A stretch of DNA of 64,000 nt from Scolanthus callimorphus. Taxonomy: Eukaryota; Cnidaria; Anthozoa; Actiniaria; Edwardsiidae. Every line of letters starts with the position of its first letter. Position 1 is the stretch's first letter. The stretch is taken from contig CM066917.1 of assembly GCA_033964015.1 (NCBI GenBank), positions 31,695,951 to 31,759,950 of the forward strand, in the 5' to 3' direction. The position numbers and the translations under genes are program-made. Of the stretch, positions 1 through 64,000 are shown one piece after another. The notes under the pieces are model-generated. The model was not told the DNA's origin. It searched no databases and saw only the letters and a list, made by a program, of their open reading frames with translations.

Positions 1-90
1 TTCAAAGCCTCATAACCTCAACAAAAATTGACATAAGACTAAAAAGAATGCCCATTCCAGTTGACGACGCCAGTCAGCTATTCCAGTGAT

Positions 91-305
91 ATTTCTCCAT
101 GACAACCTGAGAATTCCTTTATAGATTAATGGACGATTCCAGCTATAAGCGCGCGCGCTCTTCTTTATTCAGAAATGCCCAAGCCCAGAATGCGGCCCTT
201 AATGCATCGCACGCATTTTTTTAACAGTTTGTTCGACAAATGTCCCACATCTACCACGTGCAGCGCGCGCGTGATTATAACTGTTATAATAATTCCAGTG
301 ATAAT
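91..305. repeat. MITE family M1, copy 1
   Basis: Carries the block beginning TGGACGATTCCAGCTATAAG, followed by GCGC-rich sequence and ending in a GCGCGCGTGATTATAACTG block. The same block recurs at 668-867, 11693-11837 and 39150-39317, where the right end reads CTGGAATCGTCCA, the inverse of the left end. Here the right terminus is damaged. No coding capacity; a non-autonomous inverted-repeat element. Confidence 0.7.
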
Positions 306-309
306 TTCT

Positions 310-673
310 CCATGCAAGAGTGGATTACCAAGAGTTTCCATATTTACTATGTACGCCCGAATCACAGTCAGAAAAGTGTCTATTTTTAGAACTAGGATTC
401 CCGCGAAAACTCGTCATCCACAGGGTTCCCACTTTCTCGCCACGCGAGATCCAGCCTAAAATTAAATCGCAGATCAATCGAAAAACTTGAAAGCCGCAAA
501 GATAATGTAGGATATTCTCTATTTGTTGTGTATTGTGTATACGAGCATTCGAACCTAAGCATTCGAATACTTTCGCGCACGAAATTCAAATCTAAAATAG
601 ACACTTTTCTGACTGTGATGTGGACAAATACTGTACGAAAGATTCTAACTCTTGTTAATCCACTCTGCTCCAT
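310..673. repeat. Inverted-repeat element between two M1 copies
   Basis: Left arm around 310-385 (AGAGTGGATTA, then ACAGTCAGAAAAGTGTCTA) is matched by its reverse complement around 593-665 (TAGACACTTTTCTGACTGTG, then TTAATCCACTCT). The middle is unique sequence. The M1 sequence is present on both sides, so this element appears inserted into, or duplicated along with, an M1 pair. Short ORFs here are not conserved coding. Confidence 0.6.
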
Positions 674-867
674 GATAACCTGGAATTCCTTTATAGATTA
701 ATGGACGATTCCAGCTATAAGCGCGCGCGCTCTTCTTTATTCAGAAATGTCCAAGCCCAGAATGCATCGCACGCTTTTTTTTAACAGTTTGTTCGACAAA
801 TGTCCCACATCTACCACGTGCAGCGCGCGCGTGATTATAACTGTTATAACTGGAATCGTCCATTAAA
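668..867. repeat. MITE family M1, copy 2 (complete ends)
   Basis: Near-identical to 91-305. Here both ends are present: TGGACGATTCCAG near 700 and CTGGAATCGTCCA near 855, giving terminal inverted repeats of about 13 bp around a GCGC-rich core. Confidence 0.75.
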
Positions 868-1189
868 ATGGCACTGTGGAATTTCAGTCGTGTAGTAGGT
901 TACCTAGCCTGCATTCCTGGAACTTTAGTCCTGTATCGCGTCTGGAGCAAACCCAAGAATTGTAGACTGTTGCTAAGTGCACTTCTGTCTAAGGCCATCA
1001 TATGTTTCAGCGCACTTTTGTGTCGCGCATGTATGTTTACAGCTAAAATCATTGCCTCGCGACCCGCGTTTTCAAAACATCGATTTGTGTTTGACTTTGC
1101 TGTTCCACCAGTCAAATCTTATGAGCCAATCAGATTCTTGCCCTGTTTCGCCTAGTGCAGTCAACTGGCTTTTCTCTGAACTAAAACCA

Positions 1190-1530
1190 CAACCTCGTCC
1201 CCAGGGTCTTCTCGGTCGTTTTTCATAATGGCGGTTGACTCGGGAGAAGACCCTGGGGGAGGCTGAGTCACATGACCTACCCATGACCACGCATGACCAC
1301 TGTTTGAAAACATGGGAACGAGGTTTGTCCTTTTTTTCGAGATGATCAACCTCGTCCCCAGGGTCTTCTCGGTCGTTTTTCAAAATGGCGGTTAGCTCAG
1401 AGAAGACCTGGGGGAGGCTGAGTCACGTGACTATTGTTTGAGGACATGAGAATGAGGTTGTCCTTTGTTTCGAAACGGTCATGGACTCAGCCTCCCCCAG
1501 GGTCTGCTTTTCGGTCCTATAAATGCTATA
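1190..1530. repeat. MITE family M2, two tandem partial copies
   Basis: Contains CCCCAGGGTCTTCTCGGTCG twice (near 1199 and 1357), each followed by AATGGCGGTT and the partial inverse GAAGACCCTGGGGGAGGCTG. A related copy lies at 51880-52095. The element sits directly upstream of the ataxin-3 start, so it may overlap that promoter. No ORF of substance. Confidence 0.65.
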
Positions 1531-1641
1531 TTCCGTACACGCCACAGGCTACCCAATTACAACTATCGAAACTATCCCAGAGTTCCATGCAATCACGCAG
1601 AGTCATCCCAGAATCCATTGCAGTGTTTTGGAAATTTCAAA

Positions 1642-4600
1642 ATGGAGGCGATTTTCCACGAAAAGGTTCGTCACCGGCTTCTATAATATAGTATACCTAA
1701 AATTTAACTGCTGCCTCTAGCTCAAATGATTATGAATGTCATTTATTTTGTAGCAAGAAGGCTCTCTATGTGCCCAACATTGTCTGAACACGCTTTTGCA
1801 AGGTTAGTGGAGGGCGTTTAAGATTTCTGTCATGTCCATCATGGGACGGGGCAAAAATTATTAGTCTAGTGTGTCGGGTTTGCTGTCACTTGATTGATGT
1901 AGAGGTTTACCTGAGGCTGAGGTATTCTTTGTTTAGTCTAATGCACTAGTCATTTGCTTCCACCGACCCCAACCCCCGCGACATGCGGGGATTTTGCCAG
2001 GCAATAGTGGGAGAAATATCAGTGGTTTGTCTTGTATTCGTGGCCCGATCCCCAGGGAGCTTACTTCAAATTTGCTATGGCTCAGATAACGGCCGGGGAA
2101 TGGCGGGGGAAACAAAACACCTGTCTTTCATTTCGGCAAAGACACTCTACTGGTTTTGAAAGTATTAGGAAAGTTTCTTGTATCCATCTTGTGGATGGTG
2201 GAATTTGTCCCTTGGGTGTAGGAAATGTTTCCCGGGGTATAGGGAATTTGCCAAGGCGTTCTCCCCTGGTAGGCGGTGGAATTATTTCAAATTTGACAAC
2301 ATCTGCTTCATATTCCCCTGCTATGTCGCGGGGTTGGGGGTCGGTGGAAACAAATGACTAGTGCATAAGGGAATGAATTCAGTCATTTCTTAACCAGTTA
2401 CTTTGACGAAGAAAGGAAATGCATTATCGATATACACAAACTTTAAAACAGATTGAGATATGAGCTATACTACCAGCTTTACGTATCTGTAGTTCCACTT
2501 TTCATTTATGACACTCTGAAACTTAGAACTTCCCTGCTGAGACATTTTCCTATTGTACTACTCTTCCCAGTAGACGGTTACACCTATCGGTTTTTCTTCC
2601 CGCCGGCGGCTGTCTAAAACTGATTGCGTGATCACTTTTTTTTGTACCACGTGATGAGTTGCTATGTACCATGTGATCAGTATTTGTGGGCGTAAACTTT
2701 GAGATTTTGGTGAGACACATTGTTTTGCTGCTTTCCAACAAAGTCTATGCCCAAAATGGTTGATCACGTGGTACATAAGCAACCCATCACATGGTACATA
2801 AAAAGGTGATCACACGATGCATTTGAGAAAGCCGCCGGCAGGCTGAAAAAACCGAGAGGTGTAATGGTCTACTGGGAAGAGTAGTATTTTGCTTGGCTAA
2901 AGAGGCCTAGCACGGAAAACTAAAACATAGAATTAGCTTTGCAAGATTTACAAGTAACTTCATTCATTGTTAACATAAACTTAATTTATAGTGATGATGT
3001 AAAGATAATCTCACAAATATAACAAAGAAAAAAGGGATAACCTTCATCTCTAGATTCACAAACTTCTCGACAAAAATAATAAAAACCCTTTAATTTGCTA
3101 CATGAGACCTTTCCCCATCCCAGGGAGGTCTACCTGATACCAGAATCTGGAAGCTGTGTCCTGCTTTCCCAAGTTTTCAAAAAGCAAGATTAATCTTGCT
3201 GAATCTTAACTCTGTCTGTTTCACAGGTCATATTTCACTGCCGTTGACTTGGCAGCAATAGCACAACAGTTAGATGAAGAAGAAAGGCGTAGGATGGCTG
3301 AAGGAGACACAGAATCTGAAGAATACAAAAAATTTCTAGAGGTAATGAATAAGCCAGAGCTAGTTTTATCAAATCTGTATGATCAATGATATTATTATTA
3401 TTATTGTGTTGAGGATATACATGAAACATACATGGATTTATCATATAAAGTTAAAAGATGGCATTCTTTTATAGTCTCTGGCTGGAACAATAATATGCTG
3501 CTTGTGAATTATTATTAACACATCAATGGAAACTGTGACAGCTTGTTGACAATGCTACACACCTTTATTTACTAATTCCATGATTGTTTATTTATTTTTG
3601 AACAGCAACCATCCTCTAATATGGATGATAGTGGTTTCTTTTCTATTCAGGTAACTGTGCTGCTTTTGATTTCTCGTTGCTGTATATAAAGGGTGGAAGT
3701 GACCCACCCTTTCCATCTGCTCTTTCTAATTAAATTGAATAAAGTTTATACAAATAAAACAATTATAGTAACAGCTTTATACAAATAAAACAATTTAGTA
3801 ACAGCTTTTTTATCTTGGTAATCATGATAATTTTATTTCTTGCAGTTTCAAGGCCTAAATTTCACAATTTTCTTTGGGGAAGCATGCCCCCAACCCCCTA
3901 GAAAAATAAAAAGGACATCAAGAAATGTACCTCCAACACTGCACCCTGTAGAATTTGCTTCCACTGACCATGTTGAAGGCTTGTTTATCTAATTTTTTAA
4001 CATATTAATGAATTCCAGGTTATATGCAGTGCATTAAGTGTATGGGGTTTAGAACTTATACCTTACTCAAATCCTGCTGTAGAAGACGCTAGAAAAAACC
4101 CACAGTAAGTACCAACCTCATGTAATTTGAGAATAATCAAGTCAAATGTCATGCCACAGGCTGTTCTGTTTTTGTTAAATAATGTTTGTGTTATCTTCAA
4201 GGAATCAACAAGCATTTATATGTAACTTACAACAACATGGTTTACTATACGAAAACTGGGAAATCAGGTTAGCTAATGGTTTCTATGAATAATTACCTAT
4301 TTGGAAATGTTCTTCAACAAAAGTGGACAAAGAGGAAATCCACTTCATCTTCAGGAAGGGACGATGGTAATGTTGGAATTGTTATGTACTTCTAAATGCC
4401 ATTTGTTCATTCACTCTTTTTTCAGTGGTTTAACATTAATTCAATAAAGACTGAACCTGAACTGATATCAGAAACTTATCTCTCCATGTATCTAACACAA
4501 CTCCAAACTGAAGGTAAGGATTTCACCTATAATCAGTTTAAGCTATAAGTTCAATCAAGCCAAATATCACAAACAATGCCAGCCCAAATTTTCAACCATG

Positions 4601-6348
4601 TTGAGAATCCAGCACTATATTTTCTTGGCCACAGGGTGACTCTTTTGGGGAGCATCCAAATACAATACAAAATATTATGTTTATAGTGGTAGTGCACTTA
4701 GCTATACCAGCTATTTTATAGACACTCCACTCAAACTGAAACCAAATATCTAAGATATGGAAACAAAAGCAGTGGGATCCTCAAGCATGCTACCAAATGT
4801 ATTTCTCCTCCCATCTACAGGTTATTCTATATTTGTGGCCATTGGAACTCTACCAGATTGTGAAGCTGACCAGCTTCTAAAACTCTGTCCAGCTAAACCA
4901 AAAAAGAAACCTCCTCCATCCAGCAAATCCAAGTCAGGGGCACACCATCTTATCAAAAAGTCAGACTTGACATCAGCATTGGACAGTGTGAAAACTACTG
5001 GCAGGCCTCCACTGATACTGGTGAATATTGGTATCTTATTTTCCTTCTCCCCTTTCAGGGTTGGATGCCAAATTTTAATAACCATTAATATTGTCTCTCT
5101 TCTCTTTGGTTGAGTGTTACCGCCAAATTCTTGGTGGTTTTAAATGCAAGCGACTGTTACATGCTTGTAGGCAAGCTGGCCAACTGTCTGCTCTCTCAGA
5201 GAAGTAAAACAGAAAAATGGTGTTGTGATAATAGGTTTGAATGAATAATAAAGATTGGTCATTGGCCTCAGGATAACACCCCATCAATCCTAATAATTCT
5301 CCATATCAAACTCAGCTGAATATTTCATCTTTCAGGTCATCCTGTTAATCTTGAAGATGTCAGGAGAAGAAGAGCTGAATACTTCTCGAGGTAATATTGT
5401 GATGTGTGATTTTATATTTTGAGTTGCTGGGCGTGGTAAACTATCATGGTAACCACAGCAAAGCTGTACAGAAAGACAAAACAGTATGTGACTTGTGGCA
5501 TTTCAAATACATTTTGTTTCATATTGTTATTTGACAGGCAATGCTTTATAAACTCGGGTTTATATGCTTTTATTTTAGAGTACGTTAGCACTTCCGGTTA
5601 GCGCAGTGGTAGAGCGCCGGGCTTGTGTGCGGGAGGTTGGGAGTTCAAACCCAGGCCAGACCAACACTCAGGGTCTTTTCTAAATAATTGAGGAGAAGGT
5701 GCTGCCTTTGCTCTAACAACTGCAAATGGTTAGACCTTCACATCGTCTCGGATAAGGACGTAAAACCGTAGGCCCCGCAACGGAAGAAGAGCCACCTAGT
5801 GGAATCCGATTTGCGTAACCCATTATTATTATTGTTATTGTTATTGTTATTGTGTATTGTTGTTATTGTTATTGTTATTGTTATTGTTATTGTTATTGTT
5901 ATTGTTATTGTTATTGTTATTGTTATTGTTATTGTTATTGTTATTGTTATTGTTATTGTTATTGTTTTTTGTCTCGGGTTGGGCATATCATGAAAAATAC
6001 AACAAAGCTTCCAAATCAGCTTCCTTATCAAAGTTTATCATCTCATGTTATTTGATATCAGACAACTAAAAGATCAAGAACAAGACACAAACACACCTGA
6101 AGAAAATAATGTATTGCACGCAACTCAACCCGAGATGACAGATGAACAATTATCAGGTAAACCTGTTTGAATGTTAAATTGTCAGAAGTGGGGAATTTTA
6201 ATTTTGCAACTTTACTGGAAAATAAGTTTTGAAGATGAGACGTTAATAAAGTTCCTATCCTTATTCCCGTTTCCCTTTTTTTTCAGAAATGACGGAAGAT
6301 GAAATGTTGCAAGCTGCATTGTCGCTCTCCCTTGCTGGGAATTCTTAA
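1642..6348 (+). CDS. ATXN3: Ataxin-3, Josephin-domain deubiquitinase (11 exons, two 1-base deletions)
   Basis: Cysteine protease that removes or edits ubiquitin chains. Exons: 1642-1665, 1754-1802, 3227-3341, 3606-3650, 4019-4104, 4202-4267, 4426-4513, 4821-5030, 5336-5390, 6062-6156, 6287-6348, all with GT-AG borders. The Josephin domain is clear: MEAIFHEK start, then Cys14 in SLCAQHC, His119 and Asn134, the same numbers as the catalytic triad of human ataxin-3. The C-terminal exon carries one ubiquitin-interacting motif (EDEMLQAALSLSL). Two single bases appear missing: one at the exon 2/3 junction, and one directly after the His119 codon in exon 6 (near 4238), where the reading needed is H-W-F-T. 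Flanking exon phases only fit if these bases are restored, giving about 298 residues. The UIM1/UIM2 pair and polyQ of human ataxin-3 are not seen. Assembly error is more likely than a pseudogene because all splice sites and the rest of the protein are conserved. Confidence 0.9.
1941..2366. mobile_element. MITE with about 42-bp terminal inverted repeats, ataxin-3 intron 2
   Basis: Starts ATGCACTAGTCATTTG and ends CAAATGACTAGTGCAT. The inverse match continues inward through the GGTCGGTGGAA / CCCCAACCCCCGCGACAT blocks. No transposase is encoded. Confidence 0.8.
2555..2886. mobile_element. Fold-back MITE, ataxin-3 intron 2
   Basis: Left end TACTACTCTTCCCAGTAGAC pairs with right end CTACTGGGAAGAGTAGTA. 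Inner arms continue with CGGTTTTT / AAAAACCG and with paired CACGTG-type blocks (GTACCACGTGAT and GATCACGTGGTAC). The palindrome is discontinuous. The ORFs here are shadows. Confidence 0.8.
5591..5817 (+). mobile_element. tRNA-derived SINE with intact A and B boxes
   Basis: A-box-like TTAGCGCAGTGGT at about 5599-5611 and B-box-like GGGAGTTCAAACCC at about 5639-5652 form an internal RNA polymerase III promoter. The body (CTTTTCTAAATAATTGAGGA, then TCGGATAAGGACGT) recurs at 17405-17780. Inserted in ataxin-3 intron 9; its 3' end runs into the (TTATTG)n tract. Confidence 0.75.
5822..5966 (+). repeat. (TTATTG)n microsatellite
   Basis: About 24 tandem TTATTG hexamers following the SINE; probably the expanded SINE tail. 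Open in several frames, which creates artefactual poly-Leu, Cys-Tyr and Ile-Thr ORFs on both strands. Confidence 0.95.
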
Positions 6349-8076
6349 CACACAGTGCATCCCTCCCCCTCCCCCATAGGTAACGGCTGTGAGATGGCCG
6401 CGACATCCACCTCATGCCAGCTCACATGCCAGCTCACATGCAAAGGGTCACGACTGGAAAGTTTCCTAGAGACCTTACCAAATGTGGAGACGTAATACGG
6501 TACCACGATCATGAGAGGAACTGGATTTCTTGTCGGAAAATCACCATTGACCAAGGAAATACCCGTCCCACATGCGAGTCATATGATGAAGCGAGGAGAC
6601 AATGGAGCGGGGTACCTGTGGTCCAACAACTGCCACTCATGCGAAACTCTTTGGCTTGGTTACATTAGTTGCTCGTGCGTGAAGGGAAAACAAAATACTT
6701 TGAAACAAACACAGGACCCCCGTTCAAGCGGAAAGCCACAGGACCCCCGTTAAGATGAAAAGGTCTATTACCGGCAATCTTCCAAGAAAGCTGTATCAGT
6801 ACTCCCGCATTCGAGTTGCACCTTGGTGGCCCATGCTGTGGAACATGTGAAGTTCTGAAGATATCGGCAACAAGCAAATTAGTCAGGACACAGGAATCCC
6901 ACGTGCCAAAAAGTCAAATATCCGAAACGCCCACTGGAGAGCCGGCTAGCACGCTATCCATCTCGTGAGTGAGGAGGTTTGTCAAAAGAGGACTATATTA
7001 GATAGATAACAGAAGCATTTGTGAGACTACCCAGGTGGAAGGCAAAGTGCGTGATCTGCATTTATAGTCAGCTCATGTAAGAGTGACAGCTCTGTGATTA
7101 ACTGACTAAGCTCAAGGACAAATAAAGAGTGTTCCGTATTACAACTAGCTGTGATTTCTCATTATCCTTTTTTACATATTACGGATGGGCAGTTTGCATA
7201 TTTTGTACCCCTTACTCTCACTAATGGAGAGTTTTAGTGTGTTTGCGTAGCGACCGAGTAGAGACCCCAATGAAACAACTGACGAAGTACAGAACTGAAA
7301 AGAAGGAAGAAATGTCGAAGAGAAAAGTTGAACAACATATATGACGTCATTCAAGATTCGTGGAGCATGCGCATTTCAAAAGCAGTCATCCCACATGGAT
7401 GTAAGTCAAGCTTACGCTGACTAGAGTACATGAGAAGTTGTGAACCCGCTGTCCATCACCCACAAACTGTATCCTTAGAGAGGTCGACTTGCGGCAAGTC
7501 TAATACTTGCAGATTGGAATCAAGTGTTCCTTTGCCTGCCCAGAAGACAAGGCAGTTGTCTTCAATGATTTTCCTGCAGTATATCAGGCAAATTTTGTAG
7601 AAGACAGCAAGTTTTATCCTTATATTCAATTTTTCTTTTGGAGAGAAGCTATAGCTTCCTCTGAGAACAAAAGAAACCGAGCCGGTCATGGTTTAGAGAT
7701 GTTAAATGTTGTTTGCTTACAAAGTATTTTACAATTATTTCTAACAGATGTCTATTAAACAATGTCTTTTCAATATTATACCATTTTGATAATTTACTTC
7801 CTTTTTAGCAAGACATATTATATTTTAAGTTTGGCCTTGGCTCGAATTAACACCATACATTTCATCGAAAAAAGAAATAAGTGAATCGTGCTCTTTCATT
7901 AGTGCGAATTCGAACACGCAGGGCATTATGGGAAAGACCGAGTAGGCGCGCAAAGGATCGCGGGTAGGTTTCTTGAGCTCCTCCCCATATCCTTCACGCG
8001 CCTGCTACGGTCTTCCCATAACTCCCTGCGTTCTCCTACCAAGAGACTGGGTAACGGTGATCCTGACCCTCCTAGT
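6349..8076. other. Intergenic, convergent genes (ataxin-3 and P4HTM-A)
   Basis: 3' side of both genes. A possible polyadenylation signal AATAAA lies at 7121-7126, about 770 bp past the ataxin-3 stop. The remainder is non-coding as far as can be seen. An AGAGGTCGACTTG...CAAGTCTAAT block at 7476-7503 is shared with 42042-42066. Confidence 0.5.
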
Positions 8077-11000
8077 CTAGTTTAGGCTATACTGGCTTCT
8101 GTCTATGCTCTGTAAAGCCCAGGGTAAATATGTACTCTTTATGTGAGCATCATGCTTATAAGGAGCCGGGATCCAGTTATTGGCAATCCATTTTTGTCCC
8201 TTCTTGAGGGCGCACCCCCCGTGCATGCTGTACTCATCCAGTTCCCCAAGCCAGTCCGACTCCTCATCCAGCAAGTGGTTGTACCACATGATTCCTGTGC
8301 CTTTCTTGGGTTTGACCACAAGATTGGATTCGTAACAGAACTCATTCAGGTTGAATAGATCTTTCCCTTGAGCTCTGTTTATAGCGATATTCTGAAAAAT
8401 AAATCTTTAGAATTGATCTGGGAGTCTAGAAAAACCGCGACGGTTGTGGAAGGAAAACGTGTAGAGAGGGAGTAAGTTTCTCGATTTTCAACGACTTTTA
8501 TTTCTCGCCTTCGAGGAGGACGGTTGCCCATCCACAGTCACACGAAATGGGTAAAAGCCATGTGAAGGAATGTTTCCTTTTCTAGCGGGAACGTCTGTGA
8601 ACAGATTGGATTCGTAACAGAACTCATTCAGGTTGAATAGTTTTTTCCCTTGAGCTCTGTTTATAGCGATATTCTGAAAAATAAATATTTAGAATTGATC
8701 TGGGAGTCTAGAAAAACCGCGACGGTTGTGGAAGTAAAACGTGTAGAGAGGGAGTAAGTTTCTCGATTTTCAACGACTTTTATTTCTCGCCTTCGAGGAG
8801 GACGGTTGCCCATCCACAGTCACACGAAATGGGTAAAAGCCATGTGAAGGAATGTTTCCTTTTTCTAGCGGGAACGTTTGTGAACAGCCCGATGATCACT
8901 AATTGGATTCTTCGCATATCGTTGTGTTTCTGTTTCGATCTACTATTAGCGTAGTTCTTGGGATGTGTGTTCCGATGGATATATTTTACATTGCTGAAGA
9001 CATGACAGAAGACGTTGGACAGCTTCCACAGGAGGCGACCATGGACAAACACTTTAGACTCTAAGATATTCGTATCACCCAACTAGTGGACTTCTGTCAA
9101 TGCTGCACTCTGATTGGCTACGCCTTCTAGTAGCGAAAGCGACGATTTTGAACATAAAAACAATAGCGGCGGCTTCTCGTTTTATCGGGGTTTCTGATTA
9201 TTTTTAGTGATACTAAAATAATAGACCGATCCCGTCTCGCTTGATTAATCACCTAAGAATTCAAAATGTCCTGACTTTGACACTGACTGTCTGACTGAAA
9301 TTGCATGCTAAGCGCGAGCTACATTGCATTTCTACGTAATTGCGCAACAAACGCACCTCTTTGGATAACGTCGCATTATCCGCCACGGGAAAAGCTGTTT
9401 CTCCTCCTTCCTCGACATCATTCAGAAAATATAGAATCGTTATATATCTAGGATTAGAACCGTTAGACAAACTGTTACTTTACGGATACAGAAAACAATA
9501 TGCAAGTAAAATGGGCCATATCATCCCGCCAGCCGGAAGCGCGAGCTTCAAAACGGGTTGCGCGCGCTAAAAATCGAAGAAAGAAAACCATCCAAATTTC
9601 GCCGCTTGTCATACTGGTTGCTGCAGTTTGCATAGGGGTCGTGGCGTCTACAAAAAAACTTCACATGTAAATATGGAAATGCGGAAATAAATACATTTTA
9701 CAGGTCGTAACTGGGAAAGATCATTGTTTCGTACTTGTCACTTCTACTCACCTACAGAGTTTGCACGTCCCAGGTCGTAACTGGGCAATATCACCATGTT
9801 GTATTTGATGACAGCACGGGATCTCTGGCTTCTCGTGCGTCTCCGAGTCAAAGTGACTGTGATAATGGCCGCCCACCTCATATCGGACTACCTGTGGAGG
9901 GGGGAATGGAACGAGGGAATGACAAGTGATGATGGTAACTGCCCCTGAGTTTGTTATTGATTGTGAGCATGAGGATGTGGGGTGGCAATGGTAATAACAA
10001 GGGCGACGACTGATGTTGATGGTGACACGATGCTGCTGTTGTCGGTTGATGCTGATGATAATAATGCTGCTGCTGTTGTTGATGAGGATTATGTTAACGT
10101 TGCTAATGATACTAAGCAATTATTGGATGAGGTTTTGTGATTTCCAGAATAAACAATGTCGAGACAGGTGGAATCAGGCGAGGCCGTGAGGCTAGCCTGA
10201 TTCCACTTGGCGAGATATTGTTTATTCTGGAAATCACAAAAACCGAATTCAATAATTGTTTTATTATACATTGATTCAGTGAAAATACTTTTTTTCTGTC
10301 AAGCAATTTCTTTTACACAAGCGTCTTGTTAAATAGGGGAAACATTCAAAGGACTGTAGTCCCATGAAACATTGCGCGCGTAGGATCAAGAATCAGCTAG
10401 CTGATTCTTCAAGAATCAGCATGCTGATTCTTGGAGACCCTTAAAGTGCGTGATTCCCAAAGTAAAGCGCGCGCTTTTAGCCAATCAGAATCGAGATAGT
10501 GAGTATAATGTATAATAACGAAAATTATGATGCTGTTGTTGCTAATGATAACGATAATTATGATAATGATGCTGTTGTTGGTGATGGTAAAGGTGGTGTT
10601 GGTGTTGGTGATGAAAATAGCGATGACGATAAAGATGATGAGAAATGAGAACTCCAACGGAAGGACAACGTATCAAAGATTCGAAGAGATTACAAACCAT
10701 CTTATCACCATTCTCACCTGAAGAAATTCACTACCGTAAATTATCTCCTTTGACAGCTTCGTCAATGCAAGTACTCTAAGGAGAAAAAACGAGCACACAT
10801 AAAATACGAGCACCTAACTAACTTATTTACTGAGTTTTTCTTTAGCCTATGGAAAGAAAATTATCAAGGCTTGAAAAATTCGATTGGAACTGCTATGTAT
10901 GCGCTTACCATTTGCATTCCGTTGGTTTCCGACTGCTTTCGGGAAATATTACCATAGTTCTGTTCAGCTCGTTCCAGCCAAAGTTGCGGGACACTCTAAA

Positions 11001-14000
11001 TGTCTAAAACATTATACCGAAAACGTAACCAGCCATGCCTTATACAGTGTATGTGTATTTTGGCAAGATGTGGTACTAATTGACTTTGTTTCCATGACTT
11101 CTATATTATGTAACCGCACTGTTCATTTTATTCCCACCTTTTAAAAAGTCTCTCCAGTACCGGGTCACCATTCTTGTGATCCAGCCATTGCTGCTCGCTA
11201 AACCTCGGGCGATGTTTGGGATGGTCACGTGTTAATTCGTATAGAAAGCTGTCAATCAGTAAGGTGTTCAGGTCCAAAAATTCCTCACGCGTTATTACAT
11301 CTAAAAGAAAAAAGAATTTCAAGTCAAACGGAAATACCATAGGATGCCAAGACAATATCACTGTGTTAGACTTTGTTACTGCGATAACACGGCACTCAAG
11401 GGAAAAAACGGGGGGGGGGGACCGAAGACAACTTGGAGAAGGGCAATTGAGAAAGAAAGAACGACAGCAGGCAGGAAGTCTTTGGACGAAGAAAGGGCAG
11501 TGGACAAAGATCGAGTTAAATGGCGGAGGAGTATCAAGGAATTATGCACAACAGAACGCGAAGAGGGTAGGCGAGCTGAGGAAATATCCTTTGAGTTTGG
11601 TTGCAAGTTGTCAATTTCTATATCTCTGAGTGTCAATCATGTGCGTTCTCGAATTAAAAACAAGACGTAAATTTCGACCAATCAGCGAGTAGAATGGACG
11701 ATTCCAGCTATAAGCGCGTGCGCTCTTCTTTATCAGAAATGTCCCACAACTACCAGAATGCAGAGCGCGCTTTAACAGTTTGTTCAACAAATACCGACAT
11801 GGAGCGCGCGCGTGCGTTATAGCTGGACTCGTCCATTTCACTTCTACTTTTGGTGATGAAATGACGATGGTGCTAGCGGTGGTCGTGGTGATGAAAAAAA
11901 GAAAGAAGAAGAAGAAATAGATGCAGTTATCGTAAATCTTACCATCATCTAGTTCTGTCATATTAAGCTTTTTGAAACTGAAAATAAAATAAAAATTAAG
12001 AATGAATTATATAAATGTTCTTCTATTGTTGAGTCCAGCTGGCCCAACTTACATTTGTCGGACTTCCTTTTCATCCAGATACATGTATCGCTGTATTTGT
12101 GCAAACTTCTGGATCTGTTGAAGAACGTTTACTTGTTAATCATTGGACAAGTGTCATTGGGTCATTCATTGTATATAGAATGTAGAATGATTGTTTTTAA
12201 AATTCAAGACCAAATTTTAGAATAATTGTGAGACTGGTTAACCCTTCTCTAACCATGATGAAAGAGCGCGCGTAGCTTTACACCCTGGTAACACAGGTAC
12301 ATCGTTTTTCGGATGAGACAATAAACCGAGGTCCTGCTCGCTTTTCTACTCTACTCAGTATCATTCGCCTTTGTCACACAAGCGCCATCTTGAATTTTTC
12401 AGCTGATTTATTCAGCATGGAAACGAGGTCAAGCAGGGCGCGGGTTTTGCTCATGTTGAAAAGCGAAGCCTGATGCTGGGATTATGGTACAAAAATTGAC
12501 CAAGCTAACAAAAAGTACTCTTATTTGTTTGTTTAGAACCAAAAAAGTTGATTGGCTCATTGCTTTTTTCTGCTTTGCCGGGACGTCATTCTGGAAACAA
12601 AATGGCGGCGCGTGACAAAGGCGAATGGGGACGTTAAAGAACCACTGGGGCTCCCTATCGTGTATGCCCCTACCTAGGACTTTTCTCGCTCGCTTCCCGC
12701 CAGTTTTTACCGACCTAAATTTAGGTCGGGGGTGTCTGATAAACATCCAATCCGAGTGAGAGAAAGTTTGACGTCACATTTTACGCCATCGCCTTTATTC
12801 GCGCGATTTGAAACGGAAATATTTTTCACACAGACATCCTCTGTTGGGCGAAAACATGTCTTAGGTATCAAACGCTGCGCTTCAAAGTCTTTCCACTTGT
12901 AGATCTATTCTTATAAATTTTCGTAAGCATTTCTTTATATAAATTTTCCAAAACTAGCATTATAACACGACGAAATCATGCAACAAAAGTCTTGATTCTT
13001 TGGCAAATGTTCAGTTGTTGACAAAATTCACGGCGCGCACTGCTGACGAAGATCACGCCACTGAGCGCGCGCTGTTTTGCATTCGTTTTTCGCGGCAAAA
13101 ATATGCAAATTAAAATCAAAAGCGTGCGAGCGAAACAAGTCGTACTAGCCCCTACCCATTTCGACTCACCTCTGGTATCGTAATTTTGCCGTCCAGATCA
13201 TGGTCCCAGTTGGAGTAAAGTCCTCGGCCATCCATGGCTTTTCCTTTTACTAACACAAAACAAAGATGTTTTATTCGTTATTAACCCCATGATAAAAGAT
13301 ATCTTAGAAACGTGGGCATAAAACAGGCCTGCCTGTAAATATGGAAATACAATTTTTGCTTGAAAATGTTTGGTCTGTTGGAAAAAGCGCGACAGAAGCG
13401 TTAGCGAATTTATGGCGAATCGGAATCTGGAGCACACGCAACAAGCTTTCGTTTTTTAGTGCAAACAAGAGACAACTCCCTTATATTAAACAGCAATTCT
13501 CATACCCCCTCCCCCTTCTCGTACAGTTTGGGTATACTCATCTTCCACTCTTCTTAGTGTTTCATTTGAATAAATAGGGACATAAATAATAATACCCAAT
13601 TTTTATAGCGCTTTTCTCTTACAGATCCAAAGCGCTTTACAATAGTTTTATATATACAAAGAACATGTATAGTATCTAAATAGTTAAAAGATGAAATATA
13701 TAAGAATATACAATTTTCTGGGCCCTTTAGATAATTGTCGTGATCCAAAAGCACCCTTGAGAACGTCGCTCTCCTTCTGGTTTCACTAAAAAAGTAAAAA
13801 TATAAATACACCCTCTTTAGAGGAGAAGGTGCAGCCTGATCTTTTAGCATTCCCTTTTCTGGGTCGGGATCAGTTTTTTTTTTTTTGCAAAGAAAAGGAT
13901 CCTAAAGGAAGCCAAGTATATAGAACAATAAAGACAAATTTCTTGTGAGGCTATAATGATATACCTGTTGACTCGAAGGTCCACTCATGAATCTCGGTGA

Positions 14001-15642
14001 GTCCACCCTTGGCTGTGCTGCTGTACAACCCGTGCCCCTTGGCGGACTCTATGATATAGTCGCATTCCTCATCGGATAGGAAGTTCGGGATTTCTATAAT
14101 CAAAGTTAGAAAACTGAAACTATAATATGAAATATATTTGGATTTGGCCATATAGAGGTCTGTACCACATACCAAACAACAACGGCCTCATTGCTCGAGT
14201 AATCAGAGTGCGTGTGCCATCTTGCCCGAGGTCCACCTGTTGTCTATGTCCAACCTGCAAAAAATGGCTTTCACCGTATAGTTACTATGATAATAAAATG
14301 GCGAATTTTTTTGACTTCGTCTGCAGTGAAATCTCGTTCGCTCGGTCACACGAGTTTTAAGCAACAAAACTAAGTTTTGTTCTAGTTCTAAAGAGAAAAA
14401 CCTTATTTCAACTAAGGCAGAGAAAGCTACAGCAACACAAAAAGGGAAATTAGTTCTTAACGGCACTGGGAACCAGAAAGATTGAGGGAGCATTTCACAA
14501 ATAAACACTTTCGACTTTACCAAGTGAGTTGTTCAATTTGTAATATTTTGCCGCTATGTCAATTCTAATCCATACAATAAAAAGAACATTACACGGAGGC
14601 TTGAAGATATGGATTTCATTTTCTCGTGTCAAAAACATATGTTACTCACTCGCTGCGCTCGTTCGTAAATATTGTTCTTGCCACTCGAAAATAAAATCCA
14701 TATCTTCGCGCCACCGTGTAATATCCTCTATATATGAAGCTACCGCAATGGTGGAAAAAATCTGTTGAGAACGCGCCTTTAAGATCCTTTCGGGATAAGT
14801 CGCTAACCATAATGCGTCTTTACCTTCAACCCTTCCATAGTATATTTTAGCAGTCCCAGACAACATCAAAGAGAGGGAGGGGAGTGAGAGGATGAATTGT
14901 GAAGATGACGACAAATGTCTCAAGTGTTTCGTCCGGTTAGATAAATAATTATTGTTTGTTATGCACTCGACAGCACCCTAATGACGTTACCTCCATAAGA
15001 ACTTTTTTTAGAACAATTTGACAAGTAAATATTGTTTATTTTCAAATGCACAGTTCTGTCTATAATCAGACTCGCCCATGTTCTTATATCTGTGGAACAA
15101 TATTGACAAAAAATAATTGTTTATTTTCATATGGAGTCTGTCTAAATCATAATCAAACTTAGGAAACCAACCCTCTCCAACCTCGGGGTGCGGATCTCTA
15201 GCGTGAGCATAAAGCAACAAGTTCCCCGAATCTAAATTTGTCAATTTATCTAGCCAGGGTTGCCCATCCAGGCCTCTCGAAGGGCTGTAGTGCCATGTGA
15301 AAGTTTGACATCCTATCCACCCGTCAATATTATTCTACCTGATCCCTTGTGTAGAGCACTGTGCGACTCAGAAGCCTACTCACTCTCAGTTTTCGCGTTA
15401 AATGATCTATACTTGATTACCTTGACGCCGTCCAGCCGACTCAGACCCTGCACGCGGCCAATCATTAGCGGGCCCTCCGTCGCATCGCAAGCGCCATTAT
15501 CACACACGTGTTTAGGGGGCTTGGAAAAGTGTGATGTTGGATCCTCATACATATGAGAATAGCATGTCTGAACACAACCCCACAAAACTATCATCAAAAT
15601 TACCAAGCTACCGCCCATCTTTGACAGACGAAGCGCTCTCAC
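8077..15642 (-). CDS. P4HTM: P4HTM-like prolyl 4-hydroxylase A (11 exons, intact)
   Basis: Fe(II)/2-oxoglutarate dioxygenase of the transmembrane prolyl 4-hydroxylase family, expected in the ER or secretory lumen. Exons in transcript order: 15421-15642, 14173-14254, 13965-14093, 13170-13243, 12053-12114, 11943-11977, 11138-11300, 10718-10775, 9752-9891, 9357-9447, 8077-8391. These join in frame to 456 residues. Exon 1 encodes a hydrophobic signal sequence (VILMIVLWGCV). IPNFLSDEEC opens the P4H region (exon 3). A canonical EF-hand loop DHDLDGKITIPE spans residues 158-169, and a weaker second EF-hand (LDDGDVITREEF) follows. Iron ligands are H288-x-D290 and H409; K419 is the 2-oxoglutarate lysine. 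A CCHQ...CKLCR cysteine cluster follows the H-x-D. No C-terminal KDEL-type signal is seen. First copy in a three-gene tandem array. Substrate unknown. Confidence 0.93.
8321..8887. repeat. 282-bp direct tandem duplication including part of P4HTM-A exon 11
   Basis: 8321-8602 and 8603-8887 are nearly identical, differing by a few bases. The unit contains the first 71 nt of the last exon, its splice acceptor and about 210 bp of intron. The upstream copy (8603-8673 plus acceptor) would read into a stop after splicing, so it is probably a decoy exon. Confidence 0.95.
10114..10261. repeat. Near-perfect palindrome, P4HTM-A intron 8
   Basis: GATTTCCAGAATAAACAATG on the left pairs with CATTGTTTATTCTGGAAATC-like sequence on the right (one or two mismatches). 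Inner arms GTGGAATCAGGC / GCCTGATTCCAC flank a loop of about 15 nt. MITE-like hairpin. GAT/GTT-rich simple sequence lies on both sides (9960-10100, 10510-10640). Confidence 0.85.
11693..11837. mobile_element. MITE family M1, copy 3
   Basis: ATGGACGATTCCAGCTATAA at the left and AGCTGGACTCGTCCAT at the right, around a GCGC-rich core. A short, complete copy in P4HTM-A intron 7 (between exons 6 and 7). Confidence 0.8.
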
Positions 15643-16237
15643 AGCTAGAACATCGCAAGGGTTTATTTTAAGAGACTTTCAAGAGTTAATATCAAATATT
15701 TATAATCAGTGGGGTTATATGAAAGCAAACTACCGTGATTTATTCACCCGTAGACTGGTCCCTATATTGTGGGATTTTTGTGTCGCTAGCAGGTGCTGTA
15801 AGTAATTAGATTAATGACAAGATGAATGAAGGATTAAAAGACATGAAAATTCCCGTAACATTTTAGTTTTCATATATTGTGTCATAATTTTAGAATACAA
15901 ACAGAACAGATAGTGGTTGGTTTAACTATCTATCACGAGAAATTGATCTAAGTTTCCTGAGCTCGCTCGTGGGCAACAGCTCATACCTGACTTTCTAATC
16001 TCATCATATGTCCCGGAGCCGCTACCATCTGCTGGGCTCAAGAGAATGGTCTATATTGTTCTATGTCGTTTTATCACGACACGTAGACTGCTTCCGATCG
16101 TCCGTAAGAGAAAAGTCGTCTTCGCTACACGTGCTTTCATTGACTTACGCGCCTTGTTTGAGTGCCGAGTCGAGCCCAACGTGGTGCGCAAGACTCGTAG
16201 GTGAATAAAAGCGCACGTAATTCCTGCGCTTAAGCCT
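15643..16237. other. Upstream region of P4HTM-A
   Basis: 595 bp 5' of the P4HTM-A start codon; promoter and 5' UTR should lie here. No conserved ORF, and no TATA box that I can defend. Confidence 0.4.
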
Positions 16238-16812
16238 AGTTTCCATATAGTCTTATCTGTCGTATCAGTCGACCGTGAAACAAAAGAATAATTCCAATTC
16301 CATTGTTTCACGGTCGACTGATGAAACAGACAAGACTATATGGAAACCATGTATATATATGTTCAGGCAAGCCTGTGGCCGCGTAGCACTAAGTTCAACA
16401 GAGTGGAGATAAGGAATTAACCCTGTGTGAAAGCTAACGTGCTAATGAAATGGTCCCATGTGTGCTTATGAGCGTTAGCCCTAGTAAGCGGAGAAAGAGA
16501 AAAAATCTCTGACCCCGAGAGGGATTCGAACCCACGACCTCCGGAATTGTACATCCGATGCTCTACCAGCTGAGCTATCAGGCCAGACTGGGAGCAGGTC
16601 GGGGAATATTAGATGTTATGGTCGCGGTAATGAAGTGAATATATGTATATGTTCAGGCAAGCCTGTGGCCGCGTAGCACTAAGTTCAACAGAGTGGAGAT
16701 AAGGAATTAACGCCCATAAGCACACATGGGACCATTTCATTAGCACGTTAGCTTTCACACAAGTTAATTCCTTATCTCCACTCTATATGGAAACCAGGCC
16801 TTAAGCCTAGTT
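16238..16812. mobile_element. Nested mosaic of inverted repeats around a tRNA-like SINE
   Basis: The outer unit begins with a palindrome: TTTCCATATAGTCTTATCTG pairs with its inverse ending at about 16348. Two direct copies of GTTCAGGCAAGCCTGTGGCC... lie at about 16358-16420 and 16647-16710. A block GTGTGAAAGCTAACGTGCTA near 16426 recurs inverted near 16735-16760. CTATATGGAAACCAGG and TTAAGCCTAGTTT at the right repeat the left boundary. The structure looks like successive insertions into one element. Confidence 0.65.
16509..16584 (-). pseudogene. tRNA-like sequence (SINE head or tRNA pseudogene)
   Basis: On the minus strand it reads GGCCTGATAGCTCAGCTGGT (A box), an anticodon arm TCGGA/TCCGG with an 8-nt loop, and a T-arm GTGGGTTCGAATCCC (B box). 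The pol III promoter boxes are perfect. The acceptor stem has a G-G mismatch and wobble pairs, the anticodon loop is one base too long, and the T stem has a mismatch. I do not call it a functional tRNA. Confidence 0.6.
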
Positions 16813-17404
16813 TAAAAAAAAGCAGGACCGTACGATGCTTACGTCCACGCCAGAGATTTCTGCCCTGACAGCCGCTATCCTGAAGGAATTCGTTAATTAC
16901 TCAGTAGCGACTCAGGGACCCAAACGGTGAGGGAACACCGGCCACCAGACCATGTAATGGACGCCCAACCTCATTCCTATCCATATCTGTCACGCAGACC
17001 TATATATAGGTCTGATTACTTGTTTTGGCATCCATGTGGGGCCTTTTATGCCCATCTTGTGATTCATGGCTGTACATTTCAACTTCCAAAAGTTATTCAG
17101 TTCTTTCTTTGCACTGTTTTGTGGAAATGTGATGATATGTATTGAGAAATTTCAAGGGAAACGTGCATTTTTTTCACGTCTCATTTGCGCATGCGCATAT
17201 TTTACTACCAAGTATTCTCAGCTTCTTAAAACATCTGGCGGAACATTTTATTCTTATTATCTGATCCAGCTCCCCCTGGGGCGTAGCCATACCAACGGGG
17301 AAGGGGTGGGTGGGGAAGATGGGGCTTGCTATAAGGGCGCTACCGGGCTTTTTTGCTGATAGGTTGGTTTTGCAGCAAACTTATTTTTCTTTTTAAGCTA
17401 TTCC

Positions 17405-17780
17405 GACGACCAGTTAGCGCAGTGGTAGAGCGCCGGGCTTATGAGCGGGAGGTTGGGTCTTTTCTAAATAATTGAGGAGAAGGTGCTGCCTTTGCTCAAT
17501 ATCTGCAAATGGTTATACCTTCGCGTCTTCTCGGATAAGGACGTTAAACCGTAGGTCCCGTCTCTCACATACACTACACTAACCGGAACCAGAGGGACGT
17601 TAAAGAACCACTAGGACCGTCGGAAGTTGCCCACCTCTGTGTTACAGAACTCGCCATACTAACACACACTCATTATTATAAAACTGGTTTCTATAGAATG
17701 AGTTATCCAAACATGTAAAAGCCAAAATGTAAAAGCTTTGAGGATAAGCGCTATATAAGCACCTACTTTAGTTTTTTTAA
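17405..17780 (+). mobile_element. SINE, second copy, B box deleted
   Basis: Same family as 5591-5817: AGTTAGCGCAGTGGTAGAGC, then TCGGATAAGGACGTTAAACC, with a fuller 3' body ending near GGATAAGCGCTATATAAGCA. About 36 bp around the B box are missing: GGGAGGTTGGG joins straight to TCTTTTCTAAAT. This removes half of the internal promoter. Confidence 0.75.
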
Positions 17781-18419
17781 TCTATTCAACATTACCAGAA
17801 ATCATTTATTTTACCTTCCATTTAGAAGTTTTGTAACGTATTTATTTATTTTTTATCAAAGATTGAGCAAGAAGACATAGCCGGAAATTATTTGGTTTTA
17901 TTGTGTAGGATTCCTCAATGGAGTTTTTTAAAAAGATTTTTAAAATGTGAACACGTAGTCCCTTGTTTTATGTCGCCCGTCAATGTCGTGGTTTTACAAA
18001 GCTCTAACAACATCGGGTTGTGAGCTTAGGGTTACAAATTTGCTAGATTTGCTCTTGTCCCGTTTCATCATAATACCGTGCTATAATATCTTAAAGGAGG
18101 TTCTCTTGAAAAAAAAAGAAGACAAATACTTTATGGGAGCTGCTCTGGAAGAATTCTAGAAGTTTTTCTTGCACACTTTCTGTGCTCATTATCTACACGC
18201 TGTCGGGCCGATTACATTTTGATTTGCCTGAAGAAAAATCGGGCCCGACATGAAAAAGTCTGTTGGAAACTACAAGAAATCGGTCCGAATGGCAGCGTGC
18301 CTCTTGTAGGTCACAGCCTACGTTTTCGCCACAAGCGCCTGGAAACTAGCTATTGAAACACACAGGTATCCTGCCTAAAGCCACACGGCAACGTCTTTCT
18401 TTAAATATGGCTTTACACG
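17781..18419. other. Intergenic between SINE and P4HTM-B
   Basis: AT-rich and non-coding. Contains a short inverted pair TGTCGGGCCGATT / AATCGGGCCCGACA near 18197-18252. Would include the P4HTM-B 3' UTR. Confidence 0.4.
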
Positions 18420-21400
18420 TCACATAACTAAACTAAGGTGATGTTTCAGCTCTTTTCGAACCTCTCCTAGGTTTTGTCTTTGTCGCCTGAGCTTTGCCTC
18501 TCGATTTGGCATCTGATTTCTCTTTCCCGCGCGCGCTAGGTGACTTCCTGGTGCTAGGTGACTTCCTGGTCTTCTTGGCCTCTTTCTCTTGGCAATTTCT
18601 GGAAACTGCTCAGGGTCCAAGTAATCGCTGACTTCATTGCTCGAATCCGGTTCGGGTGCAGGAATCCAGTTATTGGCTATAAACTTCTTGCCCTTTCTGA
18701 CGTCACATCCTCCATGTAACGAACGGTCGTCACGCACTCCCATCCAGCCTGTTTTCTCGTCACGCAAGAAGTTGTACCACATAATTGCTTTGCCTTTCTT
18801 TGGTTTGATAACAACTTTGGCAGAGTGACAGTATTTGTTCATATTGTAACGATCGCCGTCTTTTCTCTCGCGAAAGAGCTAGAAAGCGAACAAACCATGA
18901 CTGTATTGTATATTGGTTTAAAGTTAATCACGTGGGAAAAGTGGTCAAGTTCAAGTGTAACGTTTGAGGGCACCAGGTTATGTGATCACTAATTTGTGGT
19001 CTTGGCGTAAACAAATTAACCTACAAGAGAAGCCTCCTCTGTTTTGATGGTTGATAGGAGGCTCTGGCGGCAGACGATCAGTGGGACGGGGGATTCTGAT
19101 TGGTTAACATGTTCGTTCGCCATTTTGAAATCTGAATCACGGATGAGAGAATGACGGGTTTGTCTGCAAGGGCGGATCTAGGGGGTGCGGGGGGGGCTAA
19201 TTAGGGTGGCTAGCACCCCCCTTGTTCTCATATTTCTTGTAAAAACCTTAAGATTAGCCACACCCGTTGGTCTGAACTATGTAGTATATCCTTTGTACTA
19301 GCCACCCCCCCCCCCCCCCCCCCCCCCCCCTTCTTAAGGGTCTGCATCCGCCACTGGTCTGATACTTGAGCGCCGTACAGTTAAAGGCCCATCACCAACC
19401 GGGAGCCTTTGCCCCCGTTTTCTTTTGTCTTCAAACTGATCCATTGTTCTTCGGGTGCTCTGATTGGCCAAGAGTCCGCAAAGGCTCTCGGTTGGCGATG
19501 GGCCTTTAAAGCATAACCGAGAGACGATGGGAAGGGAAAAAGCAGAACGGAGTACTGTGGTGGTACATGATCAAGTACCGAGGTGCCAAGTGATTATATC
19601 TAAGTTCTAAGTGATCAAATACCGAGGTAAAGTCAAAAGGTAGCGGGGCAAAGTTCTCCACTACCGTGGTTATTAGGTGTCAAGTACCGAGGTAAAGTGG
19701 TCGAGAGATGGGGCCTAAGTCAACAAGTACAACACCCCTACAACACGAGATTGATTTTAAACAAAAGGAGAACAAACTCACGCTTTCATTGAAGTTTGGT
19801 TCATCAGCGACAGGAAAGGCTGTCTCTCCCCCTTCCTCCACGTCATTAAGGTAATAGAGCACAGTGATGTATCTGACGAAAAACGATCAATAGAGAGTAG
19901 GTAAAGTCTGAAGTTGTCGACCAAATAGCTGTAACACCATGACCTTTTGTCATTCTCGAACCCAGAGCTCCCCAGCTCGTCTGCTCGCTGGGGAGGCTCT
20001 GGGGACATCCATTTGAGAGCCGTCGCTGATTGGTTGATTTTGAGCGTTGGAGCATGCGCTGAAAGGTCTTTCTCTCAGCGGCTCTGTATTAAATATCGCG
20101 CATGCGTCAGTGGCTGTCACCAGAGCCTCCTGGGTTCGAGAATGGACCCTTTCTAAAACTGGCGAATTTCTAGACACATTTTTTATCCTGAAAAGGTTCC
20201 CTCTCCGGACCGAGCATTCTCTATAGGGAGTGCTCCTCCCACTCCCCTTTGTTTGGGATGCGGTTTTATTGGGACTACCTACCTACAAAGTCGACAGAAC
20301 GGTGACGTATCAAGGTTGAAGTGACAACAGGCGCTGTTAGGAAAGTCAGATCTGCGTGTACTGTCATAGTGACCGTTATAATGGCCTCGCTTGCCATATC
20401 CCACAACCTACAAGATGATGAAAAAAGCAAACGCGGAAGACGAGTAGTTATGATCTGGTTATTTAGTCGGTAAAGCGCCACTACGTGCGGAAGATTCGGT
20501 GCGCAAACACAGCCATTGCATATTTCTCAATTCTCCATGTATGATTTCAAACATCCCCCAAAGTTCCCGTTCAAAAGAGTCGTTTTCTAAAATCTCCTAC
20601 ATGGAAGTTTCTACTTATTATTTTGGAATTACGTTTATTTTTCTTTATGTCCCACGCTATATTGCCGCCGGAAATATTCCTCAAAACCAGCAGATTTTGT
20701 AGAAAAACGCTGCCCGTGTAGGTCGTCATCTTTGTTTTCGCCTCCACGGGCCAAACTGTCCAATTTTAGCGCGCGCGATTTAATTAAAAAATAATTGGAC
20801 ACTCCAGCGAAAATCAAGATAATACACAAAGGCGGATCTAGGGGGGGGGGGGGGGGGGGGGGGGGTGATTAGGGTGGCTAGCCACCCCCCTTGTTATCAT
20901 ATTTCTTGTAAAAACCTTAAGATTAGCCACCCCTTGGTCTTAACTCTGTAATATATCCTTTTGTTGTACTAGCCACCCCCCTTCGTAAGGGTCTGCATCC
21001 GCCACATTACGCTCTGTACGCTACCTGTAGTGGTTCAGAACTGTAGATGATATCCTTTGGCAGTTTAGTAAGCTTCCATATTCTGAAAAAACGAAAATGA
21101 AACCTCAAACTCATCAGTTGATAGACTAATTGCCTGAGGTGGGTTCCAAGGTAGAGCGCCGGCTTGACGTGCACTCCCGTCAAGTACGCTACCTGTAGTG
21201 GTGCACTAGGTCGTGTAGTCGAATCTCGGCCGGACCGACACACTCTCAACGGCTCTTTGAGTACTGGCTTGACGTGCACTAGTCGTGTGGTCGAATCTCG
21301 GCCGGACCGACACACAATCTCAACAGGTACCACCTTTGTTTTATATACTGTTTTATGATATTATTAGAAGTTGGCAAGAGGGGAATTTTAAGTAACCAAA

Positions 21401-22672
21401 TTTTCTATTCATCCCGAAGTAATAAACCCAAGTGCAACGAAGCTGGACTAAAATACACGGCCACGCGAGTAAGCTCAGCGACTTGTTTTTTCTCCAGAGA
21501 GACCTTAAATCCAAGATCTGAAAATTACTATTTACATTTCTGATTGCGAGAAGACATTTGGCTTGAAATAGTTTTGAAAACACTAACAGCGATGGATCTG
21601 GATCCAAAATGGATGCAATGTCCCAATAAAATCGACGACAAACAGAGAGAAAGGACAAAACAGACTAGATTTGTGCCGACGTTTCGGCACGCGAGAAGAG
21701 TATCGTTGATTCAGGCATACTACATATGCCGTTCTATGGGCCATTCCCGAATGTAAATGCGCAAACGGTATCTTTACCTTTCCTTCAGCTTTTGCATGGT
21801 CTTATCGGCTCGTCTCCCCTGGAACAGCCAGATCTGGTCGCTAAACCTGTCCCGGTGATGTGGGTGGTGTTCTTTGAGGTTATTCATGTATACATCTATG
21901 GCTTGAGTGGGGAAATCTTGCCATTCCTCGTAGGAAATCATATCTAAAAAGCATCAAATCTTTAGATATAATATATTATTAAACTTTGTTCCTTTGCACT
22001 TTTTATATCCATTGCCCTATATTTTCATGTTAGAACGATTTTTTGCACTCTGAAAAAGGAGCGACGAAGGAGACGAAGCTCGGGGAGTCTGAATCCGCTT
22101 GACATTATCACAGACCAACATAGTCCGCTTCAAGTCCTTTTTGTGGCGTATGTCTCTAAATAGCCCCCTTAATTACAAGAGAACAAAGTCTTTGAGGTAC
22201 ACGCGCTTTAATATTCACCTGTGCTGGAGTGCGCGCTACACCTATGAGATGAAGCAGGAATCGATTTCCAAGTCTCGACGCAAAAAAGAGCAATTTGCAT
22301 TTATTATTCGCTAAGGCCTAGAATGGGTTGCATTTTAATCAAATCTGTGTGTGTCGTACTTTCCTTTTTCAAAGGATGCCGCTATATTAGACTCTATAAA
22401 AGAAAACTTCCTATTGTTTTGGATTGGAATGGCGCGACTCTGACGATTAGGCATAGCCCTTACGTGCACACCTCAGTCCATCGTTTGAGTGGCTCTTTTG
22501 TCTTAGGCCTTAGGAATAATAGAAGGTGGAAAATAAACTCCATCGGTATTTGAAGAATGAATACTTTTATTCCTCTAGTCTCTCCCTGTACCTATTCCTA
22601 TCCCCTTCGTTACCGCTTGAAATAAGCTAGTTTTGTCTTCAATGCATGCTTATAGTGTTCCATGTGCTATTC

Positions 22673-22733
<61 letters not shown>

Positions 22734-25700
22734 AAAAAAAGAGCAATATGCATATATTGCAATATGAATATGCAATATGAATATATTGCATATTGATTGT
22801 GACTATTCTGATTATTGGAGACGGCTGGCACGGCTGCCACGAGAGCCTTCCAGGGAGCTCTGGATGAAAGAATAAGCAAATATTATTCTATTCAGTCATC
22901 TTCAGTCCTTGATTACGAAGGAATGTCTACAGGAATGGGTTTCATCGATTATTGATTGCTCGCGGCAAGAAAAAGCAAGTTCAATCGACAAAGAAGAACG
23001 ATCATTATAGATCAAAAAAGCAAGATGTCGAGAAAGCTAAGGTGAAATGGACAGAGCAAATGAACAAGGATGTTATGGAATGCAAGAGAGAAGCGAAGGC
23101 TCTAACATCTGCGAAAATCCACCCTGCAACCGCAACGGGAGAAAGAAAGGCTATATTGAAATTATGAAAGAGTTATGGGACGGGAAAGGTTATGGACACC
23201 TCGAGCTGAAAAGCCAAAACTTACGAGATCAAGCGTCGAGACTGGAAAAATGGAACATGACGGTAGTGTAAACGTTGCGCGGAGTGTTGTGGAGTCTGAT
23301 GAGAGTGATCTTAGTTTATCTGGTGCTGTAGCCGCCGATCATGGATCAAGCCAAGAAAATATCGAAAATATTGAAGGCGAAAGTGGAAATATTAATGATC
23401 ACCGAAGCGAAAATGCTAATTACTCTTTTCCACCCCCAAGTAACTCGGATTTGCATACGCCTACTACACAATCCCAAAAGGACCCAAGATCTGTTGACGA
23501 GCCGCTAGGTGTTGCTGAAAATCAATCCCATTCAGAGGTGCCGGGTCGTTTACCTGATTACGATCCCGTGAGCAAGCCGTCAAGCGTTTACTGGGGGCGC
23601 AAAAGTGATGGAGCGGAAATATGGCTCAACACAACAGCTATTGTTAATGCATAGAAATGAAGTGACGACCTGGCGGAAGAACACCTTTCTGGTCCAATAT
23701 GGGAAAATCGGTCGAGATTTTATTGACCAGATCACTAAACACATCAATGACTGGAACAATAAAACAGAAACGCAGCATATAGCTTTAACGGCAGCCATTG
23801 TACTCTTGGCACTCGCGCTGCAAAAACCTAGCCAAGGTTCAAAAGCCAAAGATCACCAGGAGTGCTTATCAAGGAGATTAGCATTATGGAAAGAAGGCGA
23901 GCTAGACTCACTGTTGCGCGAAGGGCGAGTGATACAAAAGCGCCTCGCAAAACCTCGAAAATCTCAGCCTCCGAATAAAGCTAAGATTTTCGCAAAACTG
24001 GTTCTAGAGGGACAGATAAATTCCGCTTTGCGGTACCTGAGCGAAGAGGACTCCGGTGGCGTGCTTCCACTTACTGACGATGTAATGAAACAACTTATGG
24101 ATAAACACCCGAAAGCACAGGAAGCCCAGCTAGGAACTCTGCTCTATGGTCCAATCGAGGATGTCCCCCAAGTCCTATTCCAACAGATAAACGGAGAGAT
24201 GGTTAGAGAGGCGGCACTCAAGACAAAAGGATCTGGTGGCCCCTCAGGGGTAGACGCTAACGGATTTAGAAGAATGCTCGCCTGCAAGTCTTTTAAAAAG
24301 TCCAGCACAAATCCAGTCCAGCCTCTGCGCTACACAATGTCGCGGTGCTATGTCCCATCTTAGCTACATACGCCAACAACACCTATAGAACACCTGCGTG
24401 CCTTTTTGTTACGGGTGGTAAAGAACTGAAATCTACAGAGGGCACTACACAGGGTGACCCTTTAGCAATGAGCTTCTATGCCATAAGCCTCCAGCCTTTG
24501 ATAACCCGTCTGAATCTATCCAGCAGCGCTAATCAATGCTGGTATGCAGATGACGCAACAGGTGCCGGTTCGCTCGAGGAGCTAAGAAAGTGGTGGGACT
24601 GTCTGAATGAAATGGGACCTAGCTTGGGGTATTTCCCCAATGCTAAGAAATGTTGGTTAGTTATCAAACCAGAAAAGGAGCAGGCAGCGAGGGAAGCATT
24701 TGGTGACACGGCAATAAACATCTCTACTCAAGGCCAAAAACATCTCGGCGCCGTGTTAGGCTCTAGATCTCACCTGGAGGAGTATGTGAATGGGAAGGTG
24801 CAAGACTGGGCTGACCAAGTGGTGAAGCTTGCTGAATTTGCAGTAACAAATCCACAGGCCTCGTATGCTGCCTTCACATTCGGGCTGAAGCACAGATGGT
24901 CGTATTATTTAAGAACACTCCCTGACATCGAGGACCCTTTAGCGCCTCAAGAGCGCGCAATTAGTAACACCTTCATACCAGCTATTACAGGGCACATGTG
25001 CACGCCCGCTGAGCGTGAACTGCTTGCACTCCCCGTCCGCATGGGGGAATGGGTCTCACAAACCCGTGTCAAAATGCCACCAAAGAACACGAGGCGTCAA
25101 CTACGATAACCACGCCCCTAGTGCAGCAAATAGTGGCTCAGGAACATGCACTCCCGGATGATGACGCAATAAGAACACTGCAGAATAGCAGCCGCAGGAA
25201 AAAGGAGGATCACCTCAAAGAAAAGCTAGAGGAAGTGAAAAGTGCTCTCCCCGACAATACGAAAAGAGCCGCTGACCTTGTTACAGAAAAAGGCGCGTCT
25301 AGCTGGCTGACGGTCATTCCTCTCAAAGAGATGAACTTTACCCTTAATAAGAGAGAGTTCAAGGATGCCATCCATCTCCGCTATGACTGGCCCATAGCGG
25401 ATACGCCCTCCACTTGTGTCTGCGGAGACGTATTCACAGTCGATCACGCTATGATTTGTAAGCGAGGGGGATTCGTCATACAAAGGCACAATGAGCTGCG
25501 CGATCTCGAGGCGGACATGCTTAACATGGTCTGCCATGATGTACAAGTAGAACCGGTCCTCCAGGAGATTACTGGCGAGGTATTGACGAGAGGAACAAAT
25601 GTAGCAAGAGATGCCCGGCTAGATGTTCATGCCCGAGGGTTTTGGGACAGACAAAGCTCTGCCTTTTTCGATGTGAGGGTTTTCCACCCAAATGCAGAGT

Positions 25701-26282
25701 CTTATAAGGACCTTACCCTGGATCAAATTTACCGCCAGCATGAGAACGAAAAGAAGAGGGCGTATGCAAGTAGAGTGTTAGAGGTAGAAAAAGGGACATT
25801 TACGCCACTAGTGTATACCACAACGGGTGGAATGGCCAATGAATGTAAGCGCTATCATAGTCGACTAGCAGAGCTAATTTCAACAAAGAAAGGCGAGCAT
25901 TACAGTACAACAATCGCATGGATACGAACAAAAGTATCCTTTGCTATCCTCAAGTCAGCACTTCTTTGTTTACGCGGTTCACGCAGTACTAAGCGTGTTC
26001 CATTGAATATTGAACAATGTGACTTTGACGTGCAAAGAGAAATGGGAGGAATTAGAGGATAGAGTTTAGGAGAGTTTTACGATATAGATTTTTAGCATAT
26101 AGTTCCTTTTATTCGCGTCATTTTCAAGAGTTATAAGCCACTTTTATTATCATTATAATTATTGCTGTAAATAATGTATATCTCCACTGTTAGATTTTTT
26201 TTTAAATATTTGTAAATAGGTATTGTTATTATTATTATTTGCATTCCATTTGAATAAAATTATTATTATTTAAAAATATATA

Positions 26283-26375
<93 letters not shown>

Positions 26376-29300
26376 GTTTATTACTGATGTCCTTTGTCTG
26401 TTTTGATCATGATGCTCGTTTTGCTAATAAAGCGAAAGCTGCTACAAGTTGTTCGCTCTTTCTTGCTAAACTTGTTCTGTCTCTAATCCATCTTTGAAGA
26501 ATATGATCACTGGTGACTTGTTATCTTGAGGAGTGCCATCTAGTAGCGTCTCGGGGTAGTACACAAACCCTATCACAGTATTAGCGTTGCCATATGCCCC
26601 ACTTTTGCCAACATAAATCTTGTACTTGCGTACGTTCTTTAATACCTCAGCAGTAAACTTTAGAGCGGAATCTTTAAAATGTTCTTTTTCTGTACCGTTC
26701 CAGACACTGGAGTTTCTTTGGACGAGGATTTGTACGTAAGCCATCATGTCTTTCCGGAGCTGCTTCTGATCGACAGCAAGCCTGTACTCCTGAAGCTGTG
26801 CTGATTGAACGACGTCGCAGACGTAGCGCAGATCTGGTGGGTTATCTTCAGAAAAATTTTCAGCGGACTTGTTGCCACCTATCGGGTTGTCGTCCACGGA
26901 GAAGTCTTCCAGTATAATTTTTCCTTGGACTTTGTAGAAAATATCCTCTTCAATAAAACGAAAAGCATCGGTGAAAGCTTCGTCTCCGGATAGAATACAT
27001 TTGTAGATGATCATTTTTAGGAGTTGATGTGAATTTAGGTCTCCTGTGTTTTAACTGAGTTCCTCGTAGCAAGAAAAGAGAACGGAGCACGATACGAAAA
27101 GCTCAAAACACTCAAAAGCGCGATAAGGAAAATGAATAGTTAACTCCAAAACGTTTTGTTTACTTCTTATTTTGGATTCCACTGGGAAAATTACACATTG
27201 TTTGTATATGGCCTTTATCACGCAATATTGATCAATGCTATATATAGAGAATAATTCATGGGCGCGCGGGGATATGGAATAATTATCTTCGAGTGTTCAA
27301 ATTTGAACACGAGAAGATTAATTTCATATCTCCAAGCGCCCATGTATTGTTCTGTTTATTATATAAACTTTTTTGTGAAACATTTTCGCGACAGTGGGCA
27401 TTATTGTAATTTTTCACACGCGCGAATTACGATATTTCTCAGTGGCTGAAATCCTGATAACACACTAAAGTTTATATAATAAAATAGTTTAATCAATATT
27501 TAATAAATAAACCCCTTCTGGCGGCTGTAATATCGACGGATAATGTCCAAGGATGAGAAATGGTACGAAAAACGAACAGGTGGCCGAGAAGCGAAGTTTC
27601 GAGGGCAACTGTGAAATTTTTAGGACATTTTATTACTTCCCACGGACAATATCGTCTGATATCTGTCCTGTGAAATGTACCACGTGATACGTCTCGACCA
27701 ATGAGCGCACGTCAAAATTGATCACCTGATGAACGCAGTGTCCATTCATGCATTTCTATTGTTCTTCTCAACATGGAATTTTCAACGATGCCCAGCGGAG
27801 TCTCGACAATTTTCAATTCATTAGATTTTCATTAGACTTAGGCCTACGGCAAACGCCGAACTTCAGCTGCTTTACTTCTTCATTATACTTTACAATCAAG
27901 AAATTTCTATTGTTTTGTACTGGAACGGCGCGACTCATTATTATCATATTCAACATTCGACTTATAATTCACTTAACGACACTAAGTACCTCCAATAAAC
28001 ACACCAGAGTGTCCTAGTCAGCCACTCGTTTGCAGGGGCGTATTATTACTCGGGCTTCCTGTGAAAGAGTTATAAATTCGGCTCTGTTTTTTTTCCTGCC
28101 GTATAGACAGAAGCCCGAGTTCACGCAGTTATGCGTCTAGTTTAATATGGAGAGTGAGAGCTGAAGAGAGGGGTTCCAGAACCCTTTGAGCCTCCCCTGG
28201 ATACGCCCCTCACTTTGTTTCTTGTTTTCATTCGATAGAGCGGTTTTCATCAGGCTCTGAAAACCAATCTATTATTAGTACTGTGTTCCCAGGAGTGGAG
28301 GTGCGCGCAGAAATCGCGAAGTAACCTACAGACAAAGACATCTACAGACACAGTCTTGTACTAGATCTACTGAATTGCAATGCGGAAATAATGGTCCACA
28401 TTCTCCCCTAAATCAGCCCATTGAAACAGATATTTATCTGGATTAGTCCTGGGTGTTCAGCATGCAACTATAGGCTTACTAATGGTGGCTAAATGAGGCT
28501 CTTTAAAGTGCCACTATTATCAAGTTTGAAAATTATTTACTTTATGCCTTATTTGAAAGAGCTGAGGCTCAGAAGAAATATGCTTCTTTCCGTTTTCAAA
28601 AATCTTTTTGGTTCCGAAGATATTAGAGTTTGAAATTTGGCCGCCATTGCTCCAAAGTGTGACTTGATGACGTCACACTCTCAACAAACAAAGTGGTGAA
28701 TTATTTGATGGTCTATATTTTTGTTGGATTTGCATCAAATACTATCAAATTTGCCACGGTTATTGAACTCACTCTTCCTGATAATTTTGTTTACCTTAAT
28801 TGATTGCCATGGCAACAGCCTTTGTTCCAGACCACCCCTATCCAAAATTCTAGATGAGGCTATATCTTTTGAAAAAATCAATTGTAACCTACATTGCCAT
28901 GCCCACTTATCTTATTTAGTAGTAGCTCGCTTTTAGTAACAAGCAAATTGCTTAATTTTGAAATCTGGGCGGGAAAAATCAGGAAATCCTAAAATCATCT
29001 GGGGAGCCTGGGAACCAGGGGGTTGCCATGGCAACCCTGATTGATGAGTCACACCACTCTGTTCAAGTCAAGTATTCATTCTGCCAAGTTTGAGCACTCT
29101 GACTTCAAGAGGTATAGAGATATACCTCTTTTTAGTATTTAGGCATTGATCAAGTTGAGAGTGTGACGTCATCACCCATGCTAATTTGCATATCGTTCTT
29201 CCTTTAATAACTTCTGAACGAAAAGAGCTATCAAAAAACGGAAAACGGCATTGTTCTAGTTTTGCAAAGCTGCCTAATATATGGAGAATTGGCAAAGATT

Positions 29301-32300
29301 GGAGACTCTAATTTTTGATAATAGTGGCACTTTAAAAACAAACAAACAAACAAATAAACAAACATGAGCTCCTACCGTCATCTTTGAACGCTTTTAAATC
29401 CAGATTGTCGACCCTATGGGTATGAATAATTATGAAGAGGATAAATTCTTTGGACCTCAAAACAAACCAGTGACGACGACCGCGTAGCCAACATTTCGTC
29501 GAAGGGAGCCCAAAGAAAGACCGAAAGGTAGCGGCCCTTTTTGTTGTACATTTCCCCATACATTGTAGTATTTCGTCACATGTTACTGCATATGTTCCAA
29601 GAGGGAGCGGCAGGCCTCTGGATACACCCTACATGTCTAGTTTTAAGTCTATATGGATGTGTTGTATTTTTTGTAACAGAATGAATAACTAGGGTGACGC
29701 CAGAAGTTCATGGTTGGCACTTCTGGTGACGAACATGGTGACGGAGTGTGTGGGGGGAAGCGATCCTGACCACAACCGACCAACGTCCCTGATTTGGTAC
29801 TCGAAACACTCTCAACTCCACCATTTAGCGGTAACTAGAATGAAGAACCATGAGTGTGGTATACGTACATTTCTTCGAGCTCGTTATCCTCAAGGAAGAG
29901 GTATTTGAATCTCTCAGCAAACTGGATAACCTGCAGAAGAACAGGAACATTATTGTTAATTATCTTGGACACTAGGCCCGTGTCAGCCACTCCCCCGGGC
30001 CACTCTTTGTTATTGTTTTTGTTCGATATTAGAAGACGCATTACGAGTAGAAAGCTCTTTAAAACAAAGTTTCAGAATTGATTTACCAACTTCAATAGAG
30101 AACATTGCTCTATATTCTCTAAATCAGCCGATTGAAATGGATTCTTTCTCCGACGCCGATGCTAAGCTGACAAAATGGCGGCTGTCACAGGCTCTTTAAG
30201 TCCTTCACTATGGCTCAACGACATCCAAAAGCAGCAATTTTATTTTCGTGGCTGTTTATTTGCACAATGATTTGAAGTTTTTGTGAATACTTTAATACCT
30301 CTTTCTTTGAAATCTGATAATCTCTGTTTTGATCCCAGTTGAGAAAATATCCAGCGGTGCTGTTTGAATGACCTGGAGAAAGAAGATAAAGATTTTAACA
30401 AAAACGTCTCAAAAGTGCCTTAAAATGCCTCAATATATAGAACTAGCAAAAAATGTTCAAATTTTGTGAGACGCGTGAAGTGTTACCTTCTGTAGACCTG
30501 ACTATTTTCTTGTGGTCAAGTGTCATGGGGTCCAAGTGGACTTCACTCTCGTACATTCCCGCCTCCTCCGCAAGCTTCAGAATGTGATCACACTCGCTGT
30601 CCGAGAGAAAGTCAGGAATTTCTATAAAGAAAAAGTGTGAAATATATATTTGATTAAATACCTAATCCAATAAAGTTTGCTCTTGGCAATTGAGCATACG
30701 GTCAAATGAAATATGTAATGCTTTGGTTGACCATCAATCAACGAAGTTTAACAGTTCCAATAGCGCTATGAGCATGCGCGCTCTTCTTTACTGAGAAGAA
30801 ATGTCCATTCTCGTATCCAGAGCTCCCCGGCTCGTCTGCTCGCAGGGGAGGCTCTGGGGACATCCATTTGAGGGCCGTCGCTGATTGGCTGATTTTGAGC
30901 GTTGGAGCATTGGAAAGGTCTTTCTCAGCAGCTCTGTATTACATCTCGCGCATGCGTCAGTGGCTGTCACCAGAGCCTCCCCCGCGAGGTTACGAGCCGG
31001 GGAGCTCTGGGTTCGAGAATGAGAAATGTCCAATCCGTCTCCCAAACTACCAGAATGCAGCGCGCGCTTTTTTTAAAAACAGTTTGTAGGGCGCGCGGCC
31101 GTCAGAGCTCGTTTCGGCGAATCGCTCAATCAATTACGGAATTTAGATCTACAGAGGTCATTAAACGGCATGGTGTTCTTTTGTGGAGACTGAATCAGTT
31201 TTGATGAACTTTTTATTATGTAATCCAGTAACTCATCTTTGCACTCAGACATATTGACTTACCAAATATGGGAGGCTGAATGGCACGCGTGATAAGCTTA
31301 ACATTGTTTTGATCTTCGAGCGCCACTTCACGGACATGGCCGATCTAGAAAAAAACATGACTAATGCCAGCCTTCCTTCTTTTGAGAGGGACACATTTTA
31401 AGGGACTATATAACTAACCCTCGCGGGCCAAAATTTGCGATTCAAAATTTCCAATCTAAAAATAGATCAATCTGCTCATGTGCTTCGGACGCCCATCAAT
31501 AGGTGATGGAGACTCATGTTGATGGGCTCCCTGTGCTTCGGGCGCCTATCAATATGGTGATGGAGACTCATGTTGATGGGCTCCCTGTGCTTCGGGCGCC
31601 TATCAACATGTAATGGAGACTCATGTTGATGGGCTCCCTGTGCTTCGGGCGCCTATCAACATGTGATGGAGACTCATGTTGATGGGCTCCCTGTGCTTCG
31701 GGCGCCTATCAATATGTGATGGAGACTCATGTTGATGAACTCACGATAACTGTCACCACAGGGAGACATTTTTCACTGTCTTTTCAGGCCCACGTTCGTC
31801 CCGGACAGCGGTCTCAAGCTCTAGACTCTCGCTTTCAAATCTTGTTGCGACTCTTGAAAGAACTCGCGAAAGGTTTATTCAAAGGTTTGTTTTTCCACAC
31901 TCGCTAACATTCATTACATTGTGGAAATAATGTCGGAGTAACTAAGATTCTCTCTATATTTTCTCTGTTTCCCCGCGGTTCCCCTCGCAGCCTTTTAAAT
32001 AGCTTTAAATCTCGCAGCCTTTTTAATTGCTTTAAATATGTGGCCGCGTTTATCAGTTTCTGTAAAAATCCACGATAATCATTTGCTAGTATGAACAGCC
32101 TACCTTTATCGGTTCATATCTATATAGTCGTGGTCGTCCATCGTCCAAACAAGGACCTTCGTCCAAATCAATATGGCAATGACCTTTGCCGCTACAACTT
32201 GAGCCTTCCTCAGTGGAATTCACGCCCAAAATTCCAGCGTATTTATTCGAAAAACCGAATCCAAAAACTACAAACCATAAAGCAATATAGAAAACAACTT

Positions 32301-32307
32301 TTAGCAT
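18420..32307 (-). CDS. P4HTM: P4HTM-like prolyl 4-hydroxylase B (11 exons, intact)
   Basis: Second paralogue. Exons in transcript order: 32104-32307, 31263-31344, 30487-30621, 30299-30372, 29869-29930, 29376-29413, 21778-21943, 21025-21082, 20283-20407, 19782-19872, 18420-18878. They join in frame to 497 residues. The signal sequence is in exon 1 ([16 protein letters not shown]). The first EF-hand loop [12 protein letters not shown] lacks the usual Gly at position 6; the second is weaker ([12 protein letters not shown]). Iron ligands H286-x-D288 and H400, with K410 for 2-oxoglutarate. The CCH...CRLCR cluster is conserved. The C-terminus extends into a long basic tail ([10 protein letters not shown]...) with an internal [10 protein letters not shown] duplication, unlike A and C. 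Intron 6 (21944-29375) is 7.4 kb and holds a LINE, a nested TCTP-like gene and a TTAA-flanked element. Confidence 0.93.
19171..19354. mobile_element. Poly-C-bearing MITE, copy 1
   Basis: GGCGGATCTAGGGGG at the left and TTAAGGGTCTGCATCCGCC at the right form imperfect terminal inverted repeats. The inside holds CTAGCCACCCCC motifs and a long poly-C run (about 19304-19330). The same element is at 20831-21004. P4HTM-B intron 10. Confidence 0.8.
19381..19509. mobile_element. TTAA-flanked MITE (piggyBac-like)
   Basis: TTAAAGGCCCATCACCAACC at one end, GGTTGGCGATGGGCCTTTAA at the other: about 20-bp inverted repeats with one mismatch, with TTAA at both edges as left by piggyBac transposases. 129 bp, non-coding. 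Confidence 0.85.
19951..20144. mobile_element. MITE family R1, copy 1
   Basis: CATTCTCGAACCCAGAGCTC at the left. The body contains CGCTGATTGGTTGATTTTGA and CGCATGCGTCAGTGGCTGTC, ending GGGTTCGAGAATG. The right arm is shortened compared with 30806-31021. Confidence 0.8.
20831..21004. mobile_element. Poly-G/poly-C MITE, copy 2
   Basis: Same family as 19171-19354, with a run of about 30 G near 20836-20865 after GGCGGATCTA. Right end GGGTCTGCATCCGCC. The right edge lies only about 20 bp from P4HTM-B exon 8 (21025-21082). Confidence 0.8.
21147..21330. repeat. SINE fragment with internal tandem duplication
   Basis: GTAGAGCGCCGG resembles the SINE A-box region. The block GTCGAATCTCGGCCGGACCG occurs twice (about 21217 and 21290), each with a preceding GGCTTGACGTGCACT. 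Located in P4HTM-B intron 7. Confidence 0.6.
22676..22733 (+). repeat. (TTA)n microsatellite, 5' flank of the LINE
   Basis: About 19 TTA trimers. It lies upstream of the LINE coding region on the side opposite the longer (TTA)n at 26286-26374. Confidence 0.9.
22740..26285 (+). mobile_element. Broken LINE retrotransposon with restriction-like endonuclease
   Basis: One ancestral ORF is spread over several frames, from about 22952 to 26062. N-terminal parts end near [13 protein letters not shown] (about 23240). The RT region shows [20 protein letters not shown] (motif B, about 24448-24510) and WYADDATG (motif C, about 24541). The C-terminal part has a C-x-C-x7-H-x3-C knuckle, RHNELRDLE, and acidic RLDV ... 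FFDVRVF motifs of the restriction-like endonuclease of R2/R4-type LINEs. Single-base shifts occur near 23100, 23250, 23650 and 25045. A larger internal deletion near 24310-24325 joins [10 protein letters not shown] to [10 protein letters not shown] and removes RT motif A with its catalytic Asp, so the element is dead. It lies antisense inside P4HTM-B intron 6. The 3' tail has AATAAA near 26253 before (ATT)n. The Dong/R4 assignment is inference. Confidence 0.88.
26286..26374 (+). repeat. (TTA)n microsatellite, 3' end of the LINE
   Basis: About 29 uninterrupted ATT/TTA trimers, directly after the LINE 3' UTR and just before the inferred 3' end of the convergent TCTP-like gene. Confidence 0.95.
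26466..27014 (-). CDS. TPT1: Translationally controlled tumour protein (TCTP) homologue, intronless
   Basis: 182-residue uninterrupted ORF of the TCTP/TPT1 family, cytosolic proteins linked to growth control and microtubule or calcium binding. It starts [16 protein letters not shown], carries the family signature IGGNKSAE at about residues 45-52, and ends with [14 protein letters not shown] as TCTPs do. It is slightly longer than typical TCTP (about 170 residues), with divergent middle sequence. It is a single exon nested in P4HTM-B intron 6 on the same strand as the host. AATAAA on the minus strand (about 26378-26383) lies 83 bp past the stop. A TATATATAG element sits about 230 bp upstream (near 27240). 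Absence of introns suggests retroposition, but no poly(A) tail or target duplication is evident. Confidence 0.88.
   Translation of the reverse strand: MIIYKCILSGDEAFTDAFRFIEEDIFYKVQGKIILEDFSVDDNPIGGNKSAENFSEDNPPDLRYVCDVVQSAQLQEYRLAVDQKQLRKDMMAYVQILVQRNSSVWNGTEKEHFKDSALKFTAEVLKNVRKYKIYVGKSGAYGNANTVIGFVYYPETLLDGTPQDNKSPVIIFFKDGLETEQV
27254..27347. repeat. Palindrome centred on TTCAAATTTGAA
   Basis: CATGGGCGC...GGATATG...ATCTTC.GTGTTCAAA on the left mirrors TTTGAACAC.GAAGAT...CATATC...GCGCCCATG on the right, with no loop at the centre. Imperfect arms of about 45 bp, about 240 bp upstream of the TCTP-like start. Confidence 0.8.
28503..29335. mobile_element. 833-bp TTAA-flanked non-autonomous DNA transposon
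   Basis: Ends TTAAAGTGCCACTATTATCA and TTGATAATAGTGGCACTTTAA are inverse copies, with TTAA at both borders (piggyBac-type). Internal paired sites GTGACTTGATGACGTCACAC and GTGTGACGTCATCA add sub-terminal symmetry. It ends 41 bp from P4HTM-B exon 6. An (AAAC)n tract abuts the right end. Confidence 0.85.
29971..30199. mobile_element. TTAA-type MITE family T2, copy 1 (left end damaged)
   Basis: GGCCCGTGTCAGCCACTC at the left and GGCTGTCACAGGCTCTTTAA at the right. About 75-80% identical by eye to 34017-34242. The right end contains AAAATGGCGGC. P4HTM-B intron 4. Confidence 0.8.
30806..31021. mobile_element. MITE family R1, copy 2, inserted in an M1-like element
   Basis: CATTCTCGTATCCAGAGCTC to GGAGCTCTGGGTTCGAGAATG gives inverted ends of about 25 bp. 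The sequence on both sides (GCGCGCTCTTCTTTACTGAG at the left, AATGCAGCGCGCGCTTTTTT at the right) is M1-like, so R1 landed in an M1 copy. Confidence 0.8.
31481..31737. repeat. 53-bp minisatellite, P4HTM-B intron 1
   Basis: About 4.8 copies of a 53-54-bp unit beginning TGCTTCGGGCGCCTATCAA and containing GGAGACTCATGTTGATGGG. Units start at about 31481, 31534, 31588, 31641 and 31694. Confidence 0.95.
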
Positions 32308-33667
32308 TGTCGATATTCGAAGATGAAGGCGAGTATTTTTAAAGCTTGTCGAACTTGTTCTGTTTGGATCGCTGAATTGATAATGTTAGCCGAAAGCTGG
32401 TACTTGCTTTATCATCAATCACATGGACCCGTGTGACGAAGCAAAGACAAGCGTAAAAGAAACATAGACTACTATATATACAACGCGTTTCTGGTTAGGA
32501 ATTAATAAATGATATCAGCGAAGAATGGGAATGCAAATCTGCATACATTATCAAAACTGGTGGCTAGTTGTACTATAGGAATCTTTTCTTTTGTTTGTCC
32601 TAGAAAGTTACCAGCAAAATTAAAAAACAAAACATGTGAGATACTTGGTTGTCCTAATAGACACGGAGTTGACTGTTGAGCTAATTATCGATAAAGGACA
32701 CATTGCTGGCTCAAGTTGCTTCTTTTGGGATGCATACATTGTATCACTAATGGGCACAGATTGAATGGTTGGTACACTATAATAATGGGCTCTAGTCCTC
32801 CCACTCAACACCCTCAATGTCGCTTTTTCTTTTTGGTGCACGGAAAGTTGAGGTTTTGAAAACGAACGGGAATGAGTCAGTGTTCTGACAGCAACACTTT
32901 CGGGCAAAATACCGCAGGTTTGCATTTTTTAGATGTGCTTGAAAGTGTTTTGTTTCTGCTTTTTAATAATATTTTAATATACTTTTGACGCGCAGGGTTA
33001 TTTTGGTTTTTATTCATCTTGGGATCTCGAGTAGTATTGTGACTCTTCGATATTGATTGGATGAGTATCATCACTTTAGTGTCTGAGCTCAAGGCTAAAA
33101 GGGGCAATAACGGGGTAATTTTTTCCGCATCTAGAAAATTGCTGGAAAGCTTTTGCAAATCCCCTAATTGTCCTTCGTAATTTGTACTTTCAATATTTGG
33201 AATGGAAGGACTTACAGAAGAATCGCGAAGAGGCGTTCTCGAAAGTCGCCATGTTTGCAAACCGCGCTTATCTGTTTCAAAAGTCACAGGTAACCCATAA
33301 AAAGCCGAAATGGAGGACGAACCACTTAACTCAGCCCGTTGGTTGTACGTTGGACCAATTGTAGTCTAACCAACAGTAAGATTAATAAAATAATTAATAT
33401 AAGAAAAGTAGGCGTTATAACGTAGAATTCTACTTCGCAACACCTATTCTTATTTTTAATCATAAAAAAGCCCGCGAAAATGATATCACTCAGCCTCAAA
33501 ATCAGGTTTCTATGTAAAAGGGCGTTATACTACTGAGAACATTTCACAAATCTCAAAGTTAATTATTGCAATTTTTACACCAATGTTTATACTTTTATTG
33601 TTAAAATTTAAAACTCTTTCATAATATAAACGTTATTCATTATAGTGTACAAGGACTAACAAAGTCT
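32308..33667. other. Intergenic between P4HTM-B and P4HTM-C
   Basis: 1.36 kb holding the P4HTM-B promoter side and the P4HTM-C 3' side. The ORFs here (for example 32877-33287, minus) show no recognisable family and are AT-rich. No conserved gene seen. Confidence 0.5.
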
Positions 33668-36600
33668 CTAAGACGTATACGTTCTAAAAGTATTGTCATC
33701 ATCTTTTGAATCATCAAATTGACTTTCAATGTTGATGTTGGTCAAATCAGGAGCCGTAATCCAGTTGTTCGCGATCCATTTATGGCCTTTGGTCACCCCA
33801 CATCCCCCATGTAGGGTAAAGTTATCTAGATCACCAAGAAAGCCCGTGCTCTCGTCGACAAAATGATTGTACCATAAAATCGCTTTGCCTCTCTCAGGCT
33901 TGACTTGCAGATTGGCGTTTTTACAATATTGCATCAAGTTATACTGGTTCCCCTTTCTCTCCTTGACAAAAGTCTGTGAATGGAAAAGGTGAGATGTTTT
34001 AATTAGTCAGTGGCATTTAAAGAGCCCGTGTCAGCCACTCCTTTGTTATTGTTTTCATTCGATATTAGAAGACGAATTACGTGTAGAAATCTCTAAATTA
34101 ACATCTAAAAACAAAGTTTCAGATTTGATTTACCAAACTCAATCAAGAACATTCCTCAATATACTCTAAATCAGCCGACGGAAATGGTCCGACTTGGTAT
34201 GTTGCTAGGCTGTCAAAATGGCGGCTGACACAGGCTCTTTAACAAGATCTCATTTTCCCGTGTGTCTTTACTGTAATGATGTACAGATCACGTCATAGCG
34301 TATATCATAGCGTGTCGTCTCAGGATGGACTTAACATAAGAGCATTTTCGTTTTTGAGAGCGCAATGCAAAATGTGTAGAGGATTCTCCACGTACATTTG
34401 CATTGTGCAAAGATTTATTCCACGTGTGGCGTACTACATTTAGAAATTTTCACCTTCGCACAAGTTCCCTGTGACGTCATTTACTCAGAGTCTTGTTCTT
34501 TTCAAAAACATTTTCATTGTGGACAATGTAATTTTCCAGCCGCAAACTAAAAGCTAATTCACGCAAGCTGTAGATATCGTTACCGTTTCGTTATATGACT
34601 GTCTGATCGCAGGCTTTAGATATCGTTTCCGTTTCGTTATATGACTGTCTGATCGCAAGCTGTAGATATCGTTACCGTTTCGTTATATGACTGTCTGATC
34701 GCAAGCTGTAGATATCGTTACCGTTTCGTTATATGACTGTCTAATCGCAGGCTTTAGATATCGTTTCCGTTTCGTTATATGACTGTCTGATCGCAGGCTT
34801 TAGATATCGTTTCCGTTTCGTTATATGACTGTCTGATCGCAAGCTGTAGATATCGTCACCGTTTCGTTATATGACTGTCTGATCGCAAGCTGTAGATATC
34901 GTTACCGTTTCGTTATATGACTGTCTGATCGCAGGCTTTAGATATCGTTACCGTTTCGTTATATGACTGTCTGATCGCAAGCTGTAGATATCGTTACCGT
35001 TTCGTTATATGACTGTCTGATCGCAGGCTGTAGATATCGTTACCGTTTCGTTATATGACTGTCTGATCGCAAGCTTTAGATATCGTTACCGTTTCGTTAT
35101 ATGACTGTCTGATCGCAAGCTGTAGATATCGTTACCGTTTCGTTATATGACTGTCTGATCGCAAGCTTTAGATATCGTTACCGTTTCGTTATAGGTGTCC
35201 TTGTCCGCTACCGGGAATGCTGTCGCGCCACCACCCGGACTTCACTCAGATAATAGAGTACTGTAGCGTATCTATGAAAACAAATGAGACTCCATTTGGG
35301 TGTGTATAATATAGATACACAGATAGACACCGAGAACTTCTCAGGGGCGGCGAAACAAAAACGTTAAGTTTCTTGTCCTTCTTGCTTGCTGTCCTTTTGC
35401 AGACGTGTTTTAAGAGATCTCCCCTTGAAGAGATCTCTTTTCGAGGCCACGATCCGGTCGAAAATGCATCAACATTTTGGAAAAAAAAGTTAAGATAATA
35501 CTCCTGTGTCCATACCGACAAAGCCTGCAGTATTTGGGGTCAGATTCTTTCTGATGACAGCACTTGAAGTGTGTGTTTTGATTGATGGGTTGACTGTCAT
35601 AGTGCACATTATAGTGGCCGTCTTTTGTATATCGGACAACCTGCACAACAGAAGATTATAGTTCAGTTTCAGTTTAAAAGCCATTTGCCACGAATTGCAA
35701 TATTATAATAGTCTGGTCAGTCTATATTTGGACAACTACTCTATACTCGAGGATCCAGTGACGTGGGCTCCCTGTGTAATATGAAAAAGTCCAGCCAAAC
35801 CTCCTAACCCAAAACCGCTACAATTCCTGCAATATCGTGTAAATGAAAATTATAAGCTGTTAATCAACCATTCAAGTTTTTATTCTGTAAACATACTTGT
35901 TTGCCGTGGGTGATTTCGTTATCAGATTGTACTATACTGACTTTACTATAGAATATAGCCACAGTGACTATAGGGCTTCAAAGAAGCTTCAAAACAATGA
36001 CTAGAAAACTATCAAATCACGATGTTAGTTCCATGAATATAATATGACGGTTTGTAATCTAGTCTCACCTGAACTGGTTCACTCCCACGGATGATGTCGA
36101 TTGGGAGTTTTGTCAGTTTTTGTGTCCTGCAACAGAGTATAAGCCGCCGTTTTTGCAAAATGCCTATAAGGGGACTGGGGCGAGCCGTGCGGGTTCCCTG
36201 TGGATGCTCAAAATACATCAGGCCTGGCTGATAAGCTAGATCCAACATGGAGGATGCTTTGAATTATCGACTCGCTAAAATGCCTGGAAGTTCTCGCCCA
36301 AATTCAGTGTTTTTCTGGTAAATGTCGCCGAAATTCTTATCAGAAAGGGATCTACCATTACTTCCAAATAAGGTAAATACTTCCAAATTTGGTTTTGGCC
36401 TTTTGATATGTAAATGTCGCCTATTGTCAAGGAGCTGTCGCCTTTCCCAGGATTTTGGATTCACTGGCTATCTGTGGTTTTTGCAATGTCTTTTCTCTAT
36501 GTTCTTTGGCCGGACAAACACCCTTGCCGATGCATACAAATTTCTTCTTTCACATTTCTGTAAGTTCTGATGTATTTTTAGTCGGTTATTTGGCTTGGGA

Positions 36601-39600
36601 AAAAGTCATTGGATTCCAAATATAGTAAGTTAAAACAATATGCAAGGACGTCTTGGGATTCGCATATCAAGAAAGTTCCATTAAAAAGAATTGTCCACTT
36701 TCTTCAACTTCCTTATAAGGGACTATTTGCATTACTATTTTCATTGACCTAGAATACTGAAAACTCGACCAGAACTCAAATATTCGAAGAAAGATGCTAT
36801 GTGCATTTTCCACTGTGTTTTCCACTGTCAAGGACCTTGAAAGGTAGACAACACACCACAGGAAGCCCACTCGAGCTCTAGAAATTTTGGCTTGGTGTTC
36901 GTACCTCTCCCTCAGTCTTTTCATGACTGGATCTGATCGTCTGTCCTGAGGGATCCATGCCTGGTTGCTGAACCTGTCCTTGTGCACAGGGTGCTCTTGT
37001 AGTAGAGTGTCCATGTAAGACACTATGGAGGCTGTCGGGAAGGTCAGCCATTCATCAATCGTCACTCGGCCTGACGATGAAAAGTCGTAAATATGTCACC
37101 TAATGTTTGCTCCAAATTGACGTCACTCACGGAGCTTCTTGGCATGAGTCCCTCTAGTGACGTCATTCTTTGGGATCTTGTAATGACGGCATTCGTGACG
37201 TCATGAGTTCATATAGTAACGCCAAATGACGGCAAACACAGGAAAATTATGCAGAAAAGCTGAATTTCCCATGGTAGAAGAATGGGAAGTGTTCGAATTC
37301 CCCATGGCTATCCATGTGAATTCCAAACACTTCCACGCGTGTGCTATAGGAAATTTAGCTTTTCCCATGGATAGGTCATTCTGCATAATTTCCCTGTGAA
37401 ATCATTAAATTACAATATGATGGGAACGTGAAAAATAAGGCGACACCATTTGTAAGGTCGTTGTTGAGGTTACGTCATAGTGAATGTGAAATAGTTCTAG
37501 TGGCATCAGTGTGTGATATATGAGCTTTAAAAGGGGCCGTCATTAGTAACACTTGTCGGTTGACGTCATTCTCGACGTGCGTTTTGTGAATTAGAAAGCG
37601 AATTTTACTAGAAATTTAAAATTATTTCATGTCGTGATTCTTACCGTCGTCAAGCTGTTTTAGATCCAGTTTGTGTATCCTGAAAAAATCATTGGAAGCA
37701 CTTAGATGTTGCGTTCCCTACTAAAATATCCCCCAGACCTGTTTCAAACGTAGATCTTCACCGCGCTGAATCTAATTCGTTTTATCACCATTTTACAACC
37801 AAAGAAAAAAGCTACCAGAATCGGTCAGATTTTATAATCAACAGTTTCCTGCCATTTGCCATCTAGTGCATGTTTTATTGAACAAACTATCCTCCGGCTT
37901 GTACAGAACATTTCTTAACAATTAGAATCGACACCCTGTTCACCCGCAAAGGGAAAGAGGGGAGGACTCTGGGGGAGATGAGGGGAAGAACCTGGCGCGC
38001 CAGGAAATGTGAAATGTAACGCAACTACCGAAATACAGAGCGCGCATTCTTTATGATAGCTGGAATCAATTAAATTGCTATGGTGTTTTAGGCATGGAAT
38101 CGGTTGATTTATTTTATCGGGTCCCATGGTACATACATTTCGTTCACTTCCTTGAGGCTCATGTATAGGTACTTGAATTTCTCACCAAACAGTGCGATCT
38201 GTAAAAGTGGACGAAAGAGTGTTTAACCTTCTCACGCACAAGACAGACACATCGCCATTATCTTCATATTTAGGCCTTGATTGGTTGATCAGCCTGTGCT
38301 AAGTCATTGCTACTGTTGGCTTATAGATCCGTCTCCCAAAGGGAGCACTTCACCTCGCATATAACTAAGAGTTTTGAGAACAATTCCTATAGGTCCAGTT
38401 TCTCAAAGAAAAGTAGAGTGGCGTTTCTTTCTAGAAATTTCTTTTTAGCGAGTTTCTTTCTAGAATTAACCAACCTCCTGCTTTGAAATATATCCATTGT
38501 CATCTGCATCCCAGCTGCGATACATTGAAGCCACACCATGAGAATGACCTATAATGTGTAGATGAACGACGCAGAAAACAAAGGCATTAAAACTTGCAAA
38601 TCAACCCCTTCTTTAGAATTCTGTTCTTTAGCTAGGAAATTTGAAATATTGCCGTGTGGAAGTTCTCTATGTGAAACAGGAAACCTGCAAGGTTTCATTC
38701 AACATTTCACCGTTTTCTTGCTACTTTTGCCGAAATTCTTATTAAAAGAGGAACTTCTGTCACTTCCTTACATGGTAAATGATTCCAAATATGGTTTTGG
38801 CCGTGAGGTGTTGAAAAACGACAATTTTCGTCAGGGATTGTTTGATATGTTTCGAATTCTTCTCCGACCAAAATTTATGGGACCCCTCCTCCCCCCCCCC
38901 CCCCCCCCCCGAAATCTGTCATGGTGTTCTGTGCTCGTTACCATGGTTACCTTGGATGCTCTTGTGCTTGTCCAATAACGTTTCGTCAAAGTGCGTGTTA
39001 CTTGTACTCAGTCCCTTGGATACCGCCAGCTGTTTGACGTGTTCTTGTTCATCTTTACTGAGAAAGTTTGGAATCTCTGGAACAAAATGCAAAGAAATGA
39101 AACAACGGAATATCCAAGAATCCGTTCATGGTATTATCATCAAGAGGTCATGTGGACGATTCCAGCTATAAGCGCGCCCATTCTTCTCTATTCGGAATAC
39201 CCAAGGCATGCATGTTCCACAACCAACCGGAATGCAGTAACATTTTGTTCAATAATATCCCCCATTTACCGTCATGCAGCGCGCGGGTGCATGTATCTGG
39301 AATCGTCATTAAACCCAGAAAATTGAATACCGTTCACAAGGGAAAGTTCTTTTTTGCAAGTCGATAATATGTCGGGACAAGTGCCAGGGCAATCTTGCCG
39401 TAAGTGTCCAACTCAAACATGGACGACTCTCGTTTCTAATTTCGTCGATCTAGTACCTCCGATCCGTGTCTTACCAAAAATAGGCGGTTTATTTGAATGT
39501 GTTATCATCTTGTACATTTTGCCTGGTTCCAACTCAAGCTCGCGGATAAATCCTTTCTGTTGAAAAGAAAAGATGCTTCATCTATCTCATGCCTTCAATA

Positions 39601-41207
39601 TCACCTTAATTTTATCAAAGGAAGACAATACATGTAAACAAAGCACGTGACTCTGCGCACTCTGTGTTTGCACAACCATTCTCGTACCCAGAGCTCCCCG
39701 GCTCGCTCCTCGCAGGGGAGGCTCTTGTGACATCCATTTGAGGACCGTTGCTGATTGGTTGGTTTTGAACGTTGGTGCATGCGCAGAAAGATCTTTCTCT
39801 CAACGGCTCTGTATCAAATCTCGCGCATGCGTCAGTGGCTGTCACCAGAGCCTCCCCCGCGAGAAGACGAGCCGGGGAGCTCTGGGTAAGAGAATGTTGC
39901 ACAACAGGTGTTGCATATGGTCACAGTCATGACGAATTTCACCCGGCTTTGTGGGTTGAAATTTCAGCCCCGCCTCTTTCACGAATGCTTAGAATTCAGT
40001 CCGGCCGGAAAACCTCCCTCATCTTCTCTCCGAAAAATAAAATCCCGCCTGATACTCAGGCTATGTAATAGGACATTTGCATGATGACGTGGTTGACTAC
40101 AACTACCAGAAACCTTTGTGTGGCGGCTTATTGTGTAGAACATTAAGGCTGTTATGCTCTTATTCACGAAGGAATTTGTTGATCTGAATAAGAAAGGGAA
40201 ACTGAAAAGGATTCTGGTAGTTGTAGTCAAATGACGTCATCATGCAAATGTCCTATTGCTCCCAGATTTTTACAGGGTGAAAAAAAGACAAATATGCGTC
40301 CACGTTTTCATCCATTCTCGAACCCAGAGCTCCTCTGCTCGTCACCTCGCGGGGGAGGCTCTGGTGACAGCCATTGACGCATGCGCGAGATTTGATACAG
40401 AGCCGTTGAGAGAAACACCTTTCTGCGAAATGCCCTAACGTTAAAAATCAGCCAATCAGCGAAGCCACTCAAATGGATGTCCCCAAAACCTTCCCTCGAG
40501 CAGACGAGCTGGGGAGCTCTGGGTACGAGAATGGTTTTCATCATGCGTCACGTAAGCATGCGCCGTGAAGACAGTTGGCGAGTCAGGCAGCCTGGGCAGA
40601 GTTTTTTTCATGTAATCAAACTTTATATCTGAGCACCGCTCTCATCCGATGTGAATCTTGATCCGGATTTACTGCGGTTTTTATAATTCTGCGGACTGTT
40701 TATCGCTTAACTACGTTCTGGTCATGCAGTCCGTCAATTCAAGTTTTAAGCGATAAAAAACAATTCCTTGACAGACTGGACAATCTTACTGATATCTAAT
40801 TATACGCAAAAGTCCATCTCGCGTTGAGGTTCATGAGCTCTGTCGGTAGGCTCGATTACAGTGTATGAAAGCACAAAGCCGGTAATTCATTTATGGCAAA
40901 TCAAAAACTAAGTCATATTATCGCTCATCGCGATAATACGAAACGATTCGTTTAAGACCGTATCTTTGAATTGACCAAATCAAAGCTAAGACAGACGTTC
41001 CCCCAGTATCATTCTCTTTCTTACCCTCATTGGTTCCCAGCGATAAAGTCGTGGTTTGTCATCGTTCATCACACATGGCCCGGCGTCCTCATTACGATAG
41101 CAAACACCATTTTCACAATTCGGGCTGTACTGCTCACGTCCAAAAACGCACCCGCAAACCGCAATAAATATGAATAAAAGACATCCCTGGGCCAGAATAT
41201 TTGCCAT
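33668..41207 (-). CDS. P4HTM: P4HTM-like prolyl 4-hydroxylase C (11 exons, 1-base deletion in exon 10)
   Basis: Third paralogue. Exons in transcript order: 41025-41207, 39475-39556, 38951-39076, 38475-38548, 38137-38198, 37645-37679, 36905-37070, 36069-36126, 35516-35640, 35182-35271, 33668-33973. Signal sequence in exon 1 (CLLFIFIAVCGCVFG). The best EF-hand of the three is DADDNGYISKQE (exon 4); a second, weaker site is LDDGRVTIDEW. Iron ligands H275-x-D277 and distal H in TLHGGC, with Lys ten residues later (H389, K399 if the frame is restored). Exon 10 is 90 nt where the paralogues have 91: after YLSEV the frame breaks (near 35236-35240) and is regained as GGATAFPVADKDTYNET only if one base is added. 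With it the protein would be 435 residues. Exon 10 ends on a donor that belongs to a 46-bp tandem repeat filling the start of intron 10. Either an assembly error or a recent null allele. Confidence 0.9.
34017..34242. mobile_element. TTAA-type MITE family T2, copy 2 (complete)
   Basis: TTAAAGAGCCCGTGTCAGCC and GGCTGACACAGGCTCTTTAA are inverse ends, with TTAA at both borders. Carries CAAAATGGCGGCTGAC near the right end. P4HTM-C intron 10. Confidence 0.88.
34563..35194. repeat. 46-bp minisatellite containing the exon-10 splice donor
   Basis: About 13.7 copies of a 46-bp unit (CTGTAGATATCGTTACCGTT, then TCGTTATATGACTGTCTGAT, then CGCAAG). On the minus (coding) strand each unit includes AACGAAACG|GTAACG, the last codons of P4HTM-C exon 10 and its 5' splice site. 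Copies vary at the donor: GTAACG in most, GTGACG in one, and GAAACG (donor lost) in several. The copy nearest the exon overlaps coding bases 35182-35194. Confidence 0.97.
37237..37398. mobile_element. Inverted-repeat MITE, P4HTM-C intron 6
   Basis: CACAGGAAAATTATGCAGAA at the left pairs with TTCTGCATAATTTCCCTGTG at the right. Inner arms AAGCTGAATTTCC / GGAAATTTAGCTT and AAGTGTTCGAATT / AATTCCAAACACTT continue the symmetry. About 160 bp. Confidence 0.85.
38891..38910. repeat. Poly-C run (poly-G on the coding strand), P4HTM-C intron 3
   Basis: Twenty consecutive C, 41 bp past the exon 3 donor on the minus strand. The run length is likely unreliable in any assembly. Confidence 0.9.
39150..39317. 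mobile_element. MITE family M1, copy 4
   Basis: TGGACGATTCCAGCTATAAG at the left, CTGGAATCGTCATT at the right. Diverged core with GCGCGC. P4HTM-C intron 2. Confidence 0.75.
39677..39896. mobile_element. MITE family R1, copy 3
   Basis: CATTCTCGTACCCAGAGCTC to GAGCTCTGGGTAAGAGAATG, with the CGCATGCGTCAGTGGCTGTC core in the same orientation as 30806-31021. P4HTM-C intron 1. Confidence 0.85.
40067..40257. mobile_element. Inverted-repeat MITE, P4HTM-C intron 1
   Basis: AATAGGACATTTGCATGATG at the left, CATCATGCAAATGTCCTATT at the right. Inner arms GACTACAACTACCAGAA / TTCTGGTAGTTGTAGTC also pair. About 190 bp with a central non-paired 80 bp. Confidence 0.88.
40313..40533. mobile_element. MITE family R1, copy 4 (inverted orientation)
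   Basis: CATTCTCGAACCCAGAGCTC to GGGTACGAGAATG. The internal CATTGACGCATGCGCGAGAT shows it lies opposite to the copy at 39677-39896. Confidence 0.85.
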
Positions 41208-41886
41208 GATTCGGTGCCTGAATTGGAAGATCTTTAGGAAATACGAAATGTTGGTAATGATTTTGGCTTTTGCTTTTGGTTCATGCGTAGTTCAATTTTC
41301 ATTTATTATTTACCAACGAATCTTATATCATTGTTCTTCAAAACGTGCAATTTGTCACATGCTTAGGTTTTGCAAAAAGAACGAAAAAGACGACAGATGC
41401 AAACATAGTTTATTTTATTTTGGTCAAAACTTCTGCTTATTGTAATTCTTTTCTTATCTTCTGGCGGCTTCTCATATTTCGTAAGTTTAATTTTATTATT
41501 TTATTGGTACCAGCTTTTCTCCACGCTGGATCGGCAAGGTCTTTTTGCTTATCCAAGCGTGCTGGTGGCACATTGTGATACGAAGAACACGAGAACAAGT
41601 TGAACGTTCACACACTCGTTCAACTTGGTAGTTGAAAACATAGCAGAATATAAAACGGGGACTTATATATGGCGGGCGAGTTTTACGTTCTCGGTTGCAT
41701 ATGATGGGTAATCACCGGGGAAAGACTGTGGAAATAATTGAGATTCATAGGGGAATGTCAAGCCTGGAATCCTCACTAGAATTCATAATTCCCGATCTTT
41801 TCACTTTCCAAAGTTATCATAATGATTTAGTTCGCTTTGCACGCTTCTCGTTGCTTCGCGACTCGACTCGCTTTTGCTAGTATACT
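41208..41886. other. Upstream region of P4HTM-C
   Basis: AT-rich non-coding DNA holding the expected P4HTM-C promoter. A short hairpin GAACAAGTTGAACGTTCACACACTCGTTCAACTTG lies near 41590-41625, built from two halves (CAAGTTGAACG / CGTTCAACTTG). No coding gene. Confidence 0.45.
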
Positions 41887-42037
41887 ACTAGGCCTACGGC
41901 AAACGCCGAACTTCAGTCGCTCTTCTTGTGCCGAACCTTTCCTTTTTCAAAGGATGCCGCTTCATTATACTTTATAATCAATAAATTTGTTTTGTTTTGT
42001 ATTGGAACGGCGCGACTCACGGCGTTTGCCGTAGGCC
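41887..42037. mobile_element. MITE with AGGCCTACGGCAAACGCCG ends
   Basis: Left AGGCCTACGGCAAACGCCG and right CGGCGTTTGCCGTAGGCCT are exact inverses. Related single ends and cores occur near 27839-27940 and 22370-22440 (GGCGCGACTC core). Confidence 0.88.
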
Positions 42038-42677
42038 TTAGAGAGGTCGACTTGTTGCAAGTCTAATATCTCGCTTGCAATATAACATACCAGTCTAAAA
42101 CTGGCAAAACTATAGTTCTCTTTCAGAATATTGGCTTTTTGTTCGAAATAACTCACCGGAGGTGAACATCAAGATGTTTGTAGAAATAAAACTCACACGA
42201 ACCGCTATGGACTTGAAACCGTGATTTTTTTTTACTTTTGAAAATCCGATTTGAGAAGGTCTAAGATTTAGACTTCTTAGGATGATTTCTAGGCGACGGA
42301 ACGCCGTGAACTCGTCTTTTGGCATGGAGGACCGACTTTGTTAAAAGTACTCGTGTAGTGGGGGAATAGCTAGCTAGTCACAGATCAGAAAGATCTCTAT
42401 GCGGCAGATCTTACACCGTACACTGGGAGGGCTACGGGTATTGTCACTTTTTGGCGGGTGCCCTCTTACGACTTATTTCAGCAATGCACAAAATTCGAAT
42501 GTTATCCTATCGCCCGTGAGTCTGGAGTCCAGTCTCTCTCCAATCGCACAGCCTCATGGGATATCAACATGGCGTTCGAAAGGCCAGCTGTGTTTTGGTA
42601 AAGACTCGAGACCTTTGATCATTTCCTTTGAATCCCGACCTTTAAATTCGCCTTAATAGCGCCCAGATACATTCATA

Positions 42678-44823
42678 ATGTCGCGGAAGCGACCGAGAGT
42701 AGATGATGGACTTAGCAAGCTAGAATCCCAAAGAGCAAGCCGGCTAAGAGATTCAGTTGCAAACGGAAACGTGAAAGTTGTTCGTGAGCTTATCAACCAA
42801 GGGGGTTCGGCGAACCAGAAAGACGCGAATGGGTGGAGTTTACTGCATTTAGCAGCCAGCAGAGGGAAAGAAAGATCTCTTAGGGTCTTATTAGAGAAGG
42901 GGGGAGATGCTTTTGCTAAAGTAAGTTCAGTTTTCCAGGAATCGTGCGTGCTGTTTTAGTGATGGAGAGTTCGTGTGGTTGCTTGTTTAGAATGCATATT
43001 TGAGAGCTGATGCCGTGTTAGCGTCAGATATCATGCATGGGATCAGTGAAGTTAAGGAAACCAAAATAAGAGATACTTGAGATAAATTTTAAGAATCTTC
43101 TTAATAAGAAGTATACCACATATTAAATGTATAATATCCTCTTGATCTTTATCTACAATATAACAATCTTTTAGAGAGCTAATTTGATCATTCTATAATG
43201 TGGCCATAAATTACCTCCAATATTTGCATATTATTTTCGCAATTGGAATCAGAAGAAATGCTACAACCTCTTCTATAGTAGGGAAATAATTCAGTTGAAA
43301 GTTTATGAAGTATTACATTGTTTAACATGTTCAGCTTTACCAGTACAAAAACACGTAAGCAAAACATTTATATAATAAGAATATAAATGAACTAATTAGT
43401 GATGTTTCTTTAGAATAGAATTTAATTTAATTATAATCTATTCCAATATAGCTAATTAGCTCCCAGAGAAAACAAGAGAGCTTGCTCTTTCTGTCAAGTA
43501 TTAACAAAATGTTCTTTCAAATTGTAGGACTTTGTTGGTGGTTTTACAGCCATGCATTATGCGGCAATGCATGGGAGAACACGAATCTCTAAACTCTTAC
43601 TTGACTATAAGGGCATGAACAAAGCTTGGCTAGTGGATGCTAGAAGTGAGGATGGCTGGACCCCCCTACATGTCGCCTCACACTATGGACGAGAAGCTTT
43701 TGTTAAACTGCTCATAGAATCAAAAGCAGAAGTTGATGCCCTTAGTGATAAAGGCACTACAGCCTTACAACTGGCTATTATTAGAGAACGGACAAGTTGT
43801 ATCAAGGTTTTATTAGGGTCTAATGCAAATATTGATGTACAGTGTGGCTTTCCTTTGAGATATGCTGTGATCAAAGGGAATGTCAGCTGTGTTAGAATGC
43901 TTGTTCTGCATGGAGCAAAGCCCAGCATCAAGCGGGCCGAGGATGGCCAGAGTCCACTGCATTTGGCCTGTCTTAGAAATAGCGAAGCTCTTGCAAGGCT
44001 GCTTCATAAGTTTGGTGCAGATGTTAATGCTCGAAACGATGAAGGGCTCACACCGTTAGCAATATCCAAAATGATGTACAATATTAATACAAAGGAGAAT
44101 GGTTGTGTGCACTTCCTCACAAGAGCATCAAGTAAGTAACAATATTGCATATTTATGTCGACTTTACAATGTGATTTAAGTCTATTATTTATGTTTGGTC
44201 TGGGCTTGTTGTTGAGAGAGAATTTGGTCCTGGTAACTTGTACAATCATAGAGGAACTTGCAAAGGCATCTTGCACCCACTTCCCCAGTTTTCACTGACG
44301 GTTTTGAATTTATTCATCATCATTATTATTAGCAAAGAGCTCTTAAATGTCTCAGTGTTTTGCTGTTGGCTGTGAATGGTTTTTATAAACCCATTGAGCA
44401 CAATAAAGTGTATTACACATTGTTTTGTTCTATTCCTTTGTTACCATTTTTCACTTTCTCTGTTTTACTATTTCTCATAGTATATATTGTTTCAGAGCAT
44501 TTGTGAAAACCAATAACAACTAATAGCAGAATACTCTGCTTGCAGATAAGGGAGTAGATGATGTTGTTATTAGAGCAGCTGGAATTCAATTTGATGCTCT
44601 CCATTTTCAAAGAATCAGCTGCCCACAGCTAAAGGATGAAACCTAAATATTTATTTCATGTAATCCTCTTTTGCCAGGTAACCCAAGAAGTCTACAAGAT
44701 GGCTGCCGTCTGGTCATCCGTGAACAGCTAGGTGCTAAAAGACTCAGGCTAATAAAGGACTTACCACTATCTGGAATTATGAAGGACTTTTTACATTACA
44801 AATATGACCTCTATGAAACATAA
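42678..44823 (+). CDS. Ankyrin-repeat and SOCS-box (ASB-like) protein, 3 exons
   Basis: Probable substrate-recruiting subunit of a cullin-RING ubiquitin ligase. Exons 42678-42920, 43528-44131 and 44678-44823 join in frame to 330 residues, with GT-AG borders. Exon 1 begins MSRKRPRVDD and includes the first ankyrin repeat (NGWSLLHLAASRGKE). Exon 2 holds about six more (TAMHYAAMHGRTRISKLLLD, DGWTPLHVASHYGREAFVKL, QSPLHLACLRNSEALARLL). Exon 3 is a C-terminal SOCS box: SLQDGCRLVIREQLG, then IKDLPLSGIMKDFLHYKY, the BC-box and Leu-Pro pattern that bind Elongin B/C and Cullin 5. The exact ASB orthologue is not assigned. Tail-to-tail with the opsin, 565 bp apart. A possible extra exon at about 44546 would stop early and is not used. 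Confidence 0.92.
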
Positions 44824-45033
44824 CACTGACTGTTAAATTATAAATTTATTAGTCTCCATTGTATAAATTTATTTACAGATCTATTTACATTATAGGAAAT
44901 TTTATAAATATAAAGTTATGCTAGCAGACTGAAGACATTATTGCAAATTAAATACATTTACTATCCAAGTATTGTGTAAAGAAAATGCTGCAAAAGGTAT
45001 AGGTTCTCTAAAAATGCTTAGCTTTAAAATAGC

Positions 45034-45046
45034 AATAAAATTTATT
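45034..45046. promoter_or_regulatory. Bidirectional polyadenylation signal
   Basis: AATAAAATTTATT reads AATAAA on both strands. It sits between the convergent ASB-like gene (211 bp past its stop) and the opsin (343 bp past its stop), so it could serve both 3' ends. Based only on the hexamers and position. Confidence 0.5.
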
Positions 45047-45388
45047 TAATACTTTGTAACCTCTGTTTGCAGGGTAACATCAGTAGCATGAGGCAAGCGA
45101 GGCACTTGCCTCGGTAAAAATTTCAAAATTTCCATTTTTTTTTTACTGAAAGAACCAGAACCAAATTTAAAATGAAATTTAAATCAGCCTTAACCTCACT
45201 CTACCTCGGTAACAATTTTTGCCTCGGTAACGATTTTTCTCTGGCTACGGGCCTGAAATAGCAGTCACAATTACTATAAAACTATAACAATTTATTCACT
45301 ACAATCTCAACTAGAATGCCATTTTCAATTTAAAGCTATGGAACGTTGCTGTACTCTAAGTCAACTGGTTGGCCCTTTTGTCTCTTTC

Positions 45389-48300
45389 TCAAAGACGCCA
45401 TAGTCTGCAAGTCAGCAAATCTTTCAGAGACCACCTAAACTTAGAATCTACAATAGTAAAAACGACAGGGTTATAGATGACAGATGCTTTGGCCAAGAGC
45501 TCTGGGATCTCGGCAGCACCAGCTTGCAGGATGTACTTGCCCTCTATGGTAGCGACGATGGAGACTATACAATATGGCGTCCAGCTCAGCGTGAACGCCG
45601 CTATGGAGGTGCCTATCATGAGAGCGATTCGTCTTTGGTACCGTAGCCACGAAGGTTTTACATGGCCCTGCGCGGTGGTACGAAAGGCGTGGAAAAATCT
45701 GAAAGATTAATTATCAAACTCTCCTTAAATGATCTACCAAATATGGACTTCTGGAGACGAGCCTATAAAAGTGTGTCCCGCCAAAGGAAAAGGGTCGTTA
45801 TACGGTATTTTGTCACATTTCTGTTTTGAATAGTGTTAGGTAGCTGCTTCATGTATCATAGCACTGAACAAATTGGCCATCCAATTTTCGCATGGCAAAC
45901 CAGAGATTTTGTAGTCTAAATTTCCAATTTAAACTCTGTATTTTGCAGTGTTTTGTCACATACAGAGCTTGTAGGACCACCTGCTGTGCTGTCTTGCGTG
46001 GGCGCTGACGATCACGTCAGAATGACGGCTAGCGGTGGCTCGTGCAATTTTGAAACTTTTTGAAAAACACCCACCTACTCGAAATATAACAGAATATAAC
46101 TTATATGTTTCTGTTACTATACAACAAGTGAAGACATGATCGATCGATATATTACCAAACTATTAAACGAAATTTCGTCGCGCACATATTTTTTGTGTTT
46201 TTTGTTGTTTTCTTGGAATGATCCAAGAACAGTCCAGACAAAATCACTCGAATTTTAAAACTTCGAACCTTCCACTCAAAGCTTCTGGGCCAATCAGATT
46301 CTTTTTCTGTTTCGTACAGTCGCTTCAGTCGCGTTGTCTGGCTTTCGTTCCGAGGGAACAAAGAATGAAAGATGGAAGTTTTCTAAAACGAGAAAAAGGG
46401 TTTCGTATTAGCCTGCTCGCAGGTGTTGGAGAGTAGTTCTAGGTCGAGAAACGCGAGTTTGCTTTCGCTATTTTGTCACAAATCCAAGATGGCGGCCAAG
46501 CGAAAGCAAACTCGCGTTTCTCGACCTAAAACTACTCTCCAACGCCTGCGAGCAGGCTAGTTTCGTATATAGAGAATCTTTTTAGAAAAAAGCTTATATT
46601 CAGTGTATTTAGTATCGCTGGCTTAATACTGCGTTGCGTGAACATTAACTATTTTGGGTGTTGTTTTGGGCGCTGCAAAGATGTTCCGAAGGCACGAACG
46701 ATATGTTGCTATTAGTCCGGCGGATTAGCGTAAAAATTGCGCACTTTTGGCTAAAGACACCAAACTTTGCATGTCAATAGTTTTTAGTCGTTTATTGAAG
46801 ATAAGATATGGAGGCACGCTAAATTTTATTCGTAGCGAAAGCTAGAACAGTTTTAATGTGAACCATTGTTTTGCCATTGGTAGCCATCTTTGAATCCTTT
46901 GTTATTCATGAGCTCTGCGGCACTTAGTGAAATCTTCTATCGTCCGTGTTTATAGAGTATAGCACAGTACTAGGTAGAAAATATCATGTGAAAGTTTCAG
47001 AGACAAGCTTCTTCGACACATGGTACCAATTATTTTGATATTTTTTAGAATTTGTTGGTCATTCTTGAAACATTTTATCAAATCTCAGTCAGGCTATTGA
47101 TTGTTTTACAATATAAATTATAAACATTCCCAATAAACTGGTCGTGACATTTAATAATCACCCAAAACTCTAAGGAGACGTTCAACCGAAGTCAGTCAAA
47201 CCAATCCATAGTTCAGAGGGGAATTAGCAAATGTTGAGCTGCTATGGCTGTGCAGTCTAGAGAACAACTTGAAAGTTCGCAAAGCTAAGTTCTAAACCTC
47301 ATTTGAATAACAAAGCATTCAAAATGGCTGCTATTGAGCTAAACAATAGTTCACTCTAAAACCTCCCTAGCTTTCGCTACGAAAGAATTCTAGCGTGCCT
47401 CCATATCTACGATTTAAAAATACATTGAAAACTATCACCTGGCAAAAAATTGGAGCTTTAGCCTAAAATGCCCATTTCCTCGAAAATTTGCTCTAATCCG
47501 CCGGACTATATGGGACAAACGAGACGTTGTTACGACGTTTTGATTTAGCACGTGACAAAACGCTCGTCCATCATTAGCCGAATTCACACTAGAGACGAGT
47601 TTCTCGTCAGAAAAATTTCCTGCCTTATGTGAATCCTAGTCGGAAACTAGTCAGCTTATTATCGCCAAACTTTCTCCTTCAAAAAAGTTTTTTTCGCGTG
47701 ATCACATAAGAACAGGGAACCACATTCAAGACGAGAAACTCGTCTCAGACGGGAAACTCGTCTCTAGTGTGAATTCGGCTAATCAAATCGTGAACATGCT
47801 CTTTCTGTCTCACCTCGAACAACGGGGAGTCCAACGCATATAGGCAATTAAATAACACATTATTGGAAGACAAATGTAGTTTCTACCCGTTGGTGTTCAG
47901 GATGATTGTCAGACACGTCCTCTTCCCGTATCCTATTTTAGTAAGTCTGGTGCGTGAGGATTGCTTATCCAAGTCTAAAAGTGGAAACACTCAAGGACAA
48001 AAAAAAATTCGCGACCGCCAGAAGGCGTTTTCATTTGTAATCCCGCTAATATTTTTCTGCTCTTGAAAAACACTTCGAACCTCATCATTCATCATGAACA
48101 CTAAAAACTAGAGGGATGAAGGCTGGCACTAATTTGGCGCTTGTTGGCACGACTAAGGGTCGACCATAAGGATGGGGGGGGGGGGGGGGGGGGGGGGGGA
48201 ATTGAGTGGTTTAATCCTCTATATTTTGAGCAAAAATCGGACATAAAATATATAACAAAACAAAATAAATTTAGATAGAACTTACCTAACAATTCTGAAG

Positions 48301-48964
48301 TAGCAGATCCCGATGACAGAGAGAGGCAGGAAGAAGCCCCAAAACACCAGTACCAAGTTGTAACTGACATCCCCTGCCTCTCGTGATGTCCAATCCGGGC
48401 AACAACTTATCCCGGCCGCACCTGGTACAAAGCGATTCCACCCGAACAGAGGGGGTGCAGCGGAGAGAATCCCGTATAGCCAAACCCCGAAGATCAGTAG
48501 GTAGCGATATCGAAGGGAAAGTCTTCGATGGGTTAGGGGTCTTTTGGAAGTGATAGAAGCACAGAGTAAAATGCTGATGACGACGTACGTAGCGATGGAT
48601 GTGATCCCTACGGCAGTGTTTACAAACGCAGACCAAACGCAACGAGCAGGCGACAAGCGGCCATACTCCATGAAGATATTAGAGCTGATAGCCACAGGGT
48701 ACCCAAACACAACAATAAAAATATCCGCCAATGCCAGGTTTATCACAAAAGGGACGATCAGTTTGCGGCGATGCTCCCTTCGACTCAAAACTAAGATGGT
48801 GAAGAGGTTTCCAATAGGCCAAGAGTCAGGATAATGAACATGGTGCTGCCATAGGCTAGATACTCAACTTCTCTCCACCCGGAATCTGTTCTGCTTGTGG
48901 AGTTGGTCCATGTTGCGGTAGTGAGAAGCATTTCGCTAGGGACTGTCAAATTTGTCATCCTCAT
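45389..48964 (-). CDS. Opsin, probable anthozoan-specific type (2 exons, 1-base deletion in TM1)
   Basis: Retinal-binding rhodopsin-class receptor. Exon 1 is 48964-48286, exon 2 is 45698-45389. Two in-frame ATGs (48964, 48958) could start it. TM7 carries the Schiff-base lysine in LLAKASVIYNPVVF; ECL2 has PPLFGWNRFVP...SCCPDW with the disulfide Cys; TM3 starts with the partner Cys (ARCVW); TM6 has FTLSWTPYCIV. N-glycosylation sites (NLT, NST) lie at the N-terminus. One base is missing in TM1 (near 48813-48815): LTLGL should run into GNLFTILVLSRREH. The positions of bovine E94, E113 and E181 read A, S and G, and the DRY position reads L-L-C. The 2.6-kb intron lies at TM5/ICL3 and holds three MITE-like elements. 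The assignment to an anthozoan-specific group is inference. Confidence 0.9.
46409..46559. mobile_element. Mutator-like MITE with 9-bp target duplication
   Basis: TAGCCTGCTCGCAGG ... CCTGCGAGCAGGCTA with arms of about 60 bp (including AGGTCGAGAAACGCGAGTTT and its inverse). Flanked on both sides by GTTTCGTAT (46400-46408 and 46560-46568). The loop contains AAGATGGCGGCC. Opsin intron. Confidence 0.92.
46713..47508. mobile_element. About 796-bp DNA element with TAGTCCGGCGGATTAG ends
   Basis: TAGTCCGGCGGATTAG and CTAATCCGCCGGACTA are exact inverses. Sub-terminal GATATGGAGGCACGCTA / TAGCGTGCCTCCATATC and GTAGCGAAAGCTAG / CTAGCTTTCGCTAC form further pairs. Non-coding. Opsin intron. Confidence 0.9.
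47573..47783. mobile_element. Inverted-repeat MITE in opsin intron
   Basis: ATTAGCCGAATTCACACTAG at the left, CTAGTGTGAATTCGGCTAAT at the right, followed inward by GAGACGAGTTTCTCGTC and its inverse. Confidence 0.9.
48174..48199. repeat. Poly-G run of 26 in opsin intron
   Basis: Uninterrupted G tract, 87 bp downstream of the exon 1 donor on the coding (minus) strand, where it is poly-C. Confidence 0.9.
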
Positions 48965-49190
48965 CTAGGCACAGCATCGACTGAGTCAAGCTTCAGATGT
49001 CAAAGGAAAAATGTCGTATAAAAGACATAGGACATTAGTTTCCAATCTCCCAACTACCAGTAGGTCAAGTTCGATAGCGTTTCGCCATAAAACCAGAGAC
49101 TTGAATCTTGTCTGAATGTTCTGTCAAAACCTGAATGCTAATCCCTCAGCATGTGCCTTAATTACGGGCCACCAAGTCTGATACATATTA

Positions 49191-49330
49191 GTTATACAAT
49201 GCTTTTGAGTGGCATACTGCAGAATATCCCACGCGTCACTTGTATTTTCTGGTTCAGGCGAGTGTGTCTAAGAAAAAACACGTGACAAGTGGGATATTCA
49301 GCAGTATGCCACGAGAATTCATTGTATAAC
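49191..49330. mobile_element. MITE family V1, copy 1
   Basis: GTTATACAATGCTTTTGAGT at the left and ATTCATTGTATAAC at the right. Inner arms TGGCATACTGCAGAATATCCCAC / GTGGGATATTCAGCAGTATGCCA. A diverged copy is at about 56080-56228. Confidence 0.85.
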
Positions 49331-49336
49331 TATTTT

Positions 49337-49499
49337 ATACCACGCTACAGAAAATGAAAAGCAACGTTTTACTTAAATGCAGAGCGCGATGGGAAGGTTG
49401 AATCAAGGAGGTTTTATGTTTTAGGTTTTAAAACCTCCTTGGTTGAATATACGCAATTCTGCATTCTCATTGGCTGTATTTTCTGTGGCGTGGTATAAA
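49337..49499. mobile_element. MITE family V2, copy 1
   Basis: ATACCACGCTACAGAAAAT at the left, ATTTTCTGTGGCGTGGTAT at the right. Contains GCGCGATGGGAAGGTTGA and a small internal hairpin of AACCTCC repeats. Related copies at 56229-56626 and 63181-63317. Confidence 0.85.
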
Positions 49500-50756
49500 T
49501 GTATATCAATATATATAGTTCCTCGATAAGATAGGTTTCACACCAAAGCATAGGAAAGCTCTCTGGTGGAAAAATCGCAGGTGTGTGATTAGTAAGGAAT
49601 TCAATTTGTCGCAATTAAAAACCGTTGAGCGAAGACAGGATATTGTTTTCTCGGAGGCGAAACCGGATCAGTAGTAAAAGCAGTTAATAAAGCGATGATA
49701 ATTTAACCGATTATACACACCCACGGCGTTTATCGTATCCATCTTAGCTGGAGGGAAAACATTTTAAATCAATAAATAAAGGCATAAAAAGTTTAAACAC
49801 GAAGATCACAGGTGAGAGAATTGCGGGATTAATCCAAGACGTGTCTAAAACATTTGCCACCGTTTTGATAAACAGTTTGATAACCTCAGCCTGTGTGAGC
49901 GTTTACGTTTTGATATGCTTCTAGACAGAGGTTTAGACAGGATAACCTGATACACGTTACTAATTATGGTCTACGGGGAAATGCTGGCTGGCCTGGCTTT
50001 TGGCCTTTTTTTTATAACCGGAACACTAGCTATATGTTACAGCATTTAGAGTAGCCTGCGAATCAGGCTCTCGGGAAGCCGTATCTGAAGATGTTCTAGC
50101 GCTCGGTCAAAAAACGGGAGATTGGGGGGAGAGGGGGAAACGAGGCGTGCCTCGCAAGCTAGCTTGTTCCGTTACCCTCGGTACCAGGGAGGCTCGGTCA
50201 CACGGACAGACGGAAGGACGGTCGGTCCGAATGCCCTCTCCAGTCTGCTGACCACACAATTGACCGATTGGCTGGACAAAAAAAAACAACACCGTCATGC
50301 AGGACTGAGTTTGCGAACCGTGGAAACATTACTTTTAGTTGTTGTTATTGCTGCGGCTTTTGCTTGTACTCACTACTTCATGATCGTCCCAAGATTTAAG
50401 GCCAACTGTGAAACCTTAAAACGCTCATTATAGTCCAGTAGATGGCGCCCTGCAAAAAAAAAAAAAGACTCGCGGTTTACTTGGAGAGGTGACCAAAATT
50501 TGGCTACCTGTCCCTCTAGTACTGTCCTGAGTAGTAACTGGATGAGTGGCAGTACAATTGATTATGTGGGACAACGCCCATTTTCACAGGCCTTTGATGT
50601 TAAGACGCCATCCTGCCTTTAACTTGATTTAGTTTGCAAGAGTTTCTTTTAAATTAACACGAATTGACTGAAAATGTTGTGTACGCAGGACGTTTTTTAC
50701 ATACATAACGAATTGACCCAATTACTTATGTACGTGGAGCCTTATGTGCTTCATAA
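49500..50756. other. Upstream region of the opsin, no gene seen
   Basis: About 1.25 kb between MITE V2 and the LINE fragment. ORFs at 50122-50433 (+) and 50107-50298 (-) overlap each other and match no family I recognise. Confidence 0.4.
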
Positions 50757-51318
50757 TCAATCAATCAATCAATCAATAATAGTTTATTTGAACGCAATTG
50801 CAGCGAAAGGCTGAATACTAGTGTGGGTCAGTAATAATAATACAATATAAATTAATAATTCAGAATCTATATGTGACAAAGTCAGCGAGGCGCTTCGTTT
50901 TGGCTGCTTGATAAGGGATAGTCTTGGAACTTCCCGCGGAGGCCATAGCCATGTTTAACAGTGGTTGTTTTTCCAGGTTACTTATTGGGGGAATTAATCT
51001 GGTCTTATGTATGAACTGTGAGCAAGCCTCAGCTCTACGATGGGCTAGGCTCGTTAGGCCCGTACGAGTAAGGGCATTTTGATAACACTCGTAGGTGTTA
51101 CCGAGCATAATTCGCAGCGCCCTTTTCTGGATTATCTCGAGATTGTGAGCGAGGTAATCAGGAAGGGCGGCCCATGCTGGTGAGGCGTATTCAACGACCG
51201 ACCTAATGAGGGCGCAGTAAATACGTACTAAATCCTCCGTAGGAAGCCTGCCTTTTTAGGAGCCTGAGGGCATGCAAGCGCTTGTTGGCCTTGCCATACA
51301 TATATTCAATATGCGTAA
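50757..51318 (-). mobile_element. 5'-truncated LINE fragment (reverse-transcriptase C-terminal region)
   Basis: On the minus strand the sequence reads YMYGKANKRLHALRLLK, then after a frameshift near 51260 LPTEDLVRIYCALIRSVVEY, then ASPAWAALPDYLAHNLEIIQ, then KRALRIMLGNTYECYQNALT. This is the familiar region downstream of the RT domain in CR1/L2/jockey-like LINEs. The inferred 3' end has a TGAT-type tetranucleotide tail (TCAA repeats at about 50758-50778 on the plus strand). A dead fragment. Confidence 0.82.
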
Positions 51319-51402
51319 CTCCAAGTACATATAATATAAAGAAAGCTCTAGGGGAACGGGCTGCAATTAAGGTTCCGGTGGGTGACGGTATATGATTGAT
51401 CC

Positions 51403-51508
51403 CGGGCTCGATTGATCATTTTGGCAGGACACGGAAAGACCTGAAATAATTCACAGTAGACTGTCAGGTCTTTCCGCGGCCTATCAAAATCATCAATTGA
51501 GCCCGTCG
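51403..51508. repeat. Hairpin element
   Basis: GGGCTCGATTGATCATTTTG at the left, CAAAATCATCAATTGAGCCC at the right, with inner arms GGAAAGACCTGA / TCAGGTCTTTCC. About 106 bp. Confidence 0.8.
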
Positions 51509-51879
51509 TCTGTCTAGACCGAATGGAAATGAGGCCATGTTAGTTAGCTGACATATACGCCACACGTTTTTTCCAAAGATTTTCATATTTAGTGATGTCT
51601 ACATAACGAATTGAATGAAAAAGTTGAGCCTGCAGGTGCTGGAAATATAAAAAGAGCGTTACTCCTATTAACGTTTGCTTTCAAATAGGAGAAGAAAATT
51701 ATCGTTTTTTACACCGCGCAAAAATGACGCACGTACGCCTGTTTTCTATAATCTATTGCCGCGTCCAATCTAATTCAGCCGATTGCTTTTCTTCATTTTA
51801 CAACGAAGGGAAATATAAACAAGACTAAGAAAAGTTCAGAAATAGTTATAGATTCTGATACAGAATACTAATAGTCTAT

Positions 51880-52095
51880 TTCGTATCCCAGGGTCTTCTC
51901 GGTCGTTTTTCAAAATAGCGGTTAGCTCGGGAGAAGACCCTGGGGGAGGCTGAGTCACATGACCACTGTTTGACGACATGAGAACGAGGTTGTCCTTTGT
52001 TTCGAAATGGTCATGTGACTCAGCCTCCCCCAGGGTCTTGTGCTCGACCAACCGCCATCTTGAAAATTACCCACAAGACCCTGAGAACGAGGTTG
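51880..52095. mobile_element. MITE family M2, copy
   Basis: CCCAGGGTCTTCTCGGTCGT, then GAGAAGACCCTGGGGGAGGC, then the mirrored GACTCAGCCTCCCCCAGGGTC, and ACCGCCATCTTGAAAA near the right end. Matches 1347-1530. Confidence 0.75.
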
Positions 52096-52221
52096 AGGCG
52101 GCTCTGGTGTCAGCCACTGACGCATGCGTAGAAGAAAATGACCAATTTATGGCTCGAGATTACTTGTAGAGCGTAGAAGATTGAGGCACAGGTTTAAAAG
52201 ACGACTACTACTAATGTGGTT

Positions 52222-52402
52222 TAGAGCAGATTTCGTATGACTGTGAAAAGTTCCGCGACAAAGTTGTACCGCTCCGCGACCGTGACCGCGCCGCGACTAA
52301 GTGATTTCATTCGGTATCTACACCAGGCCGGGTTCCGTACGCCACCGCGGCAGTACCGCGCCGTGTCGCGGCACTTTTCACAGTCATACGAAATCTGCTC
52401 TA
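52222..52402. mobile_element. Inverted-repeat MITE
   Basis: TAGAGCAGATTTCGTATGAC at the left, GTCATACGAAATCTGCTCTA at the right, with TGTGAAAAGT / ACTTTTCACA continuing inward. GC-rich core of CCGCGAC motifs. About 180 bp. Confidence 0.9.
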
Positions 52403-52424
52403 TTTAGGTAGGTATCTCAAAAGC

Positions 52425-53447
52425 CATTCCCGTGCCCAGACCTCCCCGGCTTGTACTTCGCGTGGGAGGCTCTGGGGCCTGACAGCCATTGACGCATGCG
52501 CGAGATTTGATGCAGAGCCGTTGAAACAACGTTCAAAATCAGCCAATCGGCGAAGGCCCTCAAATGGACGTCCCCTGCGAGCAGACGAGCCGGGGAGCTC
52601 TGGATACGAGAATGCTCAAAAGCGAGATATAACTGGTTTTATGTATTAGGGTTTAGGGTTAGTCAGATGTGTTCAGATGGCTGTGTTCAGAGCATCTCCC
52701 ACGAGATGGCGAGCCAGGGAGATGTCAGTATTTAGCCAAATTATTTTCGATGTTGTATCCGCGACATTCTCATACCCAGACCTTGGCTCGGCGTCGCCTT
52801 GTGGGGAGGGTCTGGCAACAGCCATATGAGGACCTTCGTTGATTGGCTGACTTTGAACGCTGGGGCATGCACAGAAAGGTGTTTCTCTCAACGGCTCTGT
52901 CAATCTCGTACCCAGCGTCATCTTTTGGCCAGCGGCAAGATTCGGGGCTCTGGGGGAATCCGTTTCGTGAGCATGCGTGGTAGGTCAAGAACGTAACGAA
53001 CTTTCATCGACTTTCAAACCGGAAACCCAGCCCAGAATCTAGGTTTAAAAAAAATCGTTCCCCCAGAGCCCTGAATATTGCCGCTGGCCAAAAGATGACG
53101 GGCTGTGGGTACGAGATTGCGATTCTGTATCAAATCTCGCGCATGCGTCAGTGGCTGTCACCACTAGAGCCTCTCCCCCGTGAGGTGACGAGACAGTGGA
53201 GTTCTAGGTTCGAGACATTCTCGTACCCAGAGCTCGCCGGCTCGTAACCTCGGGGGAGGCTCTGGTGACAGCCACTGACGCATGCGCGAGATTTAATACA
53301 GAGCCGCTGAGAGAAAGACCTTTCAGCGCATGCTCCAACGCTTTTAAGCGTTTTAAAAAATCAACCAATCAGCGAAGGCCCTCAAATGGATGTCCCCAGA
53401 GCCTCCCCTGCGAGCAGACGAGCCGGGGAGCTCTGGGTACGAGAATG
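52425..53447. mobile_element. Cluster of MITE family R1 copies
   Basis: A complete copy at 52425-52614 and another at 53216-53447, with partial or rearranged copies at about 52766-52935 and 53095-53214. All carry CGCATGCG and CTCTGGTGACAG-type blocks and CATTCTC / GAGAATG edges. This is the densest patch of R1 in the window. Confidence 0.8.
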
Positions 53448-54650
53448 GGTTCGAGAATGCGGCTGTGTAGGTGACGAGCCGGGGAGCATTGGGTACGAGA
53501 ATGTATCCGCGACTACAATCACTCGCCCGGCGAACTCTTGATTTTATCTGCGGATACCACATCGTCACTAAAATGTCATTAGGTACATAAACCAGATCCA
53601 TAGATTTGCAATCGAATAAAATTAACTCCCAGTATAATCTTTTCTTGTGTAATTCAACTTTAAGAAACACAAACAAGAATCGGCTTGATATTATTTGGCT
53701 AAAAAGGTTTCTTATATTATTCGGCATAAAAATGGAAACTTCCCGTCAGCCCTAGGTCCTTATACATGTATACGGGTTTAACTGTACCACAAGATGACTG
53801 CGGAGGAGACTATGGGGGCTATAGTGCTAATGCTTAGTGCTTTCTCGTCCTAAAGATATTTCGCTTTATAGTGTGGCACCTTTTTTAACGTGATACAGCT
53901 GTGCGCGATCATAAATCTTTATCGCACTTGAACGCACACTGAAAAAAGCAAAACAACAAATGAAGAAGTCGCGAGACAGCAGGTTGCCCTTGTTATTCTA
54001 GTGCGCACAACTTGGGTGATTGTTATTATTCAAGTACTTGGAGAACCTTATTCCTCAGGAAAGAAAAGAAAGATACGTTATCGCTTAGTCAAAATAATGC
54101 TTCGCCTGTGACACCTTATATTTCAAAGCAAGAATGAAACTGGAGTAAAAAAAGTTAAACTGCCGCCAATAAAGCGGTCAATATTTTTTTATTTAACAAA
54201 ATTGCTTGTTTCACTTTTCTCATATATTACAGTATGCACCTTATGTGCAATATAATAAACCGGTGCAAATTAAAATCCTATGTCCAAATAAATGGTAAAT
54301 TCTATTTTAAATTTCCTAAATTTCAGTTTTTTTCATTCGCAGCGTATTCTAATTACAAATAAGAACAGTAATCGATTTTACGGAACTTTTATTGGACATG
54401 TAATTGTACAAGAAGAAAGTATTACATATTAATCACTGTGTTATTTGGACGAATTTACCAAGGGTGTGGAATAATTTCCTATGCAAATTATTTACGGAAA
54501 TCCCATTTTAAAGCAAGGCCGATACAATTAAACACCCAAAAGAAACGGCTCCTTTGGCGAAACAGATAAACAACTGCCTTCGCAGCTGTGTATCGCGTAG
54601 ATCATCGCAAACGTCGCCGTTAACTTAAGCGTAAAAAAAGTTCCGAAAAC
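53448..54650. other. Upstream region of GPCR-1
   Basis: AT-rich non-coding sequence with no repeat family I recognise; expected to hold the GPCR-1 promoter. No defensible TATA box or other site. Confidence 0.4.
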
Positions 54651-55385
54651 ATGGCTAATAGTTCCAGCCTGGAGCAAGAAACAGAGAAGGAAAGATTAGG
54701 GAAAATTGTTGAAGGCGGATGTATAATTACACTAGCGGTTTTCGCCGTGATCGGCAACGGGCTGATCATGTATGTGATTTACGCGAACAGAAATCTGCGC
54801 GTTCTGCGGAACCTGTTTATTGGAAGTCTAGCGTGTTCGGATTTCAGCATGGCGTGCAGCGATATGCTATACCAAGCAATATGGAAACTGATTCCTAACT
54901 ACACACCGCCCCATTTCTCTTTGTGTTATTTCATACTTTTAACGGGTGTGCTATTTGGATCGGCGTCTGTATTCAGTTTGACAGCAATGTCACTAAACCG
55001 ACTCATTGCCATAAAATACCCTCTACATTATAGCTTGTATGTGACTCCAAGGAGGTCGGCCGTTCTGTTGATTCTGATCTGGGTAGCCGCGTTTTGTCTA
55101 GCCACCCCACCACTTGTTTGGCGACCTGTCGATGTCGTTTGCTACAGCACGAAACCGTCCGGTGACCACGTAATCAACGAGATCATCTACATGGCTGCTG
55201 AATGGGTATTCTGGTTCGTCCAGAATACCCATTCAAACATCCACATCTTCCGAGCACTTAAGACGGCTTTGAAAAAGTTATTTTGTAGCGGAAACAGAAG
55301 CCGACCAATTGACGTTAACTATGAGTTGACAAATATAGCACGACCGAGAGCGGCAACTTTCACCTCGTCAAGTTTTGAAGCATGA
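54651..55385 (+). CDS. Rhodopsin-class GPCR 1, single exon, lacks TM5-TM6
   Basis: 244-residue ORF. TM1 contains AVIGNGLIMYVIY (GN motif); TM2 SLACSDFSMACSDMLY; TM3 ends SLNRLIAIKYPLHY, keeping the Arg of DRY with Leu-Asn before it; TM4 is AVLLILIWVAAFCLATPPLVW; an ECL2 Cys follows (VVCYST). The protein then goes directly to a TM7-like stretch (INEIIYMAAEWVFWF) and a helix-8-like tail (FRALKTALKKLFC), so TM5, ICL3 and TM6 (about 80-100 residues) are absent. The TM7 NPxxY region is replaced by QNTHSN, encoded by one arm of a perfect 15-bp palindrome (55200-55234). Probably a decayed receptor or a rearranged allele; ligand unknown. The start is the first ATG, with an acidic N-terminus. Confidence 0.8.
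   Translation: MANSSSLEQETEKERLGKIVEGGCIITLAVFAVIGNGLIMYVIYANRNLRVLRNLFIGSLACSDFSMACSDMLYQAIWKLIPNYTPPHFSLCYFILLTGVLFGSASVFSLTAMSLNRLIAIKYPLHYSLYVTPRRSAVLLILIWVAAFCLATPPLVWRPVDVVCYSTKPSGDHVINEIIYMAAEWVFWFVQNTHSNIHIFRALKTALKKLFCSGNRSRPIDVNYELTNIARPRAATFTSSSFEA
55200..55234. repeat. Perfect 15-bp inverted repeat inside GPCR-1
   Basis: GAATGGGTATTCTGG, 5-nt loop TTCGT, CCAGAATACCCATTC. The second arm is the exact inverse of the first and occupies the place of the TM7 NPxxY codons. Confidence 0.95.
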
Positions 55386-56079
55386 GTCAACTTTAAAAAA
55401 TAAAATGTAAGTGGGTTTAAATGTTGCTGCAATCTAAAATGCGGACTGAATGATGAAACGAATTTCAAGATTATTTTTATATACAACTTTTAGGAAAACA
55501 CGCCAACAAGAACTTATACTAGCGATTTCGAACCGATACGAGAGTATGTATTATTTGATCAATTTTTTCGACCAGACAGCATGCCTTTTGAAGTGTTTAT
55601 TTTCGGAAAGTCTGGAAAGGAAAGCAATTTTGTTGATTACATTACAAAAGTAACAAGGTAACGGGTTTACGTCTCACCTACCAAAACAAGTAAGACTTAT
55701 TGAATGTTTAATTTACCAGATAACTTTTGAATTTGGACACAGGTGCATCTCGACCTCTCAAGAAAGAACCTACATTCATACAACTGACGAGGGCTCGTAC
55801 TTTTAATTTTTCAGCTAAAAGTTGCAGAAATATACAGGTGTCGAAAGACCATTCCATAATCTTTAATTTAGTTGTTACAATGGTCCTTTTTACAACAACA
55901 CCCTTATTCCTCGTAAAATCTCCGCTACATTTCATCAAAAAAAGTTACACAAGAGAAAATACCCATTTTTCTTTCCGATTTAGATGAGCTTTCAATAGAA
56001 TAAATCCGTAAAGAACATAGCTGATTCATTTTATGCTCCTGTACTCTTGATCAAATAGTTGTATAGTCTACTAGATTTT
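55386..56079. other. Downstream of GPCR-1, no gene seen
   Basis: AT-rich. Short ORFs on both strands (for example 55727-55987) overlap each other and lack recognisable domains. Confidence 0.4.
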
Positions 56080-56626
56080 ATACCACGCTACAGAACATTC
56101 AAGTCACTCGCGCGCCTTTTCTGGTATACACGCACACGAGACTTCAGGCGAGTGTGTATGCTAAGAAAATACAAGTGAAAAGTGGGGTTTTTGTAGTATG
56201 CCACTCGAAAGCATTGTATAACTATTTTATACCGCGCTACAGAAAATTAGAGCAACGTTTTACGTAAATGCGGTGCGCGATGGGAAGGTTGAGTGAAATA
56301 CTGCCGAATATACAACGCCATTCCTGCATGGCTGTTCCATATAATATTTGTACCCCCCCTATCGAGGAACTCCAAATTTTCTGAAAAAAGCTCTACCCCT
56401 GTGGAAATTCCAGACTTCTGTACAACCCCTGTGGAAATTCCTCATTCTCTTGTGTGCCTGTGGAAATTCCACAGTTGCAAATGAATACCCTGTGGAAATT
56501 CCTCATTCTCTTGTGGGCCAAACACAGCGACCCTGCGGAATTTTCAGGTTCCTCGATAGGGGGGGTACAAATTTGTTTTGGAACAGCCCAATTTCTGATC
56601 GGCTGTATTTTCTGTGGCGTGGTATT
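56080..56626. mobile_element. Nested MITEs (V1, V2 and an inner poly-C-ended element)
   Basis: A V1-like copy (about 56080-56228) is followed by a V2 copy beginning ATACCGCGCTACAGAAAATT and ending ATTTTCTGTGGCGTGGTAT (56229-56626). Inside V2 sits a third element, 56349-56571, with TTGTACCCCCCCTATCGAGG / CCTCGATAGGGGGGGTACAA ends and four internal CTGTGGAAATTCC-type repeats. Confidence 0.82.
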
Positions 56627-56989
56627 AAAAGTAACGTATATAATCTTTTAGAGAAGCAGGATATTAATATGTTTTTAAAGGTTTCAGGCCGTCTCACACA
56701 TCTAAATTATTTACCAGATTACAAAACAGTTAGCTACATTGAGAAGAATATTCGACTTGTCTCTTGTATTTTCGGACCAGAAAATACGGCCTGGACCGCA
56801 AGGCCTGGGTGCGTCTCAGCCGTGGACGAACTGATTGCTGTAAACCCGTGCGTTCCTCAGGTCCATTGCTGCGTGCGACAATAAATAATATGAAACACTT
56901 TTATAGCGCTTATATCAGTGTTCTAAGCGCTTCACATGGATTATAAAAAAGAAATATCTACAATCTGTATACACCTATTTCATAAATGG

Positions 56990-57219
56990 TTTGTACCATC
57001 ACAACTGTCCGTTGTAGCCCGCGATGCGTCATGGGAGGAAATATGTTTACTAAATCATGGACACTGGTTTTTACGATAAATAACCATATTTATCACCCTG
57101 TTTATACCAAATAATTCTACAAAAGACTACATCGCTCGCAATAAATTTTGCACTGGATAACAAGAGAATTTCTCCCATGAAGCACCGCGGGCTACAACAG
57201 GCAGTTGTGATGGTGCAAA
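56990..57219. mobile_element. Inverted-repeat MITE
   Basis: TTTGTACCATCACAACTGTC and CAGTTGTGATGGTGCAAA pair at the ends, then GTTGTAGCCCGCG / CGCGGGCTACAAC. About 230 bp. A SINE-tail fragment (TTATAGCGCTTATATC) precedes it at about 56897. Confidence 0.85.
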
Positions 57220-59022
57220 CTTTTCTGAAATAGCTGTAGACGAACATGATAAAAACACAAAATTACATGGTAATACAAATATTTACATGCAAACTCAATA
57301 AAATGACGCCTGCGGCGAATGTGGCCTGGCACAGATTCTGTAGCACATGATGCACTCCTGCCATGCCCCCCCCCCCCACCCAACCCCAATGGTCTGGTAG
57401 GCATTTCAGAGTTTGACGCACGATCAGATGGCTCCAGAGCGTCCTCGTCTGAGAGATTACACGAACAACGACGAGACCCTACTAGGATATGTCTGAAACT
57501 AGCCACAGGGGGCCCAAAAAACGGAAGCAAAAGCACCCGAGAAAAACAAACGCACCTGCCGAGAAGGTTGGAGGCGCCGTGGGCTACCAAGATTTTAACG
57601 GAAAAAGTACAAAAGCGCATAAAAACCGCAAAAAAGCAAAAACTATTACTCTTAGCAAAATCGACACCTAAGGCAACCTGCCGTGCCCTTGTTCCTTCCT
57701 CAGCGTCATCACCTTAATTTCTATCTTTAAATAATTTCGCGGAGCTCCACTTTTAAAGTCGAGTATAGTCTTAATATATAAGATAAGCTTGACGGAAAAT
57801 CTCGTCATACGTGAGCTTTGGCAAAACACTCACCGACTCCTCGAGGGCGATATCTTTCCCTTGGCAAACTCTTCGGTTTTATCACTGCTTCATATACATT
57901 TCACCGATTGCTGTATTCACCTTTTTCGTCTTTTAATTATTCCGAGAGCAATTTAAGAGTTTATTATGAGAGTACCTAGTGCGAATGTTGGTAGGTAGGC
58001 TACATCAGTTCTATTTAATTAAGTACTGTACTCAAGCTCGAGTGCCGACAAACAAAGATCTGAATTTGAACCATGAATTGCGGTGAATCCTTGCGCGTAT
58101 TCAATATCTACGATGCACGAACGCTTAAGTGAACACCGCATACCATATCAAGAGATAGCTACTGTTAGTGATAATTTCTATAGGAAAAGATTATCAGTGA
58201 CAAACATATATGAAGCACTTCTTAAAACGTGCTTGAAATATCGCATCCAGAGCGTCAAAACGTAGGATTGTTTGCTTGGCGGATAAAAAAAGAATACGAG
58301 TTGATATTAATATTACAAATAGTATTATATTCGTGGACAACGAGTGGTGCGAAGTGTCTAGCTTTTTTAAATGACAATATCGGAGGATTTATATTAAAAT
58401 CTCCGCACGACAGTCTGTATATTTATGTGTCATGACCTTTTGGAAAATCTCGACAATCTGACACGAAGAACCAAACTTTAAAAGATGACTTTCCTAAATC
58501 AATATTTTTAAGAATTGAAAATCTGGAGTAAAATCCGCATAGAAAAATAGGCGTGTCGGTATAGCGGTCTCTTCACAATATCGACGGGCGAAAGCTGACG
58601 GCTACGAATCACAAAATATAGGAATTACTTGGTCTCTTTTTAAACTGCTGTCTTCTCAAGTGAACGCACAACACGATAGCAATACCATCACTCAATTAAG
58701 AGGATTACTATCTAAAGCGCGCTAGGCGTCATAGGAACAAACTTTTAATACAAGATTTTCCGCAGGGGAGTACTATTATAATTGTCTCAAATAGTGGGTA
58801 GTGGCATAAAAACTAAATATTGGCCCGTAATCGTTTGAATTTCAAGGAAAATTTATATTGTACTGTTAATAAGTATTACTTGTAATTACTGATGTGCGTA
58901 TACTAGGCAGAAGGCAGGTGGAACCTTGGACTAGCCGTGTAATTACAACCCGAAAGATTCCCACGTATACACTTTAAACTTCAGCCGTCCGCACGCTAAC
59001 AATGTAAAGAGACGCTTGGCAA
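57220..59022. other. Upstream region of GPCR-2
   Basis: 1.8 kb without a recognisable gene. ORFs at 57192-57620 (-), 57319-57717 (+) and 57489-57671 (+) overlap in different frames and show only low-complexity basic sequence. A poly-C run is at 57365-57376. Confidence 0.45.
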
Positions 59023-60005
59023 ATGGATGCGAAAAACAACAGTTCTTGGTTGATCGATAACACCACTGTATCTGCGTGCTCTGAGGAGAGGATAGAGTTC
59101 AAACTGGCCAAGTATATCTTCTATGGAGTTATATTTATTGTCAGTTTAATCGGGAACTCGTTCGTGTGTTTCAACGTTTGGAAACGAACTCGCATGAAGA
59201 CGGTGATCAACTATTTCTTGGTGAATCTAGCAACTTGTGATCTGGCCTTTACGTCGATCTGTCTTCCTTTCGATATCCCGGTCCAGGAAAACTCGTTCAA
59301 ATGGCCGTATCATCCGTTTTTCTGCAAAGTGATTTTCCCGCTTCAGACGATGTGCGCGTTTGCGACAGTTTTCACGCTTGTCGCCATTGCGCTCAGTCGC
59401 CATCGAGCTGTAGTGCACCCCATGAAAAGACAACTCAGCCTCGCATCAACGCGCTTAGTTATCGGCGTGATATGGGTGCTGGCGATGCTCTGTGTTATCC
59501 CGTATGCCCTAGTCCTTGAGGTCAACTCAGAAACAAGACTATGTATCGAACACTGGCCTGAACCCGCAGCCTTGCATAGCCGCGTTTACACTCTATTTAT
59601 CTTCGTGGCCCAGTATGTCATCCCGCTTATCATCATATTTGGGCTTACATGGATATTTGCCGCGAATTGAGAAACAATCGCACGCGATTTCAAACGACGC
59701 CTCACTCTGCACGCGCCAGGGATTCGGAAAAAGTCCTTAAGATGGCGATGGCGGTTACACTTCTTTTCACTGTCTGCATGCTGCCCAACCATATCGTCTG
59801 GTTGTTACTCGATTTTCTGAATGCGCAGTATATTCAGTGCAATCGGTGGTTCCTCGTTGCAAATATCTGCGTTTTTATCAATAGCGCTGGAGACCCGGTC
59901 GTGTTTATAGCGTTTAATCAAAGGTACAGGGAGGAGTTTCTAAAGACGGTACCACGCTGTTGCAAAGAATGCGATAAACGAACAAACAGACACTGTGTGC
60001 GATAA
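59023..60005 (+). CDS. Rhodopsin-class GPCR 2, peptide-receptor-like, one frameshift
   Basis: Single-exon receptor read in two overlapping frames, 59023-59670 and 59649-60005. The first gives an N-terminus with glycosylation sites (NNSS, NTT), TM1 with LIGNSFVCFNVW, TM2 NYFLVNLATCDLAF, TM3 from FFCKVIFPLQTMC to ALSRHRAVVHP (SRH in place of DRY), TM4 and TM5 up to IPLIIIFGLTW. The second continues with ICRELRNNRTRF (ICL3), TM6 LLFTVCMLPNHIVWLLLDF and TM7 FINSAGDPVVFIAF (DPxxF in place of NPxxY), then a Cys-rich tail (CCKEC). One base is missing between about 59645 and 59660; restoring it yields about 326-328 residues with all seven helices. It resembles neuropeptide receptors of the RFamide/tachykinin type, with ligand unassigned. 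Intronless, as is common for cnidarian peptide receptors. Confidence 0.88.
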
Positions 60006-60475
60006 ACAGTCTTTGACTCAGGGAAACAGGAAACCTACATTAGGAACGAAAAATGCAAACAGCAGATAGAGTGAGTGTTATTTGGGTTTTACAGCTAGAC
60101 AGAGAATGCATAGTTGTACTACAACTTTTCGTGAGAAACCCAAAACGATCCAGCTGTAGCGATTCACTTAAAACCTACGCAATATGGTTGTATGGATTTT
60201 ATGCGAAGAATGGTATACGGCAATGAATAGCGGCAAGAAATGGGTAACACGAAAGTTGGTCAGGCGTTCAGTTTAATTCTGGAGGACTGGAGTAATGATG
60301 AGTGACGAACGGCTTACTGTTCATACTTATGTTTGAGCACAAAACCAGCACAGGGAATAACAAATCTAAAACACGAGTAGAAATTTTTAAAAAGTTAGAT
60401 CTAAATATGGTCTCGATTACAGGGAAAATGATATACATGACATCTCTTTGATTGAATTGTTATGTAGGCTTGGAC
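60006..60475. other. 3' side of GPCR-2, no gene seen
   Basis: AT-rich 3' flank with no ORF of note. Confidence 0.4.
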
Positions 60476-60688
60476 CAAACAAGTTCATTTTGGTTCTACT
60501 TCATTCAACAATTTGTTGAACGCGCGCCACGAATGATGTTGAACCGGGGTGTCAATCCAATTGATGTGATTGGTAGTAGGACCATGTTCATCAATGCTGA
60601 ATGAGCTTGACATCCCCGTTCAACATCACTCGACATGGCGCGTTCGACAAATGTTGAATGAAAGTGAACCAAATGTTGAACTGATTTG
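60476..60688. mobile_element. Inverted-repeat MITE with GTTGAAC/GTTCAAC motifs
   Basis: TTTTGGTTCTACTTCATTCA pairs with TGAATGAAAGTGAACCAAA. Inner arms ATGATGTTGAACCGGGGTGT / ACATCCCCGTTCAACATCA continue the symmetry. About 210 bp. Confidence 0.88.
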
Positions 60689-61950
60689 CTCCCAGCCTTA
60701 ACACAGGAAATATATTTTTTTTAATTTACACCCCTGCGGTGTCATATTCCGGTTGAAATATTAAAATATCATTAAAAGTTCACATTAAACGGTGATGAAA
60801 TCGTGTAAAAAAATGGAAAAAAATTCTGAGCTTAAAGCACATCTATAAAGTTTGTAAAATATAGTAGTAATTGACAAAATACATTCATGCGTCAATATTT
60901 ATAAGTTCCTTTTTAAGTGTTGTGTATGAGCAGACATAACAAGAAAACGCTTGATATTTTTCCATTTTTGGGGGCAACATCAACATGAATCAACATGAGA
61001 AAAGATAAGATGAAAGTAAATAGATTGGAGATCAACGTTTGAAACACCACGTACCTGAGAAGAAAATTCGAAAGGATACACAAATACTAAACAAATCGAA
61101 ACGAGAAAGTGAAAGACTTCGGCGCCGGAAACTCTAAGATATTTTGACTAGACATGGAAATGGAGTGAGGAGATAACACTGGTTTCGGTAGGTACGACAC
61201 GCTGGATGCGGGAAGGCAAAACTCAATTTAGTTTTCTTTTCAAAATGTAACATTAAAGTGTTGACTTCAAACTTGAACTTCAATATACAATTCTGTTTAA
61301 CTTTAGTAAAAGAGGAAACACTAAAAGATTGTACTGCGCCACCACGAATTCTAAACTGTGTTCAGCAAAAATGTCAAATATACAAAGAAAACAAGTGCAA
61401 TAGATCGATATAGATGTAAACGAACTTAAAATTGACAAGGAAAAATTATTTACTCTGTCGTTTGGGTAAGTGTTAATTAAAAGCCGTTTTCATTACAGAA
61501 TGCTTTCTAAAAAAGGCCTTAAGCATATAAAGAGTATTAAAAACAGGGATGGAAATGCAATTCATCTGCCCACAATGATTCAGCTACCGGTTTCATTGAT
61601 CGCTTCCACGAAACGCGAAGAACTTATTATTCGCAATTTTCCACCGAACTTATTATTATGGAGACGTAATATTTTAGGGGGAGGGGTTAGTCATAGGGGA
61701 GTTTCATTGTTTAGATTTGGCTCATTTGCAAAATCATCAAAAGAGAACCAGACATTTCAATGGAGCTCATAAAATGCCGAGTTATGAATATCAACGGACG
61801 AACACTCTTTTTTTTCTATAAGAACCGAGTTGATGAAGTTGAGATTTGAGTTTTTTGAAAAGTGTATATCATTTTACAGTTAAATCCGTTGTTTCGCGCT
61901 GCGAATCTTCAAAACGTCGCACTATTGACTGCACTAGGCGAAACAGGGCA
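60689..61950. other. Intergenic, AT-rich
   Basis: No recognisable gene. The ORF at 61470-61772 has no family features. The right edge (61915-61945: GACTGCACTAGGCGAAACAG, then GGCAAG) is the inverse of 1139-1168. Confidence 0.4.
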
Positions 61951-63003
61951 AGGACCTGATGGTAAGCGCCAGGACCTGATTGGTCCAGATGGTTAGGGCC
62001 TGACCTGATTGGCCCGGATGGTTAGGGCCTGGACCTGATTGGCCCGGATGGTTAGGGCCAGGACCTGATTGGTCCAGATGGTTAGGGCCTGGACCTGATT
62101 GGTCCAGATGGTTAGGGCCTGGACCTGATTGGCCCGGATGGTTAGGGCCAGGACCTGATTGGTCCAGATGGTTAGGGCCTGGACCTGATTGGCCCGGATG
62201 GTTAGGGCCAGGACCTGATTGGTCCAGATGGTTAGGGCCTGGACCTGATTGGTCCAGATGGTTAGGGCCAGGACCTGATTGGCCCGGATGGTTAGGGCCT
62301 GGACCTGATTGGCCCGGATGGTTAGGGCCTGGACCTGATTGGCCCGGATGGTTAGGGCCTGGACCTGATTGGCCCGGATGGTTAGGGCCAGGACCTGATT
62401 GGCCCGGATGGTTAGGGCCGGGACCTGATTGGCCCGGATGGTTAGGGCCAGGACCTGATTGGCCCAGATGGTTAGGGCCAGGACCTGACTGGTCCAGATG
62501 GTTAGGGCCAGGACCTGACTGGCCCGGATGGTTAGGGCCTGGACCTGATTGGCCCGGATGGTTAGGGCCTGGACCTGATTGGCCCGGATGGTTAGGGCCA
62601 GGACCTGATTGGTCCAGATGGTTAGGGCCTGGACCTGATTGGCCCGGATGGTTAGGGCCTGGACCTGATTGGCCCGGATGGTTAGGGCCTGGACCTGATT
62701 GGCCCGGATGGTTAGGGCCTGGACCTGATTGGCCCAGATGGTTAGGGCCTGGACCTGATTGGCCCGGATGGTTAGGGCCTGGACCTGATTGGCCAGATGG
62801 TTAGGGCCTGGACCTGATTGGCCCAGATGGTTAGGGCCAGGACCTGATTGGCCCGGATGGTAGGGCCAGGACCTGATTGGACCAGATGGTTAGGGCCAGG
62901 ACCTGATTGGCCCGGATGGTTAGGGCCAGGACCTGATTGGCCCGGATGGTTAGGGCCAGGACCTGATTGGCCCGGATGGTTAGGGCCTGGACCTGATTGG
63001 CCC
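61951..63003 (+). repeat. 30-bp minisatellite, about 35 units, each with a CCAAT site
   Basis: Unit GGACCTGATTGGCCCGGATG, then GTTAGGGCCT. Variants alternate CCCGG and TCCAG after ATTGG, and GGGCCT and GGGCCA. Because 30 is divisible by 3, all frames stay open, giving artefactual Gly-Pro-Trp ORFs on both strands. Nearly every unit has CTGATTGG, the inverse of CCAATCAG; two units carry GACTGG instead. Confidence 0.97.
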
Positions 63004-63088
63004 TTGGATTTGAAAGCCACGAGAAAAAGGCAAATGACCATACCAGAACACGTTTTTGGCTATACAAAAAGACATACTAGTGTGATTT

Positions 63089-63178
63089 GACTAAAACAAT
63101 TATTCCTCTCGCCCTGATGACTTCTGAGTCAATAGCTCTTTCGGCCTCGTAGGCTTCGCGCTCGAGGAATAATTGTTA
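63089..63178. repeat. Hairpin ACAATTATTCCTC / GAGGAATAATTGT
   Basis: Thirteen-base inverted ends about 90 bp apart, with partly paired CGAGCGC/GCCTCG sequence between. Adjoins the V2 copy on its right. Confidence 0.75.
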
Positions 63179-63180
63179 AG

Positions 63181-63317
63181 TAAACCATGCTACAGAAAAT
63201 TAAAGGCGTCTTACGTAAATGCAGTGGACGATGGGACGGGTTGAGTGGAATACCGCCGAATATACAACGTTATTCCTGCATTTTGATTGACTGTATTTTC
63301 TCTGTGGCATGGTATAA
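63181..63317. mobile_element. MITE family V2, copy 3
   Basis: ACCATGCTACAGAAAATTAA at the left and ATTTTCTCTGTGGCATGGTAT at the right. The inner CGATGGGACGGGTTGAGTGG matches the copy at 56229. Confidence 0.82.
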
Positions 63318-64000
63318 AGTATGATACTGGGCGGTTCTAGAATTCTGACCGGCAAGAAAGAGAGTCTAAAATTCTCATGCAAAGACGACAGCACAAGTGT
63401 GCTTAGCCTCGACATAAAGCTATTACTGACCTCCACTTCAACATTCAAGAGCTTGCACTCGAAGAAGAAACGGAACTGCTCAAAATACAAGATATATGCG
63501 TCTGGAAACAACAATGTCATTATAAATTGAGAGTCTAGAGCTACTTGAATTTAGTAGTAAATACGGAGCTAAGAGCAGCGCTTGAGACTTCAAGAGTCGG
63601 ATAGATTAAAGTCCAAAGCTCTGGGCATCATTTTATTTTTCATAAGAGTATAAATCGATATAAAGTGACCCAATAACCGCATTTAGATAATTATTGACGC
63701 AAGAGTGTATAAAGGGCTAAGAGTAAAGTACCATCAACAAAAAATGCCAGAGAAGCTCTAAATGGGGAATTACTTGCTGCTTTTGTGAACGAAAAGATTA
63801 GCCTCTTCATCTCAAATCAAAGCTACCGCTTGAAAAGCAAAAACAGGAAGTAGAGCGAAATATTGCGCGCGGAAGTCACAAAATGGGGAAAAATATAATG
63901 ACAGTAAGTTGTCCATAGAAGAAAATATACAATCCAATACTCGTAAGGGTTAATTAAGTTTGTGTGTTGATTAGAAATCCCGAAAATGAAAATGGTTCAA
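63318..64000. other. Window end, no gene seen
   Basis: AT-rich. The overlapping ORFs 63200-63520 (-) and 63321-63530 (+) have no recognisable features. Confidence 0.4.

Follow-up and report, generated by a model that had tools for sequence, protein, structure and literature searches.

A 46-bp minisatellite that spans the exon-10 splice donor of a P4HTM-like gene in Scolanthus callimorphus

In Scolanthus callimorphus, the exon-10 splice donor of a P4HTM-like gene forms the first unit of a 46-bp minisatellite that enters intron 10 from the exon edge and repeats the donor position 14 times. We regard this array as an ordinary minisatellite specific to its locus, founded by a tandem duplication across the donor and extended by slippage or unequal exchange (probability about 0.8). 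Positions refer to the window, the whole 64,000-nt stretch analysed (GenBank assembly GCA_033964015.1, contig CM066917.1, positions 31,695,951 to 31,759,950 of the forward strand), and the gene, here called gene C, and its array are read from the minus strand.

The array occupies 34562..35193, where TRF reports a period of 46, 13.7 copies and 95% matches (score 1152). Splitting it on the coding strand yields 14 head-to-tail units, each beginning AACGAAACGG and each composed of 12 nt (four codons) from the end of exon 10 followed by 34 nt of intron. A 30-bp stretch of the intronic part matches 13 times in the window with at most three mismatches (the 14th unit being cut short), against a mean of 0.00 in 100 shuffles. 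The unit split, TRF and the shuffle control thus uphold the array of about 14 copies across the exon-10 donor that a first-pass annotation had described; its extent, given there as 34563..35271, holds for the array except at its far end, since exon 10 has its 5' end at 35271, beyond the array edge. Ten units carry the donor hexamer GTAACG, as does unit 1 (35176..35181) among them, and the unit split together with U1 pairing assigns the remainder to one variant, GTGACG in unit 8 (34854..34859), and three dead donors, GAAACG in units 9 (34808..34813), 10 (34762..34767) and 13 (34624..34629). GT is therefore present in 11/14 units, or 10 of the 13 downstream ones, and GA in three, in agreement with the earlier remark that several copies had lost it. 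All three GA units share a linked variant, TAAAGCC, a pattern that duplication of a single mutant unit would produce. Five sites vary in the 13 full units (the partial 14th excluded), two of them inside the donor hexamer, and variable sites make up 2/6 of the hexamer against 3/40 of the rest of the unit (Fisher p = 0.12; p = 0.20 when the hexamer is compared with intronic sites only). There is no sign that donors are conserved between units, and the difference, though non-significant, points away from conservation.

That the outermost unit holds the authentic donor, as first proposed, is borne out by paralogs, other family loci and homologous proteins. Gene C (33668..41207) has 11 coding exons separated by GT-AG introns; exon 10 (35182..35271) ends ACG/GTAACG, with its last base at 35182, and from the acceptor at 33973 onward exon 11 (33668..33973), the last coding exon, is read in phase 0 of the homologue frame. 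Exon 10 ends at the same codon in paralog A (GAG/GTGCGT, 9357) and paralog B (AGC/GTGAGT, 19782). We examined 30 family loci, five of which have no exon-10 match and two of which are gene C itself; GT stands exactly at this codon in 18 of the other 23, a set that counts A and B as well as allelic copies and duplicate fetches of a gene, while it stands three bases later in two and is absent there in three. Nor is there a gap at the junction itself in the alignment of 15 of the 90 homologous proteins. The agreement of paralogs and homologues on this boundary indicates that unit 1 is the real donor and that 12 nt of every unit derive from coding sequence.

Gene C is one of three P4HTM-like genes (A, B and C) arranged in tandem on the minus strand between 8125 and 41207, and further members of the family lie on contigs C1, C3, C5 and C6 and elsewhere on C7, the contig of the window. 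Its product matches PF13640 (2OG-FeII_Oxy_3) at 42 bits against a cut-off of 27 and the human P4HTM structure 6tp5 at E 8e-40, both queries carrying an X at the frameshift described below; the profile search matched one further family, below that family's cut-off. Exon 11 presumably encodes the distal iron-binding His (LHGGC) and the 2OG Lys region, if these residues have the roles that they have in the P4H family. Human P4HTM has an EF-hand region. No EF-hand family matched the gene C product at E 0.001, for which reason we call it P4HTM-like rather than P4HTM, and several close cnidarian homologues (e.g., P0004, P0006 and P0008) also list none. The best of the named entries among its 90 protein matches share about 50% identity with it and belong to Oculina, Porites and Montipora.

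Because 46 = 3x15+1, arithmetic that is correct, successive donors had been expected to shift the reading frame stepwise. This does not happen at the level of protein: in the homologue frame, donor 1 leads into exon 11 and the normal end, whereas all 13 later positions (10 with GT) run into one in-frame TAA in unit 1 (35143..35145) and give an identical tail, VTISKACDQTVI. Since donors 2-14 share this stop, the stepwise frames never reach protein, and a frame-stepping switch as proposed is excluded. The TAA lies 7 nt before the junction made by donor 2, 53 nt before that of donor 3 and at least 99 nt before those of donor 4 onward. Mammalian nonsense-mediated decay follows a 50-55-nt rule. Under that rule, which may not hold in cnidarians, transcripts from donor 2 would escape decay, their stop being so close to the last junction, those from donor 3 would sit at the threshold, and those from donor 4 and beyond would be targets.

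Gene C as assembled departs from this homologue frame. Compared with homologues, exon 10 has a frameshift of 1 nt near 35240 (35230-35250), so that the frame is not intact through exon 11, and frame analysis places a TAG stop at 35208..35210, its end 26 nt short of the donor-1 junction and thus ahead of all 14 donors. For the same reason, the array's +1 length as a rescue of the frameshift can be ruled out. The lesion is either that of a pseudogene or an assembly error. Under the former, gene C would be a recently dead copy in which the array drifts, a reading that is compatible with an ordinary minisatellite and that we hold to be a real, if tentative, possibility. The frameshift and the TAG speak for it, as does the finding that none of the 90 protein matches is a full or truncated gene C product (identity reaches 58% at most, in a match that covers 53% of the query). 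However, the other 10 coding exons are open and have GT-AG boundaries, the 2OG-oxygenase domain is retained (in the X-bearing query), and an assembly error of a single nucleotide is possible, a single-exon receptor-like gene in the window looking similarly frameshifted. The open frame of that gene (59008-60002; GPCR-like by eye) is split near 59650 as if by a 1-nt indel.

Donor strength was scored as pairing with the 5' end of U1 and as matches to the nine consensus positions. Donor 1 is weak (-5.2 kcal/mol, 5/9 matches): values for the remaining nine donors of the gene span -3.0 to -11.1 kcal/mol, with worse pairing at exons 5 and 9 only. Over the 11 nt scored, the later GTAACG donors are the same as donor 1. 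The GTGACG of unit 8, which had been taken for a stronger donor, is not stronger (-5.3 kcal/mol, 4/9 matches), and GAAACG pairs at -1.7 kcal/mol. Exon 10 and intron 10 together hold 62 GT sites, and donor 1 is surpassed, slightly or clearly, by three that lie outside the array, at 35235 (-7.5), 34454 (-6.9) and 34134 (-5.3); U1 pairing alone does not, therefore, single out the real donor. Stable RNA structure as a mask over the donors was considered and rejected, as the opposite was found: exon 10 and the array fold less than 20 shuffles (z = +7.1), indicating that the donors are not hidden by structure.

On the reading of an ordinary minisatellite, a tandem duplication across the exon-10 donor would have founded the array, and slippage or unequal exchange would have carried it into intron 10. 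Exon definition probably keeps donor 1 dominant; an occasional switch to a later unit would yield the one truncated tail, without exon 11, and such forms would act as splicing noise or a mild loss of function and not as a coded switch. In favour of this reading are the lack of genome matches outside the array, the absence of any sign of donor conservation, the linked variant of the GA units, the single TAA that all later donors reach, and the abundance of arrays around the gene family, the duplication in gene A included, set beside the chance of so small an exon overlap (both below). On the other side, some real use of the later donors may occur, the later GTAACG donors match the weak donor 1, three GT sites outside the array pair better than it does, the donors are not hidden by structure, and GT is retained in 11 of the units.

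Contrary to the initial statement that no system of this kind had been described, two are known in humans, the ABCA7 intron-18 VNTR and the 6-16/IFI6 (G1P3) minisatellite. The 6-16/IFI6 unit is 12 nt long and keeps the frame. Two downstream units of that repeat serve as splice donors (PMC4526556), and the paper of Turri, Cuin and Porter (1995) on this minisatellite is cited by PMC4526556, PMC2572611, PMC3618361 and PMC2915984. As in gene C, where the donors are predicted, one minisatellite offers several donors to one transcript; unlike in gene C, whose unit breaks the frame and carries a stop, the downstream units of 6-16/IFI6 yield different protein isoforms. The 25-bp VNTR of ABCA7 includes the exon-18 donor and comprises 23.7 units in the reference genome (De Roeck 2018, PMC5954066). 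It resembles the array of gene C in that the minisatellite adjoins an exon whose GT donor belongs to the first repeat unit, and in that its unit is of length 3n+1 (25 = 3x8+1), one retained unit being out of frame. The two differ in gene, sequence and animal; moreover, the ABCA7 repeat begins at the GT whereas the gene C unit also copies 12 coding nt, length polymorphism and splicing effects, which for gene C are hypothetical, have been measured for ABCA7, and the length effect found there concerns skipping of the next exon, which in gene C is the last coding exon. In a third human case the length of the MIR137 VNTR is associated with alternative 5' splice site use (PMC6692358); the alternative donors are located in the exon's pre-miR-137 sequence, and the passages cited here do not assign them to repeat units, whereas those of gene C lie inside the units.

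The ABCA7 precedent bears on the possibility that the array is a length-dependent brake, in which added units would multiply the competing donors, raise the share of truncated or decayed transcripts and lower the amount of full enzyme, in a graded and not a stepwise manner. We consider this unlikely. Identical weak donors in 10 of the 14 units would provide the competition, and the shared stop in unit 1 makes any later donor loss-of-function. In ABCA7, retention of one unit through the next-unit donor amounts to 2 +/- 1% and leads by frameshift to a premature stop, and skipping of exon 19, the next exon, increases with VNTR size (PMC5954066). However, single-unit retention there is constant across VNTR size (PMC5954066). 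The want of conservation among donors and the stop that the assembled gene already has before the array count further against a brake. Less probable still, and in our view improbable by a wide measure, is a copy-number-dependent rheostat in which longer alleles divert more transcripts to the one truncated form, products of donor 2 escaping decay and later ones being destroyed; if this were so, each extra unit would contribute a further copy of the weak authentic donor.

The least credible origin, a dispersed satellite or mobile-element repeat inserted at the donor by chance, is rejected at the search sensitivity used, the array being the sole genome match: in the 597-Mb assembly (302 contigs), all 10 matches to an exact 15-mer of the unit and all six to a two-unit query fall in the array (as a control, the same 15-mer read backwards matches the genome five times; these searches skip very common words and may overlook repeats that are diverged or very abundant), the unit begins with 12 nt of conserved coding sequence, and no Rfam family or ribozyme matched over 33600-35700 at E 0.1 or better. 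One copy of the gene C locus was found in the assembly, and no second haplotype of it; a recent paralog of gene C without the array was likewise not found, the ten best outside matches being 48-54% identical.

An array that touches a donor is no great surprise at this locus, given how common arrays are near the family, a base rate taken from the window and from loci of the family. For the 30 loci examined, TRF returns 25 rows of period at least 20, counting alleles, repeated fetches and overlapping periods: two are the gene C array, one is a duplication in gene A and 22 are others. None of these 22 comes closer than 68 nt to exon-like sequence, in a distance check that missed exon 10 of gene C, short and frameshifted as it is, and so listed the array itself as 577 and 316 nt away. 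If a 632-bp array is set down at random positions of gene C and may cover no more than 12 nt of exon, about 4.6% of placements overlap an exon by 1-12 nt. Together with the abundance of arrays, this chance makes one donor-touching case unsurprising.

Several of the other repeats deserve a description of their own. The gene A duplication (8321-8887) is a 282-bp tandem repeat of two copies, 97% alike, which takes in the exon-11 acceptor with the 5' portion of that exon and so presents two candidate 3' splice sites. A 53-bp minisatellite of 4.9 copies (31479-31737) lies upstream, on the coding strand, of an early exon of gene B at about 31344, without reaching it, and a 30-bp array of 35 copies (61958-63003) holds long repetitive open frames on both strands. 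In one paralog, a 24-bp repeat (L032:2233-2450, L031) has about nine copies on contig C7 and about two, as judged from aligned coordinates, on the colinear contig C18. This is likely a haplotype difference in length, and it shows that arrays can vary in length in this genome, and that alone. Contigs C18 and C27 resemble alternate copies of other family loci.

Judged by its sequence, the array of gene C belongs structurally with those of ABCA7 and IFI6 as a donor-spanning minisatellite, in a different gene and lineage; as a gene-control switch it is unproven. Our literature search, whose coverage of corals was slight and which does not establish absence from print, found no cnidarian minisatellite that bears a donor. 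The locus thus extends to a cnidarian the layout in which a splice donor has been absorbed into a minisatellite, and its near-identical donors, spaced at 46 nt, would allow the choice of the spliceosome between equal sites to be tested cleanly in a natural setting.
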